This document shows positions 1 to 64,000 of a stretch of DNA of 64,000 nucleotides, piece by piece (the first letter of the stretch is position 1; each line of letters begins with the position of its first letter). Under the pieces are notes generated by a model that did no database searches, was not told where the DNA came from, and saw nothing but the letters and a program-made list of their open reading frames with translations. The stretch is from Gongronella butleri (taxonomy: Eukaryota; Mucoromycota; Mucoromycetes; Mucorales; Cunninghamellaceae). The position numbers and the translations under genes were made by a program. The DNA lies in NCBI GenBank assembly GCA_025201375.1, contig JAIWZP010000015.1, positions 372,001 to 436,000 on the forward strand, read 5' to 3'.

Positions 1-101
1 GACTCGCTGTTTTACCCTTTGCTCTTGTGGAAGTTTTGCAGGGCGTCTATGAACCTGACATACTCGTCAGTCCGTTCTATGACGTTGGTCAACTTGCGCA
101 T
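1..101 (-). CDS. First exon of an ARID-domain protein (partial, runs off the left edge)
   Basis: An ATG at 101-99 opens a 28-codon exon ending in a donor (GTAAAA) at 15. The peptide begins MRKLTNVIERTDEYVRF and continues IDALQNFHKSKG. The pattern F-x-x-x-L-x-x-F-H-x-x-x-G is the first helix of ARID/BRIGHT DNA-binding domains, as in fungal RSC9/SWI1-type chromatin-remodelling subunits. Only this exon is in the window, so the identity rests on about 15 residues. An ARID at the extreme N-terminus would fit RSC9-like proteins, but that is inference. Confidence 0.5.
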
Positions 102-986
102 AGCCTAACAGCAGCACAGAACACGAGAAGAGACAAGGTAGTGGTGAGGGAGGGTAAGAATCAAGGTGACAAACGAGAGAAGAAAGGTAGAAAAAGCACG
201 CGTAGCACAGCGGGGAGGCAATTTTATAGCCAGTGGCTTGGGCCGCAGCGGACTTTATGCAGCATTTGCCCCTGAATCACTCGCATTTTGCCTAGAAATG
301 TGTCTTTTGCCAATGCATCTTTTAAAAAAAACGAGTGGATACACACTCGTACGAATAAAAAAAAAAAAGTATCTATTCTGCTTTTTTGTGCGCAATTCAA
401 CGCGCAATAGGTCAGCAGCCGCTTCAGGCCATGAAAAGACGCTGACAAGCTTGCTTTTAAACCCATGTTCCCGTCGCTAGGTCGCGTCGATCCAGAGCAA
501 AAGCCGAAAATGAACAATTTTCTGTAAACCACGGCAAAATTTCAATAGTCAATGGAACGGAGCGCCACAAAATGTAAAAAGATGCAGAAACGCAGTGCTC
601 TCATCAGATTATATTACGGCCATGTTGCGGACTTTTCAGCGGGCGGAGGAGGAGGAGAGAAATGGGTAAGTAACATTTGCCCAAATGCAATAATTTGTGT
701 TTACTAGCGTCACCGTAATCCAATCGATGTCAAACCTAGATCTCTTGGGCAATTTGGACATTGAATGTATCTTTTCAGCTTTAAGATTCCAAGTTTTTCA
801 TCTTCAAAAAATACCATTGTCCTTTTTTATTCCTCTTTTTTTTTCGGTGAAACGAAAGAAAAGCTTGACAGATGGCTATTTTTTATTTATGCTGCGAGAT
901 GATGGATGGCTTGGAAAAGAAAAAAAAAAGGGATCGAGGCACAATGGGATGGGCGATAGTGGCGGTAAAAAAAGTGAATAAGGCGA
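102..986. other. Intergenic, with one weak two-exon candidate at 622-981 (+)
   Basis: This stretch lies between the 3' end of the MYSM1-like gene and the ARID gene start, so it should hold the ARID promoter. A weak plus-strand candidate begins with ATG at 622 (MLRTFQRAEEEERNG), has a consensus donor GTAAGT at 666 and an acceptor at 706-707, and stays open to 981. The peptide is unrecognised and becomes low-complexity, so it is not called as a gene. Confidence 0.3.
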
Positions 987-3865
987 TCACCAGGCCTGAA
1001 GAATCTGCTGCACCTTTTCTAAGAACGTGTCCAAGACGGGTGAAGTCTCGCGGGCCTGAAGGTTGTCTTTGTCATTGGCATCGCAAGCAGGTTGATCGCC
1101 AATTTGCATGTCGTCCACGGAATCCTGCAGAGGCGCGGCTCCATTGTTGTTTTGCTCTGCTTGCGTCTCTTGCTCTTCTTGCTTCTCTTGCTTCTCTTGC
1201 ACCTTATCGTCATGGCTGTTATTCACGTCCATCTGCATCGTTTCGCCGTCCTTGTCGGTGTCTGCGACCATGGCGGCCTCGGATGTGACATTGGTCTCGG
1301 CAGTGGCACCATTTTCACCCTGTTTGACATCCTGGCCATTGGCGACGGGCACGTCGGTGTCAACTTGCATCTCATCAGCCTCTTGATGAGCTTCGGCGGG
1401 CTTGGAGGCATCCAATTCCTCCTCATGGGCGGCGGTGTCCGCGTCAACCTCCATTTTCTCCTGCTGGTCGATTTCTTGAACAATTTCGTCGTCATCTTGC
1501 TTGATTTCCATGCGCTCAAACTGCTCCTTGAGCTTCTTTTGCACCCAGGGCATGCGCGAGCCCAGACTCTTAATCAGCTTGGCAAGCTTGGTCTCCTCGC
1601 CCGATTGGCGCCAGCGTTCGGCGAAATTGACGCGATCCGGCGATTCCTTGTACATGGCAGGCAACTCCAACTAGCAAAAGTAGAAACGAAGATTAGAATA
1701 AAAAAAAAAAGTTGCACCGCATCATTCTTTTTTTCATTTTTTTCATATATTTTTTTTACCAATCGCTCTTGGAGGTAGGTGGGGAGACATTCGTCCTCCT
1801 GCAAGTTGTAGACGAGGCCCATGGGTATCCTTCGCTTCATGTCGCAATGGAACCAATTGACGACGGAGGCCGAGGCGGGCAAACGCGGATCGTACGGGCC
1901 GACAATGGCACCCACAAACGGCTCGATGGTCTTGCTGTCCTGGTCATGCGCTTCGTCGCGGCACAGCTGCTGGTAATTGCACTGGTTCTCAATGTCGACA
2001 TGGCTCGGGTCCGGATTGAAGACCGGATGCGAGTGGTACCAGCCAACCACCTGCATGTCGCGCTCCTCAATCAGATGACGCGTCTCGAGCGCGCTCGTCG
2101 GATCCATCTCCACGTTGATGTCATCATGGTCCGATTTCAACGACCGGCAAGGGAACGCCTCCTTGACCTCAATGCCTGGCAAAAAGAGAAAGAAAAAAAA
2201 AGAAAAATTAGAAAAAAAAGGGTGCTATGCGACGCGTCGCTTTTTTGTGGAATTACGTCGCGTAGCACGGTCCCATTTGCCGCCAAGGAAGCCAATGATC
2301 TCGGTGTTCATCAGATGCGCGTGGAAATCCATGGTCAGCAGCACATTGGAGTGCACCGTGAGAGAAAAGGGCTGCGCGCCGCGCTCGTCGGAGCCGGGCG
2401 TGCCAGAAAAGTGCTCACACTTGACCAAGGTGAACTCATCCCTAAAGAAATGAAAGAAAAAGTTGAGATCCTGTTATTTACACACCAATTGGGGGCTTAC
2501 TCGGCATCACGCGTGTCCTTGGTGTCCTCGCGCTTTTGGCGGAGACGCGCACTGGCATAGGTCGTGCGGCCAACAGACTCGTACAACGGATCGCGCACGT
2601 CCGGCGAGTGGCTGCGCGATTTCGTCTCCTTTTTCTCCTTCTTTTCCTTCTTGGGCCTAGTAAAAAAAAAAAAATTAAATATGCATTGGACGCGTCTGTT
2701 GAGCGTGAAATCGAAAAAAATAGCCTTACGTCTCCTTTTTGGGCTTGGACTCTGCTTTTGGCTTGGCGGCAGCCTTGGCCGAGGCGAGATGGCTCGGAAT
2801 GCCATGAGCATTCAAGGCCATTGCCTCAGCATTGGAGCCGTCGCCTTCGGCGGAGGGGCGGCGCGCGTGTCCAGCGGCTGCCGCTTGCAAATACGGCTTT
2901 GCTGCGGCCGAGTTAGGATCCAAAGGTTTGCCCGACAGCGTGTAGCCTTCGCCACTCTCGGCCACCTAGCAAAAAAGAAGAAAGTAAGAAACAATGAAAT
3001 AAATTGCGTTTTCAGAGATTGTACCTTGGGAGGCAGCGGCAGGTTGTCTCGGTAAAGCCGGATAAAATACTTTTGGGCGTGACTGCGGATCGAGTGAGGG
3101 TCACGCGTGCCCATGTGTCGAGAAAGCTATAAAAAAAATTCAGATATTACGTGTGTCAATTGACACGCGACGCGTCTCGAACCTCCTGGTTTTTTTTTTG
3201 TCCTTTACATCCTGCCAACCACGACCATAGAGATTGAGCGCCTCGAGAAAGAGCTTTTCCTCTTCTTCAGTGTAAACGCCAGTGTTCATACCGGGCGGGA
3301 TGGCCTTGCGGGGCTTCTTGCTTGGCTGGCCCTTGACAGTGAGCTGTGGTTTGGCTGGTTCAGTCGATGCAGATGCAGGCGCAGGCGTGTCCGTGCCATT
3401 GGCCTTGGTCGCGTCGTCTTTGGCTGCTTTATCGTCGCTCTTTGCCTCGGGTTCCACCGATGACGCCTCTGCAGCCTTGGTTGTCGTCGCCGTGGAAGCC
3501 GATTCCTTGGGCTCCGCCTTGCGCTTGCGACCCCGCACTGCAAAAAGAAAAAAAACAAAAGAAAAAAAACAAGAGCCATTGAGCAAAGAAAAGCGCGTCG
3601 AATCACGTGTCTTACTCTCTTTCTTGCCATTGGCCTTCTTTTGCTTTGCAGCCTTTCGCTTTGGCGCGTATTCGTCGTCACTTGGCTCGGAGTAGCTATC
3701 GTCCTTGTCATAGTGACGCGTGCGGTACGAGTCCTGGTGCCGCGTGTCGTTGCTATATTCGTTGTAATAGTCGTGGTCGCCACCACCTTGATCCATTGCA
3801 TCTTCCGCAAGCAGCTGCGCGATCAGCGCCGAGCTCATCTCTTCTTCTTGGGCTTTCGACAGCAT
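987..3865 (-). CDS. MYSM1-type Myb/SANT plus JAMM (MPN+) deubiquitinase
   Basis: Predicted metalloprotease removing ubiquitin from chromatin (histone H2A in animal MYSM1). Eight exons: 3865-3616, 3537-3209, 3126-3025, 2965-2730, 2656-2501, 2441-2257, 2175-1760, 1670-987; phases agree throughout, giving 785 aa. The acidic/basic N-terminus is followed by a Myb-like repeat (about 170-220) with the SHAQKYF signature. The MPN domain spans about 380-555. It has the proximal Glu405 (MNTEIIGFLGG) and the complete JAMM motif H467-S-H469-x7-S477-x2-D480, so it should be a zinc-dependent active enzyme. The tail (about 600-785) is Glu/Gln/Asp-rich. No SWIRM domain is visible between Myb and MPN, where animal MYSM1 has one; that region is low-complexity. 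An acceptor-like site just upstream suggests a 5'UTR intron. Activity on H2A is inferred from the family. Confidence 0.9.
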
Positions 3866-4471
3866 GGAGAATCGAGCGAGACTATCTAAACAACAAAAAC
3901 AAAAAAAAATAGAGGTGAGACGACGCGTCAAAACACGAGTCAAAACGCTCAATGCGCGAAAGGGGCGCGTTGCAAGCCAAATTGGCCCAATGAGCAGCAT
4001 AAACAATGCGCCTCGCGACGCGAAAATCTGCGAGAAAGAGGGAAAAGAGGCGCGGTGAGCCGAGAAAGGGGATGCTTACCGTGTTTTGTGTGAGAAAAAA
4101 AAAAAAGCAGGGGCCAATGGGTGTGTGTGGGCAGTGAGAAGCGTTGCAGGTGACAATCCAACAGCGATAAAAAGTTGTAGAAGGATTTAATGCGCAGAGA
4201 AACGCCAAAGGTCGATGCAGCAGGTCGTTTTTCTCGAGAAACAAAAGAAGAAAGGCGCTCAACTTGCAAACAATGAGCGTGTTTTTGACATCCAGTCACT
4301 CCCCGCCTAGCTGACGCGCTCTGAAAAAAAAAAAAAAAAAAAGGCTGGGTTTTCATGCGAGACGGAGCTTCCATCCTTCCCATTGGCTTCCAATTTTACA
4401 CGCTTTTTTGTCAAAATCACGCCCCTCATGCAGAACACGCGTGCAAAAATTGAATCTTTTATTATTTGTCC

Positions 4472-5578
4472 TCATGTTTCCATGGCATCTTCGCCTTGCT
4501 TCAGGTAGTCTACAAACTGAAAAGAGACGAAAAGTGAGAAAAAAAGAAAAAAAAAAAAGGTTCATGCTTACCTCGTCAATTAGAATGGGCCATGCGCCCT
4601 CGGCATCGTGGGTATCGACATCAAAATTCGGCTGCAAGGCAAAGTCCAGGAACTAGATTCAAAAAAAAAAAAAAAAAAAAAAAAAAAGGTTGGAAAAAAA
4701 TAAAAGGACAGACAAAAAAAAAGGGGGGGAGGGCAAAATCGTACCAAAGTCCATGTGTCTTTTGAAATGGCCTTTTTGTGCTTTGCCTCTAGGAAGGTGG
4801 TCCATTGGTCGAGATGGCTGAACCGGGAAGCAAGCAAGAGCTTCCAAAGTTCAATGGCGGCATCGAGGGCAAGGTTTTTTTGTCCGTTTTGGCGGCCAAA
4901 GAGAAAGGCATAATTGTAAATCTTGCGGAAATAGGCTTGGTCGCTCATGAGCTTGGCGTGCAATTGCGCGAGAGCCGCTTTGAGCTGCTCGATGGTCTCG
5001 CAGCGCATGCTCAAGCACCCATTGACGAAGGGTTTCCGGTGAAACTCGCCCATTTGCTCAGAACCCAAGTGATATGAAGCCAAAAGAAACTCCAGATGCG
5101 TCGGATCCATGCCAAGCGCCTGACACAACTCAATGGTGCCGTCCACCGTGATCACATCCGGCTGCTCGGGATCTACAAGAGAAAGATGAGCGATCATGAC
5201 GCACTCCACCCCCTAAAAAATGCCAATCATACCTTGAAACTTATCAAAAAGGGCTGTCACCTTGGCAACGTTGCCCTTTGGCAGCGGTTTTTCATAATAC
5301 ATGTTGAGCGCCTGCTGCACATCCCAATTCACTTGCTTCAGCAGCATTTGCGCGTCTTTTTGGCTATCGAAAGCGCAATAGTGTGAGGCAAAACCGCAAG
5401 TTGCCGTGGCAACATAACTTTATTTTCTTTTTTTTTTATTTACCTCAAGCTGGCAACGTCCATCAAGGCTCTTGTCTTTTCATCGCGCGAGCCGTTCATG
5501 GAGGATAACTAGAAAAAAGTGTATCGAGTTGTTAAAAAGGACAGGTGGCCTGGAAGGCAGGTTTACCTTGTTGAACAT
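4472..5578 (-). CDS. DCN1: DCN1-like scaffold-type E3 for cullin neddylation
   Basis: DCN1 proteins bind cullins and the Nedd8-charged UBC12 and promote Nedd8 transfer, activating SCF-type ligases. Six exons: 5578-5567, 5508-5444, 5363-5233, 5172-4745, 4652-4572, 4516-4472, giving 253 aa. A UBA-like helical segment (about 25-60, containing LLKQVNWDVQQALNMYY) precedes the potentiating-neddylation domain. That domain ends with the hallmark D-x-x-D-A-E-G-A-W-P-I-L-I-D-E-F. The first coding exon is only 12 nt (MFNK). It was preferred over the downstream in-frame ATG at 5499 because the splice keeps frame. Start codons of this gene and AIM24 are about 157 bp apart and divergent. Confidence 0.93.
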
Positions 5579-5734
5579 GGACAAAGGGGAAAGAAAGGGG
5601 AAGAAAAAGGGCTGAATACGAGGGCAAAAAGTCACTTGCCTTTTTGGCAGTGCGCGGGCTTTGAATTGGAATTCAAGAAGGGGGGTCTTTCTGCAAACAC
5701 AACAAGCGTTTTTCTTCTTTCTTTCTCAAACACC
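5579..5734. promoter_or_regulatory. Shared divergent promoter region, DCN1 / AIM24
   Basis: Only 156 bp separate the divergent start codons. The AIM24 side is pyrimidine-rich (CT tract ending about 10 bp before its ATG). No clear TATA box is visible. Both core promoters and both 5'UTRs must lie here or in adjacent 5' introns. Confidence 0.6.
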
Positions 5735-7699
5735 ATGCAGCGCTCGGCTTTCACTTTGGCCAGCCGTCTTCAGACCCGCGCCTACGTTGGCCTCGCTTAC
5801 AAGGAGCATGCTCCCTTGTCTGTCGACCGCTCTCTCAAGTCGTTTGAGCACACTGCCGCCTCGCAGCAAGGAAGCACTATTTCAAACGTCGGCCAAGGTA
5901 CTACAACTCGGCAAAAGACGCGCCACGCTTGCTCACTCTCGCACTCTTTGTATAGATACGTCCATTGAGGATAACTCGGAACCCGTCTTTGAGGTCGTCA
6001 ACTCGGGTGTCGGTAAGAATTTTCTTTTTTTTTTTTTTTTTTTTGTTACAAAGTAGCTGTTGAAATAACACCCGCTCACTCCCCTTTTTCGCCAATCTGC
6101 TTTCTCTCCCTTGGTTTACCATCCTCAGGCTCGGCCCTGCTCGTCAAGGTACGTGCCACGATGATCGACTGAAAAGAAAGGATCGAAAAAGTCTTGAACC
6201 CAAAGATTTGATCGCAAAGCAATTGATCAATGGACTTCAATCGAATGGGCAAAAAAAAAAAACGCACGGCTCACTTTCTTCTTTTGTCTAGCTGCCAGCT
6301 GACACGGAAATCATGGCAACCACGGGGTCTGCCTTGGGTGCCTCGAGCCGCGTGACGTCCAGATTGGCCGTCGAGGGCCACATTGTCAATGCAACGGCGC
6401 GCAAACTGGTGGGCGACCCTTTCTTCTATCAAAAGGTACGATTTCTGGCTATTGATGAAGACGAGACGAGACGATGGAAAACGAAAAAAACCCATTTGGG
6501 GGTCAATTGCAAGCAATTGATGCTAATGCGCTTTTTTTCCATTTAGTTTTATACCAAGCAGCAGCCGGGCGACCTCTTGTTGGCACCGCATCGCATGGGT
6601 GACATCACCACCATCCAGCTCAAGGGCAGCACCAAGTACGTGCTGCGCCGCGATGCATTTTTGGCCAAAACGCAAAAAGTTTCGCTTGAGCTCGGCACCG
6701 ACGGCATGAAGACGAAGCACACGGTAAGTAGGGTGCGCAGCATGATGTCACAAGCGAGGCGCGACGCGTCAAGGGCCAAACGCATCGGTCCCTGACCATG
6801 CCATTCTCTTTTTTTTTCCTTGCTCTTTTTCAGGGCATTGTCAACAAGCTAGTGCACACCGTCACGGGCCCTGGCACATTGGCCATCTCGCATTACGGCG
6901 GGCTCTATCGCCTCGCGCTCGCCGCCGGTGAGGAGTACTTGGTCAATCCTAGGTAAAAAAAAAAAAAAAAAAAAAAAAAGATATTTTGCCCGCACGGATC
7001 TCACGTGTGTGCGCGTGTTCTCGTGTAGAAACCTGATCCTCTGGGACAAGCGAACGACGCCCACGCGCCTCCATCCCGCAGACCCCATTGTGCCCTCGCC
7101 GCGCTCGCCATGGCGCCGCTTTGCCGTTGTCCGCAACATTGCAGAAAGCCCGTCTTTCCAACCAAAGCTGCAATTCATCAACAGCTGGTCAAAGACCGTG
7201 CGCAACATTCTGCTTGGTGCTCCTGTAAGAATCAGCCCCCACGCAAAAGATCGTCATTGGCTCACGCTTTGTTCTTTTCTTTTAAACAAAGGATTTTGTG
7301 AAATTGAAGGGCCCTGGCGACTTTTATGTTGCCTCAAGAGTGGAACCGCGTTGGGCACGCTCGCGACTGTAAGCACGGACACGTTGATCATGTTTGTCAG
7401 GGTAAAAAAATAATAACTTGTTCCTTAGGATGAATGCGCTCGCCGCCGTCAATGACTCGTCGTCGCAGCTGTTTGAACAATCGCTCGTGTTCCCTGATCC
7501 CGCGCCGGGCCAGCACGTGCCTGCGGCGCCCCAGGGTGCCATTGCGCAGGTGCTGTCGTCCATCAGCAAGTCGGTCGCGCCGCACCCCGGCTACGCGGAA
7601 AAGTCTGTCAATGGTCAGCCTTCTTTTTACGTCCAGGTCGCGCGCGGCAAAGCTGTCTTTACCTCCAACAAGCCCGATGATCACGCCGCATCGCCATGA
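5735..7699 (+). CDS. AIM24: AIM24-family mitochondrial protein
   Basis: AIM24 is a mitochondrial inner-membrane protein that in yeast supports MICOS and cristae organisation. Nine exons: 5735-5897, 5956-6012, 6129-6148, 6292-6435, 6547-6723, 6834-6952, 7029-7224, 7292-7368, 7429-7699, giving 407 aa with consistent phase. The N-terminus (MQRSAFTLASRLQTRAYVGL) is basic, Ser/Thr-rich and lacks acidic residues, as expected of a presequence. The core follows the AIM24 pattern, including FVKLKGPGDFYVASR near the end. Exon 3 is just 20 nt. The intron after exon 6 begins with GT fused to a run of more than 20 A. AATAAA lies about 125 bp after the stop. Confidence 0.9.
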
Positions 7700-8380
7700 A
7701 TAAACCCACCCACCGCCAAACTCGTTTCTCTCCTCTCCTTGCCAGTGTATGTTGTCCATGGGGTCACCCTTTTTTATTTTACCCTGCCCCATCCCATTTT
7801 GCCTAGAATCGCATCAAGGAAATAAAGAGTCCTTTCTGCGTATGATAATCCAGCTTTTTAGAGACAATGTCAAGCTCCTCGTCGGCTGCGTCGGGGCATA
7901 CAGTACGTACTTTTTTTTTATTCTGTCAAAAATCATGAACAACATAACCGAGAGACATAGCTTCCTTTTACCCACCTCCTTCTAAACGATGGCTTCAGCT
8001 GATGCCTTCTTACGCCGCCTCGCCTGTTTTATGTATGTACACTGTACTGTACGGTACAGTAGAATGATTTGTACGTTGTCAAAAGAAGAAATTGTGCAAA
8101 TTCAATCTGAAGGTCAAAAATAAGGGTTGGATCATTGCAAAAGCAATGCCATACTGCCATTTTTTCATGATCATTTCCGCGCGTTTGCGTTCAAAAGTCC
8201 TTAAAAACAGAGGTCAGTCAGCTGAGTTGTCGACATTCGACAATTTTGAAATTTGGCAATTTTTCAATGATTTTCACAAGACACACAGTGCCGTCTGCTC
8301 CCTCCGGGTATTCAATTCTCCGTGTGTTTATTGAATGAGCTAAAAAGGACCATCTTTTCTTCGTTCACAGCACTGGATCA
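7700..8380. other. Intergenic, 3' flank of AIM24 and start of a repeat island
   Basis: After the AIM24 polyadenylation region the sequence becomes A/T-rich and carries TACTGTA-type palindromes (cluster at about 8040-8065). No open frame here resembles a protein. Confidence 0.5.
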
Positions 8381-8389
8381 TCTTCCGTC

Positions 8390-9975
8390 GACCATGAAAA
8401 TCGACCATGATCCTTCGCATGTTCCATCCTCCGTCCATCTGGCTACTGTACTACTACGTATTACGTATCCTGGAACGTTTGGAGCGGTTGGAGGAGTCGC
8501 AACTCCGCGACTCCGGCTTCGTCTCCGCGGACCCTACCTAACGTTATTATTGTCATCCGTGCCCCAGGAGCCGAATACCGTATCACTCAACCGCATAATT
8601 GCGTGACATCCAGTATCGCCTGGTTGTTGGGCTTACTACATACTGTGCGCGTCCTCCATTGTTGGACTGGTTTTTGTACCAGTCCATTCACGCCAATTGG
8701 ACCCCGGACGAACTTTTTTTACGCGATTATGCCAATCGCAGTCCGTGGCGCGCGACACCCTCTCCCTGTTGGCCGATGTCGCGTCCCATGTGTCTGACGT
8801 CCGGATGGATCCAAAGCTTGCTCGCCGACGCCAAGCTCCACCGAGGCCAAGACAACTTGCTCATCTCCTCCGAGGAGATCATCGAGTTGACCACAGCCAA
8901 GCGCCGTCTCCAAGACGACGCGCTGCAGCCACCCAAGCCTCCTCCTTCAACCGACAAGAAGAAGGGAAAGGGCGAGCGCCGGCCAGCTCCTGCCAATGCC
9001 AGCACGGCATCTGGCCATCAGCAGGCAGTCATCGTCGCAAGCGTCGGATTCGACGCCCGCCTCATCCTCCGAGCTCCGACGCGTCTGTGGAGTTTCCCAA
9101 AGCCCAGCAGAGCAGTGGCGGCCGCAAGCAGCAGCAAAACCACCAACGCCGCAATTGAGCGGGGTTGGGGGCGATTGTCGCGTTTTGCCGACGCGTGGCA
9201 TATCATCGATGCTCTTGCGCCGCGATTCATGGCTCTCATCCGCCGTGGAGGAAAGTTTCTTCCGGCTGCAATTCCTGTCGCCACCGCCGACTTGTCCCAC
9301 ATGATGGAGGATGACGATCGACGACAACAAAACCCGTCGCCTGCCCAAAGACGACGCGGACAAGATCGACGAAGCCGTGGAAGACCTGCTCGCCAAGCAG
9401 GCCATCCAGGTCATCTCGCCCCTCCTCTCCGAGCACCCATTGGGTTTCCACTCGTCCAAGTTCGTAATCGACAAGCGGAATAATGGCGGCCGTCGCCCAG
9501 TCTTGAACAACCTCAAGGCATTGAATCAATTCCTGCCTCGCAGGCGGTTCAAGATGGAGGAGACATTGTCTTCCATCCGCCATATGGTCAACAACAAGGG
9601 CGACATTATGACCAGCAGCATCGACCTCAAGGACGCATTTTTCCATATGCCGATTCACCAGTCCTCTCGGTGCTTTCTGCGCTTTCGTTGGAGGGACCAC
9701 ATGTATCAATTCCGCGCGCTGCCATTCGGTTTGAGCCTCGCGCCTTGGGTGTTCACCAAGGCGCTCAAACCGATGCTGAAATTGGCGCGCAGGAAGGGCA
9801 TTCGACTAACCGCCTACCTGGACGATTTGCTTATCATCGCCTCGTCGAAAGACCTTGCATTGAAGCAGACACGTATGGTAATCGACACGATGGAGGCGTT
9901 GGGGTGGTTGATCAATTACAGTACGACAAATCGTCGCTGAGTTACTGTAAGCCCGTCCCTAAAGCTACCGGTAGG
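8390..9975 (+). mobile_element. Degenerate DIRS-type retrotransposon fragment (RT region)
   Basis: Homology is spread over several frames. Frame 8599-9483 holds a basic Pro/Ser-rich region followed by GWGRLSRFADAWHIID, the pre-RT motif typical of DIRS elements. A shift near 9300-9315 leads into 9311-9940, the reverse transcriptase. There, the fingers motif GGRRPVLNNLKALNQFLP, the first catalytic motif SIDLKDAFFHMPIH, ALPFGLSLAPWVFTKALKP and the YLDDLLII box are clear. Another shift near 9925 continues as DKSSL before similarity stops. RNase H, methyltransferase and tyrosine recombinase regions are absent, and no inverted terminal repeats were found. It is a truncated, frameshifted relic. Confidence 0.85.
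9311..9940 (+). pseudogene. DIRS reverse transcriptase fragment
   Basis: This is the largest intact frame in the element (about 210 codons). It covers RT motifs through the YLDD catalytic box, then loses frame in the segment reading LGWLINY, where intact elements continue with a Lys-Ser motif. Upstream frames needed for a functional polyprotein are broken. Confidence 0.8.
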
Positions 9976-10985
9976 GCGTTACATAACAAATCCAATATTA
10001 TTATTTAAAAACTACTACTGTACAAGCCTTGGCTGATTCGTGTTTTCAAACCTTTGCGAGCCCGACCCAGCCAAGTCGGGCATCTGCGCGGTACTTTTTA
10101 ATGTAGGTATTATGATACCGTACTTGTTTTCTGTCGACTGGCTGATTTTCAGACGCGCAGTCAAATCGCGTTCGGTTGGCGTTGTTACAGTAGATCACTT
10201 GCCAGAACAATTTCTTGAATGATGGCGACCTTTGCCTGCAAGGAAATTGGGCGTCTGCCGAATTTTCTGTCATCAGCTACATACTGTAACTTCACCGCTG
10301 ACGCGTTTCCTTGCTGCTTGGGTGCATCTTCCACTGCATCATCCGAAGGCAAGTCAGCCTCTTCTGCACGCGCAGCAGTTTAATAACACGGGCACTTCTC
10401 CCATAAATGCAGTGCTTAGAAGAAATGTTTCCAAGAGGAGGATTGTACTGTATTGCTTTCTGTTGCATCATTCAGCAAGCTGCACTCACATGCACCCTGT
10501 ATTACTGTATTGGGGGTTGTGCCGATGGATCCAAAGTACTAACTGTTGTAATACATACAGTATCGACATTTCACAATTTGGCACTCTCTTGGTCAAATTC
10601 TTCTTCGATAGCGATGAAATTACAGTAGCATAGTTCGAACCAGACGGACTCGGACGTCAGTTCCAGAATGTTTTTTTGCGCGATGTGTGACCTTTGTACG
10701 CTTGTGAAAACTGTTCAAACATTTCAAAATTTTTCAAAACGTGATATTATTATCGGCAACTGATTGAACAACGCACGGCGCTTTTAACGTGTCGAAAGCA
10801 GCTGTTGAATCTCTATCGAATGAAAACTATTTCATCGATGGATGGCTAAAACTCGCAGAGTAAATTCACTTTTTCATCGAAATCTTTGATCGCGATTTGC
10901 TTGACAACGGTCTACTAATACAGTAAATCTATGTTTTTATTCCAGTTTTACTAACAACAAGAGCCACAGTCAGTCGCGCACGCCA
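9976..10985. other. Repeat-derived intergenic DNA rich in TACTGTA/TACAGTA
   Basis: No credible gene. At least eight TACTGTA or TACAGTA heptamers occur here (for example near 10018, 10188, 10284, 10445, 10505, 10560, 10621 and 10919). The motif is scarce inside genes of the window. The 133-codon frame at 10232-10633 has no protein-like composition. Confidence 0.5.
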
Positions 10986-10989
10986 ATCT

Positions 10990-11351
10990 TCCTCTCATTC
11001 CTCAGCAGCAGCAATTGGCTCCGTCACAAAGCGTGCAAGGTCTCGTTGTGTCCCCACTTCTAGTTTCTCAACAGCAGCAGTCATTCAATGATGACCACGA
11101 ATATTATGACGACACTGATTCCCAGCTCGAGGAGATGCTAGCGCGAGTGGAAGAGCAAGAGAGACGACTGTTGAACGACATGAATGAACTCCAATCCGCA
11201 AAATGAAGATGTTGATATTAGCCTCTTGGAAAATTGGAATCAAAATTCCCAAGATGATGACGTTGACATACGCCTACAAGAGCCATGGAACGAGAATTCG
11301 CAAGATGACGAAGTCGACCTACGACTGTTAGAGTCATGGAACGTGGATTGA
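10990..11351 (+). pseudogene. Small ORF remnant with a 17-residue triple tandem repeat
   Basis: A frame rich in Gln (about 10990-11206) ends in an acidic coiled-coil segment (DSQLEEMLARVEEQERRLL) and a stop. In a second frame, an ATG at about 11187 starts a peptide running to the TGA at about 11351. It contains three near-identical 17-residue units, for example DDDVDIRLQEPWNENSQ. The two frames overlap and would join by a one-base shift or an unseen intron. A TACTAAC box lies near 10950, which could belong to an upstream intron. No family was recognised. It may be a decayed 3' end of a repeat-encoded protein. Confidence 0.35.
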
Positions 11352-11689
11352 TGCTTTTTTCTCTCTTTTCTTTTCTTTTCCTTTTTTTTGCCCCTGTCAT
11401 ACCTATCTCACTCTTTTCAAAGGTTTTTTACAATAAATAATGTTGTTTTATTCATACTGTATTTCAATTCTATTGAAGCTTCCTGTTTCTAAAAATGAGG
11501 TGGTGATAGAAGTGAAAAGAGTGAAAAGAAGTGCAAAACAGGCATGAACGCGGCTCATTTATACTACACGCTGCCGAAACGCGTGCCTGCCTCAACAACA
11601 CGCCGCGTTCAATCCAAATTGGGATGCTTTCATCTCGCGCGTTGCAATTGGTCAAAATCGATGCTTCCTAACATGACCCTGCACGGAGT

Positions 11690-12560
11690 TGAAAATCACC
11701 CAAAATAGGAAACAGGTGCGAGAATAACAATTCCCATACTTATGCTCTTATTTCTCGTGATATCCAGTTGCTGCATTGAAACCACCACACTCGCACAACA
11801 CCCATTTTTGGGATGCATGAATGATGCGCAGCACACGGACCTATGGAGGCCTTTTTTTTCTGCACTGGAACCACAACCCTCACCCAACGGCCATCATTTT
11901 GAGGGTTTGCGGACTAAAAAAAAAAGGAGCGACCCCCGCCGAGGTTTGCACAAAAATTGAATCGACCCACTCGTGCTCTCGTTTCTCGTGATCTTCATCT
12001 GCAATGGAACGCATGATGCGCAGCACACGGACCTATCGAGGGTTTGTGGACTAAAAAAAGCAGGAGCGACCCCCGAGGTTTGCGGAAAAAGTGGACTGAG
12101 ACACTCAAGCTCTCATTTCTCGTGATGTCCATCCTCTCTTCTTTTTTTCTTTTATTAAACTCACATAATGGAGCGCATTTCTCGTGATGTTCATCTGCAA
12201 TGGAAGCGCACCAATATTCGCACAACCGCCATTTTGGGATGCACGAAGATGCGCACATGGAGCTATCGAGGGCTTTTTTCTGTAATGGAACCTCAACGCT
12301 TGCCCAGCAGCCATTTTTGGGATGCAGGATGATGCGCACATGGACCTACTACCTATTAAGGGTTTGCGAACTAAAAAAAAGGAGGAGCGATCCCAAGGTT
12401 TGCGGAAAAAGTGAATTGAGACATTCAAGCTTTTCTCGTGATGTCCATCTGCAATGGAAGTACAACATTCGCCCAACAGGCATTTTTGAGATGCATGATG
12501 CGCACACCGAGCTATCGAGGCCTTTTTTCTGCAGTAGAACCACAACACTTTACCCGAAAG
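11690..12560. repeat. Degenerate tandem array of composite units
   Basis: Blocks recur in the same order with drift: TTCTCGTGATGTCCATCTGC, then ATGGAA, CGCCCAACAGCCATTTTTGG, GATGCATGATGCGCACA, GGACCTATCGAGGGTTTG and a poly-A stretch followed by GGAGCGACCCC. At least four partial units are visible, near 11740-11900, 11985-12100, 12110-12290 and 12420-12540. Unit length varies because blocks are missing. No protein is implied; open frames here merely follow the repeats. Confidence 0.75.
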
Positions 12561-12864
12561 AAAAAAAGCTGCCCGACACCCATTGCCTATTATGATCAAC
12601 CTCAATTTTTTTCATGGACCGATGCGCAACAGCTTCCATGCCTTCATTTTTTCACCAGCCAAACGCTTTATTTTTTCCATGAAATGAAGGATTGCTCGTC
12701 AACTAAGAACATTTTTCTTTTTTTTAAACGCTCCATGGGCATCCGACGTAAAAATACACCTCCAGTGAAAATATTAGCCAATTCCTATTAGTACTGTACA
12801 ACAATCTAATCTCGGTAATTTTCTTGCCGATTGTACTATTTAGAGAACAGGAGGGCAAAGTACC

Positions 12865-13630
12865 TAATAGGATGACTTACAGCGCGCTACGTAGCTTGGG
12901 TTTGAACATTTTGCATCGGTCATTTCACCGGCCAGCCTGCAGCGTCGTGCAGCCAACCAGCCAGCCACTCAGCAGCCAGCACACAAACAAAATGTGCAAA
13001 ATAAAAAAATAAAAAAATTCATGCAATGCACGCACCTTAATTTGGAAGTGTCAAACCTTAAATTTTTGCAAAAAAAATCCTGCCCAAAGTAGACAATTTT
13101 CTCAGTCGATCGCCGTTCATGCGTCACTCTTTGAGCATTTTTATCAAAGTTGGGGCGACCTGCCATTTTGTCTGGCAACAGCAAATGGTCGGAGTTACCG
13201 GTTTGGGATGCATTGATCGCTCGGAGTTCGAAATTGCCCGTTTTTAGGATTTAAATGTGTGACCCCTGAATTTTTCAAAAGTGGCTGTAGCGCTTTGGGG
13301 GTTTAAGCTTTTTTGTTGCAAATTTCGTGTTGAATGCGATGCAGCTATTTTTGAGCGGGTTCGACCATGCAGATGGTGAGACGAATGCAAAATAGTACAA
13401 ATCTGAAGTTTTTGGCATTTTCGAATTCAAAAAAAATTGGGCGGGGCCGTCCTGAGCACTGGGCCATAGTTTATGCCGTGACGCATTTTTCATTGGCGGG
13501 TAAGTCAGCTGTAAAAAAATTCTGGAGGCACGGCAGGCCAGCAAAGTCTGAAAAAACACTTTGTCGTTTTTCAATGGCAAATAACGTGAGTATTACAGTA
13601 TTTCTGTGTCGTGTACCGCGCTGCAGCGAG
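12865..13630. repeat. Dispersed repeat, copy 1
   Basis: Aligns along its length with 32822-34045. Anchor blocks include GTAGCTTGGGTTT, TTGCATCGGTCATTTC, AATTTGGAAGTGTCAAACC, CTCAGTCGATCGCCGTTCAT, GGTTTGGGATGCATTGATC and TTTATGCCGTGACGCATTTT. Frames such as 13275-13580 (-) exist in both copies but differ by indels, so coding is doubtful. Ends are set by where similarity fades. A TACTGTACA palindrome lies just outside at 12792. The type (solo LTR, non-autonomous element or other) is not determined. Confidence 0.8.
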
Positions 13631-13639
13631 GAGTATTAT

Positions 13640-14298
13640 TGAACAATTGAAAATTTGAAATGTCAGTGCACGTCAGGCTCTGTTCGTTGAGAACTTGAGA
13701 TAGGTAAAATTCGTAAAAAATGGACAGATCAAGGAAAAACGCATGAAAATCGTGCTCTTGTTCATTTTTTCAGCATTTCAGGCACTGTTCAAGACACACT
13801 ACAGTATATCGGTATACAGTAAAATGATATGATGATACTGTATGACACTCGCTTTATGATATTTTTGTGCAAAATACAGTACCAAAATCGTGAAAAATAA
13901 AATGTCCCTTTGTAGTCTGTGCATCTCGTCAAGCAACAATCACCGACTCATAGATTTGCTTTGCACAATGACGGTTTCGAACCGATTATGATAGAAAGCC
14001 TACGGGTTCTTTGACGGACCATGCAGCAGTGCTGTTCCAATATGATACTGTAGCGTCAAACTCAATTGAGCGTCATACAGTGAAATCACAAAGGCAACGT
14101 GAAATAGCAAACCAAAAATTGTATTTTTACGTACATACCCAACTTTTGTGTACGCATTTTTGTTCGTTCGGTTCATTTATTCGCAACGGCCGCAGCAGAC
14201 TGTGGATGTTTTCGGGCAGCCGGCGACGCTGTTGTCCACTCGATGCCACTACAGTATGATGTTTGGTGTTGCCATAGGCACAAAAAAAGAGAATGCTT
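13640..14298. other. Intergenic 3' flank of the cactin gene
   Basis: A/T-rich, with several TACAGTA/TACTGTA motifs (13801, 13815, 13836, 13876, 14046, 14249). The last 100 bp should contain the cactin poly(A) signal on the minus strand. No gene recognised. Confidence 0.45.
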
Positions 14299-16676
14299 TT
14301 ATTTGCGATAGAATTGACGTTTAAAGTGGAACCAAAGACTGAGGACGCCGCGGTCAAAGGTACACTTGAAGCCCTTTTTATGCGAGTACTCCCATTCACG
14401 GTTGACGATGCGGAAGGCAATATCCTAAGGGTGGAAGATGAATATCGCGCCCGTGTCTCTACACACACTCTTTTTTTTTTTTTTTACATACCTCGTAGGG
14501 CGGGCCTGCAATGAAACGTATCATGACGGTGTCTGGTGTCTCAGGATCTCTTTCGATGCGGTACGTAGGTGTCTTGGTCTTGTCGATCAGGTCAGGATAA
14601 AAAATATTGAACCTATAATAAAAAAAACCGGTGTTGGCACCCTTTTCCTGGTCTTTGCGCTTCTCCATGTCTTACTTGTAACCTTGAACGACCTTTGGAG
14701 GCGGATTGTCAAAGTCATAGTGAGTCTGGTTGTATTTGTTCCATTCGTAGCCGGTGTGCACGCGATTAAAGTAACGAGGCTTGCGCGGGCGATATTTGTC
14801 TTGCCACATGTACGTCTAATTGAAAAGCGTGAGACGACCATGCGCACACTGTGTAAATGGACCAATTGCTTACCTGCTTGCTGAGCTCTGCCTCGATGTT
14901 GAACAAGGATTCGTCTTCGTCAAAGCCTTGGGCACGCTCCTTTTCAAATAGGGCCGACGAGGCCATGGACGCGTCGTGATCGTCCTCCTTGGCCGGCTCC
15001 GTGTCACGAGCCATGCGGGGCTTGATTGGTATAATCTTTGTCGCAAGCACCTGTCGTCTTTGCTCGATCAATTGCTTCATGTCGTCCACAGGATCGAGGA
15101 CCAGCAGCATCTGTTCAGATTTTGGCAATTGGGCGAGCGGCTCTGGGCTCATGGAGCGGGTGTAGGTTTGGACGGAGGCGGGGGCGCCCGAGGGCCCATT
15201 TTGGCCAAATGCCTTGATGTCCTGTGTCTCTGTAAGATCTTGGTCGACGGGCTCAGCGGCAATGCCCTCGCCGGGGCCGACTCCCTGGCCCGAGACATCG
15301 GCGGCCTGCATGGAGAGGACCTGGTCAAGCTCGTGTTGGACCTTGTGTGCCTCTTGTCGCTGGCGTTCGCGCAGCTGGTCGAGACGACGCGTCAACATGT
15401 CCTGATGCATCCTGCTCAGCTTCGCCTTGGCCTTGTACACGATCAATTCGCGCAGCAGTGTCTCCCAGTACTCGACGTCGATGGGCTCACCCGAATCCAG
15501 CTTGGCACGCACCTGTTTTTGCAGCTGCGACAGCTGGTCGTACGTCTTGCCCTCCAGCACGCGCTGGATGTCCGTGTTGACCTCGGCAACGACACCACCC
15601 ATGGCACGCTGCTCCTCGCTCGCATGCAGCTTCTCGAGGCGATCTTGCGAAACAACAACCATTGCCTTCCAAAACGCGAGCGAGTCCCGGTTCTTTTCGA
15701 GCAGCAAATGCATCTGAATATCCTCATCCAGCTCTTCCGTGTCGGCCAGTGACAAGTCCTAAAATGAACGAAATTTTAGTGTGCGTTTTGTGGTCTTTTT
15801 TTTTTTTTTTTTTTTCTTACGTCAAAGATCTTGTAGGGCTCGTCGAGATCAATTTCCAGGTCGACCTCGTCGTCCATCTGATCGGCTTCATTGGCCAAGC
15901 GCAGATTCATGGCGAGAATATCAATTGGTTTGGCACGACCCTCTTTGATGCGAATCTCAGCGCGGCGCTTGGCTTGCTCGAGGTGGAACTAATTCAAAAA
16001 GTTTAAACACGCGTCCAAATTCGTCTCCATGGCCATCGCAATTCGTCCCATTTCCATTTCCTTACATCTTCTTCCTTGGCCTGCCAGTCGCCCATTTGCG
16101 CCAGCTCGGCCTCGCGCTGCTTGCGCTCCATCTCCTCCTCACGCAATCGGCGTTCCTCGTCACGCTCGGCGCGGCGCTTGTTGAGTTTGGCGAGCTCCAG
16201 ATCAGCCTCGCGTCGACGCGCTTCCTCGCGCTGCTTGATGTCGCTCGATTTCAAGCCGAGTTCTTGGCGGTCGCGCTCCTTTTTCTTGGCCCACACGAAC
16301 TTGGACTCGAGGTTAATATCGTTGAACGGGTTGTTGACGTTGGAGTAGCCAAGCTGGTCAAGCGACGGGCGCGCAGCAGGAACGAGGTCCGCGTCTTGGT
16401 CTCGATCGTCGTGATCCCGTCGGTCGCGCTTCTTTTTCTTTTCCTTTTTGTCCTTGTGCTTGCGTCGTTCGTCGTCGCGTGAGCGTGATCGGTGGCGCCG
16501 GCGCCGACGGTCGTCATCGTCTGGGGATCGGTGTCTTTTTAAAAAAAAAAAATTAATTGGCTTTTAAAGAAAAAAAAATCAACCATTGCATGTGTAAAAT
16601 ACCTGCGCTTGCGGTCATGATCGCGGTCGTCGTCATGGCGACTGCGTCCTCTCGAGCGGTCTGGGGAGCTGGCCAT
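14299..16676 (-). CDS. Cactin (spliceosome-associated protein)
   Basis: Cactin is a conserved nuclear factor that associates with the spliceosome and affects splicing fidelity. The start at 16676 gives an Arg/Asp/Ser-rich (RS-like) N-terminus (MASSPDRSRGRSRHDDDRD). A Lys/Glu-rich coiled coil follows (frame 16076-16296). Then comes the cactin middle domain (frame 14880-15760), containing WKAMVVVSQDRLEKLHASEE and VEYWETLLRELIVYKAKAKL. The C-terminal cactin domain is split over three exons and includes YKFNIFYPDLIDKTKTPTY. The last exon starts DIAFRIVNREWEYSHKKGFK and ends near FHFKRQFYRK, the classic cactin terminus. At least six introns are present. Confidence 0.93.
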
Positions 16677-17041
16677 GGGGAAGAGCAAAACAATGAGAAA
16701 AAAAAAAGCGCAAAAAAGGGAGCAAGGCCTTTTTTGCGAACCCTGCTGCTGCCATGGTTTGAAATTCCGCTGTCTGCGGCACCAAATTCGTTCCTGTTTC
16801 GTCAAACGAATGGTGCATTGCAGGTCAGCTGACGAGTGGCGACCAAAAAGAAAGACTAAATCCTGAAAAATTGGCCCATTGGATCAGGATCACGCTTTGT
16901 GCACTTTATCGGTGGACCCAGGATCTCTCCCAACACATTCCGTCGCATCGATGCACCCCATGCACGCATGGAAAGATAAAAAAAAAACGTGTTGTATTTT
17001 AAAAAAAGAAAAAAATATGGTACATGCATAAAAAAGGGCAG
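16677..17041. other. Short intergenic, cactin promoter region
   Basis: Lies between the cactin start codon and the 3' end of the next minus-strand gene. Several A-runs; no coding signal. Confidence 0.4.
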
Positions 17042-18241
17042 CTAATCGTCTTCTTTTTTCTTGTCATCGTCCACCATGTTATCAAACACCCGTCTTGCAC
17101 TGTCTCGGAGCAAGGAAAAGGCGTCTCCACGGCGTGCACTATCGTAAAAGCGAGTAAAAAACTGGGCTTGGGAGCCATCTTTCCATGAATCAGTATAGCG
17201 GCGTGTCAATTCTTGGATGGGTGAAAAGGTGCGCTTGACAAGATTGAACACTGAAAAAAAAAAAAAACGAGTGAATGGATGCCCATGGCGCCTATTTTTG
17301 GTGACTTACTATCTTCACCGGCGTGCGAGAACCGGTCGCCAAGATCAATGGTATAATAGTCGTTGCTATGCTTCTCTTCAATGTCTTTTTCTGCATTTCA
17401 AAGAATGATGAGCGACGACAGCTTACTAGAAGAGGCATTGGAACTTACGTGCAAGGTGATCAAAAAAGGCCTGGCGGGTATTTGTGACAACGAGCCACGA
17501 GTTGGCCATGGGGTTCCACGAAAAAGGTGAGGATGGCTGCTGCTTTTCTAGTTCCTGCTGCGATGGCTGCAATTGGTGTCCAGCAAAGCGGCGGAACAAG
17601 CAGACCATGTGGCAATTGTCGTTGGTGGGATAGTCCATGGTCTGTTGGTGATCGACGGAGCCCTTTTGGAGCTGTTCAATGTGCTTTGTGAGATTGGACT
17701 CTTGCAAGTGCTTGGGCTCCTTGGTCCACAAGACACAATCCTCCTTCCAGACAAGCTGGCCAGACGCCGTCTCTTCGGCCGTGCGCCCAAACGACGATAA
17801 AAAGTACTTCATGCCGCTTTCATCCTTTGGCAATGCATCCAATTTGTCCTGCTGCTGCACTTTGTGGTGATTTGCATCGTCAATGGCATGGTCGACGCCA
17901 TTGGCGCTGCCATTGGCAAGGCTGCTGGCGTCTGAAGACGAATTGAAAGAAGGACTGGCATGAAATGTGCTTTCTGCAAGGGCCGCGGCGCTTTGCGAGG
18001 CAGGCGAGTCGTCGGGCACCGTCTGGTCAGTGACCTCGGCCTGCTCGGACCACCACGGCGACAGCAATTCCGATGTATCTTCAGGTGGGGCGTGAAAAGG
18101 CACGGGGCAGACGGATGGGATGGGGTGCGAGTCGTCTGGCTGGGGCGGATACAAATGAGGCAGCGCAGGGTGGCAGTCTGCCGGCATATCTTGCTCTTGT
18201 TCCTGTGCGCTAGCACTACTTGCCGTAGACGTCGTGCTCAT
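17042..18241 (-). CDS. Conserved-looking hypothetical protein, three exons
   Basis: Family not recognised. The first exon (18241 to about 17450) encodes a low-complexity Ser/Ala/Asp region (1-110), then a globular-looking part (WKEDCVLWTKEPKHLQESN, MVCLFRRFAGHQLQPSQQE, MANSWLVVTNTRQAFFDHL). Exon 2 (about 17395-17310) contains NDYYTIDLGDRFSHAGED. Exon 3 (about 17250-17042) contains VKRTFSPIQELTRRYTDSW and ends in an acidic/Lys tail. Ordered residue patterns continue across both junctions, which supports a real protein. No signal peptide or transmembrane segment. Start codons of this gene and V-ATPase subunit F diverge with about 250 bp between. Confidence 0.75.
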
Positions 18242-18490
18242 CAATAAATAAAGAAAAAAAGGAAAAAGGTAAAAAAAAAAAAAAAAAAAAAAAAAAGGTG
18301 TAAAGAAAGAGAAAGATAGGGCAAGGCATCCCTGGATCGATTTCCATCGATTTTAGGCACCCAAATCCGAGGTTACACAAGTTGACCAAAAAAGGCACCG
18401 ACCCTTTGAACCACACAAAACGCAGAAAAAAGTCGACCTTTTTCCGTCCCCTTGTTCGTTTCGCTCTTTCTTTTGCACTTTTTCTTTTCC
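18242..18490. promoter_or_regulatory. Divergent promoter: hypothetical gene (-) / V-ATPase subunit F (+)
   Basis: About 249 bp between divergent ATGs. A run of more than 20 A lies at about 18270-18297 and a T/C-rich leader precedes the V-ATPase ATG. No TATA box is evident. Confidence 0.55.
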
Positions 18491-19107
18491 ATGGCTGATA
18501 AGATTGCTCACAAGGACAGAAATTTTCTTGCTGTCATTGGCGACGAGGTATTCATTGCATTTTGCCATAAAATCGCGTTTTTTTCATATTTTTTTCTTTT
18601 CTTTTTTTTTACTCTAGGACTCGGTGACGGGCCTTTTGCTCGCTGGCATTGGCCACGTCAACCAGCAACAAAAGCGCAACTTTCTTGTCGTCGACGCCAG
18701 TAAGCGCGGTCATCTTGCGCCCTGTTTTTATTGAAATTCACCTTTTTGCCACTTAGAAACGTCTCTGTCTGCCATTGAGGATCAATTTGTCGAGTTCACC
18801 AAACGAAAGGATATTGCTATCATCTTGATCAACCAACACGTACGGGGGGCCCCAATTGACGCTCTTTGTGCAAAACTCGTCGTGCAATGGCTCATTTACC
18901 TCGTTTTTTTCCTTAGATTGCCGAGGATATCCGCGAACTCATTGACAATCACAACCAAGCCTTCCCCACAGTGCTTGAAATACCCTCCAAAGATCATCCT
19001 TATGGTAAGCATCCGCCTGTTTCTCTTGTCAATTGGCTCATTTTTTTATTGTAGATCCCGAGAAAGACAGCGTTTTGAAGCGTGTTCGCCGCCTGTTTGG
19101 CGAGTAA
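18491..19107 (+). CDS. VMA7: V-type proton ATPase subunit F
   Basis: Subunit F is part of the central rotor stalk of the V1 sector, coupling ATP hydrolysis to proton pumping at vacuolar membranes. Five exons: 18491-18547, 18618-18699, 18757-18839, 18917-19004, 19055-19107, giving 120 aa, the usual family length. Motifs include [20 protein letters not shown] at the N-terminus, [18 protein letters not shown] in the middle, and [19 protein letters not shown] near the end, all typical of Vma7. It converges on the NOT1-like gene with 230 bp between stops. Confidence 0.97.
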
Positions 19108-19337
19108 AATGGCAATTGCGTGCCAAATTGTTGAATTGGAATTAAACAAGTATAACCGTATTTATTACAATATTGTGGATGCTTAAGCGGAAATGAGATT
19201 CAATGGAAATGCCTGGTCTATGCGAAAAAAAGAAAAAACGTGGCGCATCACGCTAGCCGCTTGATGGATCTAACAGTACGGAAAAAAAAAAGGATGAGAC
19301 GTGTTTCAAGGGGCAAAAAGGATGAGAATCACGTTCT

Positions 19338-21899
19338 TTACCGTCCAACATTTTCAAACAAGCGCTCAATTTCGGGGCTGGACCGCACAAACGAATGATT
19401 CCAAAAGTCAGGTTCCTTGATCAATGCAATAAAAGTGGCCAACAGGCCCCATGGATGTGGTCGATTAACAATCAGGCGTTCCAGCAGGATTCTTGTGATT
19501 TGCTCCTTGACGGGCTCTGGCATGTCGCGGAACAGGGTGAGCATGGCCTGGCTGAAAAAGTGCGTGTGGCTATTGGGATAGCGCAGGTGATCGGCCATGG
19601 CACTGAGCACCAAATACGAGCCCTTGCCCGGGAGACGCGTGATGAGGGCCCTGTACAAGGCGAGGGCCGGATTGGACGCGAGCTGCGTCTTGATCACGGG
19701 CATGGCCGCAGAAAGCACGAGCGCATTGAGCACATCCTCGCGGATTTCCTGGTCGTCGTCGACAAGCAAGGCGAGCGCGTCGTCTTCGAGACTAGCAGGT
19801 GTGGGCGTCGGTGCACCTTGCGCGTACAATGCCAGTTTGATAAGGAACGATGCAGGAAGCGCGTCTGTAAACGATTGCACGAGCGACGGCGCCTCCATGC
19901 ACTCGGGCAGCAAATCCAGTCTCAGATCGGGCGTGAGCGGGTCCGGGAAATGCATCACCAACGGGAATGCACTTAGCACCATGTTGCGCAGCTGAATGCA
20001 CGCGTGTGGAATCACTTGCACAAACACCATGTAATATTCGCACAAGAATTCAGGGAAATCATGCAACAAGACCACTAGATATCGCAGGGTCCCGCGATAA
20101 AACGCCTTGGTCGACGTTTGCAGCACCTGCTTGTCCAGCAATGGGCTCAAAAATCGCAAAAGACACAAAACAAGCTTGTGGTACATGGCCCACCCGCGAC
20201 GGTCGTTCTTGGCAAGCAATTGCGGCAAAAGCACACGGTGCGAGATCAATTGGAGCCATGACACGGCAAACCCAGGAAAATGCAGTGGCTGCAGCGCAAA
20301 CAGAGTATCACTTTTTAAACGTGTCAATCGCCATCAGCTCTGTCAAAATTTGTTTTCCATTGGCTTACCAATAACATGTCAGAATGCCATCGTCAATATG
20401 CGCATTGGGCAGCTTGCAAATTTCCAAGAGAAGAAGCGACAAGAGGCGGAAAAAGGGCTTTTGGTTGAATCGCAGGCCGAGTGTCTCGTGATATTGCGCA
20501 AGGACAAGCACCACAACAGACAGGGTATGTCCAATCAATGCCACTTGCTTGGACGCGTCGGGCGTCAATGACACGAGGTGCGCAACAAGGCGCGCAAGCG
20601 CATCCACCCAGTGGATCGCCCGTGGCTTGCCTTGGATATAATGCTGCACACACGTCTCGAGCGCCATCCGCAAAAAGAAACACTGCCCGTCGTCGTGCTT
20701 GGTTGCCTCGAGCAGCCGTGTCGCAAGATTGTCCAGCAGCGGCCGGTGGCACGCCGGATGTTGACACAATCGATTCCATTCCGCCAAAATCAGCCGCAGC
20801 GACAAATAATCAACGTCCTCCAGCTTGATCATCGGGTAAACATCGCATACCCGCTGCCGAAGATCGTCTACCAGCGAGGTCACCCTAAAAAAAATGGATA
20901 AAAAAATTAGAAAATGAATTGGATGAGCTAATGGATCGTTTTTTTTTTTTTCACTTGCTTTTCGTCAGAACGTTGCATCAGCGCCGTGATCGTCATGATG
21001 TGATCCTCCATGTTTGTAAAAGGCGTACTGGAGAGCAGACAAATGCGAATCAGCTCCACAGCAAAGTCAATCACAATGGCATCTGGCTGGAGCTTGATGT
21101 GCTTGGCCAACTGATTGTCAAACTCTTCCAGGGGCATCAATTGGTGCCGAATTAGCATCGAAATCACCGACGCATTGTATTTGCGCTAAAAAATGAGAAA
21201 ATGTAAGACCATGTTCACTTTTTTCTTTGTTCTCTCCCCCCTCCTTTTTCCTGGATTTCACCATTGACGTACCTGATCATCGGCATACACAAGCCATAGC
21301 AAAGCCTCTTTGCCGGCCTCGGGTGACATGTCAAAGAGGGATTGCAAAAACAGCGTGTACGCCTCCAATGCCAAGGTCGATGTGCTTTTGTACAGCATAT
21401 ACACGATCTTTTCCATAAAGGTCAGCATCGTCTGCTCGGGATTCAGGCTCTGCGAAATGAGCAATGGCATTTGCCGCATCACTAGGCAAATGTCATGGTT
21501 GGGCGGCAGCAAAGAGAACGTGATAATCCCCGAGTGCTGAATCAATCGATCCAATTCCACTAGCATTTGCTGTAAAAGAATAAAAAGCCATCAATCCCGC
21601 GGCTTTTGCAGGTACAAAATACCAATTCCAAAATGTTTCAACTTTTTTTTTTTTTTTTTTACCTCGAGCTTGGCCATGATCAAGTCATTTGTGGACGTGG
21701 ACGATGGTGGTGGGTTGAGGAATTCACCCATGGGTGGCGGTGGCAGTACGTGTGCCGAGGGCGAGGGCGCTTGCGTCTGCATGAGCCCTGTTGCCGCCGT
21801 ATTGTCAAACGACGGCGACGATGGTCCTCCTCCAGACTTTTGCGCAAACATTTCATACAAGCGCATCTTGGGCACGGCGTACGAGTGTGGTGAAGGCAT
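19338..21899 (-). CDS. NOT1-like CCR4-NOT scaffold, C-terminal half only
   Basis: CNOT1/NOT1 is the scaffold of the CCR4-NOT deadenylase. Five exons: 21899-21663, 21569-21273, 21185-20959, 20884-20369, 20310-19338, giving 749 aa with consistent phase. The NOT1 C-terminal domain is unmistakable (HFPGFAVSWLQLISHRVLLP; terminal HPWGLLATFIALIKEPDFWN followed by HSFVRSSPEIERLFENVG). The preceding helical region is also NOT1-like (MLIRHQLMPLEEFDNQLAKH). Typical NOT1 proteins exceed 2000 aa and carry N-terminal HEAT, MIF4G (CAF1-binding) and CN9BD (DUF3819) domains. None is visible upstream to 23 kb. The intron after 20959 uses a GC donor (GCAAGT); only this choice keeps frame. The first exon is disordered and Pro/Ser-rich. 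Confidence 0.9.
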
Positions 21900-23190
21900 A
21901 GCTGATGATATATATAAAAGGTGAGATTGAGAATAAAAGCGCCCCAAACGGCAAACAAACAAGAAACGAAAAAGAAAAAGAAAAAGAGCCGCCCTTCATC
22001 ATCATCAACAAAAAAAAAAAAAAAAAAAAATTGCGGAGTGCCCGAGCCAATGGCCAACCAGAGTCACGCCCTCCACTTGTTTTCCTGCGGCAATTGCAAC
22101 GTACACGATCAAATTCAATCAAATGATCTTGCAGAAACCCTAAATTCTCCATTATCCATCACTGGCGCGTGCCATTGTCCATGGCACAAATCAATATCCT
22201 CAGCTTGCAAAGGCTAAAAATCATGCAAAACAATCAAATTCAACAAATTCATCAAATTCCGGCCCAATTTGCTCCCAAAACCCATGATTTTTGCTTCCTT
22301 TTCCCAAAAGACACTCTCTCTTCATGAAAATGCATGCGCCGTGCTAAAAGCTTGCAGCCAGAACAAACGACCAGAAAGCCCTCGCAAAAAAAGAAGAACG
22401 TCACCCACTATCTCGATGAAAAATAAGAATTCCAATCCTGTGGGACATCCCAAAAAGGCAAACGGCCCTGAACCTGCCTCATGCGCATGGACACAAAATC
22501 AGATCAAAGAAAACAAAAAAACGACAGAAAGATCAAGTGGTATATTTTTTCAAAACTAAGTGTCTGCGATAGAAAAAGCTTGTTCATCATAAAATTAACA
22601 GCTCCCTTGGTCAGATCGCGCGATTTTTTCACAGTTTTCCAAGAAAGTACAAGCCATGCACGTGCCAACGTTGCAGAAATTTGTACTAGCCATGCCTTGG
22701 GCACCCTGCGTAGATTACTGCTGTTTTGTCGTGAATAAACACATAAAAGTGCACCTCCAATGCCCACAGCTCACATTGCGCACAGGAAAAAAAGCTGGAA
22801 GCACGGCCCAAAATGCCAAAAACAGAGAAAGGTGGAGAAAAACCATCTGGAAATCTCTCTTGCCTTTACAAAAATGACGCCAATCGCTCGACTCTCGCCA
22901 TCCACATCTCGCAATGGACCAATTTGCCCTGAAAAGCCAACCCTCGGATCGTGCTGCTCACCGACAATGTCGACCTTGGCCTGAATCTGGCACAAACAAA
23001 AAAGATTTGCATTGCGCACCCTCTACTGACAAAAATCGTGCATCCGACGCCATCCCGGTCCATCCAGATGCCTCAACAGCCATCTCAATCGCACGCAGTA
23101 TCCACTGTCTACAACGTGCACAGCGAAAAAAAAATTAAAAAAAAAAAATTAAAAAAAAAAAAGGAAACCGGGAAAAAATGCAAAAAAAAC
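21900..23190. other. Intergenic upstream of the NOT1-like gene
   Basis: A pyrimidine-rich leader (minus strand) with a T-run at 22010-22030 and a TATATATA stretch at about 21908-21916 precede the NOT1-like ATG. No exon of the missing NOT1 N-terminus is seen on the minus strand up to the tRNA. Remaining frames are short and unstructured. Confidence 0.5.
23182..23189 (-). terminator. Pol III terminator of tRNA-Glu
   Basis: Eight consecutive T on the minus strand, starting two bases after the tRNA 3' end. Confidence 0.8.
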
Positions 23191-23262
23191 TTCCCACACG
23201 GGGAATCGAACCCCGGCCACGTCGGTGAAAGCGACGGATCCTTACCACTGGACCATGTAGGA
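23191..23262 (-). tRNA. tRNA-Glu (anticodon UUC)
   Basis: A 72-nt cloverleaf with no intron. The acceptor stem pairs TCCTACA with TGTGGGA. The D arm holds the A-box (TGGTCCAGTGG). The anticodon stem CGTCG/CGACG encloses CTTTCAC, giving anticodon TTC. The T arm contains the B-box GGTTCGATTCC. A T8 run (23182-23189 on the complement) just downstream is a Pol III terminator. Confidence 0.97.
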
Positions 23263-24908
23263 CGCAACTTGATTTTTACACCAATTGGCGCTACAAAAGC
23301 CTCCGAGAAATGCAAAAAGTCATGTGACCTTGCTCGTGTTTTTGTTTTTGATGATTCAGCTGTATGTCAGCAGATGCTTAACGTGCTTGTGCAAAATTTG
23401 GGACCGAAAAAATGGAACTGGGGTGATGTAAACATGATAGAAATGCAAAATATGATACTTCTTGTTTCTAGCCCAAAAAGTCCGCATGCACGACCAAGCA
23501 GAGTGTCCCAGATGAGTCGTTTGCAATCTTTCCAAATTATATGAACTGGCTTGGTGCGCATTAACTTGTCTGTTCTGGTGTAATTGAAAGTGTTTTTTTA
23601 AATGTGCTGCTGTCTAGTGTAACTCGGCGAGATTTCGACAGAATCACCTCCATGGAGGCAACAGTGCCTGCCTTGTCGCTCGCTGGGCCCAATGATGTAT
23701 ATATTTTGCTTGTGCAATCGCCGTGGAAATAACCAACACACGATGCTGTTGCTTGATTTACCAATTTTTCTGTTGAATTCCAGATGTGTCCCTCCATCGG
23801 ACACCAAGTTTAACCTAGATGCTGACGTACCACTGGGAGCCTCATGACACTTCAAATGGAGGCAGGTTCAAAAGAATTCTTTTTATGATATGGTGATCGA
23901 AAAAAAATAGCAACTTAATGCGCTGGAAGCTCTCGTTTCAGCCGTTTTTCATTCCGCAATGATGTCCAATAAATATTCTTGGAAGAGATTCATCGATTAC
24001 AATGCTTTGTGTAAAACTCGATGCGCGAAGTCGCGTGAAATTGAGCAAAGTCGCGCAATCAAGGCAAATTCGTAACCAGACGCGTCATTAATCACGACCA
24101 AGCGCGTTTTTCGTGTGATCACCAATACCCACGAGTGAGCACGATCTATATGCGCGAGATGTGTTTGATTTGGATCGCTAAGTTGCGCCATTGTTGGCTT
24201 CAAACTCGAAATGTGAGGTTTTGTGGTTTTGTGTCTGTTTTCTGCCCAACTTGCTTTGAAGCCTTGAACCCACCCCATGATATCATACGTAGAATTGATA
24301 CGGCCAGTGGTTTTATATCGTTGCATTAGAATTGCGTGATACAATATCATATACACGATGGTATGCATGAGTTGGCCAAAAAAAAAAACGTCTTGGTCGT
24401 CATCTTTCATACAGCATGATTCCGTATCACAAGCAATACTTACTGTAGCCACTTTGAAGCACGAGGGTGCATTTAAATGAAACATTCAAGCCGTCTAGAT
24501 CAATCTGGCAAGAAAGAGATCCGATTATGACAAAAAAACGCACATAATGAAAGAAATCGGGCTCTCTTGGTCGTCATTTGTGCAACTTGGAGACACGTGT
24601 GCGACTCGAAACGAAAACTTTGCAGTGACGTTGTTCATCCTGCCAGAAAAATCGCCAATGATGTCATAAAACGGGCTTATATGAAATAAAATGCTTTATT
24701 TCAAATACAAAATCGTTTAAACCTCAAATATTTGTACGAGGATGGCTCTCAATCTCGAAAAAGACATGCGTCAAAACGCGCTTCGTCAAGAGCCCAACCT
24801 GCACCTGCCTAATTAGGCAAGTCTAGTGGGGCCAAGCATTGCAACATCGGAGGCTGCGTCATCGTGAAACGGCTCTTTCGCTTTATTGTCATTTTTTTTT
24901 CTTACACC
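23263..24908. other. Intergenic, no gene recognised
   Basis: A/T-rich between the tRNA and Zim17. The 162-codon minus frame at 23997-24485 has an unconvincing composition and no start context. The final 250 bp should contain the Zim17 promoter. Confidence 0.45.
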
Positions 24909-25466
24909 ATGCTGCCGCGCGTGATCTTGCACGCAGTAAAAAACTCGTCGCGTATCAGTACGCGCGCAACGCGTCGGGTTTCCAGCGTCCTGGTGTACAG
25001 GGCGGCTTGTCCGTCGCTTTTTCAGCAACGACACTTGCATACGACGTTCCCCACACTGGATCAGCAGCACAAGCCGACCGACGAGGCCGTCGAGCCTCAG
25101 GTGCTGGACCCCAAGCACCAGCTATTGATTGGATTCACGTGCAAAGTGTGTGAAGTGCGGTCACATCACGTCATGTCCAAGCAGGCTTATACCAAGGGCG
25201 TCGTGTTGATTCAATGCCCCGAGTGCAAGAACCGACATCTCATTGCCGACAATCTGGGCTGGTTCCGAGACACCAAGGTCAATGTCGAAGATCTTGTCAA
25301 GGAAAAAGGCGAAGGGATCCGAAAAATCGTTGTTGACGGCCAGGGCAACCAATTGCCCGTCGAACACCTGATGGAATGGGTCCCCGAGATCACAGCCGAA
25401 GAGGAGCGCAAAATTGATCAAGCCAAGGCCCGACGCCAGCAAGACGAGTCTCAAAAAAAGGAATAA
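24909..25466 (+). CDS. ZIM17: Zim17/Tim15/Hep1 (DNL zinc finger) mitochondrial Hsp70 escort protein
   Basis: Keeps matrix Hsp70 soluble and functional for protein import. Single exon, 185 aa; the ATG at 24909 was chosen because it opens a basic presequence (MLPRVILHAVKNSSRISTRA). The DNL domain begins about residue 75 with the first zinc pair CKVC (LLIGFTCKVCEVRSHHVMSK). A central KGVVLIQCPECKNRHLIADN supplies the second pair CPEC, and DNLGWF is the family signature. The C-terminus is charged, ending in Lys/Glu. The IFRD-like gene follows in the same direction 350 bp on. Confidence 0.96.
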   Translation: MLPRVILHAVKNSSRISTRATRRVSSVLVYRAACPSLFQQRHLHTTFPTLDQQHKPTDEAVEPQVLDPKHQLLIGFTCKVCEVRSHHVMSKQAYTKGVVLIQCPECKNRHLIADNLGWFRDTKVNVEDLVKEKGEGIRKIVVDGQGNQLPVEHLMEWVPEITAEEERKIDQAKARRQQDESQKKE

Positions 25467-25815
25467 AAAACAATCATACAGTAGAAACACTTTGCAACGC
25501 GCGCTTTTTGGTTGCCAAAAGGGTGCGAAGGAGCGAGCGCGATGGAACTGCGCCGTGAATGAAGGGGGCTGCGCCAGATTGAGCTGCGCCTACCATTTTT
25601 TTTTTTTTCGCCCCAAATGGACGGATATGACGCACAATCATCATCTTTTCGAGCAAGTTGCCTTGTCACGGGCCCACTTTGATCTTGGCAAAATCGTTGC
25701 ATGACTGGCTGGGTTCTAACTGGGGTTCAAAAAAGCCACGGTCCCAATTTTTTTCGCTCTTTCTTTTCTTTTTCACTTTCTTTTCTTTTTATCTCTCGGT
25801 CTTGCAGCTTTTAGA
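25467..25815. other. Zim17 3' flank and IFRD-like promoter
   Basis: A run of 12 T near 25596 is followed by a strongly CT-rich tract (25745-25805) directly before the IFRD-like ATG, with an acceptor-like TTTTAG just ahead of it. A 5'UTR intron is possible. Confidence 0.4.
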
Positions 25816-27494
25816 ATGGTGGGTCACTCGGGAAAACGACGCACAGCAAAGCAAAACGACAAAGACGAAGAAGAGACGTGGGTGGACGCGCTAGATCAGG
25901 CTCTCGACGACCTAAACGTGAACCGGCTCACGTAAGACCCTTGAAACGTACTTAAAAAGTAACAACTCACCCGTGGTCCCGCTTAGAACAAGGGAAAAGG
26001 CGCTGACGGCATTACAAGGCATTCTGCGAAAGCACAATGCAACGTCCGTTTTGCGCTCAAGAACCGAGGAATTCGTCCAATCGCTTCTCAAATGCGTTGA
26101 CAATGGCGAAAGCGCCCTCGAGATTGAGTCCGCGCTCCAATTGCTCGGCCTGGCGTTCCTCAACCACGGCGATGACATTGACCAGGGCGACCAAGAGCTT
26201 CTTTACCAAGACACAGCCGATTCCATACGACGCAAGGTCAAAAAGGCCACCACACCACTCATCAAGGCAAAAGTAAATAGGAAACAAAAAAAAAAAAAAC
26301 GCGTGATATGGTTCGATTTGCGATAACGTGCACATGGTCAACCTCCGCCATTGGACCCCGATCGTCATTGTTCTTGAATCTCTTGAATTTGTCGAATCTC
26401 ACGCTTTTTTTATTATTATTTTTAAATAGTGTTTTGAGACGCTGGGGCTCATCACGTATATTATGTCGCTGGACATTGATGCTCAGATGATCAGGCAGGA
26501 GATGCAGGCGGTATTGACGGCCCAAAATGATGCTGATGACGACGACGTGCTGGCTGCCGCGACGCTCGCGTATGCGCTGACCTTTATCATCTCATTTTGC
26601 GACGACGGCATCATGGCCCCTGCATTGATCCAGGAAGAAATGGACACGTACGTCGTGCGGGGCGAAAAAAAAATTACATGGTGACACCCACCTGACCTCT
26701 CACCCCCCCTTTTTTTTTGTTTACATTAGGATGCTGGAGCATTTGGCCGTGTTGATGGAGATGCCCGGGCGCGCGCAATCAGCTGCCGCTCAGACAGCAG
26801 CATTGATGATGGAGGCATGGCGGGCATGTCAAGTAGACGACCAGGTACGCGCTTAACACGGCAGGGCGCGTGAGGAATGAATGGCTCAATTCCTTTTTTT
26901 TTTACGCGCTTTTAGGATGAAAATCAGATGAACGAGCTGATCCACACACTGCGCGAGCTGTCCATAGACCCCATTGACGAAGACGACGAGGAAGAGGTTG
27001 AGCTCTTTGACGCGGCACTGTCGACCATAGAGAGCGGCATTGCACCATCCCGAGAATGCGAAATCCGACATAAGACGTTTACACTGGAGACATGGGGTAA
27101 AATCCTAACGATTTGCCGCGTTTTCAATGACTTGACGTGTCCTTTTTTTTTGCAGCGACACTTATACCTGCCAATGCATTCAAACGGTATCTCGATGAAG
27201 AAGGGCTTGCAGAACATCTCAAGGTAAGAGAGGGAAATCAACCAAAAACAACAAACACGAGTGTTTCTCATGTTGGTTTCATAGTCCAAAGACGTGCTAT
27301 GGAAGTTGTACAACCAGGGCGACATGGAACGGTCCGAGTCCGAGTCTGACAGCGACGAGCCGAGCTTAGCAGCGCAGATCAAGTATACAAAGGTGTCGAA
27401 ATTCAACAAAAACATGGTGTACCAGGAAAACAAAAAATCTCGGACAAAGCAGCGCACAACAGCACGATCTGGCAAGGACACAAAGTATCTGTAG
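25816..27494 (+). CDS. IFRD-like (interferon-related developmental regulator) protein
   Basis: IFRD1/2-type proteins are helical-repeat regulators reported to act on transcription and ribosomes; the role in fungi is unclear. About seven exons from ATG 25816 to TAG 27492-27494. The N-terminal IFRD repeat region includes TTREKALTALQGILRKHNAT and LLGLAFLNHGDDIDQGDQEL. Middle exons include YALTFIISFCDDGIMAPAL. An acidic stretch (DEDDEEEVELFDAAL) precedes the C-terminal domain with ALSTIESGIAPSRECEIRHK, ANAFKRYLDEEGLAEHLK and VLWKLYNQGD. The end is basic (SRTKQRTTARSGKDTKYL), as in animal IFRD1. No membrane or signal sequence. Confidence 0.9.
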
Positions 27495-27525
27495 ACTTGC
27501 TCTGAATTCTGCATTAAACAAAACA

Positions 27526-27560
<35 letters not shown>

Positions 27561-28269
27561 AAAAAAACGCCTATAATCATGCACGACCTTTTGTGGTTTT
27601 TTTTTTTTTTTTTTTGGCTCCAATTGGGCGATGGCGAAGGGGCGTGGAGATCGATGCGCGTGGCATTGGGCAGAATCATCACTCAATCAAACTTAAAACC
27701 CTCTCAACCACGTTGTGGACGCCCTGGCAAAGAATAAATCAGGCACCCGGGCCCCAATGGCGTCAGAAAAAAAAAATAAGAAAAAAAAGAGAAAGATAGA
27801 TCAATCCATGGGCATTGAGCCATGTAAAAGAGTCAATTGACATCCTACATGAGGTTGGTCATGATACGGATTTGCACGGCTGGAGGGTGCTATTGATGGG
27901 AGTGTCTTTCTCCTCATTTCTGTTTGTGCTCCTTGATTCCCTTATCTTTTGGATCGAAATTCGCCTTTTCCCGCTTTTTTTTTATGGGGGTTTTTCCATG
28001 TCCGTCGCTGGCCAGCCAACGTCCATGCCTCGATCACATGCGCATAATGCTTCAGATCGCTGGCCAATGAGCACGCGGCTTTTTTCCATGTCCTCTACTT
28101 TGCTGGTTGGAAAAGAGGAGACAAGTCGGTGACGACCGTCTCACACACAGCAAGGTCGCCCTATTTTGCATCAATTAGCCCTGTACTCAGATCTTTTCTT
28201 TCTTTTTCTCTTTTGTTATAGATACCCCTCGTTTTTTTTTTTTTTGTTTTCACTTGATTTGTACATATA
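27495..28269. other. Intergenic with simple repeats
   Basis: A short (CA)n run at 27525-27540 runs into poly-A of about 27 bp, and a T17 tract follows at 27598-27615. The 3' half holds the bHLH promoter, with a T11 tract at 28231 and a CATATAAT box about 8 bp before the ATG. Confidence 0.5.
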
Positions 28270-29064
28270 ATGCAGCCGCCAGCTCGCCTTGGATCGTTAC
28301 AGAACACACCGCCCATTTCGCCCATCCAGCACGATGGCGCGCGCCGGGACAGCCCCTCAGGGCGAACCATGACTCTGCCATCCATGGATGTGCCACCACA
28401 ATCATATATGCCGTTGCCAATGCTGCAATTGCCGCCGCCATTGGCCGCCGCCACGGCCCCAGCGCACCCGTCAAGTGTCGTGTTCACAGCAATTCTGCCT
28501 TCTGGCGCGGCCGTGACCCCTGTCGCCGCTGCCGGCACGTCGCCAACATCGCCAACTTTCGCGTCTTCGTCCGTTCTCACCACCAGTCCCTATACTTATC
28601 CGACGCCCTCCACATCCACATCATCAGGCAAGGGCGCACGTCGCCGCCAGAGCAGTCTGTCCACGTCTGCCGGTCCCGGTAGCCCCGGCACCGGCTCGGC
28701 AAAGGAGCGCGAGTCGCATCGCCGCATGTCACACAGCGCCATTGAAAAACGGCGCCGCGAGCGGATCAACGACAAAATTGACCAGCTCAAACACTTGATT
28801 CCGTCGTGCTGCCCATCCAATGACGCCCTGCAGTCCGCCTCCATGCACCAGCCGTTGCACAAGCTGTCTGTCTTGCAAGCCGCCATCGATTATATCAACC
28901 AGCTGCATGGCAGGCTCTTGCAAATGGAACCAGACCTGCTGGCAAACAACAACGAGCCCCCATCCGAATTAAAGCGCATCATTGCTCATGTCCGCCAGCA
29001 AAAACAGATCGACGACCAGCTCCAAGATGGCCATTTGTCGCCAGATTATGAGCAGATTGCTTGA
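28270..29064 (+). CDS. Basic helix-loop-helix transcription factor
   Basis: Single exon, 264 aa. Residues 1-145 are low-complexity (Pro, Ala, Ser, Thr), likely an activation or disordered region. The bHLH spans about 150-215. The basic region SHSAIEKRRRERINDKIDQL has the His-Glu-Arg triad that recognises E-boxes (CANNTG). Helix 1 is DKIDQLKHLIPSC, the loop contains two Cys, and helix 2 is KLSVLQAAIDYINQLHGRL. The following Gln/Leu stretch could extend the dimer but lacks a regular zipper. Targets cannot be told from sequence. AATAAA lies about 105 bp after the stop. Confidence 0.93.
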   Translation: MQPPARLGSLQNTPPISPIQHDGARRDSPSGRTMTLPSMDVPPQSYMPLPMLQLPPPLAAATAPAHPSSVVFTAILPSGAAVTPVAAAGTSPTSPTFASSSVLTTSPYTYPTPSTSTSSGKGARRRQSSLSTSAGPGSPGTGSAKERESHRRMSHSAIEKRRRERINDKIDQLKHLIPSCCPSNDALQSASMHQPLHKLSVLQAAIDYINQLHGRLLQMEPDLLANNNEPPSELKRIIAHVRQQKQIDDQLQDGHLSPDYEQIA

Positions 29065-31060
29065 GTTTTTTTTTTTTTTTTTTTTTTTTTGGGTTTTGCA
29101 TTGTGTCCAACTTTTATAGACGTCGACCACGCGCCCAATTGCGCGCAGAAAATAACAAAAAAAAAGCATAAATAAAACCATCGTCTCATACCATCAGTGC
29201 CATTTTGATGCACTGCATGGGGATCGACCCCATGCATTTCTCCCACAACTTGGATGTAGGCTCATCAGACGTGTTTGTCCGTTTCTGGCTAAAAAATGAC
29301 TTTTGTGACGAATCATAGTTGAAATTGCCAAACACACATTGCATACTGCCGAAACGCGAGCTAATGTGAAAAGTAAAGCTAGAAAAACGAGGAAGAGTCA
29401 AATTGAAGCAGCCAGGACTCTCGTTGTATGCACCATTTGCAACTCCAAAAATTAGCACGACATGGCTTCCAAAACCAAAATCGAAAGGATGCGTCTCCAG
29501 AATTCCTCCAAAATCTCACACAAGATGAAGCGCATGGAGAAACCAAGAAAAAGACAAAAAAGAGCGCGACCCTTATGCTTGGTGACGAGCAATTCTTGAT
29601 TTTAGTTTTATTTTCAACGACAAATTCCACGGGAAAACACGCACATGGAGGCGAGCTAACGCATCCACTAGCGAGAGACACATCTGTTGCACGGAATTGA
29701 TTAGGAGCAGACGCCTTTAACTCGGCGGCTGACGCGGTTTATCACGCGTCGAAAATTGCCAATGATTTTGAAACCGCATCAAAGATGCCAAAAATCACTT
29801 TTTTCATTCATCGATGTAGTCCAAGCACGCAGCGAGGTATGCTCTATCTGATGGTCTGCGTTTCATGGCGATACATTCATTTTTCGTTGAGATGCTATTG
29901 AGCTGAAAATAATGCCTTAAACGCATTTTACGCGGAAACCAGCCAATGGACCCTCGTTTTTAACCGCATTTGTGCCGGTAAACAAGGTCTATTCACATGG
30001 TGGGCTCAGTTGTGTGGCGATCTGGGAACAGAAATTTGAGCCTTTTCAAATCCTCGACTGCGCCCCTTGGAAAATTCGCCATTTTTGATAATGGATACTG
30101 CTCGACATCTACATTAACGATCGTAACGACACGAAAAAAGTGGGCTCATTTGAACGTGTCAGGTTCCAGCCTGACAGGCTTGCCCACATTTATTTTTTTT
30201 CGTTTTTGCGCCGCCTCGCCTTGGTCCTCGCCGCTCGCACACGTCACTCGCACTCGTCCGTCGCTCGTTGTCGCAGAACGTCCACATCCACCTTGTGCTT
30301 GGCCCGCACGCGTCCTTTTTATACGCGCTCGTTTCAAAACAAGCGTCCAACACGTGAATTGGCTCGGCTCCCGCCTCGCCTGATCTTCACGCGCGTCCGC
30401 ATTCATGTCTTGCTTGGTCACCAGCATTGTCCAACAAGTCCAGTCATCGTCACCTCGTCTTTGACCGCTCTACAAGCGCATCTCAAGCCAAGCCTCGTTC
30501 CCGCCGCGCCGCAAGAAGCGCTCAAGTCTCAAGCCAAGCGTGCCTCTCGACGCGCTGTTGCACGCGTACTCGATCCTCAGCCCGATCTCTCCTCGCCACG
30601 CTGTGCACGCACCAACCCGACATGGTGTCATGATCCCATCTGGACGAATTCTTTTTTTTCTTCTCACTTTTCTTCTCGCCCGATCACCAAACAACCTCCA
30701 ACACACGCCCAAGGTCGCCAGCTTCTCAACACTCTTTTCCCATCTCGCTGGCACCTCTGGATCGTGCGCAATCGCTGTTTTCCTTTTTTCCCTTCTTTTA
30801 CGCGTCGGGGCGCGACGCGACGCGCCCAATCCCGCCTAATTCCGCTCGGCATTGTTGTGCGACCTCGGTGGCGGACCCCCGTCCGTTGGTCGCCAACGCC
30901 GTGGCTCTTCCCCCCTGTTTCCCCATTTTTTTCCCTTCTTTTTTTTTTCTTACCTTTCCTGCCTGTTTCCCTTTTTTTTTTTCTTTTCTTCACCGTTCTC
31001 AACACAAGCATCGCTCGTCCCTTCTCTCTCTCTTCGTGTTGAAATAAAAGAGGCTTCCAC
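29065..31060. other. Intergenic, repeat fragments and a long CT-rich tract
   Basis: A T22 run follows the bHLH stop. A perfect hairpin (TGCATGGGG-loop-CCCCATGCA) lies at 29214-29236. The segment 29590-29760 resembles 45570-45720. The plus frame 30140-31042 is long but built of pyrimidine tracts and Arg/Ser/Pro, so it is not called. 30890-31040 is almost pure C/T, as seen before other start codons in this window. Confidence 0.45.
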
Positions 31061-31074
31061 CCTCCATACAGTAC

Positions 31075-31320
31075 ATGACTGACCCGTCCTCTACGCCCAC
31101 AAGCTCGCTGCCACCCGCACCACGCCGCATACGTGGCTATGCGGCTCGCCCATGCCAAGCGCGCGTCGCCGCCCAGCAAGGCCGTACGCGTCGACGCCGG
31201 CGACAGTATCATCATGGGCCGAGGAGTGAGAGTGGGTCGGACCATGTGTCACGGCCCAGCTCGTGTCGAGTGGCAAACGTGCGCAAAAAACGCGTGAGCC
31301 GACGCGCTCGGAGCCATTGA
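31075..31320 (+). CDS. Doubtful short ORF downstream of a CT-rich tract
   Basis: ATG at 31075 follows 150 bp of CT-rich DNA, a context shared by several genes here. The 81-codon product (MTDPSSTPTSSLPPAPRRIR...) is Arg/Ser-rich without recognisable domains. A second frame through the same DNA gives an alternative 60-codon peptide. Either could be a first exon of a gene not otherwise visible, or chance. Confidence 0.2.
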   Translation: MTDPSSTPTSSLPPAPRRIRGYAARPCQARVAAQQGRTRRRRRQYHHGPRSESGSDHVSRPSSCRVANVRKKRVSRRARSH

Positions 31321-32815
31321 CGCGTTGACGCGTCAATGGCGCGTAAAAAAAAAAAAAAAATTGACACACGACCAGATCATCCTCATTTACGTTTAACAAG
31401 AATCGTGTGCATCTGTACTCGTGCCTGGCCAAGACGCGCATGGCGTGGCAAGGCAAACATTTGAATCAATCAAGAAAAAGGAAAAGGAAACAAGCCTTAC
31501 AAACAATCAAAATATACGAGTCAAGATCAAGCACTAGCCCACTTAGTCAAAGGGCACGTGTACCCCGACCTGGGTCTAGCCAATGGCGTGCAAGGCGCGA
31601 CATTGGCGGCAAAAAAAAAAAGAAACGGAAAGAAAAGCAACGAAATGTGCAAGTGAAGCAAGTGCAGCGACCCCCGCACACGCGCACCTGACCCGCCTGG
31701 CTGGCCCACCTTGAAGTCCCGGATACACCAATTATGGACATCAGCCGATTTTGCAGATGATCCTCGGATCGATGGAAAACCGCGCTGTCAAAAGCTTATT
31801 TATTTATTTATTTTTTTTCTGACAACGCATGGTGACCAGCATGATTCAATTGGGACATTCGATTATTTCCTTCTTTTATTACGCCCAGGTCACATTGTGT
31901 GATGGGAATGCACCTATGGGTTCTCGCCTCATCCTCTCACAAGTGCTGAATGGTCCATTTGTCTAATCTTTGAAAAAATACTCAAACAAGCGCCGGAGCA
32001 CCTCGCAGCATCACCAATTAGGCACCATGTCAATCTTGTGACAATACGGTGTGCCAAGATGTCCAGATCAAGACTCATCCGAAGGGCTGTAAAGAAAAAG
32101 GAAATGGACAAGTATAAAAGAGTCCAATGACAAGATATTTCTTATTTCTTTTTCTTTACACCAAACATCTTTTTCCATCCCTTTGCCTTTTATTTTTCTT
32201 CATACTTCAAATGTCACATCTTTTTTCATTTAATTAAATGTTCTTGCACAATTCGAACAATCTTTCGTCTTCTTTGTACTGTATGCGCTTCATGCGCTAA
32301 TGGTGTCGCCCATGGTTGTGGCGACGCAACCCGCCGCGCCGGGACCTGACACCATGACACATGGCCCCATTTGTTCGAATCATCATCAAGTTCCGCTCGC
32401 TCTCTTTTCTTTTTCCGTCGATTGCATGACTGACGCGACACGTGGTCTCCGCAGACTCCGACCACGCGCCATCCTTCATCATGCACATCTATTTAAAAAA
32501 ACCCTTTCCCTTTGTCCCCTTATTCCAATTATTACAGTAACACACGACGTTTTCTTTCCTTCTTGCTTTTCCTTGCCAATACAGTAAATCCGCTTGCCCT
32601 TTCCCCAGCACATCCTTTGGTGGGCCTCTTTTGGCATGGCCTTTGCCTTCACCTTGGCCTAGTCGTCCTCCTCATGGCCGCCTACGCCTTCCCTTGCATG
32701 GCCGTTTGTTTGGCGCATCCTCGCCTTGAAGCTAATACTGTATACTGTAAGGAGCATCAAGTAGGATCATCACAGAACGAGAAAGCGTGTACTGTACAGT
32801 AGGTACCAGTATCTA
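31321..32815. other. Intergenic, no gene recognised
   Basis: Begins with two overlapping TGACGCGTC-type palindromes (31318-31338), then poly-A. T/C-rich leader-like segments at 32140-32215 and 32500-32600 are not followed by convincing frames. TACTGTA/TACAGTA motifs return after 32275 (32277, 32534, 32580, 32738, 32789). Confidence 0.4.
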
Positions 32816-32821
32816 TCATAA

Positions 32822-34045
32822 TGGAATGACTTTTGACTTGCAGCGTGCTACCGGTAGCTTGGGTTTTAGCTTTTTTGCATCGGTCATTTCGGCAGCCTGC
32901 TGCCCACTCATTCAACGCACAATACCGGTATCACTGCAAAATAAAAAAATAAAAAAATACAGTACTGTACGTAAAAAAATTCCATGCAATTTAAACACCT
33001 TAATTTGGAAGTGTCAAACCTTAAATTTTTGCAAAAAAAATCTTGCCCAAAGTAGGCACTTTTCTCAGTCGATCGCCGTTCATGCGTCACTCTTTGGGCT
33101 TTTACAGTATTCTGAAGTTGGCTGGGGCGACCTGCCGTTTTTCTGCCAATAGCAAATTGTCGGAACTACTTGTTTGGGATGCATTGATCACTCGGAGTTC
33201 GAAATTTCCCAAATTTGACATTTTCTGAGTTTGAAATGTGTGACCCCTGAGTGACGGGAGCCGTTGGAGACCTCCGGTCATTTTTGTTACACACCTCCGG
33301 TTTTTATTTTTTCCAAGTCATTCAGCGTATTTGCGCGCGACGAAAGTTGATAAAAGTGTTCCAAAACACCGCAAAGGACCACGAAGCAACCTTGGGACGC
33401 GTTGTGGTTGTCGTTGGTGTTTGTTCGTTGCTTCTTGTGCATCGTTTTGTGCAAACAGAGTGGCATTGACGGCATTTTTGCGCGAGAAAATGCATGGATG
33501 GTAGGCCTTGCGCGTCGAGAGCATGATGACAGGGATGTACAGTATGATGCGATGATACTGCTGGCGAGGGGGCGTGAGTGGCACTGGAGGTGATTCTGGC
33601 GGCCCTCAGGCGGTGTGTAACCGGAGGTCTCTAACAAAAATGACCGGAGGTGGTGTTTAATAATTCCCCTGAGTGACCCCTGAATTTTTCAAAAGTGGTC
33701 GTACTGTAGCGCTTTGCGGGTTTATGCTTTTTTGTTGCAAGTTTTGCGCTGAATTCGATGCGGCTCTTTTTAAGCGAGGTCGACCATACAGATGGACAGA
33801 TACGTGCAAAATAGTACATAAAGGAGGTTATTTTGGCATTTTCAAGTCCAAAAAAAATCGGGCGGGTTCGTCTTGACTCTTGAGCACTGGGCCGTAGTTT
33901 ATGCCGTGACGCATTTTTCATTGGCGCGCGACTAGGCTGTAATTTTTTTCTGGAGGCACAGCAGGCCGACAAAGTCTGAAAAACACGCACACTGGTTTTT
34001 AAAAGATGAATGTGTACATTTTTGTGCCGTGTAGCGCGATGCTTC
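32822..34045. repeat. Dispersed repeat, copy 2 (interrupted)
   Basis: Collinear with 12865-13630 (anchor blocks listed there) but split after TGTGACCCCTGA by the insertion at 33256-33665. It also carries extra TACAGTACTGTA-type bases relative to copy 1 near 32957 and 33706. Confidence 0.8.
33256..33665. mobile_element. 410-bp insertion with internal inverted repeats and a 12-bp flanking repeat
   Basis: CCCCTGAGTGAC occurs at 33244-33255 and again at 33666-33677, flanking an insert absent from copy 1. Near the two ends, a block of about 35 bp is inverted: ACCTCCGGTCATTTTTGTTA plus a second ACCTCCGGT at 33270-33301, and its reverse complement at 33617-33655. The inverted block starts about 13 bp inside the insert ends. 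No coding capacity. It fits a MITE-like element, but the family is not recognised. Confidence 0.7.
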
Positions 34046-35365
34046 TTCAGGCATTGAAATGATAGCAGGCGTCAGTTTTTGCCCACTGCGATTAAAAATG
34101 GACGGATCAACCACGTTATTTGCATGTAAATTCCTGCTTTTATGCATTTTATCAGGCGTCGATGGCTATAGAAGCGTTCTTTTTTGTTTATTTTTTAATA
34201 CATTAAATCCTTGATCAAAGCGGCAAAGGTGTAGTGCCAATGCACCATAGAGTGACTTTTTTTTTTTTAAATTTAAGCAATTTATTAGATAGGGTATTAT
34301 TGAGAATGAGCCATTTCTTTTGAAAATCATTGTATCAAAGGAAACTCACTGCTGGAACACGTATCCATGACAAGCTACAAGGTGCCACATGAAACACTGA
34401 TGTTGCAGCACGCGGACATACAGTACCAAATGATTGTTGTTTACGAACAGAAGCATGCTCTTCTTACATGTCTATTGTTTTTTCCTCCAAAAGTCGATTT
34501 TGCAATACAGTGTGCGGTGTGGCAGCATTTGCACAATTCTGTATCTGTTTGCGGTGGCTATCGATATCCAAGCGGCTTATTGAAGTTGTAATCAAGATGT
34601 GGCAATCAGAAGAATGACCCTCTTTGACTGATTTATCGTGTTATCGACATGCTCTGCTCTTCTCAAGTGGGCGCCCTAGCCTCCTTTTTTTAAATCGTGA
34701 TCTTCAAAGTGTTCTCAATGATCGGCAGCTTGTGATTGGCGTTGCTGATCACCCATGATCCATGATCGGCACACGGCAGCAAAAAAAAAAAAAAAAGAGG
34801 TACCGTGACAAGTCTTTGTACTCCTAGAAAAAATGGAACGCGTCCTCATCTCAATGCATCATAAATTGGCAATGCCGCACTTTCATGTCGAGACAAAGAA
34901 ATACAACTCAGGGGCAGGCCTTTCAAAACCAAGGAGGCCGTTCATTACTCTTTGTTGCCAGCCATTTCGCGGCAAAAACGCGAATTGTGGATGAATCCGT
35001 ACCAAAGTTCATGGTCTACCTTTGCCCAGGTCGATGAGAACATAAGGAAATGAGAAGAGAGAGGGAAATTGTGGAAGTTTGAGTGAATTGGAGTCATATT
35101 GGAGGAGCTTTTTTTTTTTTTTTTTTTTTTTTGGCAGGAAAAAGGGAGGGTGTGTGCTTCGGTGTCTCCGCTGCAAGGCATAAAATGGAAGGGTCAATTC
35201 GCGCATTTTTTTTCATTCTTTTCGTCCTTTTTTTTCTTTCTTTCTTTGCTTCCCTCCACCCCGGCCCCCCTTTCTCTTTGTCCCTGCCCAGGTTTACCCT
35301 TTCACCTTCTCTTTTTTTCCCGTCTCTTGTTGTCGTGCTTCTTTTCTCCCTCCTCCCACACTTGT
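34046..35365. other. Intergenic upstream of WDR48
   Basis: No gene recognised. Contains a T22 tract (35110-35131) and a long pyrimidine-rich leader (35200-35360) that ends a few bases before the WDR48 ATG. Confidence 0.45.
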
Positions 35366-36409
35366 ATGAAGTCTCAAACACATCGCAAGGTCTCATACGT
35401 TATACGACAAAGCAATGAAAGCAAAGCACATTGCCTGGGGGTCAACTCCTTGGCTCTAAATCCGCATGTCATCTATGACCCGTCCACTCTAGAGGATGGG
35501 ACGAGCGGTGCCGAGGCCGGTGTGCTGTATTCTGCTGGCAGAGACGGCGTGGTTGCCGGCTGGAAGCTGCATTTACCCGTAACAGCGACAAACGATGCAT
35601 CCTGGTCCCTGGATCGTGAAACGCCCGTAAGACCGCCTTGTCGCTCGCATCCTTTTTCGACTCAGGCACCTCATTTTCCACGTGTTTTACTTGTTTTAGG
35701 CGGACAAGACAGCGACGTGCGACGTGTTTTCGCAAATGCACACGGACTGGGTCAATGACATTGTCATTTGCAACCAAGGCGCCAATGGTAAAAAAAAAAA
35801 AGGGCGGGAAATTGGAGCTGGGCTGAGGCGCGCGCGCCCCTCCGCGTCGCCAAGTTTGCTTAGCAACTTTTTTTTTCTTTTTCTTTATTAGTTGTCTCGG
35901 CATCTGCAGACAGAACCGTGAAAATCTGGAACCCGCACAGCGAGCACGATCAGCAAACCCACACCGTCGGCTGGCACGCCGACTATGTAAAGTGTCTTGC
36001 CTATGCTAATCAGGCTGGCTGGGTCGCGAGCGGCGGCCTGGACAAGCGCATCAACATTTGGGATCTCGAAAAGCGCGAGCCAGTGCTGTCCATGCAGGCC
36101 GGCAATATGAACATGAACATGAATATGGAAGTGCCAACCGCGGATGGTAAAAGCAGCACAATTTCTTGGCTCATCGGCCCATCGCGCTAGGCGTTTTTGC
36201 TCATTTCCCTTCCTTTTCTTGTCGTCACATAGGTGCATCACATGGACATTCATCGAAATCGTCTATTTATGCAATGGCCGTCAATCCCACAGGGTCTCTT
36301 TTGGTGACTGGATCGCCGGAAAAGGTAAAAATGAATCTAAACCTTGGACCGAGCGCCGTTTTTTTGTTGCCGCCCTCGGGAAAATCGTATTTACCCATGC
36401 ATCTGTGCT

Positions 36410-36440
<31 letters not shown>

Positions 36441-39383
36441 GTTGTATAGGTCGTGCGTGTTTGGGATCCACGGTCGGGCAAGCGCATTAGCAAGCTGACA
36501 GGCCATACCGATAATATCCGTGCCCTGTTGATCAGCGACGATGGCCAATATGTAAGCTAGTAGCTGGATCATCCAATGACCTGGGTACAAGTGGCTCATT
36601 TCTTTCTTTCTGTCTCTCTCTTGCTCCTCAATTAGGTTCTGTCGGGCTCGTCGGACTCGACCATCAAGCTCTGGTCCATCAAAGCGCAGCGCTGCCTCAC
36701 CACGTACGAAACGCACATGGACTCGGTCTGGTCCTTGTTTTCCGAGCATCCCGACCTCAAGACATTCTATGCCGGCTCGCGCGACGGCCTTGTCACCAAG
36801 ACCGAGGTGCCTAGAGACGGTGCAAGCGACATCAACGAGGAAAGCGAGTGCATTGGCCTTTTCAAGGAGCAATCTGGCGTCGGAAAGATCGTCGTGTACG
36901 ATGACACGTACATCTGGACCGCGACATCAAGCTCCAGCATCAACCGATGGGTAAAAAAAAAAAAAAAAAAAAAAAAGAGACGCGTCGCGCATTCCCCCTT
37001 TTTTTTTATGCGTGACGTACCTTTATCTGAATTTTTTCTTCTTTTTTCTAGCTGTCTGTTCCCTCTCGCGCCAATCGCCAGGTGCTGCAGCGGTCCAGTT
37101 ATAACATGGATATCCCGTCGTCTGCCATGGTCAATCTGCCACCGGCGCAATCCATGTACTCGCCACAGGTCCAAGAACATTTTATTACAAACGACAGCCT
37201 GACCTTGTATGCCGGGTCGGTCATGTCCATTCCCATGAGCTACAAGGACGACGACGACGAATCCATCGAGTCGCTCACGCCGCTGCGCGACCAGCCGGAC
37301 CAAACCATCCATGGCACACCCGGCATCACCGCGCATCTCGTGCTCCAGAACCGACTACACGTTTTGACAAAGGATACGACGGGCGAGGTCGCCCTTTGGG
37401 ACATTGTGCGCGTAAGGAAAAGCAAAAAGCCCCAAAAAAAGAGCCCAATCTTTCGCGTGTGTACTCAATTTGCTCCTTTTGCACGTTTATTATTTTGGGT
37501 TTCATGTAGTGCAAGCAAATCAAGAAGTTTGGGGATCGAAATTTGGAAGATGTGGCTCAAGAGATTACCGGCCTGGAAAATTTCCCATCGTGGTGCTCCG
37601 TGACGACAAAGATTGGGGTAAGACGCGCCGGCGGCTGGAAAAAAAAAACGTGAATTGACGCGCTTTCCCCCTCCCCTCTTCCCTTTTTTTTTGATTTTCA
37701 TCGCAGGCCATCACCGTGCAGCTGCAAGATTCTAATTGCTTTGATTGCGAGATGTATGTCGACCAAATTCAAGACATTGGCGACTATGAATACCGAGAAG
37801 ATCAACGAGGTAAAGTGGGACAAACTCAAAAAAGACGAAAAAATAGCCCGCAAGCAGCCCCTGACCCTCTTTTTTTTTTTTTACTTCATTTTTGTACGCC
37901 TCCAGTGAATCTTGGCAAATGGCTGTTGACGAATCTATTTGCGCCGTTTATCGATGCACAAGTGCAAAATCAAGACAACGAGTTTGACGACGATGACGAT
38001 CGCGTGCAATACCGGCGCATTGAGTCGACGACGCCTTCCATCCACCATCAGGAGATGCCGCCTGCGTCGGCTGCCAACACGGTGCCAAGCACGCCATCTT
38101 CCACGGTGCCTCCAAACACGACCAATGCCTTTGCGCCGTCCATGACGCCAATTCAGCCGCCTGACACGGCTTTGACGTCGCCACGCCCTCGATCGTCCGG
38201 CGGCGCCCTCTCGCTCGCATTGAACGCGAATCACCACGATCATGCGTCCGGCACGACGCCCACCACGGATTATTTCTCATCGCAGCCGTCGTCATCCACG
38301 TCGTCCCCGCTCCAGCAGCCCCCTGCCGCGACAACCGTGCCATCCACGCCTACATCGCCCTCGCAGTCCAATTTCATGAATCGCCTGCGCAATTTGTCGG
38401 TCAAGAGCAAGTCAAAAGTGCCTATCACCCCCGGCACCGTCGCTGTAGCCACAAATACACCCTTGGTCGCCCCAAATGCCACCGCAACAGACGAAAAGGC
38501 CGAGGACGCGTCCGACGACGAGCACCAGCGGCAACAGAGCAAGCCGCCATCGCATACGCCCCTCACCACTGTAAGTGTAAGATGCCAAGACAAAAAAAAA
38601 AAAAAAAAAAAGGAAAAACAAGCTCAATTTCTTGCCGTTTTTCTAGTCGCGTCAACCTTCAACGACCTCTGTTGGCGACATTCGTTCCAATGGCGTGGAT
38701 GGCCACTCTCATCGTTATACCCCATCGCACGTCGAAGATTTCCCACCGCTGCAAATCCCGCCTGACACCAGCGTGTTGATTGCTGAAGAGAGTGCCGAAG
38801 CATCCGGCACGATAGACTTGTACCGCGGCAACGTGTGCTCCCTTGGCGACGACCATGCACTGATTGTCAAGGCTGCACCGACGTGGCTCTTGACATTTTT
38901 GCTTCATGTACGATTTGATTCCAAATTTGCACCGCAAAATAGCGCTCATCTCGCTCTTTTTTTTTTTTTTCTTCTTTCTCCATAGAACAAAATACCAACC
39001 AAAGATCTGGCCAAGCTGACCTTTATTCTCAAGCCGCATGACGACTGCGATTTGCCAGAATTACCGGGCGGGTAACGTGGAAAACGCCTTTTTTGATTTT
39101 TATACGCGCTGACACGTGTTTTCTTCGTTCTCATAGGCCCAATAATCGACTAGTCGCCAATCGTGTGCTGCGCATCCGAAAATTATTACAATATGCCGTG
39201 GAAAAGATGAGATTGGATGCGCCTCATGGTGCCGACCAGCTGGAAATGCTCTGTGGCGACACCGTGCTTGAGCCGACCATGACCCTCGCGTCCATACGGC
39301 AGCACATCATGAAGTCCAATGGCGACATTCTCTTGTCGTACCGCCCAAAGACGACCCAGCCATTGTCAGTGTCCGATCCTTAA
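35366..39383 (+). CDS. WDR48/UAF1-like WD40 activator of ubiquitin-specific proteases
   Basis: WDR48 binds and stimulates USP1/USP12/USP46-type deubiquitinases (Duf1 in yeast). Start at 35366 gives [20 protein letters not shown], aligning with the family N-terminus (K-V-x-Y-V-I-R). About twelve exons. WD repeats are visible as [51 protein letters not shown] and [19 protein letters not shown]. The conserved [18 protein letters not shown] motif follows the propeller. A Pro/Ser/Thr-rich insert (about 560-780) precedes the C-terminal DUF3337 domain ([19 protein letters not shown], then [19 protein letters not shown]). Two introns open with GT fused to more than 15 A or contain T20-plus tracts. 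AATAAA lies about 85 bp after the stop. Confidence 0.95.
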
Positions 39384-39597
39384 GCCTTTTTTTTTTGTAC
39401 GTGTGCCCCCCTGCTGCTTTCCCTCTTTTTTTTTTTTTTTTTTTGCACACTTTTTTTTTTGTAATAAAGGCGCTTTCGAACATTGTTCTTTTTTATTTTT
39501 ATGCTTGGATGGCCTACATTGCATCAATTGGATCAATGGGGGGTAGAGGAGCTAGTAAACGGGATGAAACAAGCCGCAATTCACAAACAGAGCGAGC

Positions 39598-41362
39598 CTA
39601 CTCGTCAGACAACACGTCACGGAACACCAGGGTCATGCCGTACGCGTACACAATCTCAACAATTTGATCCTCGTCGTCATCGTCGCCAAGGATATCAGTC
39701 TCTTCGATTTTCACATTGAGACGCGCGATTTTGCCATAGACAAACATGACCATCATCGCGTACATCTTGTTCAAGACGGATGCGCCACACGCGCTCGTCA
39801 TCGTGGCCGTCGCCGCCCGTGTCGTAATAGTCGTCACAGCCAATGCTGTTCACATTCTCAATGGGAATGTCCTGTTCGACATACTCCATCTTGGTTAGCA
39901 TCAGCATTCGTGTCCACGTCTCGCGCTTGAGCAACATGGCGCGTCGCTGGATCTCCTTGGCCGACAGCGCGTCACCGACCATCAAAACGCGCACAATCTG
40001 CAGCAACGCGCAGTCCAATGCCGTTTCGATCTCCGCCTCTGCGTACCGCTGCTTCATCAGCGCCCACAAAGGGGCCAATGACAATGTGTACTTGACATCC
40101 GGGCCGTACTCGCCCACAGGTGCTTGAATGATGCCATCCACCTCAAGATCACGCAAGCAAAAAGTCAAACCCTCACACAAAAGACGACGACGCGTCGCCA
40201 TGTCCTGACCCAAGTGGAGGGCGACAAAGCCAAGCGTCGGATCCGAAAGCAACGCGTCCTCAAGATTGTCGTGCGTCATGGCTTGGCAAACACACACAAA
40301 AAAAAAGTGCGTCAGTGCGCGTCAAAATGATGTTTGCAGGCAAACCTAACCTGTTCACGGTTGTTTTGCAGCCACGTGTTCTTGAACAGAGTGGCAATCA
40401 CGCGTGCGGCAATAGGATCCATGGCTTTGATCGCAAAAATCTCCAATGTCTAGAAATAACGCGTATAAGCGTCATCATTTAAGCAGCATGTCTCTTTTCT
40501 TTTACCGTGCATAGCAGGTAAAGATTAAATTTGCGGAAATTGAGGGCGTAAAACACGGTGCTCACTTGCATCTCCTAACGAAAATAAAAAAAAGGCGAAT
40601 TGATGATCGTCCAAATGAGCATGTGTTAAAATGGTCGAGTTGGCCGTCATTTTTACCTGATCATCGTTGCCGTCAGATATCACAATCACCGGATACGCGT
40701 GAACGGGCACCAAATAGCCACTTTCAATCATCGAATAGCACACTGGAGCGCACAATGGCCGAGCAAAAAGGGTAAACAAAAAAAGCGTGAGTGCGCAAAT
40801 TGGAATTCATTGGCTAAGAAGAATCTTACCAGGGCCATCCAAGCCGTCCTTGACCATACTGTCCAGTGTCATGCGGCCATTGTCGTAGACAGCCTTGGTA
40901 ATGTCGACGCCCTAAAAAAAAAAAAAATAAAAAAAAAGGATGAAAATGGCCACCCACTAGTCTCATGTCTCTCATTTTAGCTGCCAACCTTGCCATCAAA
41001 GGCTCGCATTGCAGTGTCCATTAGGGCAACCTTGCCGGGACGCGCCAATGTTGCATTCATGTTGAGAGAAAACGACAGCGGCTTCACATCGACTTGCTGC
41101 GCTGTCGGTTCATTAACACAGCAGACATTGTGCTGCACAAGCGTCGTGATAACCTTGTCCACCTCTTGGCGCAGCATTTCAGTCGCTAGCATTAAGTCTT
41201 CACACGTCGCGTCGCCGAGGTCAATGAGTTTGGACACCAAGGCCTGCAAAAATGAAAGAAAAATTACGACGCGTCCGACGTGGTACAATGCGCACTCACC
41301 GATGCATCATCACCAAACTCCTCCTTGACAAACATTTGGTACGCAATATCAAGCAGATTCAT
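39598..41362 (-). CDS. RNA polymerase III subunit RPC3/RPC82 (apparent frameshift near the 3' end)
   Basis: RPC3 belongs to the Pol III-specific initiation subcomplex and is built of winged helices. ATG at 41362 opens MNLLDIAYQMFVKEEFGDDA, then VSKLIDLGDATCEDLMLATE and VITTLVQHNVCCVNE, the first winged helix. Later exons give YDNGRMTLDSMVKDGL and SMIESGYLVPV. Next is STVFYALNFRKFNLYLLCTT, typical of RPC82, and the last long exon begins AMTHDNLEDALLSDP. Near 39778 the frame breaks: VWRI is in one frame and VLNKMYAMMVMFVYGKIARL in another. No plausible intron separates them. The shift could be a sequencing error or a real lesion. The 3' end converges with WDR48. Confidence 0.75.
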
Positions 41363-41797
41363 GGTCGTAAAACAAGGTACAAAGATTGAAAATGAAAAAA
41401 ATCAAGAAAAAGGGGGAAATGGGGGAAAGAAAAAAGCCAGCAATGATCAAGCGGAAATGCGACACCGATCCACTTTCCAGTGGTCACGTGGGTCCATGCA
41501 CAGCTAGAAAAAGGGAATTGGTGGCCTTATTGTTCACGCCCCTGGGTTTTTACACGCAGCACCCATCTCACTGCAGAAAAAAAAAATGTGAGCAGCCAAT
41601 CAAAACCAATGTCGCCCATTCCTAAACTTACCTTTATTCAATCCAAGAAAAAAAAAAAAGAGAACTAAACCTGTCAAAAAAAAAAAAGTGATGCGTCAGG
41701 ATCACATTAGCCTTTTCGTTCGCGCATTGACTTACAAAGTGAGGCAGAGACTCCAGCTCGCCACATGGGCACCAAGAAGAGGTGGTGTGGCAAGCTA
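41363..41797 (-). other. Fanzor 3' flank / RPC3 promoter; candidate omega-RNA region
   Basis: Only 435 bp separate the Fanzor stop (41798) from the RPC3 ATG. Known TnpB/Fanzor guide RNAs overlap or follow the 3' end of the nuclease gene, so such an RNA, if present, would lie here on the minus strand. Just past the stop a short open stretch reads WCPCGELESLPHF and ends in a consensus donor GTAAGT (about 41745), so a 3'UTR intron or extra exon is possible. Poly-A runs interrupt the rest. Confidence 0.3.
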
Positions 41798-44700
41798 TCA
41801 TTGCCCCGGCCGCGGCCGAGTTTCATTCGGCCCGCGTGGAAAAGTCGCTGTGTCAAAGTTGCCTTGATATCTTTCGTGGACGATCATGAACAACCCTTTT
41901 GCCAAGATATTACGCGCTGCGTTGACATCTCTGTTCCATTTGGTGCGGCATGTGGAACACATGAGCACCGAGTACAAGGAACGTTCGGTGTCAACAGGCG
42001 TGAGATGGCTGAGGGAGCGTGCGCCGCATGCAGAGCACACCTGGGACGTGAGGAATTCCGATATGTTGATCATCACGAGGCGGCCTTGTGCATTGGCACC
42101 TTGATATAGCCTTTTGATGCGGCCAGGCAAGCCTGCTTGCGTGCGGCGGCCTTGGAACACTTGGCTGTCAAGAGTGGCGTCTCCATAAAACACGAGTGAC
42201 GGACGACGATCTCGGGCGCGCTGCGCAGAGGGACGCCATTTGGCCGTGCTACAAAATACAGGGCAAGACAGGGGATCAACGCAAGCCCCTTTTTTTTCGT
42301 TTTCTTTTTTTCTTTTTTTTTCTTTCATTTTTTACCTTGATAGATTTTCCTCGCTTGTGATCGTCCGGGGATCCTGCGTTTGGTATTTTTTGCCTCCGTG
42401 GATCAAGATGTTGACCGCCTCCGCGTCCATTTTTTGTGTAGCGCGACGGATCTCGAAGCGCGCCTTGTTGTATTTTAAAGAATAATGTCGCAATAGGTCG
42501 TCCAGGTGTGTGTTGATGTAGACGAGGTAATCATGCAGCTTGTCGAGCTGAGTGGTGCGGGGGCTTGGCATCTGCGACTCCACGAGCTTGATGCCTGACT
42601 TGCGCTTCCATGTCTCCATTTTCGTTTGCTGTTGGTGTTGCGCGACGCGATACTCCATGGACGACAGCTGTCTGACTTGGTGAGGGCTCTTGACGGATGG
42701 CACAGGCGCGTCTCGTGGCACATGCATCACCGGTGCGAAATAGCGGCCATTGAGCATGTTGTCTTGGGCCATCAAGGGGTATTCGTACATGGATGGCTGG
42801 GCTCCGTCCGCCGCAACAATCAGGTCTCGTTGTCCAGGGTCCAATCCCCATATTTGGAAATAGGCGAGTTCCCATGGCTGGAAGTCTGAGAGATCAAGCA
42901 GCGGTAGCTGCGGAAGTGGCGCCTTGGACTTTGCGTAGAGCAAGGAGATCCTGTGACCATCCGTGTGGCACACAGAGCGTGGTGCCATGCGCGGCGGATT
43001 GCTAAAAAAAAAAAAAGACAGAAAGAAAGAAAAGAAAAGGAAAAAAAAGCAGAATGAGCATGACGCGTGCAATGGACGCGCTTTTTTTTTTTTTTTTTGA
43101 GCTTGCCTTGATAATGCGTGGGCCGACACAAGTGCTGCTGGCGCAAAAACGCGGTTGAAGCAACCCTGTTTGGGTCTGATGGGGATGCCGGCGGATGTCA
43201 AAAGCGTGGACAATGATTCGTCATCAAGGGTGATATGGATGCGGACGAATGACGGGGTTGGTGATGGTCCGAACACTCTGAGTTGCCTCGTGGCAGGGCT
43301 CGCCTTCCCATAAAGACATCGCGCTAGCATTGAGCGATCCGAAGTGTTTCCCCATTGCCGGACTTTGTTTGACCAATACAGACGCTTGCGGGCTTGTGCC
43401 ACGACGGTCGACAGCTTGTGCAGGGCATTTGTGCCCAAATGGCGCCATGGCTGGGGATCAAAGGCTTGTCGTCTCGCAATGGCTGCGCCGTGTGCTTCAT
43501 CTGTGTCGTCATCGTCGTCGTGAAGGTGGTCGTCATGCGGTGGGTGATAAGGTGGCTCGGCGTTGATGGCCGAGACAATGGCCCTGGCCAAGCGGCGGCG
43601 CTGTGGGCGTGTCAATTGCAGGCGAAGCTGATTGAGTTGTTGGAATGCAAATGGGCGGTCGGCCTCAAATAGCATCTTTGTCGATTGGCGCTGGATAAAA
43701 TCGTTGTGCTCCTCGGCGTACTCATCAACCATCAAAAGGTAATGCAGAAACAGGTGCGGCTTGCGTGTGATGAATGCCATGTCGATGCGGCCCACTGGCG
43801 GGATCGTCTCGCGCGCCTCTTGCGCAATGCCTTGAAGAATGGCCAGCGTCGCGTCCTCGCCCAAACTGCGCGCATTGGCCCATGCGTCCCAAGCTTCGTG
43901 CTCGCCTTCTGTCTTTTCAAGCGCGTATACACTCCAAATCGTCTCAAGATCAATTCGCAGGCCTTGTCTAACTTGTTCAACGGCGTGTTGGACTCGCTCC
44001 TCGTTGATGTAATCCACATTTGGCGCGGGGTGCTCCTCCGCGAGCTTGCATTGCTCAACGATCAGATGGCGCGCATATGCGAGGGCATGACCATGCTTCA
44101 GATTCTAGAAGAAAAAAAAAAGATGAAAATCAGGAACAAAAAAAAAAAAAAAGAGAGGAGAGAGAGAAAAAAAAAGGCCCTACCGACAGGTGGCCGTGTA
44201 ATTGGGCGGCGAGGCAATGCATCAGCCGTGTGTGGAATGTTTCGACGACGAAATTGATGTGGCCCGTGGCTGTCTGCTTGTTGAGATGGTTGAGTGTGGT
44301 GGCATATTCGCGTGTGCCATGGATGCCGCCAAGGCGAGAGATCTGGAGAGCCGGGTATTGTTGTCGGAATTGCAGGAAGACGCGCAAGATTGTGGTCGAG
44401 TGATGGGCGATGACGGCGGCATTTGTGATAGCCTTGCCCAAAAAGAGCTGCTGCACCGCATGGTAAAAGTGTGGGTCAAAGATGTACGGGTGGAGAGGAA
44501 GATGGGCGTCGTGGCAGACGAGGATAAAGTACTTTGTAAACGCCATTTGAAGGAATCGCATCCGCGTGGCATACAAGCAGACGTCACGGATCACTGCGAC
44601 GAGTCTGGACGCTTGATCATCCGGGAGATTGACCCGAAGCACCCTGTTGAGCCTGCCCACACGGGCGCAAGTAACATTGGCGCCAAGAATATCAAGAAGG

Positions 44701-45251
44701 CGCGTCTTCTTTGATGTTTTTTGGACGCGTTTGGCTTGTGGGCCAAGAATCCGCTGCTGTTGGGCGTCGCGCCGGCCGTCCTGTTCCTCGCGTTTCGTGG
44801 TTGCCGACTGCTTCTTCATGAGACTACGCTTTTGCGCCATACTTGACGACTCTACAAAGAAAAAAAATATGAAATTGGGCCATTTCTCATTCCCAACCCC
44901 CCACTCTTTTTGTTTTGTTTGCTTTTTTACCTGCTACAGGTGTGTCGCTATCGTCCTCTCCCCCTGCGACTTCTTGTTGCGCAGTGCTGTGTTCATCTTG
45001 CGTGTTGCGGTCTTCTAAAGCAGCTATCGCCTGCTGGACAGCAGCGGCAATGGCTTGAACTACAACAAAAACGATCCTATTAGCACTTGCCTTTGAACAA
45101 AAACGCGCACCGGCTTCTTTTTGCTCTTTTTTTTTTTTTTTTTACCTTGCTGTTCAAGTTTATCCTCTCGCTTCTGTCGGATAATGTCTCGCGCTTTCAT
45201 AAAGCGATAGCCCCCATCGGGGGGACGGCGTGGGGGAGGGGGATCAGCCAT
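41798..45251 (-). CDS. Fanzor1-type (eukaryotic TnpB/OrfB-like) RNA-guided DNA endonuclease
   Basis: Fanzors are eukaryotic relatives of TnpB that cut DNA guided by an omega-RNA. Six exons: 45251-45146, 45059-44931, 44851-44184, 44104-43107, 43001-42336, 42248-41798, exactly 1006 codons with phase kept at each junction. The split RuvC domain shows Asp688 (WGLDPGQRDLIVAAD), Glu920 (INISEFLTS, the Fanzor-style alternative Glu) and Asp963 (WNRDVNAARNI). The zinc ribbon is Cys927/930 and Cys953/956 (CSACG...CSTCR). Intron 4 uses a GC donor (GCAAGC). Residues 1-110 are a charged, coiled-coil-like extension; 110-630 is a long recognition-type region without a named domain. No inverted repeats or transposase were found beside it, so it may be domesticated or a remnant of an element. 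Nuclease activity and guide RNA are inferred. Confidence 0.9.
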
Positions 45252-47922
45252 TAGGGGAGTGTAAACAAAAGGAAAGAGAAAAGAAAAACACGCGCACTTC
45301 GTCATCTCCGACCGCGTTTCTCTCTTTGCTTCCTGACTATAGCAGTTGAAACTCAGCCAACCAATCAGTCCATCAATTTCCATTTACGATTTTTCATTTT
45401 TTGCTGTGTCTGAAGCGGTGCCAAGCTGCCCAATCCAAAATATAAGAAATGGGTCTCCAGGTTTATGCCAACCTTGCACACAAGAAAAGAGGTGCGGAAA
45501 ACTCAAGAACAGCATCAAAAGTGAATGAATGCAATGCTTCGTTGGCGAGCAGGCAGCGATTTTAGATTTTGCTTTTCAGGTTAAATTGCACCAGGAAAAC
45601 GCGTCATGCAGCTGCACTGACGCGTCCACTGGCAAGAGACACACCAGATGCATGGCTTTGATAAGAGGCAGACGCGTGCAACTCAATCATGGCAAGATCC
45701 ACCACCGCGTCAAAAGTGGCCCGCAAATGGGCTCTTTCTCTCCCATGTGCCAATTCTGCCAAAATTCGTATTTTTCACAAATCACCAATGTGTACATATG
45801 TGCTAGGTCGTGCTCCATTTGGTGATATGCATTTGTGCGCACGGTAACCATTTTTTGTTGGGCCTTGCCCAAAAAATAGGACATCAGGCGCAATTTTTCG
45901 TGTTTTGCTCAAAACTTGTCCCATGGGCCCTCGATTTTTATCGACAAAGAAGTATCTCGTCTGTCAATGCGTGCAAAGAAGCGAAAGGGGGCATCGGCCA
46001 GGAAACAGATGGGCAAAGTAAAAAGAGGAGGCATCGGCCAGGGAACAGGTTTTCAAGGCAGAAAAAGATGAATTGCCAAGGGAAAAAGTGAAAAAAGCAG
46101 ACAAATTTGATTCGAAAATGGTGCAGACGGGTAGTGTTGAATTAGAAGTTCGACAATCATCCCCGTACTGCTCCAGCGGTGATACATTACCGCGCAGCAT
46201 CGCAGCGATGCCCGACCCAGACGACGAATGTCAATAAAGACCCCCCTATGAAGCCCCCATTTTTGCATGGCTCTGGAACTTGCCAGTCATTGGTTACGAA
46301 ACGTAAAAAAAAAATACAAATTGGCCGCGCGACGCGCTTTTTCTCCCTTTTATTATTTATTTAATTGTGCGCAACAATTAATGACCGGTGCCGTTTATGA
46401 CCGTCTATTCGGAGGCGTCCTCTAGTCAAACGGCTTACAAGTTCATATCACGCTTATGCGTCATTCGCCGCGCCCAAAGCGACGGGTCCTAAAGGACTCT
46501 GATTTACAAGGTCCTGCGGCCGAAGGATTCTTCAACCTCTTTGGTACTGATCCGAGCCGCCTGTTTTTCTTTCTGCAGCGAGCACGCATCGACCAAGCAC
46601 CTTTTTTCTTGTCTCTGGATCCTTTTATGATACTTTATATCGCAAATCTCGTTCATACCGCGACGCACCTGAGACATCACTTATGAGAAACCCGCCAACA
46701 GCATTGCTACATGCTTCACAAAAAGCAGCACCAAAAGTTCAAAGCGACACACGATGCCGATTGCGCTACTGCGCATTGCAGGTGAGGATGATGCTGAAAA
46801 AGACGATGCTGGCAAAGTGACACGAAATACTGCCAGAATTAGACACCTCTGGGAATCGAGAAAAAAAATGCAGGGCATCAAAGCGCGTCTGATGCGACGT
46901 GACTCGTTTGTTTGTGCGTATTTTATGGTAAGACGCGTTTTTTTTTTTGTGCGTGTATTTGACTCTACGCACCCCAGGGACCATTTATGAAAATGAATGC
47001 ACTGCGTTGTCGTCCTCTCTGACACGTGCAATGTTCGTTTGTGAATTCCATGGAGGTTGTGGCCTGTTTTTATGCAAGTTTTTGGATTTCAGAGGGGTTT
47101 GCAACCCGCGGCAAGCCCAATTGGGCAAGGCAACGAAGTGGTGGCACCATCTGCAGCACCTCCAGATATGGCTTGCACAATTCTGTGGCTGAGGGATGGT
47201 CGTCTGCCATTGTCACACAGCTATACCATGCTCACTACCGCAAACCACTACTAAAGGGCCATTTTTTTTCTTTTTTATTAATTTGATCCAGCCAGTGATC
47301 CGTAAGAGTGTTCCTTGCGCAGCCCAATTGGGCTTGGCGTGACATTACCTTAAAGACGAAATGAAAAAGTAGAGTTTTGCGCCAAATAAATGGATCATCA
47401 TCGATTTTTATCGATTTCTCAAGGAACGATCGCGATGAAAAGAATGGTGTGGGGTTGGTGAACCGTGAGTAAGATCACGCTCGGGTGCTTCATGGCACAG
47501 AAATCACATGCAATGGCACGATCACGGTAAAAAAAAGACGATCACGCGCTTGGTCCGTGTCAAAAGCGGCAACAAACAGACGTGTACCATTTGTTTCACT
47601 ACCGTCGTCCACGCAATGGATCCGCGCGACTCTTGTATGCATGATCTGCATTGTACAAAAGAAAAAAAAACGAGTTTAATGGGGGCATCACGAGCCATTG
47701 TACGAAAGAAAAGAAAAGCATAAGGAAAGTGGTGGAAGAGAAATGGCGCTTGGGGCAGTTGCATGATGTAACGTAAAACATAAAGAGAAAAAGGTATGCA
47801 GAGGATCGATGATGAGGATGGAGATCAAAATGACTCAAAAGGAGAGTTGAGGGTGGAAAAAGCGGGACAGGGTATGCAAAAAAACGAATCTATACATCAA
47901 AAGGAGGGGATAATTTTTTTTT
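45252..47922. other. Intergenic; repeat fragments and one weak ORF
   Basis: The Fanzor promoter should lie just above 45251. 45570-45720 resembles 29590-29760 (shared GCGAGAGACACA-like and GCAGACGC blocks). A 76-codon plus frame at 46456-46686 (GFFNLFGTDPSRLFFFLQRA, then DPFMILYIANLVHTATHLRH) has protein-like composition but no domain I know. An overlapping frame from 46396 makes its start uncertain. The rest shows no gene. Confidence 0.35.
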
Positions 47923-49749
47923 TCATGATCTACTGCTTGCGGTGGTCGGTCGTCGCCGTGTGATCTGGACATTTTGCATGACGGACTGCAGGTCGCGCAG
48001 CCAGGTGAGGATTTCGTCAAGTGATTCGCCCTTGAAAGTGAATTGCTTGGATGGCGTCGAGCCTGCGGCATCGAGAAGACTAGAAATCTCGTCCGAAAAT
48101 TGGCGCGTAGGGTCCGGTGCGTCCTCGACGAGGATAAAGCTGGCGTCCATGCGCTTGACGGTCTTGATGCTGGCGTTTTTGAGCCGCACCTTGGTCTTGT
48201 ACGTGAGCGCACCATCCACAGGGCGTGCAAGGACCAATTGGTCGTTTAAAAGAAAACAGATGCGCACTTCCATGCCGCCCTTGCTTTCCGCACATAGAAG
48301 CTTGCCACTGCGGATGAATTGCCGCGGCTGGTCCATCATGAACGGGCACCCGCGCACCGTCAGACTCATGTCCATCATCTGACTGATGTTGCGGCATATC
48401 TTGATGCTAAAAAAAAAAGAGAGAAAATCGCGCGACGCGTTAGCAAATTCTTGAAAAAAAAACACAGTTTTGGTCGATTTTACCGAGGTTTGGCATCTTG
48501 ATCGACGGGTGCAAAGCGCTTTTGCAGCTGCTTGAGCTGCGCAGAATCCGGGTGACTCGGATCGGTCAATTTGTACAGTTCCAAAATCAAGTGGTAGTAC
48601 TGGGGAAGCGCGTACAGAGGCAATTCCAGCAAAGAAAACAGGTGAATGTCGCCAATACCGCCGGGATTCGTCACATTGGCCTCCAGCAGCTTGCGCGCTT
48701 CCTTGTGGCGACTGAGCACTTCCAGGATGGCCATCATCCGAGGGAAGTTTTCAAGGTAAAGATCATACACAGGGACCGATTCAAGCTAAATTCATCAAAA
48801 ACAAAGGGGCAACGACGCGTCAGTTTGCTTTCCGAGAAAAAGTCCCAGCACAATGGGCAATCATACCAATTGAAGAAGCACATCAGATAACAGCTGCGTA
48901 GGGCCCCAGATTTGAAATCTATTGCTCCCAAATTAATAAAATAATGAGACACAAGGTCCATTTTGCATTTCGGGCATGCAATTTGCAAAAGCAATGCATC
49001 TTTTTTTCTCTTTTTTTGCATTTTACCTTTGGGAAAGCTTCTCTAAAAATAGTTCGTGCGCGCGATACAGACGCTCCATGGGCATAAAGAACATTTCAAT
49101 ATCCTGGCGCGTGAGCGTGACATTGCTTGCGACGCGCTGGTTGGCGGTAAGCGAAAAGTGCTTGAGGATAGGCCGCTGAAAGGTGTTGCGGCAGACGTGC
49201 AGCCGATTGACATAGTCGGATTCGGAATCAAAGAGTTTCTGGACAAGTGCCTGGCGTTTGCGAAATTGCTTCTCGGACATTTCTGCGAATTGAATGATGA
49301 TGTTATTAGATGAGCTCTTGCAGATTGCGCTGCAACATGGGGCGGCGAGTCTCGCGCCCAAAAAAAAAAAAAAAACAAAAAAAAAAAAAAGAAAAAGGCG
49401 ACCCAATCAAGCGCCGATCTATCATGCCGATCCTGCCTTTTTTTGCCCCCCACATTTTTTTGTTTCCAATTGCACCTCTGTTCCCAGCCTGCTTACCAAA
49501 GACTTGGACGTCATCCTCCACTTCCTCGTGGGAAAAGAAGTCGTAAAGCTCGTCAATGATGCCGACAGGCTCATCCTCGGGCATTAGATCCTCTTGGCTC
49601 TGGTAGGTGCTGGTGGTAGTCGTATCACTGATGAGCTGGCTGCCGCTCATGGTGCTGCTTCTCGTGCTGCTTCTGGCTGAGGATGTGGTGGAGAGGGTGG
49701 TGGGGGTGCTTGACGTGCGGCGCGAACTGTTTCGGATGCGACTGAACAT
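47923..49749 (-). CDS. Rho-family guanine nucleotide exchange factor (DH-PH)
   Basis: DH domains open the nucleotide site of Rho/Cdc42/Rac GTPases; PH domains place them at membranes. About six exons from ATG 49749 (MFSRIRNSSRRTSSTPTTLS, a Ser/Thr-rich tail). The DH domain begins with KRQALVQKLFDSESDYVNRL (the conserved E-x-x-Y segment). It continues through DIEMFFMPMERLYRAHELFL and IWGPTQLLSDVLLQL to YDLYLENFPRMMAILEVLSR and LLELPLYALPQYYHLILELY. The PH part includes RQFIRSGKLLCAESKGGMEV, RICFLLNDQLVLARPV and ending ESLDEILTWLRDLQSVMQN, which fits the PH C-terminal helix. Target GTPase not predictable. Confidence 0.92.
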
Positions 49750-52106
49750 AAAAAGACGAAAACAAACGAAACGGGCGAGAAAAAAAAAAGAGGTACAAGA
49801 AACAAAAAAAAAGTGTACCTAAGAAAAGAAAAGAAAAGAAAAAGAGAAAGAAAAAAAAAAAAAGGTGGGGTCCACCAGAGCGTGAAGATCTGTTTTTGAT
49901 TTTGTGGATGTTTCCATTTGGCTTATTATATTTGTAGAATTTAACGTTTTCACCCCCATTTCGCGTGTAACAATCGTGGTAGCGGACACCCAGAGATTGC
50001 TGTGATGCCTCCTTGTGTCACCTGCCTCGGTTGGGCACAGACATCAAGAGAAAATCACGCTGTCCTTTTCACGTTTCAGGGGTGATGTGGTGGCTCAACC
50101 GCCTTCCCCCGCATTTCACATGGCAATGCACCAACCACAAGTGCACGGCGCATCCCCCAGCGGCCGCTCACACACGGCCTGAATATGAGAAATAAAGAAA
50201 AAAAAAAAAGGACGCAACGCGTGCTGGGCTTTGGGGGGTAGGCGCGTTTGCGTTTCATGCCCATTGGCGGCCCCCCTGCCTTGCCCGATCAGGGTGCCAA
50301 GCTAGCCCGCACCCTCCGCTACCAGATCCGGTTAAGCTCACCCAACATTGCGCATCTCCATCCGTCCATCAAAAATAAAAAAACAAGTTTTCCTCATTTT
50401 TTTTTCAAGGAATCCAGTAGATTTATTGTTTTTATTGTTTTTTTTTTTGCACATGTCATCCTTTCCTCCTTCGGTCACGCGAAGTGTTTGACATGGCATG
50501 AATTGGCCCCTTTACAGCGAGAGATTTTCAACAAAAGAAAGCTTGACTGTGAAAATTGAACAAGCAATGAGGCGCACAGTAATTGGGACACACCAGGCTT
50601 GCTTTTTCTCTATCAGAAAAAACAAACAAGTTTATTAAATCCTGTGTAACGTTCCCACCTTGCGGGGGGGGAGGCAGGGGAGGAAAAAGAGCAAAAATGG
50701 AAGGACTTTTGGTTCCAAACCCGCTTGCCGCCTCGTTCCAGCAGCTGGATCGATTTTCTATGCCGAACCGACAACCCAGAAAGGCAAAACAGGGGGAGGT
50801 ACCGCAAAACGCGAGACCAGGGCGCTCGTTTTTGTCATTAGCGCCGCAAAAACGTTCAGACGCGCCGCAAAAGCGTGTTTTTTTTTTATAAATGACAGGA
50901 CCTTGATTTTTTTATTTTTTGCCAGTCAAGAAGGTTGCACCACTGACAAGTTCATAATGGCAAGGTGTAGCCTCAGGCTTCATGAAGAAACTTAAAAAAT
51001 TGCATATTACGAAACAGAAATGCCAAAAACAGGAATATCCATGGAGCCAATGCAATGGGGCACACTACCTCATTGTGGTCCCCCATGCCATGCAAGGAAA
51101 AATATAACATTTATCACTATCCTGTCATCCTAGGGCCATGGCATCCTGCGTCCATCAACAAAAAAAAAATGACAGAAATGGCATGTGTCATGCCTTTTTT
51201 TTTTCACCTTGCGTGATTAGACTTTGGGTGTCACGCTTCACCAGGCGTGGTTGGTGTGCACTGTGGCTTAATCGTGCCGTGCCTCGGTCGCATTATTAGC
51301 GCGTGACAATGGCCTTTTGCTTGTTTTTGAGCAATCAAGTCGAATGAGGTGTTGCCAAATGCATTGGATTGGACGTCGCACGCACACGCCATGCGAATTG
51401 GCTAAAAAAAGACATAGAGAGAGATGATTTTCTCTCAAGGTGCTCTCATTTGAGTTTTGAAGAGTCACCGAAACGCGAATTAAGCTTTCGAGAGCCCTGC
51501 CAGAAAAATCCTGGGCAAGCTCGTTGAACTTTGGTGCGCACATTTAGCTCTTGATGGTCATTGGGTCGCCTTGAAGCCTTGTGGCGAAGCGTGCGACGTA
51601 TTTTAAATCGATGAAACGCTCACAAAATAGTGAAAAACACGTGTTTGACCTTGAAGACACACGAACGTGGAGTTGTCAATGGCCATGGAGGGAGGTTGAG
51701 TGCTTGCAGTGCGAGCAAACGTGATAAATCGCGCGCTTTCTCTCATTTTTTTTCGAGCTAAACTGATAAATCCGCGCGATCACGTCCTTTTTCTCTTGCA
51801 TTTGCACTCTGTTTTTGGCAGGTAGCTAATGATTCTTTTCTTTTCTAGAACCATCATAGTTTCATTGGTGCCGTCGCTTGCTGTATAATTGATTGACCAT
51901 GATTTTCTGCCGATCCATGTCGTGTCAGGGCGAGCGCTGGGCAAAGCAAGCTAAAAAAGTCGAGCGGAATTTAAAAACCAGTCCAATGAGGGGCCGGATG
52001 CGCGCGACAAAACAAGGAAAAGGGCAGCGCCCTTTTTATTTTTCGGCGTCTCTCTCTCTCGCTCTTTTTTATCTTTTTTTTTTTTTTCTCTCTGTTTGTT
52101 GACAAC
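49750..52106. other. Intergenic, no gene recognised
   Basis: A-rich RhoGEF leader region, then mixed sequence. Frames such as 50248-50559 and 50583-50891 lack start context and conserved-looking composition. The last 80 bp are TC-rich (CTCTCTCTC plus T-run) immediately before the next ATG. Confidence 0.45.
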
Positions 52107-54892
52107 ATGGGAAAAAATAAGCAACGCGCCTTGGTGGCAGTGCGCAGCTCAAAAGGATCAGCAGCGTCTTTGCCTGATATTGAGGTAAGCTCGTTTGTGC
52201 GTGCGTGGGCGTATTTGTGTCGATTCTGACGACCGCGTTGTTGTTTTTCTCAGAGCTTTGTCAAGGAAACTGTGACACAGCTGACGCCGGCGCACCAGCG
52301 TGCGGTGCTGAATCTGCTCCCGGCATGTGATCAGCAACATGGTAGCCTGGAAGCGGCACTGGAGAACAACAATGCGTTTTGGGAGTGTCTCGTCGAGTGG
52401 CAAAAGCAACTAAAAGCCGGGCGCTTTGAGCACCCAGAAAAGGAACCATTCACGACTGAGGACTTTAAGCACGCGTCATGGAAGGTAAGAATTCGATCTA
52501 AAAAAAAAAGAACGAGAATTGAGCAAGAATTGAGCCGCTTTTTTTTGTTTTTTCTTATTTTTAGGATGAGAATTTTGAGCGCTACTGGGGCGAGAGGCTG
52601 CACATGCCTGTGCCTACGCACGACGTGTTTGCGCTGCCGCCGACGCTGCCGAGCGCGTCGTCCAAGGGCAAATTCAAGATCAAGCCCAAGGAAAACGCGA
52701 CGACGCTCAAGATCCCCGAGCGATTTGACAAGAAAAAGGCGCGTCCCACGCCGCGCCGCAATTCCAACGTGTACAAGGCGCCAGTCTTGGACGACACGGA
52801 CGGGGACCCTGAGGATGACACGTATACGGACGAAGAAGATGAAGATGCCGGCCGCCGCAAGCGGCCTCCCACGAAGCGCAAAGATCTTGCTTCGTCCGTG
52901 CCTGATGACGATGATGACTTCCAACCGCAACCACCACGCGCAATCAAAAACACCAAAGGTAGCCATCCGGCCAAGAAGCCACGCTTGGAAAGCCCTGTTT
53001 CGCCCAAAATGACGAACAAGGCCGCAAACAAGCCAAAGCAGCCGGCCAAGCGCCCCGCCAAGCGCCCCGCAAAAAGCCGTGCCGCCGCCAAGACCGCGAA
53101 CAAACCTGATCAAGAGCCAATGGACACAGAAGCTATGACGGTCGAATCAGAAAACGACGCGTCCCACGCTGCGCCCGCCATCGCGCCCAAGGCTACCGCT
53201 CCTGACGCGTCCAATGACACTGCAATGGATCAATCGAATACCAGCGCGACGAATGCACCCAATCCCACCGAAATGGACGCGTCCCATGGCAACGAAATCA
53301 CGGTTTCCGAGAAAAACGCCGTCGATGCGCCCGAACCTATGGACATTGACCACACGGAGACCAATGCCGCGTCCCAGCAAGCCCCTGAGCCCACACTGGC
53401 CACCGCGAACACCGCACCGCCTCAGCCAATCCCGTCTCAGCAGGATGACGCGTCAAAATTGTCAATGGCGCCGATTTCAGTGGAAAATCCCAATGATCAG
53501 GAACCATTGGAGGCGTCACCCGCGATTCAATTGACCACACCGGAGCCATCGGTGCACGTGGAGCCTAGCAGCACCAGCGCCACCAGCATTCAAGCCAACA
53601 TAGCCAAGGAAGTAACCAAGGAAACGGCCATGGAAACGCAAAACACCGAAAAAGAAGACATCATGGCCGCCGCCATGGAAACGACAAAGGATGAGGTCGT
53701 CGACAAAGCCATGGACATGGACGAAGGCGCGGTGGCTGACGAAATGGAGGCCAATTCCGTGGTCATGGCCGAAAATGCGTCGATCAACAAAGACACAAGC
53801 GTGCAGACCCTTTTGACTTCGGATCACAACCGTGCAGTCAGCAACACCAGTAGCAGCAGCACCATTACGATTGGCAAGGACGAAGTGGCAGCCATTGTCG
53901 CGGACAATGCCATGCCAGACGCGTCGTCGTCGTCGTCGCCCGCATCACCTTCGCCCACAGTACCTACAACGACAACCACCGAGCTCCATGGCTATCAAGA
54001 CGAAGCTGCCATGGGAAACGATGACGAAACGAGCACCACCCATGAAATTGCATCCCCCACACCGCCCATCATGCCCGAAAACGTCGAAAACGAGGAAAAA
54101 ACGCAAGAATCGCCAAATCACGAGGAAATCTCGCCTGTCCAGCCGTCAATGCCTGATTGGCAGTATGAAGCGCAGCAAAAGCAATCCTACGCGGCTCTTC
54201 AGCAAGCATATTTACCAGCTTCATCAACACAACCATCGTTTACATCGAATTCGCAGAATTATCTGTCGCAACATGTGTATTTGCAGCCAATGTCGCAACC
54301 ACAGCAACCCGCTTCACAGCCATTGTCGCAACAGGCGTACTTTCAACCTCCGCCGCTGCTGCCGCAACAGCCGCAGCAGCAGCTTCCGCGCACGGTGCCT
54401 GCACGCACCTATTTGCCAACGTCATCAACAGCCAGCGTGCTGGGCAAGGCGTCGCCGTCGCCGTACGCGTCGTTTGAACTCCCGACCCACAAATCACTCA
54501 AAGTCGGCGCGCCACCATCGCCATACGCGGCCGAGGGCTCGCTTGGCTACGGCATGGGCTCATCCATCGTGCCGGGGCCATTGACGCCGGCTCGCACATC
54601 ACACTCCCCTATCAACAAGCGTGCTCAATCGCCGCAATCGCCTGCCACAAGCCGACGCTCGTCCCAATCACCCACCACCGCTGCCAACACGGGGGGCTAT
54701 CCCATTGTTCCCCCTGCATCCACATCCCAGCACCAACAATACACCACACAGACGCCTCAGCAAGTCCTGCTCAACGCCAATGCCAATGCCGCCCAACTCG
54801 ATCAGACACAGGCCCTGCAGCAGCCACCCAACACCACCGATGCCACAAAGAACTCCTTCTTTTCCAATGGCTTCAACTTTTTCACTCAATAG
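52107..54892 (+). CDS. Asx-homology (ASXH/DEUBAD-type) domain protein with long disordered tail
   Basis: ASXH/DEUBAD domains activate or recruit deubiquitinases (ASXL with BAP1 in animals). Three exons: 52107-52184, 52254-52484, 52565-54892, giving 878 aa. The basic N-terminus (MGKNKQRALVAVRSSKGSAA) precedes the ASXH region at about 25-115. It shows SFVKETVTQLTPAHQRAVLN, LLPACDQQHGSLEAALENNN, AFWECLVEWQKQLKAGRFEH, and then DENFERYWGERL, matching the W-K-D-E-x-F-x-x-Y-W-G end of the domain. The tail has basic Lys/Pro/Ala stretches (about 150-290), acidic Met/Asp/Ala-rich repeats, and a Gln/Pro/Ser-rich C-terminus. Which DUB it serves is unknown. AATAAA follows at about 55010. Confidence 0.8.
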
Positions 54893-56421
54893 CCCCCATT
54901 CTTTGGTTCCCTTTTTTTTTTCTTTTCTTCTTGATGACTTGGGGGCTTTCCACCCCCCTTCATCTCACTCTCCATCGCAAAGCTATTATATCATTCAAAG
55001 TGCACAAGAAATAAAATTCATTTCCGATTCCCATTTGTAAAAAAAAAAAAGTTTGACAGGTATGGATGCTGTTGGGACCGAGGTGTTCGGCAGCTATATT
55101 GTGCATATCCTATCATTCAAGTCAAGTATACAATAAAGAGGCGTGTTGCCGAGGATATCTGGACTGGGAGCATTTTTATTGTTTGTTTTTCGCTATTTCT
55201 CTATGAATCCACAATCTGCAAGTCATTTTACTCTTTGGGGCCGACAAAGTCACCTGTTCTCGTTCAAATGAAACTATTCTTGAGCATTGCAGCCAACTTG
55301 ATGTTGCTTTACGACGATTTTTAAAAATGGCGAATTATCCAAGGGGTGCAGTCGAGGACGTGAAAACGGACAAATTTAGGTCCTCGGATCGCCGTGCCAT
55401 TCACACACATGGGGAATGGCGTCTATTCACCGATAGAAATGCAATAAAAACCCAAGGGTTCATGGGCTAGTTTCGGCGTGAAATTTGCGTTGCATTTTCG
55501 TCACAAGGCTATCTCGACAAAGAATGGCTGCAGAACCACAATCTGCGGATCGCAAGAAAGAGCACGGGCTGCTTCGTCCGATGATGGCGATGATCACAAG
55601 AAAAAATGCGTTCCAGGCAGAAATGACGCGACCAGACCGTTTGCAGGTCAACTTTGACGCGTGATAAACCGCGTCAAATGTCGCGTGACACACGCCTATT
55701 CCTAACCAAACCTATACACCTGGCGTCTCTTGTGCTAATGGACGCGTCGGCGCGGCTCTATGGACGCGCTCTTCCCGTGCAATTCGCCTTTGAAGTTTAA
55801 TCTAAAATTGCAAATCTTTCGACAATGAGAAAGTGGACAGCGTTCTTTTTTAGCATTTTTCGCCGTTTCGCCACTAAACTTCACATGTGTGCAAGTTTGG
55901 CGGAATTCTGGAGACCCAAGTTTTGGATTTTGGTTCTGAGAGCGCGCCACGACTAAATTTTGATTTGCGCGTTTCGCGCTCCAAGGACTATTTCACAGAG
56001 TACAATGCGTGACTCACTATGGGTTTCCAGCCTGTTCTTTCACTTGGGACATGTTTCGTTGCACTATTTTCTAAACGAACAGGGAGAATTGTGCAAAATG
56101 GAGAACATAGGGCGTTTTGGCGCGATGCCTTGTCAATAAACTTGCCTTTGAACTCAAATGTCGACATATGACACAAAATGACGTGAAAAAGTGATCATAA
56201 AATGGATTTTGAACATAAAAGTCAAAAGGTTCACGTTTTATTGTATCGAGTTTAAAATACACAAAAATGCGACATTTTGGAAGGTAAAAAGGGTGTTTTC
56301 ATGGAGCCAGCCCAATCATTTGTCAAAAAAGAAGGTGGTATCGATGCAGAGATGCTTGTTGGTTGTCAATGAGGGAAGAGGATGAAGGGCAAAGGGAAGC
56401 CAATGGGCATTTTGAGCGCAA
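54893..56421. other. Intergenic, repeat-like, no gene recognised
   Basis: ASXH-gene 3'UTR to about 55040, then sequence with short direct similarities to other intergenic segments (TTGACGCGTGATAAACCGCG at 55652 resembles 29730-29750). No protein-like frame. Confidence 0.45.
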
Positions 56422-56631
56422 TTAGAGGCCACCGCCGCTACGACCGACATCGACGAGGCCAAGGCCATTGTTGATCTTGCGCCATTGCTTGCGACCAGAC
56501 ACGTCTGCGCCTTGGGCGGTCATCAGGCTGGGATGCGCCTGCGCAGGCTGTGCGGTGTTGCGGACATACGCATATCCAAGGGCGGCAGCAGCAGGCGAGG
56601 CAATCATGGTGGCGGTACGAGTGGGCAACAT
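56422..56631 (-). CDS. Small 69-aa protein, single exon, unknown function
   Basis: ATG 56631 follows a CT-rich leader. The product begins MLPTRTATMIASPAAAALGY (a possible short mitochondrial-type presequence: Arg, Ala, Thr, no acid), continues AYVRNTAQPAQAHPSLMTAQ, then GADVSGRKQWRKINNGLGLV and a Gly/Arg end. The ordered, mixed composition supports a real small protein; no family was recognised. A longer in-frame start at 56706 would add a hydrophobic segment but lies in the CT-rich leader. Confidence 0.6.
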   Translation of the reverse strand: MLPTRTATMIASPAAAALGYAYVRNTAQPAQAHPSLMTAQGADVSGRKQWRKINNGLGLVDVGRSGGGL

Positions 56632-57649
56632 TGTTGGAAATAGATCAATTGGTGTGGAGAGAGAAAGATTTGTCGTTGTAAAAAAAAAGAGACACAAGGA
56701 AAACAAGACCGTTTATATACTTTTTTTTTTATAGTATTCTTTAGCGTGCGGCGTCATCCATGCTTCAAATCGCGCGTTAATCTGGTGCCGCTGATAGTAA
56801 GTGGCATGGGCCCGCCATCGATCTCGAGCATCGCCGTATCAGCGCTGTGGAAAATGTCGGGACTCGCTGGGCCCTGTAATCAATGACGTCAATTCCGCCT
56901 GTCAAAAGGCAGCGCAGAGCAAAGCGGCATCTCAATTGCCCCCCGCCCGCTAGGCGCGCCAATCCCGTACCACCCGCCAATCTGCATTAACATGAAAACG
57001 ATTACGCAAAAGGCTAGACAATCAAGCGCGGCCCTGTGTGCGCCATCTGTCAAAATCGATGGCTTGAAAAAAAAAATGACGATGGCGATTCTTTTTGTAA
57101 AAGCACGAGGTGTACGTAGGGCACAGAGAGGGGGAGGAGAAAACAAAATACGGGATGAACCAAGTGCATGCCAAAAAAAAAAGATTGGTGACAAAAGACG
57201 GATTGGCGTGCATGGGCCATGCACCTTGATAGAAAAAGAGCTTGAGCGTGGTATATGAGAGATATCGATTTCGAGGCGATGACGGCGACAAGGGGCGGCA
57301 ATGGCGGGATATGGCGGGCAAGCTCCGCCTTTTTTTTTTTTTTTTTTTTTTTTTTGCTAACCGTTGACAGGCTCGCCAAATCGATTAGCCTAGTAGTCAG
57401 AAAAGGAACGTCATGACAACAATTCCCCGCTGCGGCGTGCGACCAAAAGCCCAGCAACCCGCCCCGCGTTTGCCTTTTGGCTACCCATTGCCATCCAGCC
57501 CGGGACAAAGCCAAATGGTTCAAAGCATACAAACAATCCATTGCCTAGAGAAGCAACCACAGACGTATCAGAAAAGGATCCCATCATGCGACGCGGCACA
57601 ACCATCGCAGATATTCTCTTTTCTCTTTTTTTTCCTAAAACACAAAATC
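56632..57649. other. Intergenic between the divergent small-protein and GPI-protein genes
   Basis: Contains T- and A-runs (T22 at about 57331-57355). A plus frame extends upstream of the GPI-protein ATG to 57413 but lacks signal-peptide character. No gene recognised. Confidence 0.45.
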
Positions 57650-58634
57650 ATGCATTCCATTGCGCTTGGCCTTCTTTGCTTGACCAGTCTGGTGACCTTG
57701 ACGCGCGCCAACATGGCGCCGTCGTATCCCGAGCCGGGCACCGTGTGGAAAGAGAACCAGGAATACGAAATCCAATGGAGTAAATGGGGGAAAAATTGCA
57801 AATTGTGCGCCTAGAAAGCAAAATTGACGCGTGTCATTTTCTCTAGATGACGACGCTGCCAAGCCATCGATGGCCGACACGTGGAAGAACTTCCGCATTG
57901 GTGGGTGTTTTAGAAAAAATAACACAATGAAAAAGGCAACTCACCGTGTTCCCAATTAGACTTGATGACGGGCGAGGATGAAAACCAAGTGACCCTTGGC
58001 ACTGTCGCGGAAAATGTCAACCCGGCCGACAAGAAGATCAAGATCAAAGCACCCGTCGTCGAACCGCACGCACCAATTTACTTTTTCATGTTCTCAAATG
58101 GTAAAATTTCATAGAAAAAGGCATAAAAACGCGCCTCTGACGCGCATTGAGTGTCCATAGATCAAGGCGAATTCGCATGGACGACGCGTTTTGCCATTGT
58201 TGGCGCCGATGGCAAGCAAAAGGCGCCTGAAAAGTCGGTGCAGCCCAATGGTAACAAAAAAAAAAAAAAGAGAAAACCATAAGCTCATTTTCTTATATTT
58301 TTCTATAGGTCAAAAGATTCCCTGGGGCGTGGGCAAATTGATGGCCGAGCCACTGAGCCCTGTGAACGGTCGTGTGGTCATGGCCGCAAGTGCGTCAAGC
58401 ACGTCATCGATGTCTGGCTCCATGTCGTCCATGAACGCGTCCATGAGCGCATCAGGCTCGAGCAGCATGATTTCTGCGACGGGCACCGTGTCATCGCGCG
58501 TGTCGCCCTCGCTACAGGCCGTTGCATCAGGAAAAAAGGCCGGTGTCGCCAAAAACAATGGCATCAGCACCACTTCCGTGTCCATGGCGCTCGTTGCTGG
58601 CATGATGGCTGTCTCCATGACCTTCCTGGCCTAA
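57650..58634 (+). CDS. Secreted Kre9/Knh1-like GPI-anchored cell-surface protein
   Basis: Probably a cell-wall or plasma-membrane surface protein. Five exons: 57650-57779, 57847-57900, 57960-58100, 58161-58250, 58309-58634, giving 246 aa. Signal peptide MHSIALGLLCLTSLVTLTRA at 1-20. The N-terminal domain (about 25-130) has the pattern of the Kre9/Knh1 beta-sandwich family: YPEPGTVWKENQEYEIQWSK, WKNFRIDLMTGEDENQVTLG, YFFMFSNDQGEFAWTTRFAI. The later part is Ser/Met/Ala-rich (likely O-mannosylated). The hydrophobic C-terminus (VSMALVAGMMAVSMTFLA) is a GPI attachment signal. In-frame starts upstream at 57413 were rejected because they bury the signal peptide. Confidence 0.88.
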
Positions 58635-58836
58635 AAAAGAAAGAATCATCATATCCCCATTTTGCCTTGGTGGGCAAACTCGCCCAAAATAAAGAAATGA
58701 TCCGAAAAATAGGCTTTTACTTTGAAAAAAAAAGGGGGGGGGATGCAGGATGAATGGGATTGGGGGGATGGAGGGGGTGATCAAAGGACGAGAAAGAAAA
58801 AATAAAGGAAAAAGAGGGGAAAGGGGAGGGGGGCAT

Positions 58837-60706
<1,870 letters not shown>

Positions 60707-60941
60707 TCTACACGTGTTAGATTCGGGGCGGTTGAAAAAAAAAGTGGAAAAGAACGAAAAACAAGAAAAGAAAAGAGTTGCTTTATTATTTTTGGGTGGC
60801 GCCCGAGTGTGTTTGTGCGTGCGCGCTCTTTGATTTTTTTTTTTTTTCAGTGCACTTTTTGTGTCACCGCCTGCTATTTTGTCCTCCATTTTTTTGCATG
60901 ACGGATGGCAAATTCCATCGACAATCCTCCATGGAAACGCT

Positions 60942-61325
60942 TTATGCGCCCGTGTCGGTCATGTCCTTGCTGACATCTACTGAATGCAAGTCGCTTGTGC
61001 CCATGGGATCGGTCCAATGGCCCAGAGTTGCCGGCTGTGGCTCGTTTCGCATGGGATCGTGCATAAACGTCGCCATTGACGACGCTGCGCCGCCACCTGG
61101 AGCACGATGACGCGACTCCGTGTCGGTGGCATCGCCCATGTTGCTCAAATGCCCGTGTCGACCGCCCAGGGGGTCCATGGGATCCACACCAAAGCACGGC
61201 GGCGTGCCCGTGTGCGTCGGATCGGCTGCAAACTTGGCCGCCGCCGCACCACCAGCACCAATTCCTACCGCCGCACGCGCCGACGCCTTATCATCATTGA
61301 CTTTGCGATGAAAAATGTTGACCAT
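60942..61325 (-). CDS. Hypothetical 127-aa protein, single exon
   Basis: ATG at 61325 opens MVNIFHRKVNDDKASARAAV, followed by GIGAGGAAAAKFAADPTHTG, then FGVDPMDPLGGRHGHLSNM, and ends SVDVSKDMTDTGA. The composition is Gly/Ala/Asp/His/Met-rich with no hydrophobic segment, probably disordered. The frame extends upstream to 61550, but those residues are T-tract derived. Stop codon to RVB2 start is 235 bp. Unknown family; called because the frame is clean and the composition differs from surrounding intergenic frames. Confidence 0.5.
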   Translation of the reverse strand: MVNIFHRKVNDDKASARAAVGIGAGGAAAAKFAADPTHTGTPPCFGVDPMDPLGGRHGHLSNMGDATDTESRHRAPGGGAASSMATFMHDPMRNEPQPATLGHWTDPMGTSDLHSVDVSKDMTDTGA

Positions 61326-61811
61326 GTTAAAAAAAAGGAGAAATTCAATGGAAAAGAAAAAGCAAAATGCCAAATTCAGTGCTTCAATCGATTTTGGTAG
61401 CACACAGACCCATGCTGCTGGTGCCGTTCTCCCTCCACCCATGACCCAAGCTGACAGATTTGTCATCCGGTCGGCGGTGTTTATTTTGACGTTCCATGTG
61501 CAGAGCTTAATTTTCAACCTCCCCTTCATGCGAACTACTGATGAAAACATCTCTCTTCGTAATATCCATTTCTACCATGTCCGAAAAAAATAAAAAGCAA
61601 AGAAATCGACCAGCTCATTCTGCGAGAAACGCGAAAACTGATGAGTTTAGCCGTTTGATGCGATTGCGCGGTGAATTCTTGATCGATGCACCTTAAAGTT
61701 GGGTCAGCTGTTCCTTGTAGTATTGAAACCATTTTATCAGTACTTAGCTAGTTATCCCGGAGAAATTCATCAAGAATGGATCCATAATTGACAAAATAAC
61801 GCACATTTTTG
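61326..61811. other. Intergenic, no gene recognised
   Basis: Upstream flank of the 127-aa gene up to the hAT-type insertion. No repeats or ORFs of note. Confidence 0.4.
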
Positions 61812-61819
61812 GTCATTGC

Positions 61820-62288
61820 TAGGGTTGTTAATTCGAGCGAGCGAGACGAGATTCACCTTGTCTCGTCTCGTCTCGTCAATATTTTGGGTCATCTCGATCT
61901 CGATCGAGATTCTCCTAGGCGAGATCGAGCGAGATTCGAGCGAGATTCGAGAATGTCACATGACAAAACTCGAGCATTTTTCTTCAAAACTTTGTCTGGT
62001 GGGGTGAAAAAATCCACCAAAAAAAGTCGACACAAAGACAAGAGTTGAACCTTTCACATCCTGAGTGCCAAGACAAAGCTTTTTCCCATTGCACCACACC
62101 ACTAATCTAAAATACATGATGAAACATTACACCTAACCTAATTTTTTTTTGTTCGAGATTCGAGCGAGACGAGCGAGATTTTACTTTCTTGTCGATCGAG
62201 ACGAGCGAGATTCAGGTCGTCTCGATCGTCTCGATCTCGTCTCGAACCCTCGAGATTTTCGAGCGAGATTCTCGATTTAACATCCCTA
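61820..62288. mobile_element. Non-autonomous hAT-type element with 8-bp target duplication
   Basis: The 469-bp element starts TAGGGTTGTTAA and ends TTAACATCCCTA, giving terminal inverted repeats with one mismatch in 12. GTCATTGC is duplicated at 61812-61819 and 62289-62296. An 8-bp target duplication plus TAGGG-type ends is the hAT signature. Both subterminal regions (61830-61950, 62150-62280) are packed with CGAGCGAGA and TCTCGTCTCG units in both orientations, candidate transposase-binding repeats. No transposase frame. The perfect duplication suggests recent insertion. Confidence 0.88.
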
Positions 62289-62296
62289 GTCATTGC

Positions 62297-63856
62297 TCGA
62301 CGAGAACTTAACCAATCTCAGAAACTTCTGCACGAAAAAATAGAGAAAACTAAGAAAATTGCGGGCACCTGGTTCAGAGACTGGTTCAGTTGAGATGTCG
62401 AGCAACTTGCTGATGAAAGCCTGATTTTTGCGCCAAGTTTGTTTCACTCTTGCAGAGTTGCACTTTTTGTTCAGCGACCTTGCTTGCTTGTTCACAAATG
62501 CCAGGATTTTGTCCAGGCTGCGCGTTTCGTGCTTTTGGCTTTGAACCCATTCAATCACATGCATTTTGACTCATCCTTGTGCGACAAGATGGAACGGCGC
62601 TTGTTGTGCTGGCCCTGCTCAGAAAAACAAAAACTGAGGAGGATTTTGATGCTTTGTCTGTCCAATGCTTTTTGGCGACATTTATTGCTACTACTGCAGC
62701 TGTTGCAGACATGCACCACATGCCCTCGTGGCTCGTGCGGGACTACCTACAGTAGTACTATATGATGAATGATGATGCAGTAGGCCGCACATCATGCAAT
62801 TTTGGGCATCCATCGGAGACTGGACGACAGCAGCATGGGCCAAATGAGCTACTACACGAATTATCGCATGCGCCAACGAACTTTTATCAAGCAAGTTGGT
62901 AGAAACCCTGAGCTCGCATCCGGCATTCCAGCTTTCGGCGCCTAATGCATGCAACCACTGTCGATAGCGTACGTTGAATTTTCCGGGATCAAATACCCCC
63001 GACCCCCCGACCCCAGCTACACCCAGGTTTTGGCCAATCACGATGAAGCTGCAAATGGCGTTTTATATGTTTTCAAGGGCGTAGAAACTCATGGCGGTAT
63101 TTAAATTACGTGTCCATTTGCTGGGTTTTGAGTACTTAGAGATTTGGCTCAAATGCTGCGGTTTGCTCTAATGGAAGTACCTCAAAATCTGCTTAAATCG
63201 CCATTTTGTCACACGGGTTCGATGTAAAATTTAATTTAGAATCGAATAAAGTTCTCACACGATGTCCGTTAACTTAGTAAAATTTCGAGATAATCGCAAT
63301 TTACGACATTTTGGCCGATTTTGATTTTTGGCGGTAAATGTGCGATTTTTTCACGTTTTTATTAAGAGAGCATGGTCGAAAGTAACACCATTCGATTCCA
63401 AATCAAATTTTACATTCAGGAGGGGCGTCGCGTTGTAGCCTCTAAGTGCACTTCCTAGGCGTCTAGCAAGATATTAAAACGTCTTTACCAGCCAAGTACA
63501 GTATTTGATCCCGAAAAATTCAACATACTGTCGGCTGTCAAATTTGGCATTGATCTGGATGATGCGCAGCAGATCAGACCTGCATTTAAGCTCAGTTGCA
63601 CACACGCTCTGACTGTAATGCCTGACATCTAATTCGCCTCATAGCCTATTTCCATAGCCTATTTAAACGTCTCTTTCCCCTCTATTTTCCCTTTCTTTTC
63701 TCTCTCTCTCACTTTTGACATAAAAAGCTACCTTTAGTCCTATCATTTGTCCTTTCTCATTCACATAGGCTATTTAAATGCGACTCGAAAAAAGATAATC
63801 ATTTTTTGCCATCTTACTGTACAATATTTCATTTCCCTTTTTTTTGACAAGAAGCA
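62297..63856. other. Intergenic, repeat-like
   Basis: No gene recognised. A 15-17 bp block is present inverted: TTGAATTTTCCGGGATCAAA (about 62973) and TTTGATCCCGAAAAATTCAA (about 63506), separated by about 530 bp, so a palindromic repeat unit may lie between. TACTGTA/TACAGTA recur at 62747, 63498 and 63817. A CT-rich leader (63670-63715) precedes the next ATG. Confidence 0.4.
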
Positions 63857-64000
63857 ATGCCCTCTCTTCGATCCTCCAAGAAGCAATCCACTCCTTCTCA
63901 AGGCGCCACAAGGGCGATGACGCGCGATCGGGCTGCTGCGCAGGTGGACACCCAAGAAGAACAAGATGATGTGGTGGTGGTGGCAGATGAAGTGCATGAT
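63857..64000 (+). CDS. Start of an unknown gene (partial, runs off the right edge)
   Basis: ATG at 63857, 48 codons open to the window end: MPSLRSSKKQSTPSQGATRA, then MTRDRAAAQVDTQEEQDDVV and an acidic/Val stretch. The N-terminus is charged and disordered with no domain yet. It follows a CT-rich leader and a T-run, like other genes here. It could also be the first ORF of a repeat-borne element. Confidence 0.4.
   Translation, partial: MPSLRSSKKQSTPSQGATRAMTRDRAAAQVDTQEEQDDVVVVADEVHD

Follow-up and report, generated by a model that had tools for sequence, protein, structure and literature searches.

Does the window, the whole 64,000-nucleotide stretch of Gongronella butleri DNA analysed here, carry an intact Fanzor1 gene on its minus strand between positions 45251 and 41798, and is that gene a domesticated host gene, as an earlier note had suggested it might be, or part of a mobile element? 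The comparisons below point with good confidence to the mobile element: an intact Fanzor1 is very probably the sole recognised gene of a 3.84-kb, apparently non-autonomous EnSpm/CACTA-type transposon present in two intact copies, and we infer the steps by which that transposon would move and be guided.

Gene model and spliced protein

When window positions 45251..41798 of the minus strand were spliced in silico, six exons and exactly 1005 codons were obtained, with intron phases 1, 1, 0, 2 and 2, which reproduces the in-phase frame that had been proposed from the letters alone. Intron 4 (43106-43002) is GC-AG; the other four are GT-AG. The three predicted catalytic residues (D688, E920 and D963) and the CxxC...CxxC ribbon likewise lie where the earlier note had placed them in the 1005-residue protein.

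45146..45251, minus strand: exon 1 (in-silico splicing)
44931..45059, minus strand: exon 2 (in-silico splicing)
44184..44851, minus strand: exon 3 (in-silico splicing)
43107..44104, minus strand: exon 4, followed by the GC-AG intron (splicing and public protein)
42336..43001, minus strand: exon 5, with RuvC-I Asp688 in WGLDPG (splicing and motif reading)
41798..42248, minus strand: exon 6, with Glu920, the C4 zinc ribbon (C927, C930, C953, C956) and Asp963 (splicing and Pfam)

The predicted gene model has support beyond its open frames from three sources: a public protein, the second copy of the gene and a protein of Hesseltinella. The public protein, BC940DRAFT_30379 (P0001), a hypothetical protein of Gongronella butleri with 774 amino acids, corresponds to residues 83-855 at 100% identity and has the same introns 3 and 4 as the spliced model, the GC-AG intron included; introns 1 and 2 fall outside what it informs on, and intron 5 is read through, so that it ends with one Arg translated from that intron. 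Exon 6 is thus absent from P0001, and with it E920, D963 and the zinc ribbon, and P0001 has no Pfam domain. A public gene model can therefore drop the catalytic exon and hide such a gene from domain surveys. In the second copy the whole 1005-codon frame is kept, with no coding indels in 3018 bases versus 8 gap openings in the introns. Finally, a Hesseltinella vesiculosa protein (P0002) is collinear from end to end (321 identities in 922 aligned positions, 35%) and keeps the DPG, the alternative Glu and the RD.

Assignment to Fanzor1

The only Pfam match above cut-off is PF07282, the TNB zinc ribbon, at residues 907-970 (E 5e-11). Other similarity is sparse: a search of PDB sequences gave weak matches confined to the ribbon (LaTranC, E 0.0016; Guillardia theta Fanzor1, E 0.13), a three-sequence profile run against solved structures matched LaTranC alone and no Fanzor, and exon 6 matched the NCBIfam TnpB models far below their cut-offs. 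Among 5.8 billion proteins, the full-length query returned only its own record, P0001; the number of relatives is to be read as a minimum, since only the candidates richest in common words were scored (7997 in this search, 7990 in a further one with the same outcome). With residues 600-990 as query, P0002 was added (39% identity over 86% of the region), as was a more distant protein, P0003 (E 0.007).

The assignment is carried by motifs. The Fanzor fingerprint given in PMC10711439 consists of a DPG together with a Glu that precedes the zinc finger by six residues, and both are present here, as D688-P-G at RuvC-I and as E920-FLTSQV-C927 ahead of the first CxxC. The motif of Bao and Jurka, D-X(125,275)-[TS][TS]-X-X-C4-X(5,50)-RD (PMC3627910), is also found, with D688, 234 residues, T923 S924, C927 C930 C953 C956 and R962 D963. 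For the search pattern of PMC10711439, DPG-x(120-160)-E-x6-CxxC-x(12-18)-CxxC-x(4-8)-D, order and motifs fit and two spacings are too long (231 between D688 and E920, 22 between C930 and C953); this pattern was built for finding TnpB relatives in databases, and we therefore do not use it to delimit Fanzor1. Within the same genome the DPG is present also in families B-H, and all Fanzor groups with a readable ribbon (A-K) except I, which has Gln, retain the alternative Glu (10 of 11). Fingerprint, TNB domain and the recurrence of the Glu thus bear out the family and the intact predicted active site that the earlier note had read here, and the locus carries an intact gene whose product is a predicted RNA-guided DNA nuclease. 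As far as the known Fanzor1s are described in PMC10432273 and PMC3627910, this protein shares with SpuFz1 and GtFz1 the DPG at RuvC-I, the alternative Glu, the C4 ribbon, the RD and carriage by transposons, and Mucorales hosts (Mucor, Rhizopus and Phycomyces) are already among those listed; it differs from them in its 1005 residues, its EnSpm/CACTA-type ends and the right-end intron signature set out below.

A transposon with defined ends and a second copy

A second complete copy of the gene lies on a different contig of the 33.0-Mb genome (C23:1245337-1248810; the element is L029 3180-7042). The two copies have 98.0% DNA identity over 3883 aligned columns and differ at 8 amino acids, and homology between them stops at the same place on both sides. 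This comparison places the ends of the element in the window:

41569..45408, minus strand: whole element, 3840 bp, CAC...GTG ends (end of homology to the second copy)
45397..45408, minus strand: left terminal inverted repeat, CACAGCAAAAAA (copy comparison)
41569..41586, minus strand: right terminal repeat, read outward TTTTTTTTTTCTGCAGTG; doubles as the predicted terminal-intron acceptor (copy comparison)
45409..45411: target-site duplication on the left, reading AGA in gene orientation (same bases as 41566-41568)
41566..41568: target-site duplication on the right, likewise AGA in gene orientation (flank comparison)

The earlier note had reported no flanking inverted repeats; this was an error, as short imperfect repeats of 12 nt do flank the gene (CACAGCAAAAAA and CACTGCAGAAAA, alike at 10 of 12 positions). 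The 25 longest of the 705 inverted pairs are poly-A/T, and the terminal repeats of the element are absent from those 25. The termini read CACAGC...GCAGTG, and the 3-bp duplications differ between the copies (AGA in the window, ATA at the second copy). Both ends could be placed in seven copies, from families A, C and D, and four of these have perfect 3-bp duplications (P 2e-6, assuming uniform bases); the duplication is imperfect in C2, C3 and D2, with two bases of three agreeing in two of these copies and a single base in the other. The left edge of homology in family B has no CAC. CAC..GTG termini with 3-bp duplications place fungal elements in EnSpm (PMC12730594). We read these features together as those of a genuine and intact Fanzor1 whose transposon has moved.

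Inside the element no transposase was recognised, and the Fanzor1 is the sole gene recognised there. PF02992, which we take to be the CACTA transposase domain, has 9 matches in the genome, 8 of them above cut-off and none within the element. A genome search for right or left ends lacking the gene returned two places each, the two known copies, and a search for a Plavaka transposase gave no match, its control being silent as well. The terminal-repeat pattern CACTGCAAAAAAA, used to look for an autonomous partner, occurs at 67 places versus 6 for the reversed control, counts that are uninformative on partners because the reverse complement of the pattern is an ordinary poly-T splice acceptor; a shorter pattern occurs at 513 places versus 305 for its control.

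The element thus shares its CAC...GTG ends and 3-bp duplications with EnSpm/CACTA transposons (PMC12730594) and differs from them in having no recognised transposase, in carrying a Fanzor1 as cargo and in a predicted splice donor inside its own 3'UTR. Reported Fanzor1 carriers include Helitron, Mariner, IS4, Sola, MuDR, hAT and Crypton, a list that does not claim to be complete (PMC10432273, PMC3627910, PMC10711439). In the literature searched, there was no joint report of Fanzor and CACTA, Fanzor and EnSpm appeared together only as separate repeats of a green alga, and an EnSpm/CACTA-type transposon was not found described as a Fanzor carrier; the Fanzor1 itself adds a member to a family already known. 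The closest parallel is the SfAV Fanzor1 element, which is likewise non-autonomous, has two copies, carries only Fanzor1 and has short TIRs and TSDs; that element is viral and of unknown transposon family, and a right-end intron is not mentioned in what is available of its description (PMC10711439).

Constraint between the copies and the question of domestication

Over 3018 coding bases the two copies differ by 20 substitutions, of which 12 fall in synonymous and 8 in nonsynonymous codons; their introns differ by 9 substitutions and 8 gap openings in 429 aligned bases. By the NG86 method dN is 0.0035 and dS 0.0172 (dN/dS ~0.2), and with 77% nonsynonymous sites the binomial probability of 8 or fewer nonsynonymous changes among 20 is 5e-4. 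Since synonymous changes exceed nonsynonymous ones between the copies, the lineage stayed under constraint. The earlier note had claimed purifying selection for this copy; that holds between the two copies, and the data support it for the element's lineage, not demonstrably for the window copy individually. Within the coding sequence, 7 of the 20 substitutions fall in 120 bases of exon 4 (44104-43107; codons 375-411; P 0.001), a cluster that has perhaps come from gene conversion with a third copy.

The genome holds ten further Fanzor groups (B-K), three of which have 2-3 copies that are 90-97% alike. One of the relevant neighbours and these multi-copy families are located as follows:

39698..41362, minus strand: downstream host gene in the same orientation as the Fanzor1, with weak RPC82/POLR3C matches (E 0.001 and 0.006, both under the Pfam cut-off); its start codon is 206 bp from the element end
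Contigs C1, C39, C55, C68, C71 and C75 (L032-L036, L040, L041): families B, C and D, ~5 kb each, 2-3 copies

Domestication would mean that a former Fanzor had been kept for a host function and had lost its mobility. An intact frame and purifying selection between the copies fit such a history, as does a position immediately upstream of a gene that weakly matches an RNA polymerase III subunit, but the near-identical second copy, with the same ends and its own 3-bp duplication at an unrelated site, contradicts it, and so do the other Fanzor groups. We consider domestication highly improbable and dropped it in view of the second copy.

Near another Fanzor copy there is a 1-kb inverted repeat, 99% identical between its arms (L043 516-1541 and 2253-3275), of which a further copy lies on contig C13 (L045 9335-9992).

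A splice-site-like signature at the right end

Between the stop codon and the right end of the window element, the sequence has the layout of two putative introns:

41671..41735, minus strand: possible first 3'UTR intron, 65 nt, GTAAGT ... GACAG (sequence)
41571..41631, minus strand: predicted terminal 3'UTR intron, 61 nt (sequence and family comparison)

The terminal one reads AATAAAG/GTAAGT ... ATTGG..CTCAC..T(10)CTGCAG/TG, the TG being the end of the element, so that the predicted acceptor coincides with the terminal repeat. Right ends were fixed by copy comparison in families A-D and by motif only in E-I. Those placed consist of pyrimidines followed by [CT]AG/TG, apart from family I (CTGTG) and copy D2 (CAGG); the acceptor AG is kept at the right end in 8 of 9 families, being lost in I, and D2 is without the final TG. 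A donor motif, [AG]GTAAG, stands between stop codon and right end, 25-135 nt before the latter, in all nine families, with one copy taken from each (A1, B2, C2, D1, E1, F, G, H and I); groups J and K, whose right ends are unplaced, and four fragments were left out, and copies B1 and E2 have GGTAAA in its place. In shuffles of the same stretches the motif occurs at a mean rate of 0.054, which for 9 of 9 gives P 9e-13 under the assumption of independent families, an overstatement because the families are related. The predicted terminal introns are 61-124 nt long. Ahead of the acceptor, 8 of 9 families have a branch-point-like CTRAY or CTCAC and H has CTAAA, and the TTGG upstream of this motif is invariant in the ten right-end regions that were aligned, J with its unplaced end included.

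Family I (contig C1 near 346 kb; L042, ribbon near 5945 on the reverse strand), in which Gln replaces the alternative Glu, is thus also the family without the acceptor AG, and looks like a decaying copy.

What the alignment of the ten regions contains is linear motifs. The possibility that the right end folds into a guide-RNA scaffold was set aside, as 12 right-end sequences gave no signal in RNA folding energy (z -2.0 to +1.4) and an Rfam search of 40000-47000 gave no match.

The splice-site-like right end may be a terminal inverted repeat and nothing else: CACTA/CACTG repeats, read outward, naturally give YAG/TG, so that the AG comes free with such ends, and the upstream GTAAG would then do another job, possibly in polyadenylation or transposase binding. 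That ATTGG (CCAAT on the other strand) occurs near the right ends and, in families A, C and D, near the left ends too suits this explanation, which is the plainer one; it accounts for the AG, not for the recurring donor. The terminal repeat also stands at the left ends, and none of the seven left ends read in mirror image contains GTAAG, against 9 of 9 families on the right; the AG is lost in 4 of 7 left ends, where CACAGC stands for CACTGC, against its retention at the right end in nearly every family. In addition, families A and H, with ~35% protein identity, share 22 identical bases across the donor motif (TTGAATAAAGGTAAGTTTAGGA), in which a polyadenylation signal abuts the donor. We give the explanation by repeats somewhat less than an even chance. 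Splice sites at transposon termini are not without precedent, as maize En/Spm is said to carry them (a report attributed to Menssen, 1990).

A right-end intron signature appears to be conserved across nine families. The recurring donor and the acceptor at the edge suggest a Fanzor transcript built to run past the element and spliced there, and the splice may fall exactly at the element's edge, beside the expected position of the guide.

Insertion sites and neighbouring genes

Besides the gene downstream of the window element, genes with starts near other Fanzor right ends match TCP-1, CTNNBL1, DEAD-box and Nop14-like families (the last below cut-off), a BTB gene starts near a left end, and DnaJ-like and SPT4-like starts near Fanzor elements were read by eye. 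A same-strand coding start lies within ~300 bp of 9 of 15 right ends, seven by coding score (copies C1, C2, D1, D2, E1, E2 and H, C1 being weak) and two, A1 and C3, by eye. Fanzor elements in this genome insert near promoters, without a clear orientation preference.

The right-end counts would suit a terminal intron that serves the host, insertions into promoters surviving through clean splicing into the host 5'UTR. However, the left ends are much the same in this respect: 4 of 9 (A2, C1, C3 and D1) are within ~300 bp of the start of a gene leading away. There is thus no clear orientation bias, the idea of one was dropped, and a host-serving intron seems improbable to us.

The left flanks of the two insertions, otherwise unrelated, share GCTTCA[G/T]A (45409-45418 and L029), and GCTTCANA is common to both; copies C2 and C3 share GCGTCCAG directly to the left of the element. 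Copy A2 has CATA at the position of the left-flank motif, and CATA is the target-adjacent motif given for SpuFz1. Such common left-flank sequence could be a target-adjacent motif. By eye, the second copy (L029 around 3180 and 7042) is inserted a few bases past a 3' splice site, in coding-like sequence antisense to the Fanzor gene, and it may disrupt a host gene.

Proposed mechanism and implications

Taken as an EnSpm/CACTA-type transposon, the element would be moved by a CACTA-type transposase encoded elsewhere in the genome. The Fanzor protein would bind RNA of the right end plus flanking DNA and cut the matching empty site, whose repair would copy the element back, as proposed for TnpB. The right-end terminal repeat would double as the 3' splice site of the conserved 3'UTR intron, and splicing would set the 3'UTR directly against the flank from which the guide is expected to come. 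The same transcript would yield different products where the intron stayed in or where polyadenylation took place at the overlapping AATAAA. In three insect-virus Fanzor1s, PMC10711439 describes right-end RNA that takes in ~15 nt of flank beyond the duplication, so that the predicted final exon here begins where the guide should. Splicing could make the guide RNA, destroy it or only shape the mRNA, and the DNA does not tell these apart. On this basis we offer, as a speculative proposal that is rather unlikely to be right in full, that the Fanzor guide RNA in these fungi is set by a switch between splicing and polyadenylation at the transposon's edge: splicing might join the transcript to the flank that gives the guide or, if the scaffold is intronic, retention might make the guide RNA and splicing the mRNA.

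The locus would bear on two open questions, the carriage of Fanzors and the way in which one eukaryotic transcript might be the source of an mRNA and also of a guide RNA reaching into host DNA. For these it offers two near-identical intact copies, each with its ends and insertion site precisely placed, together with a homologue in a relative, and the right-end architecture found across nine families makes a specific prediction, namely spliced reads at the exact edge of the element.
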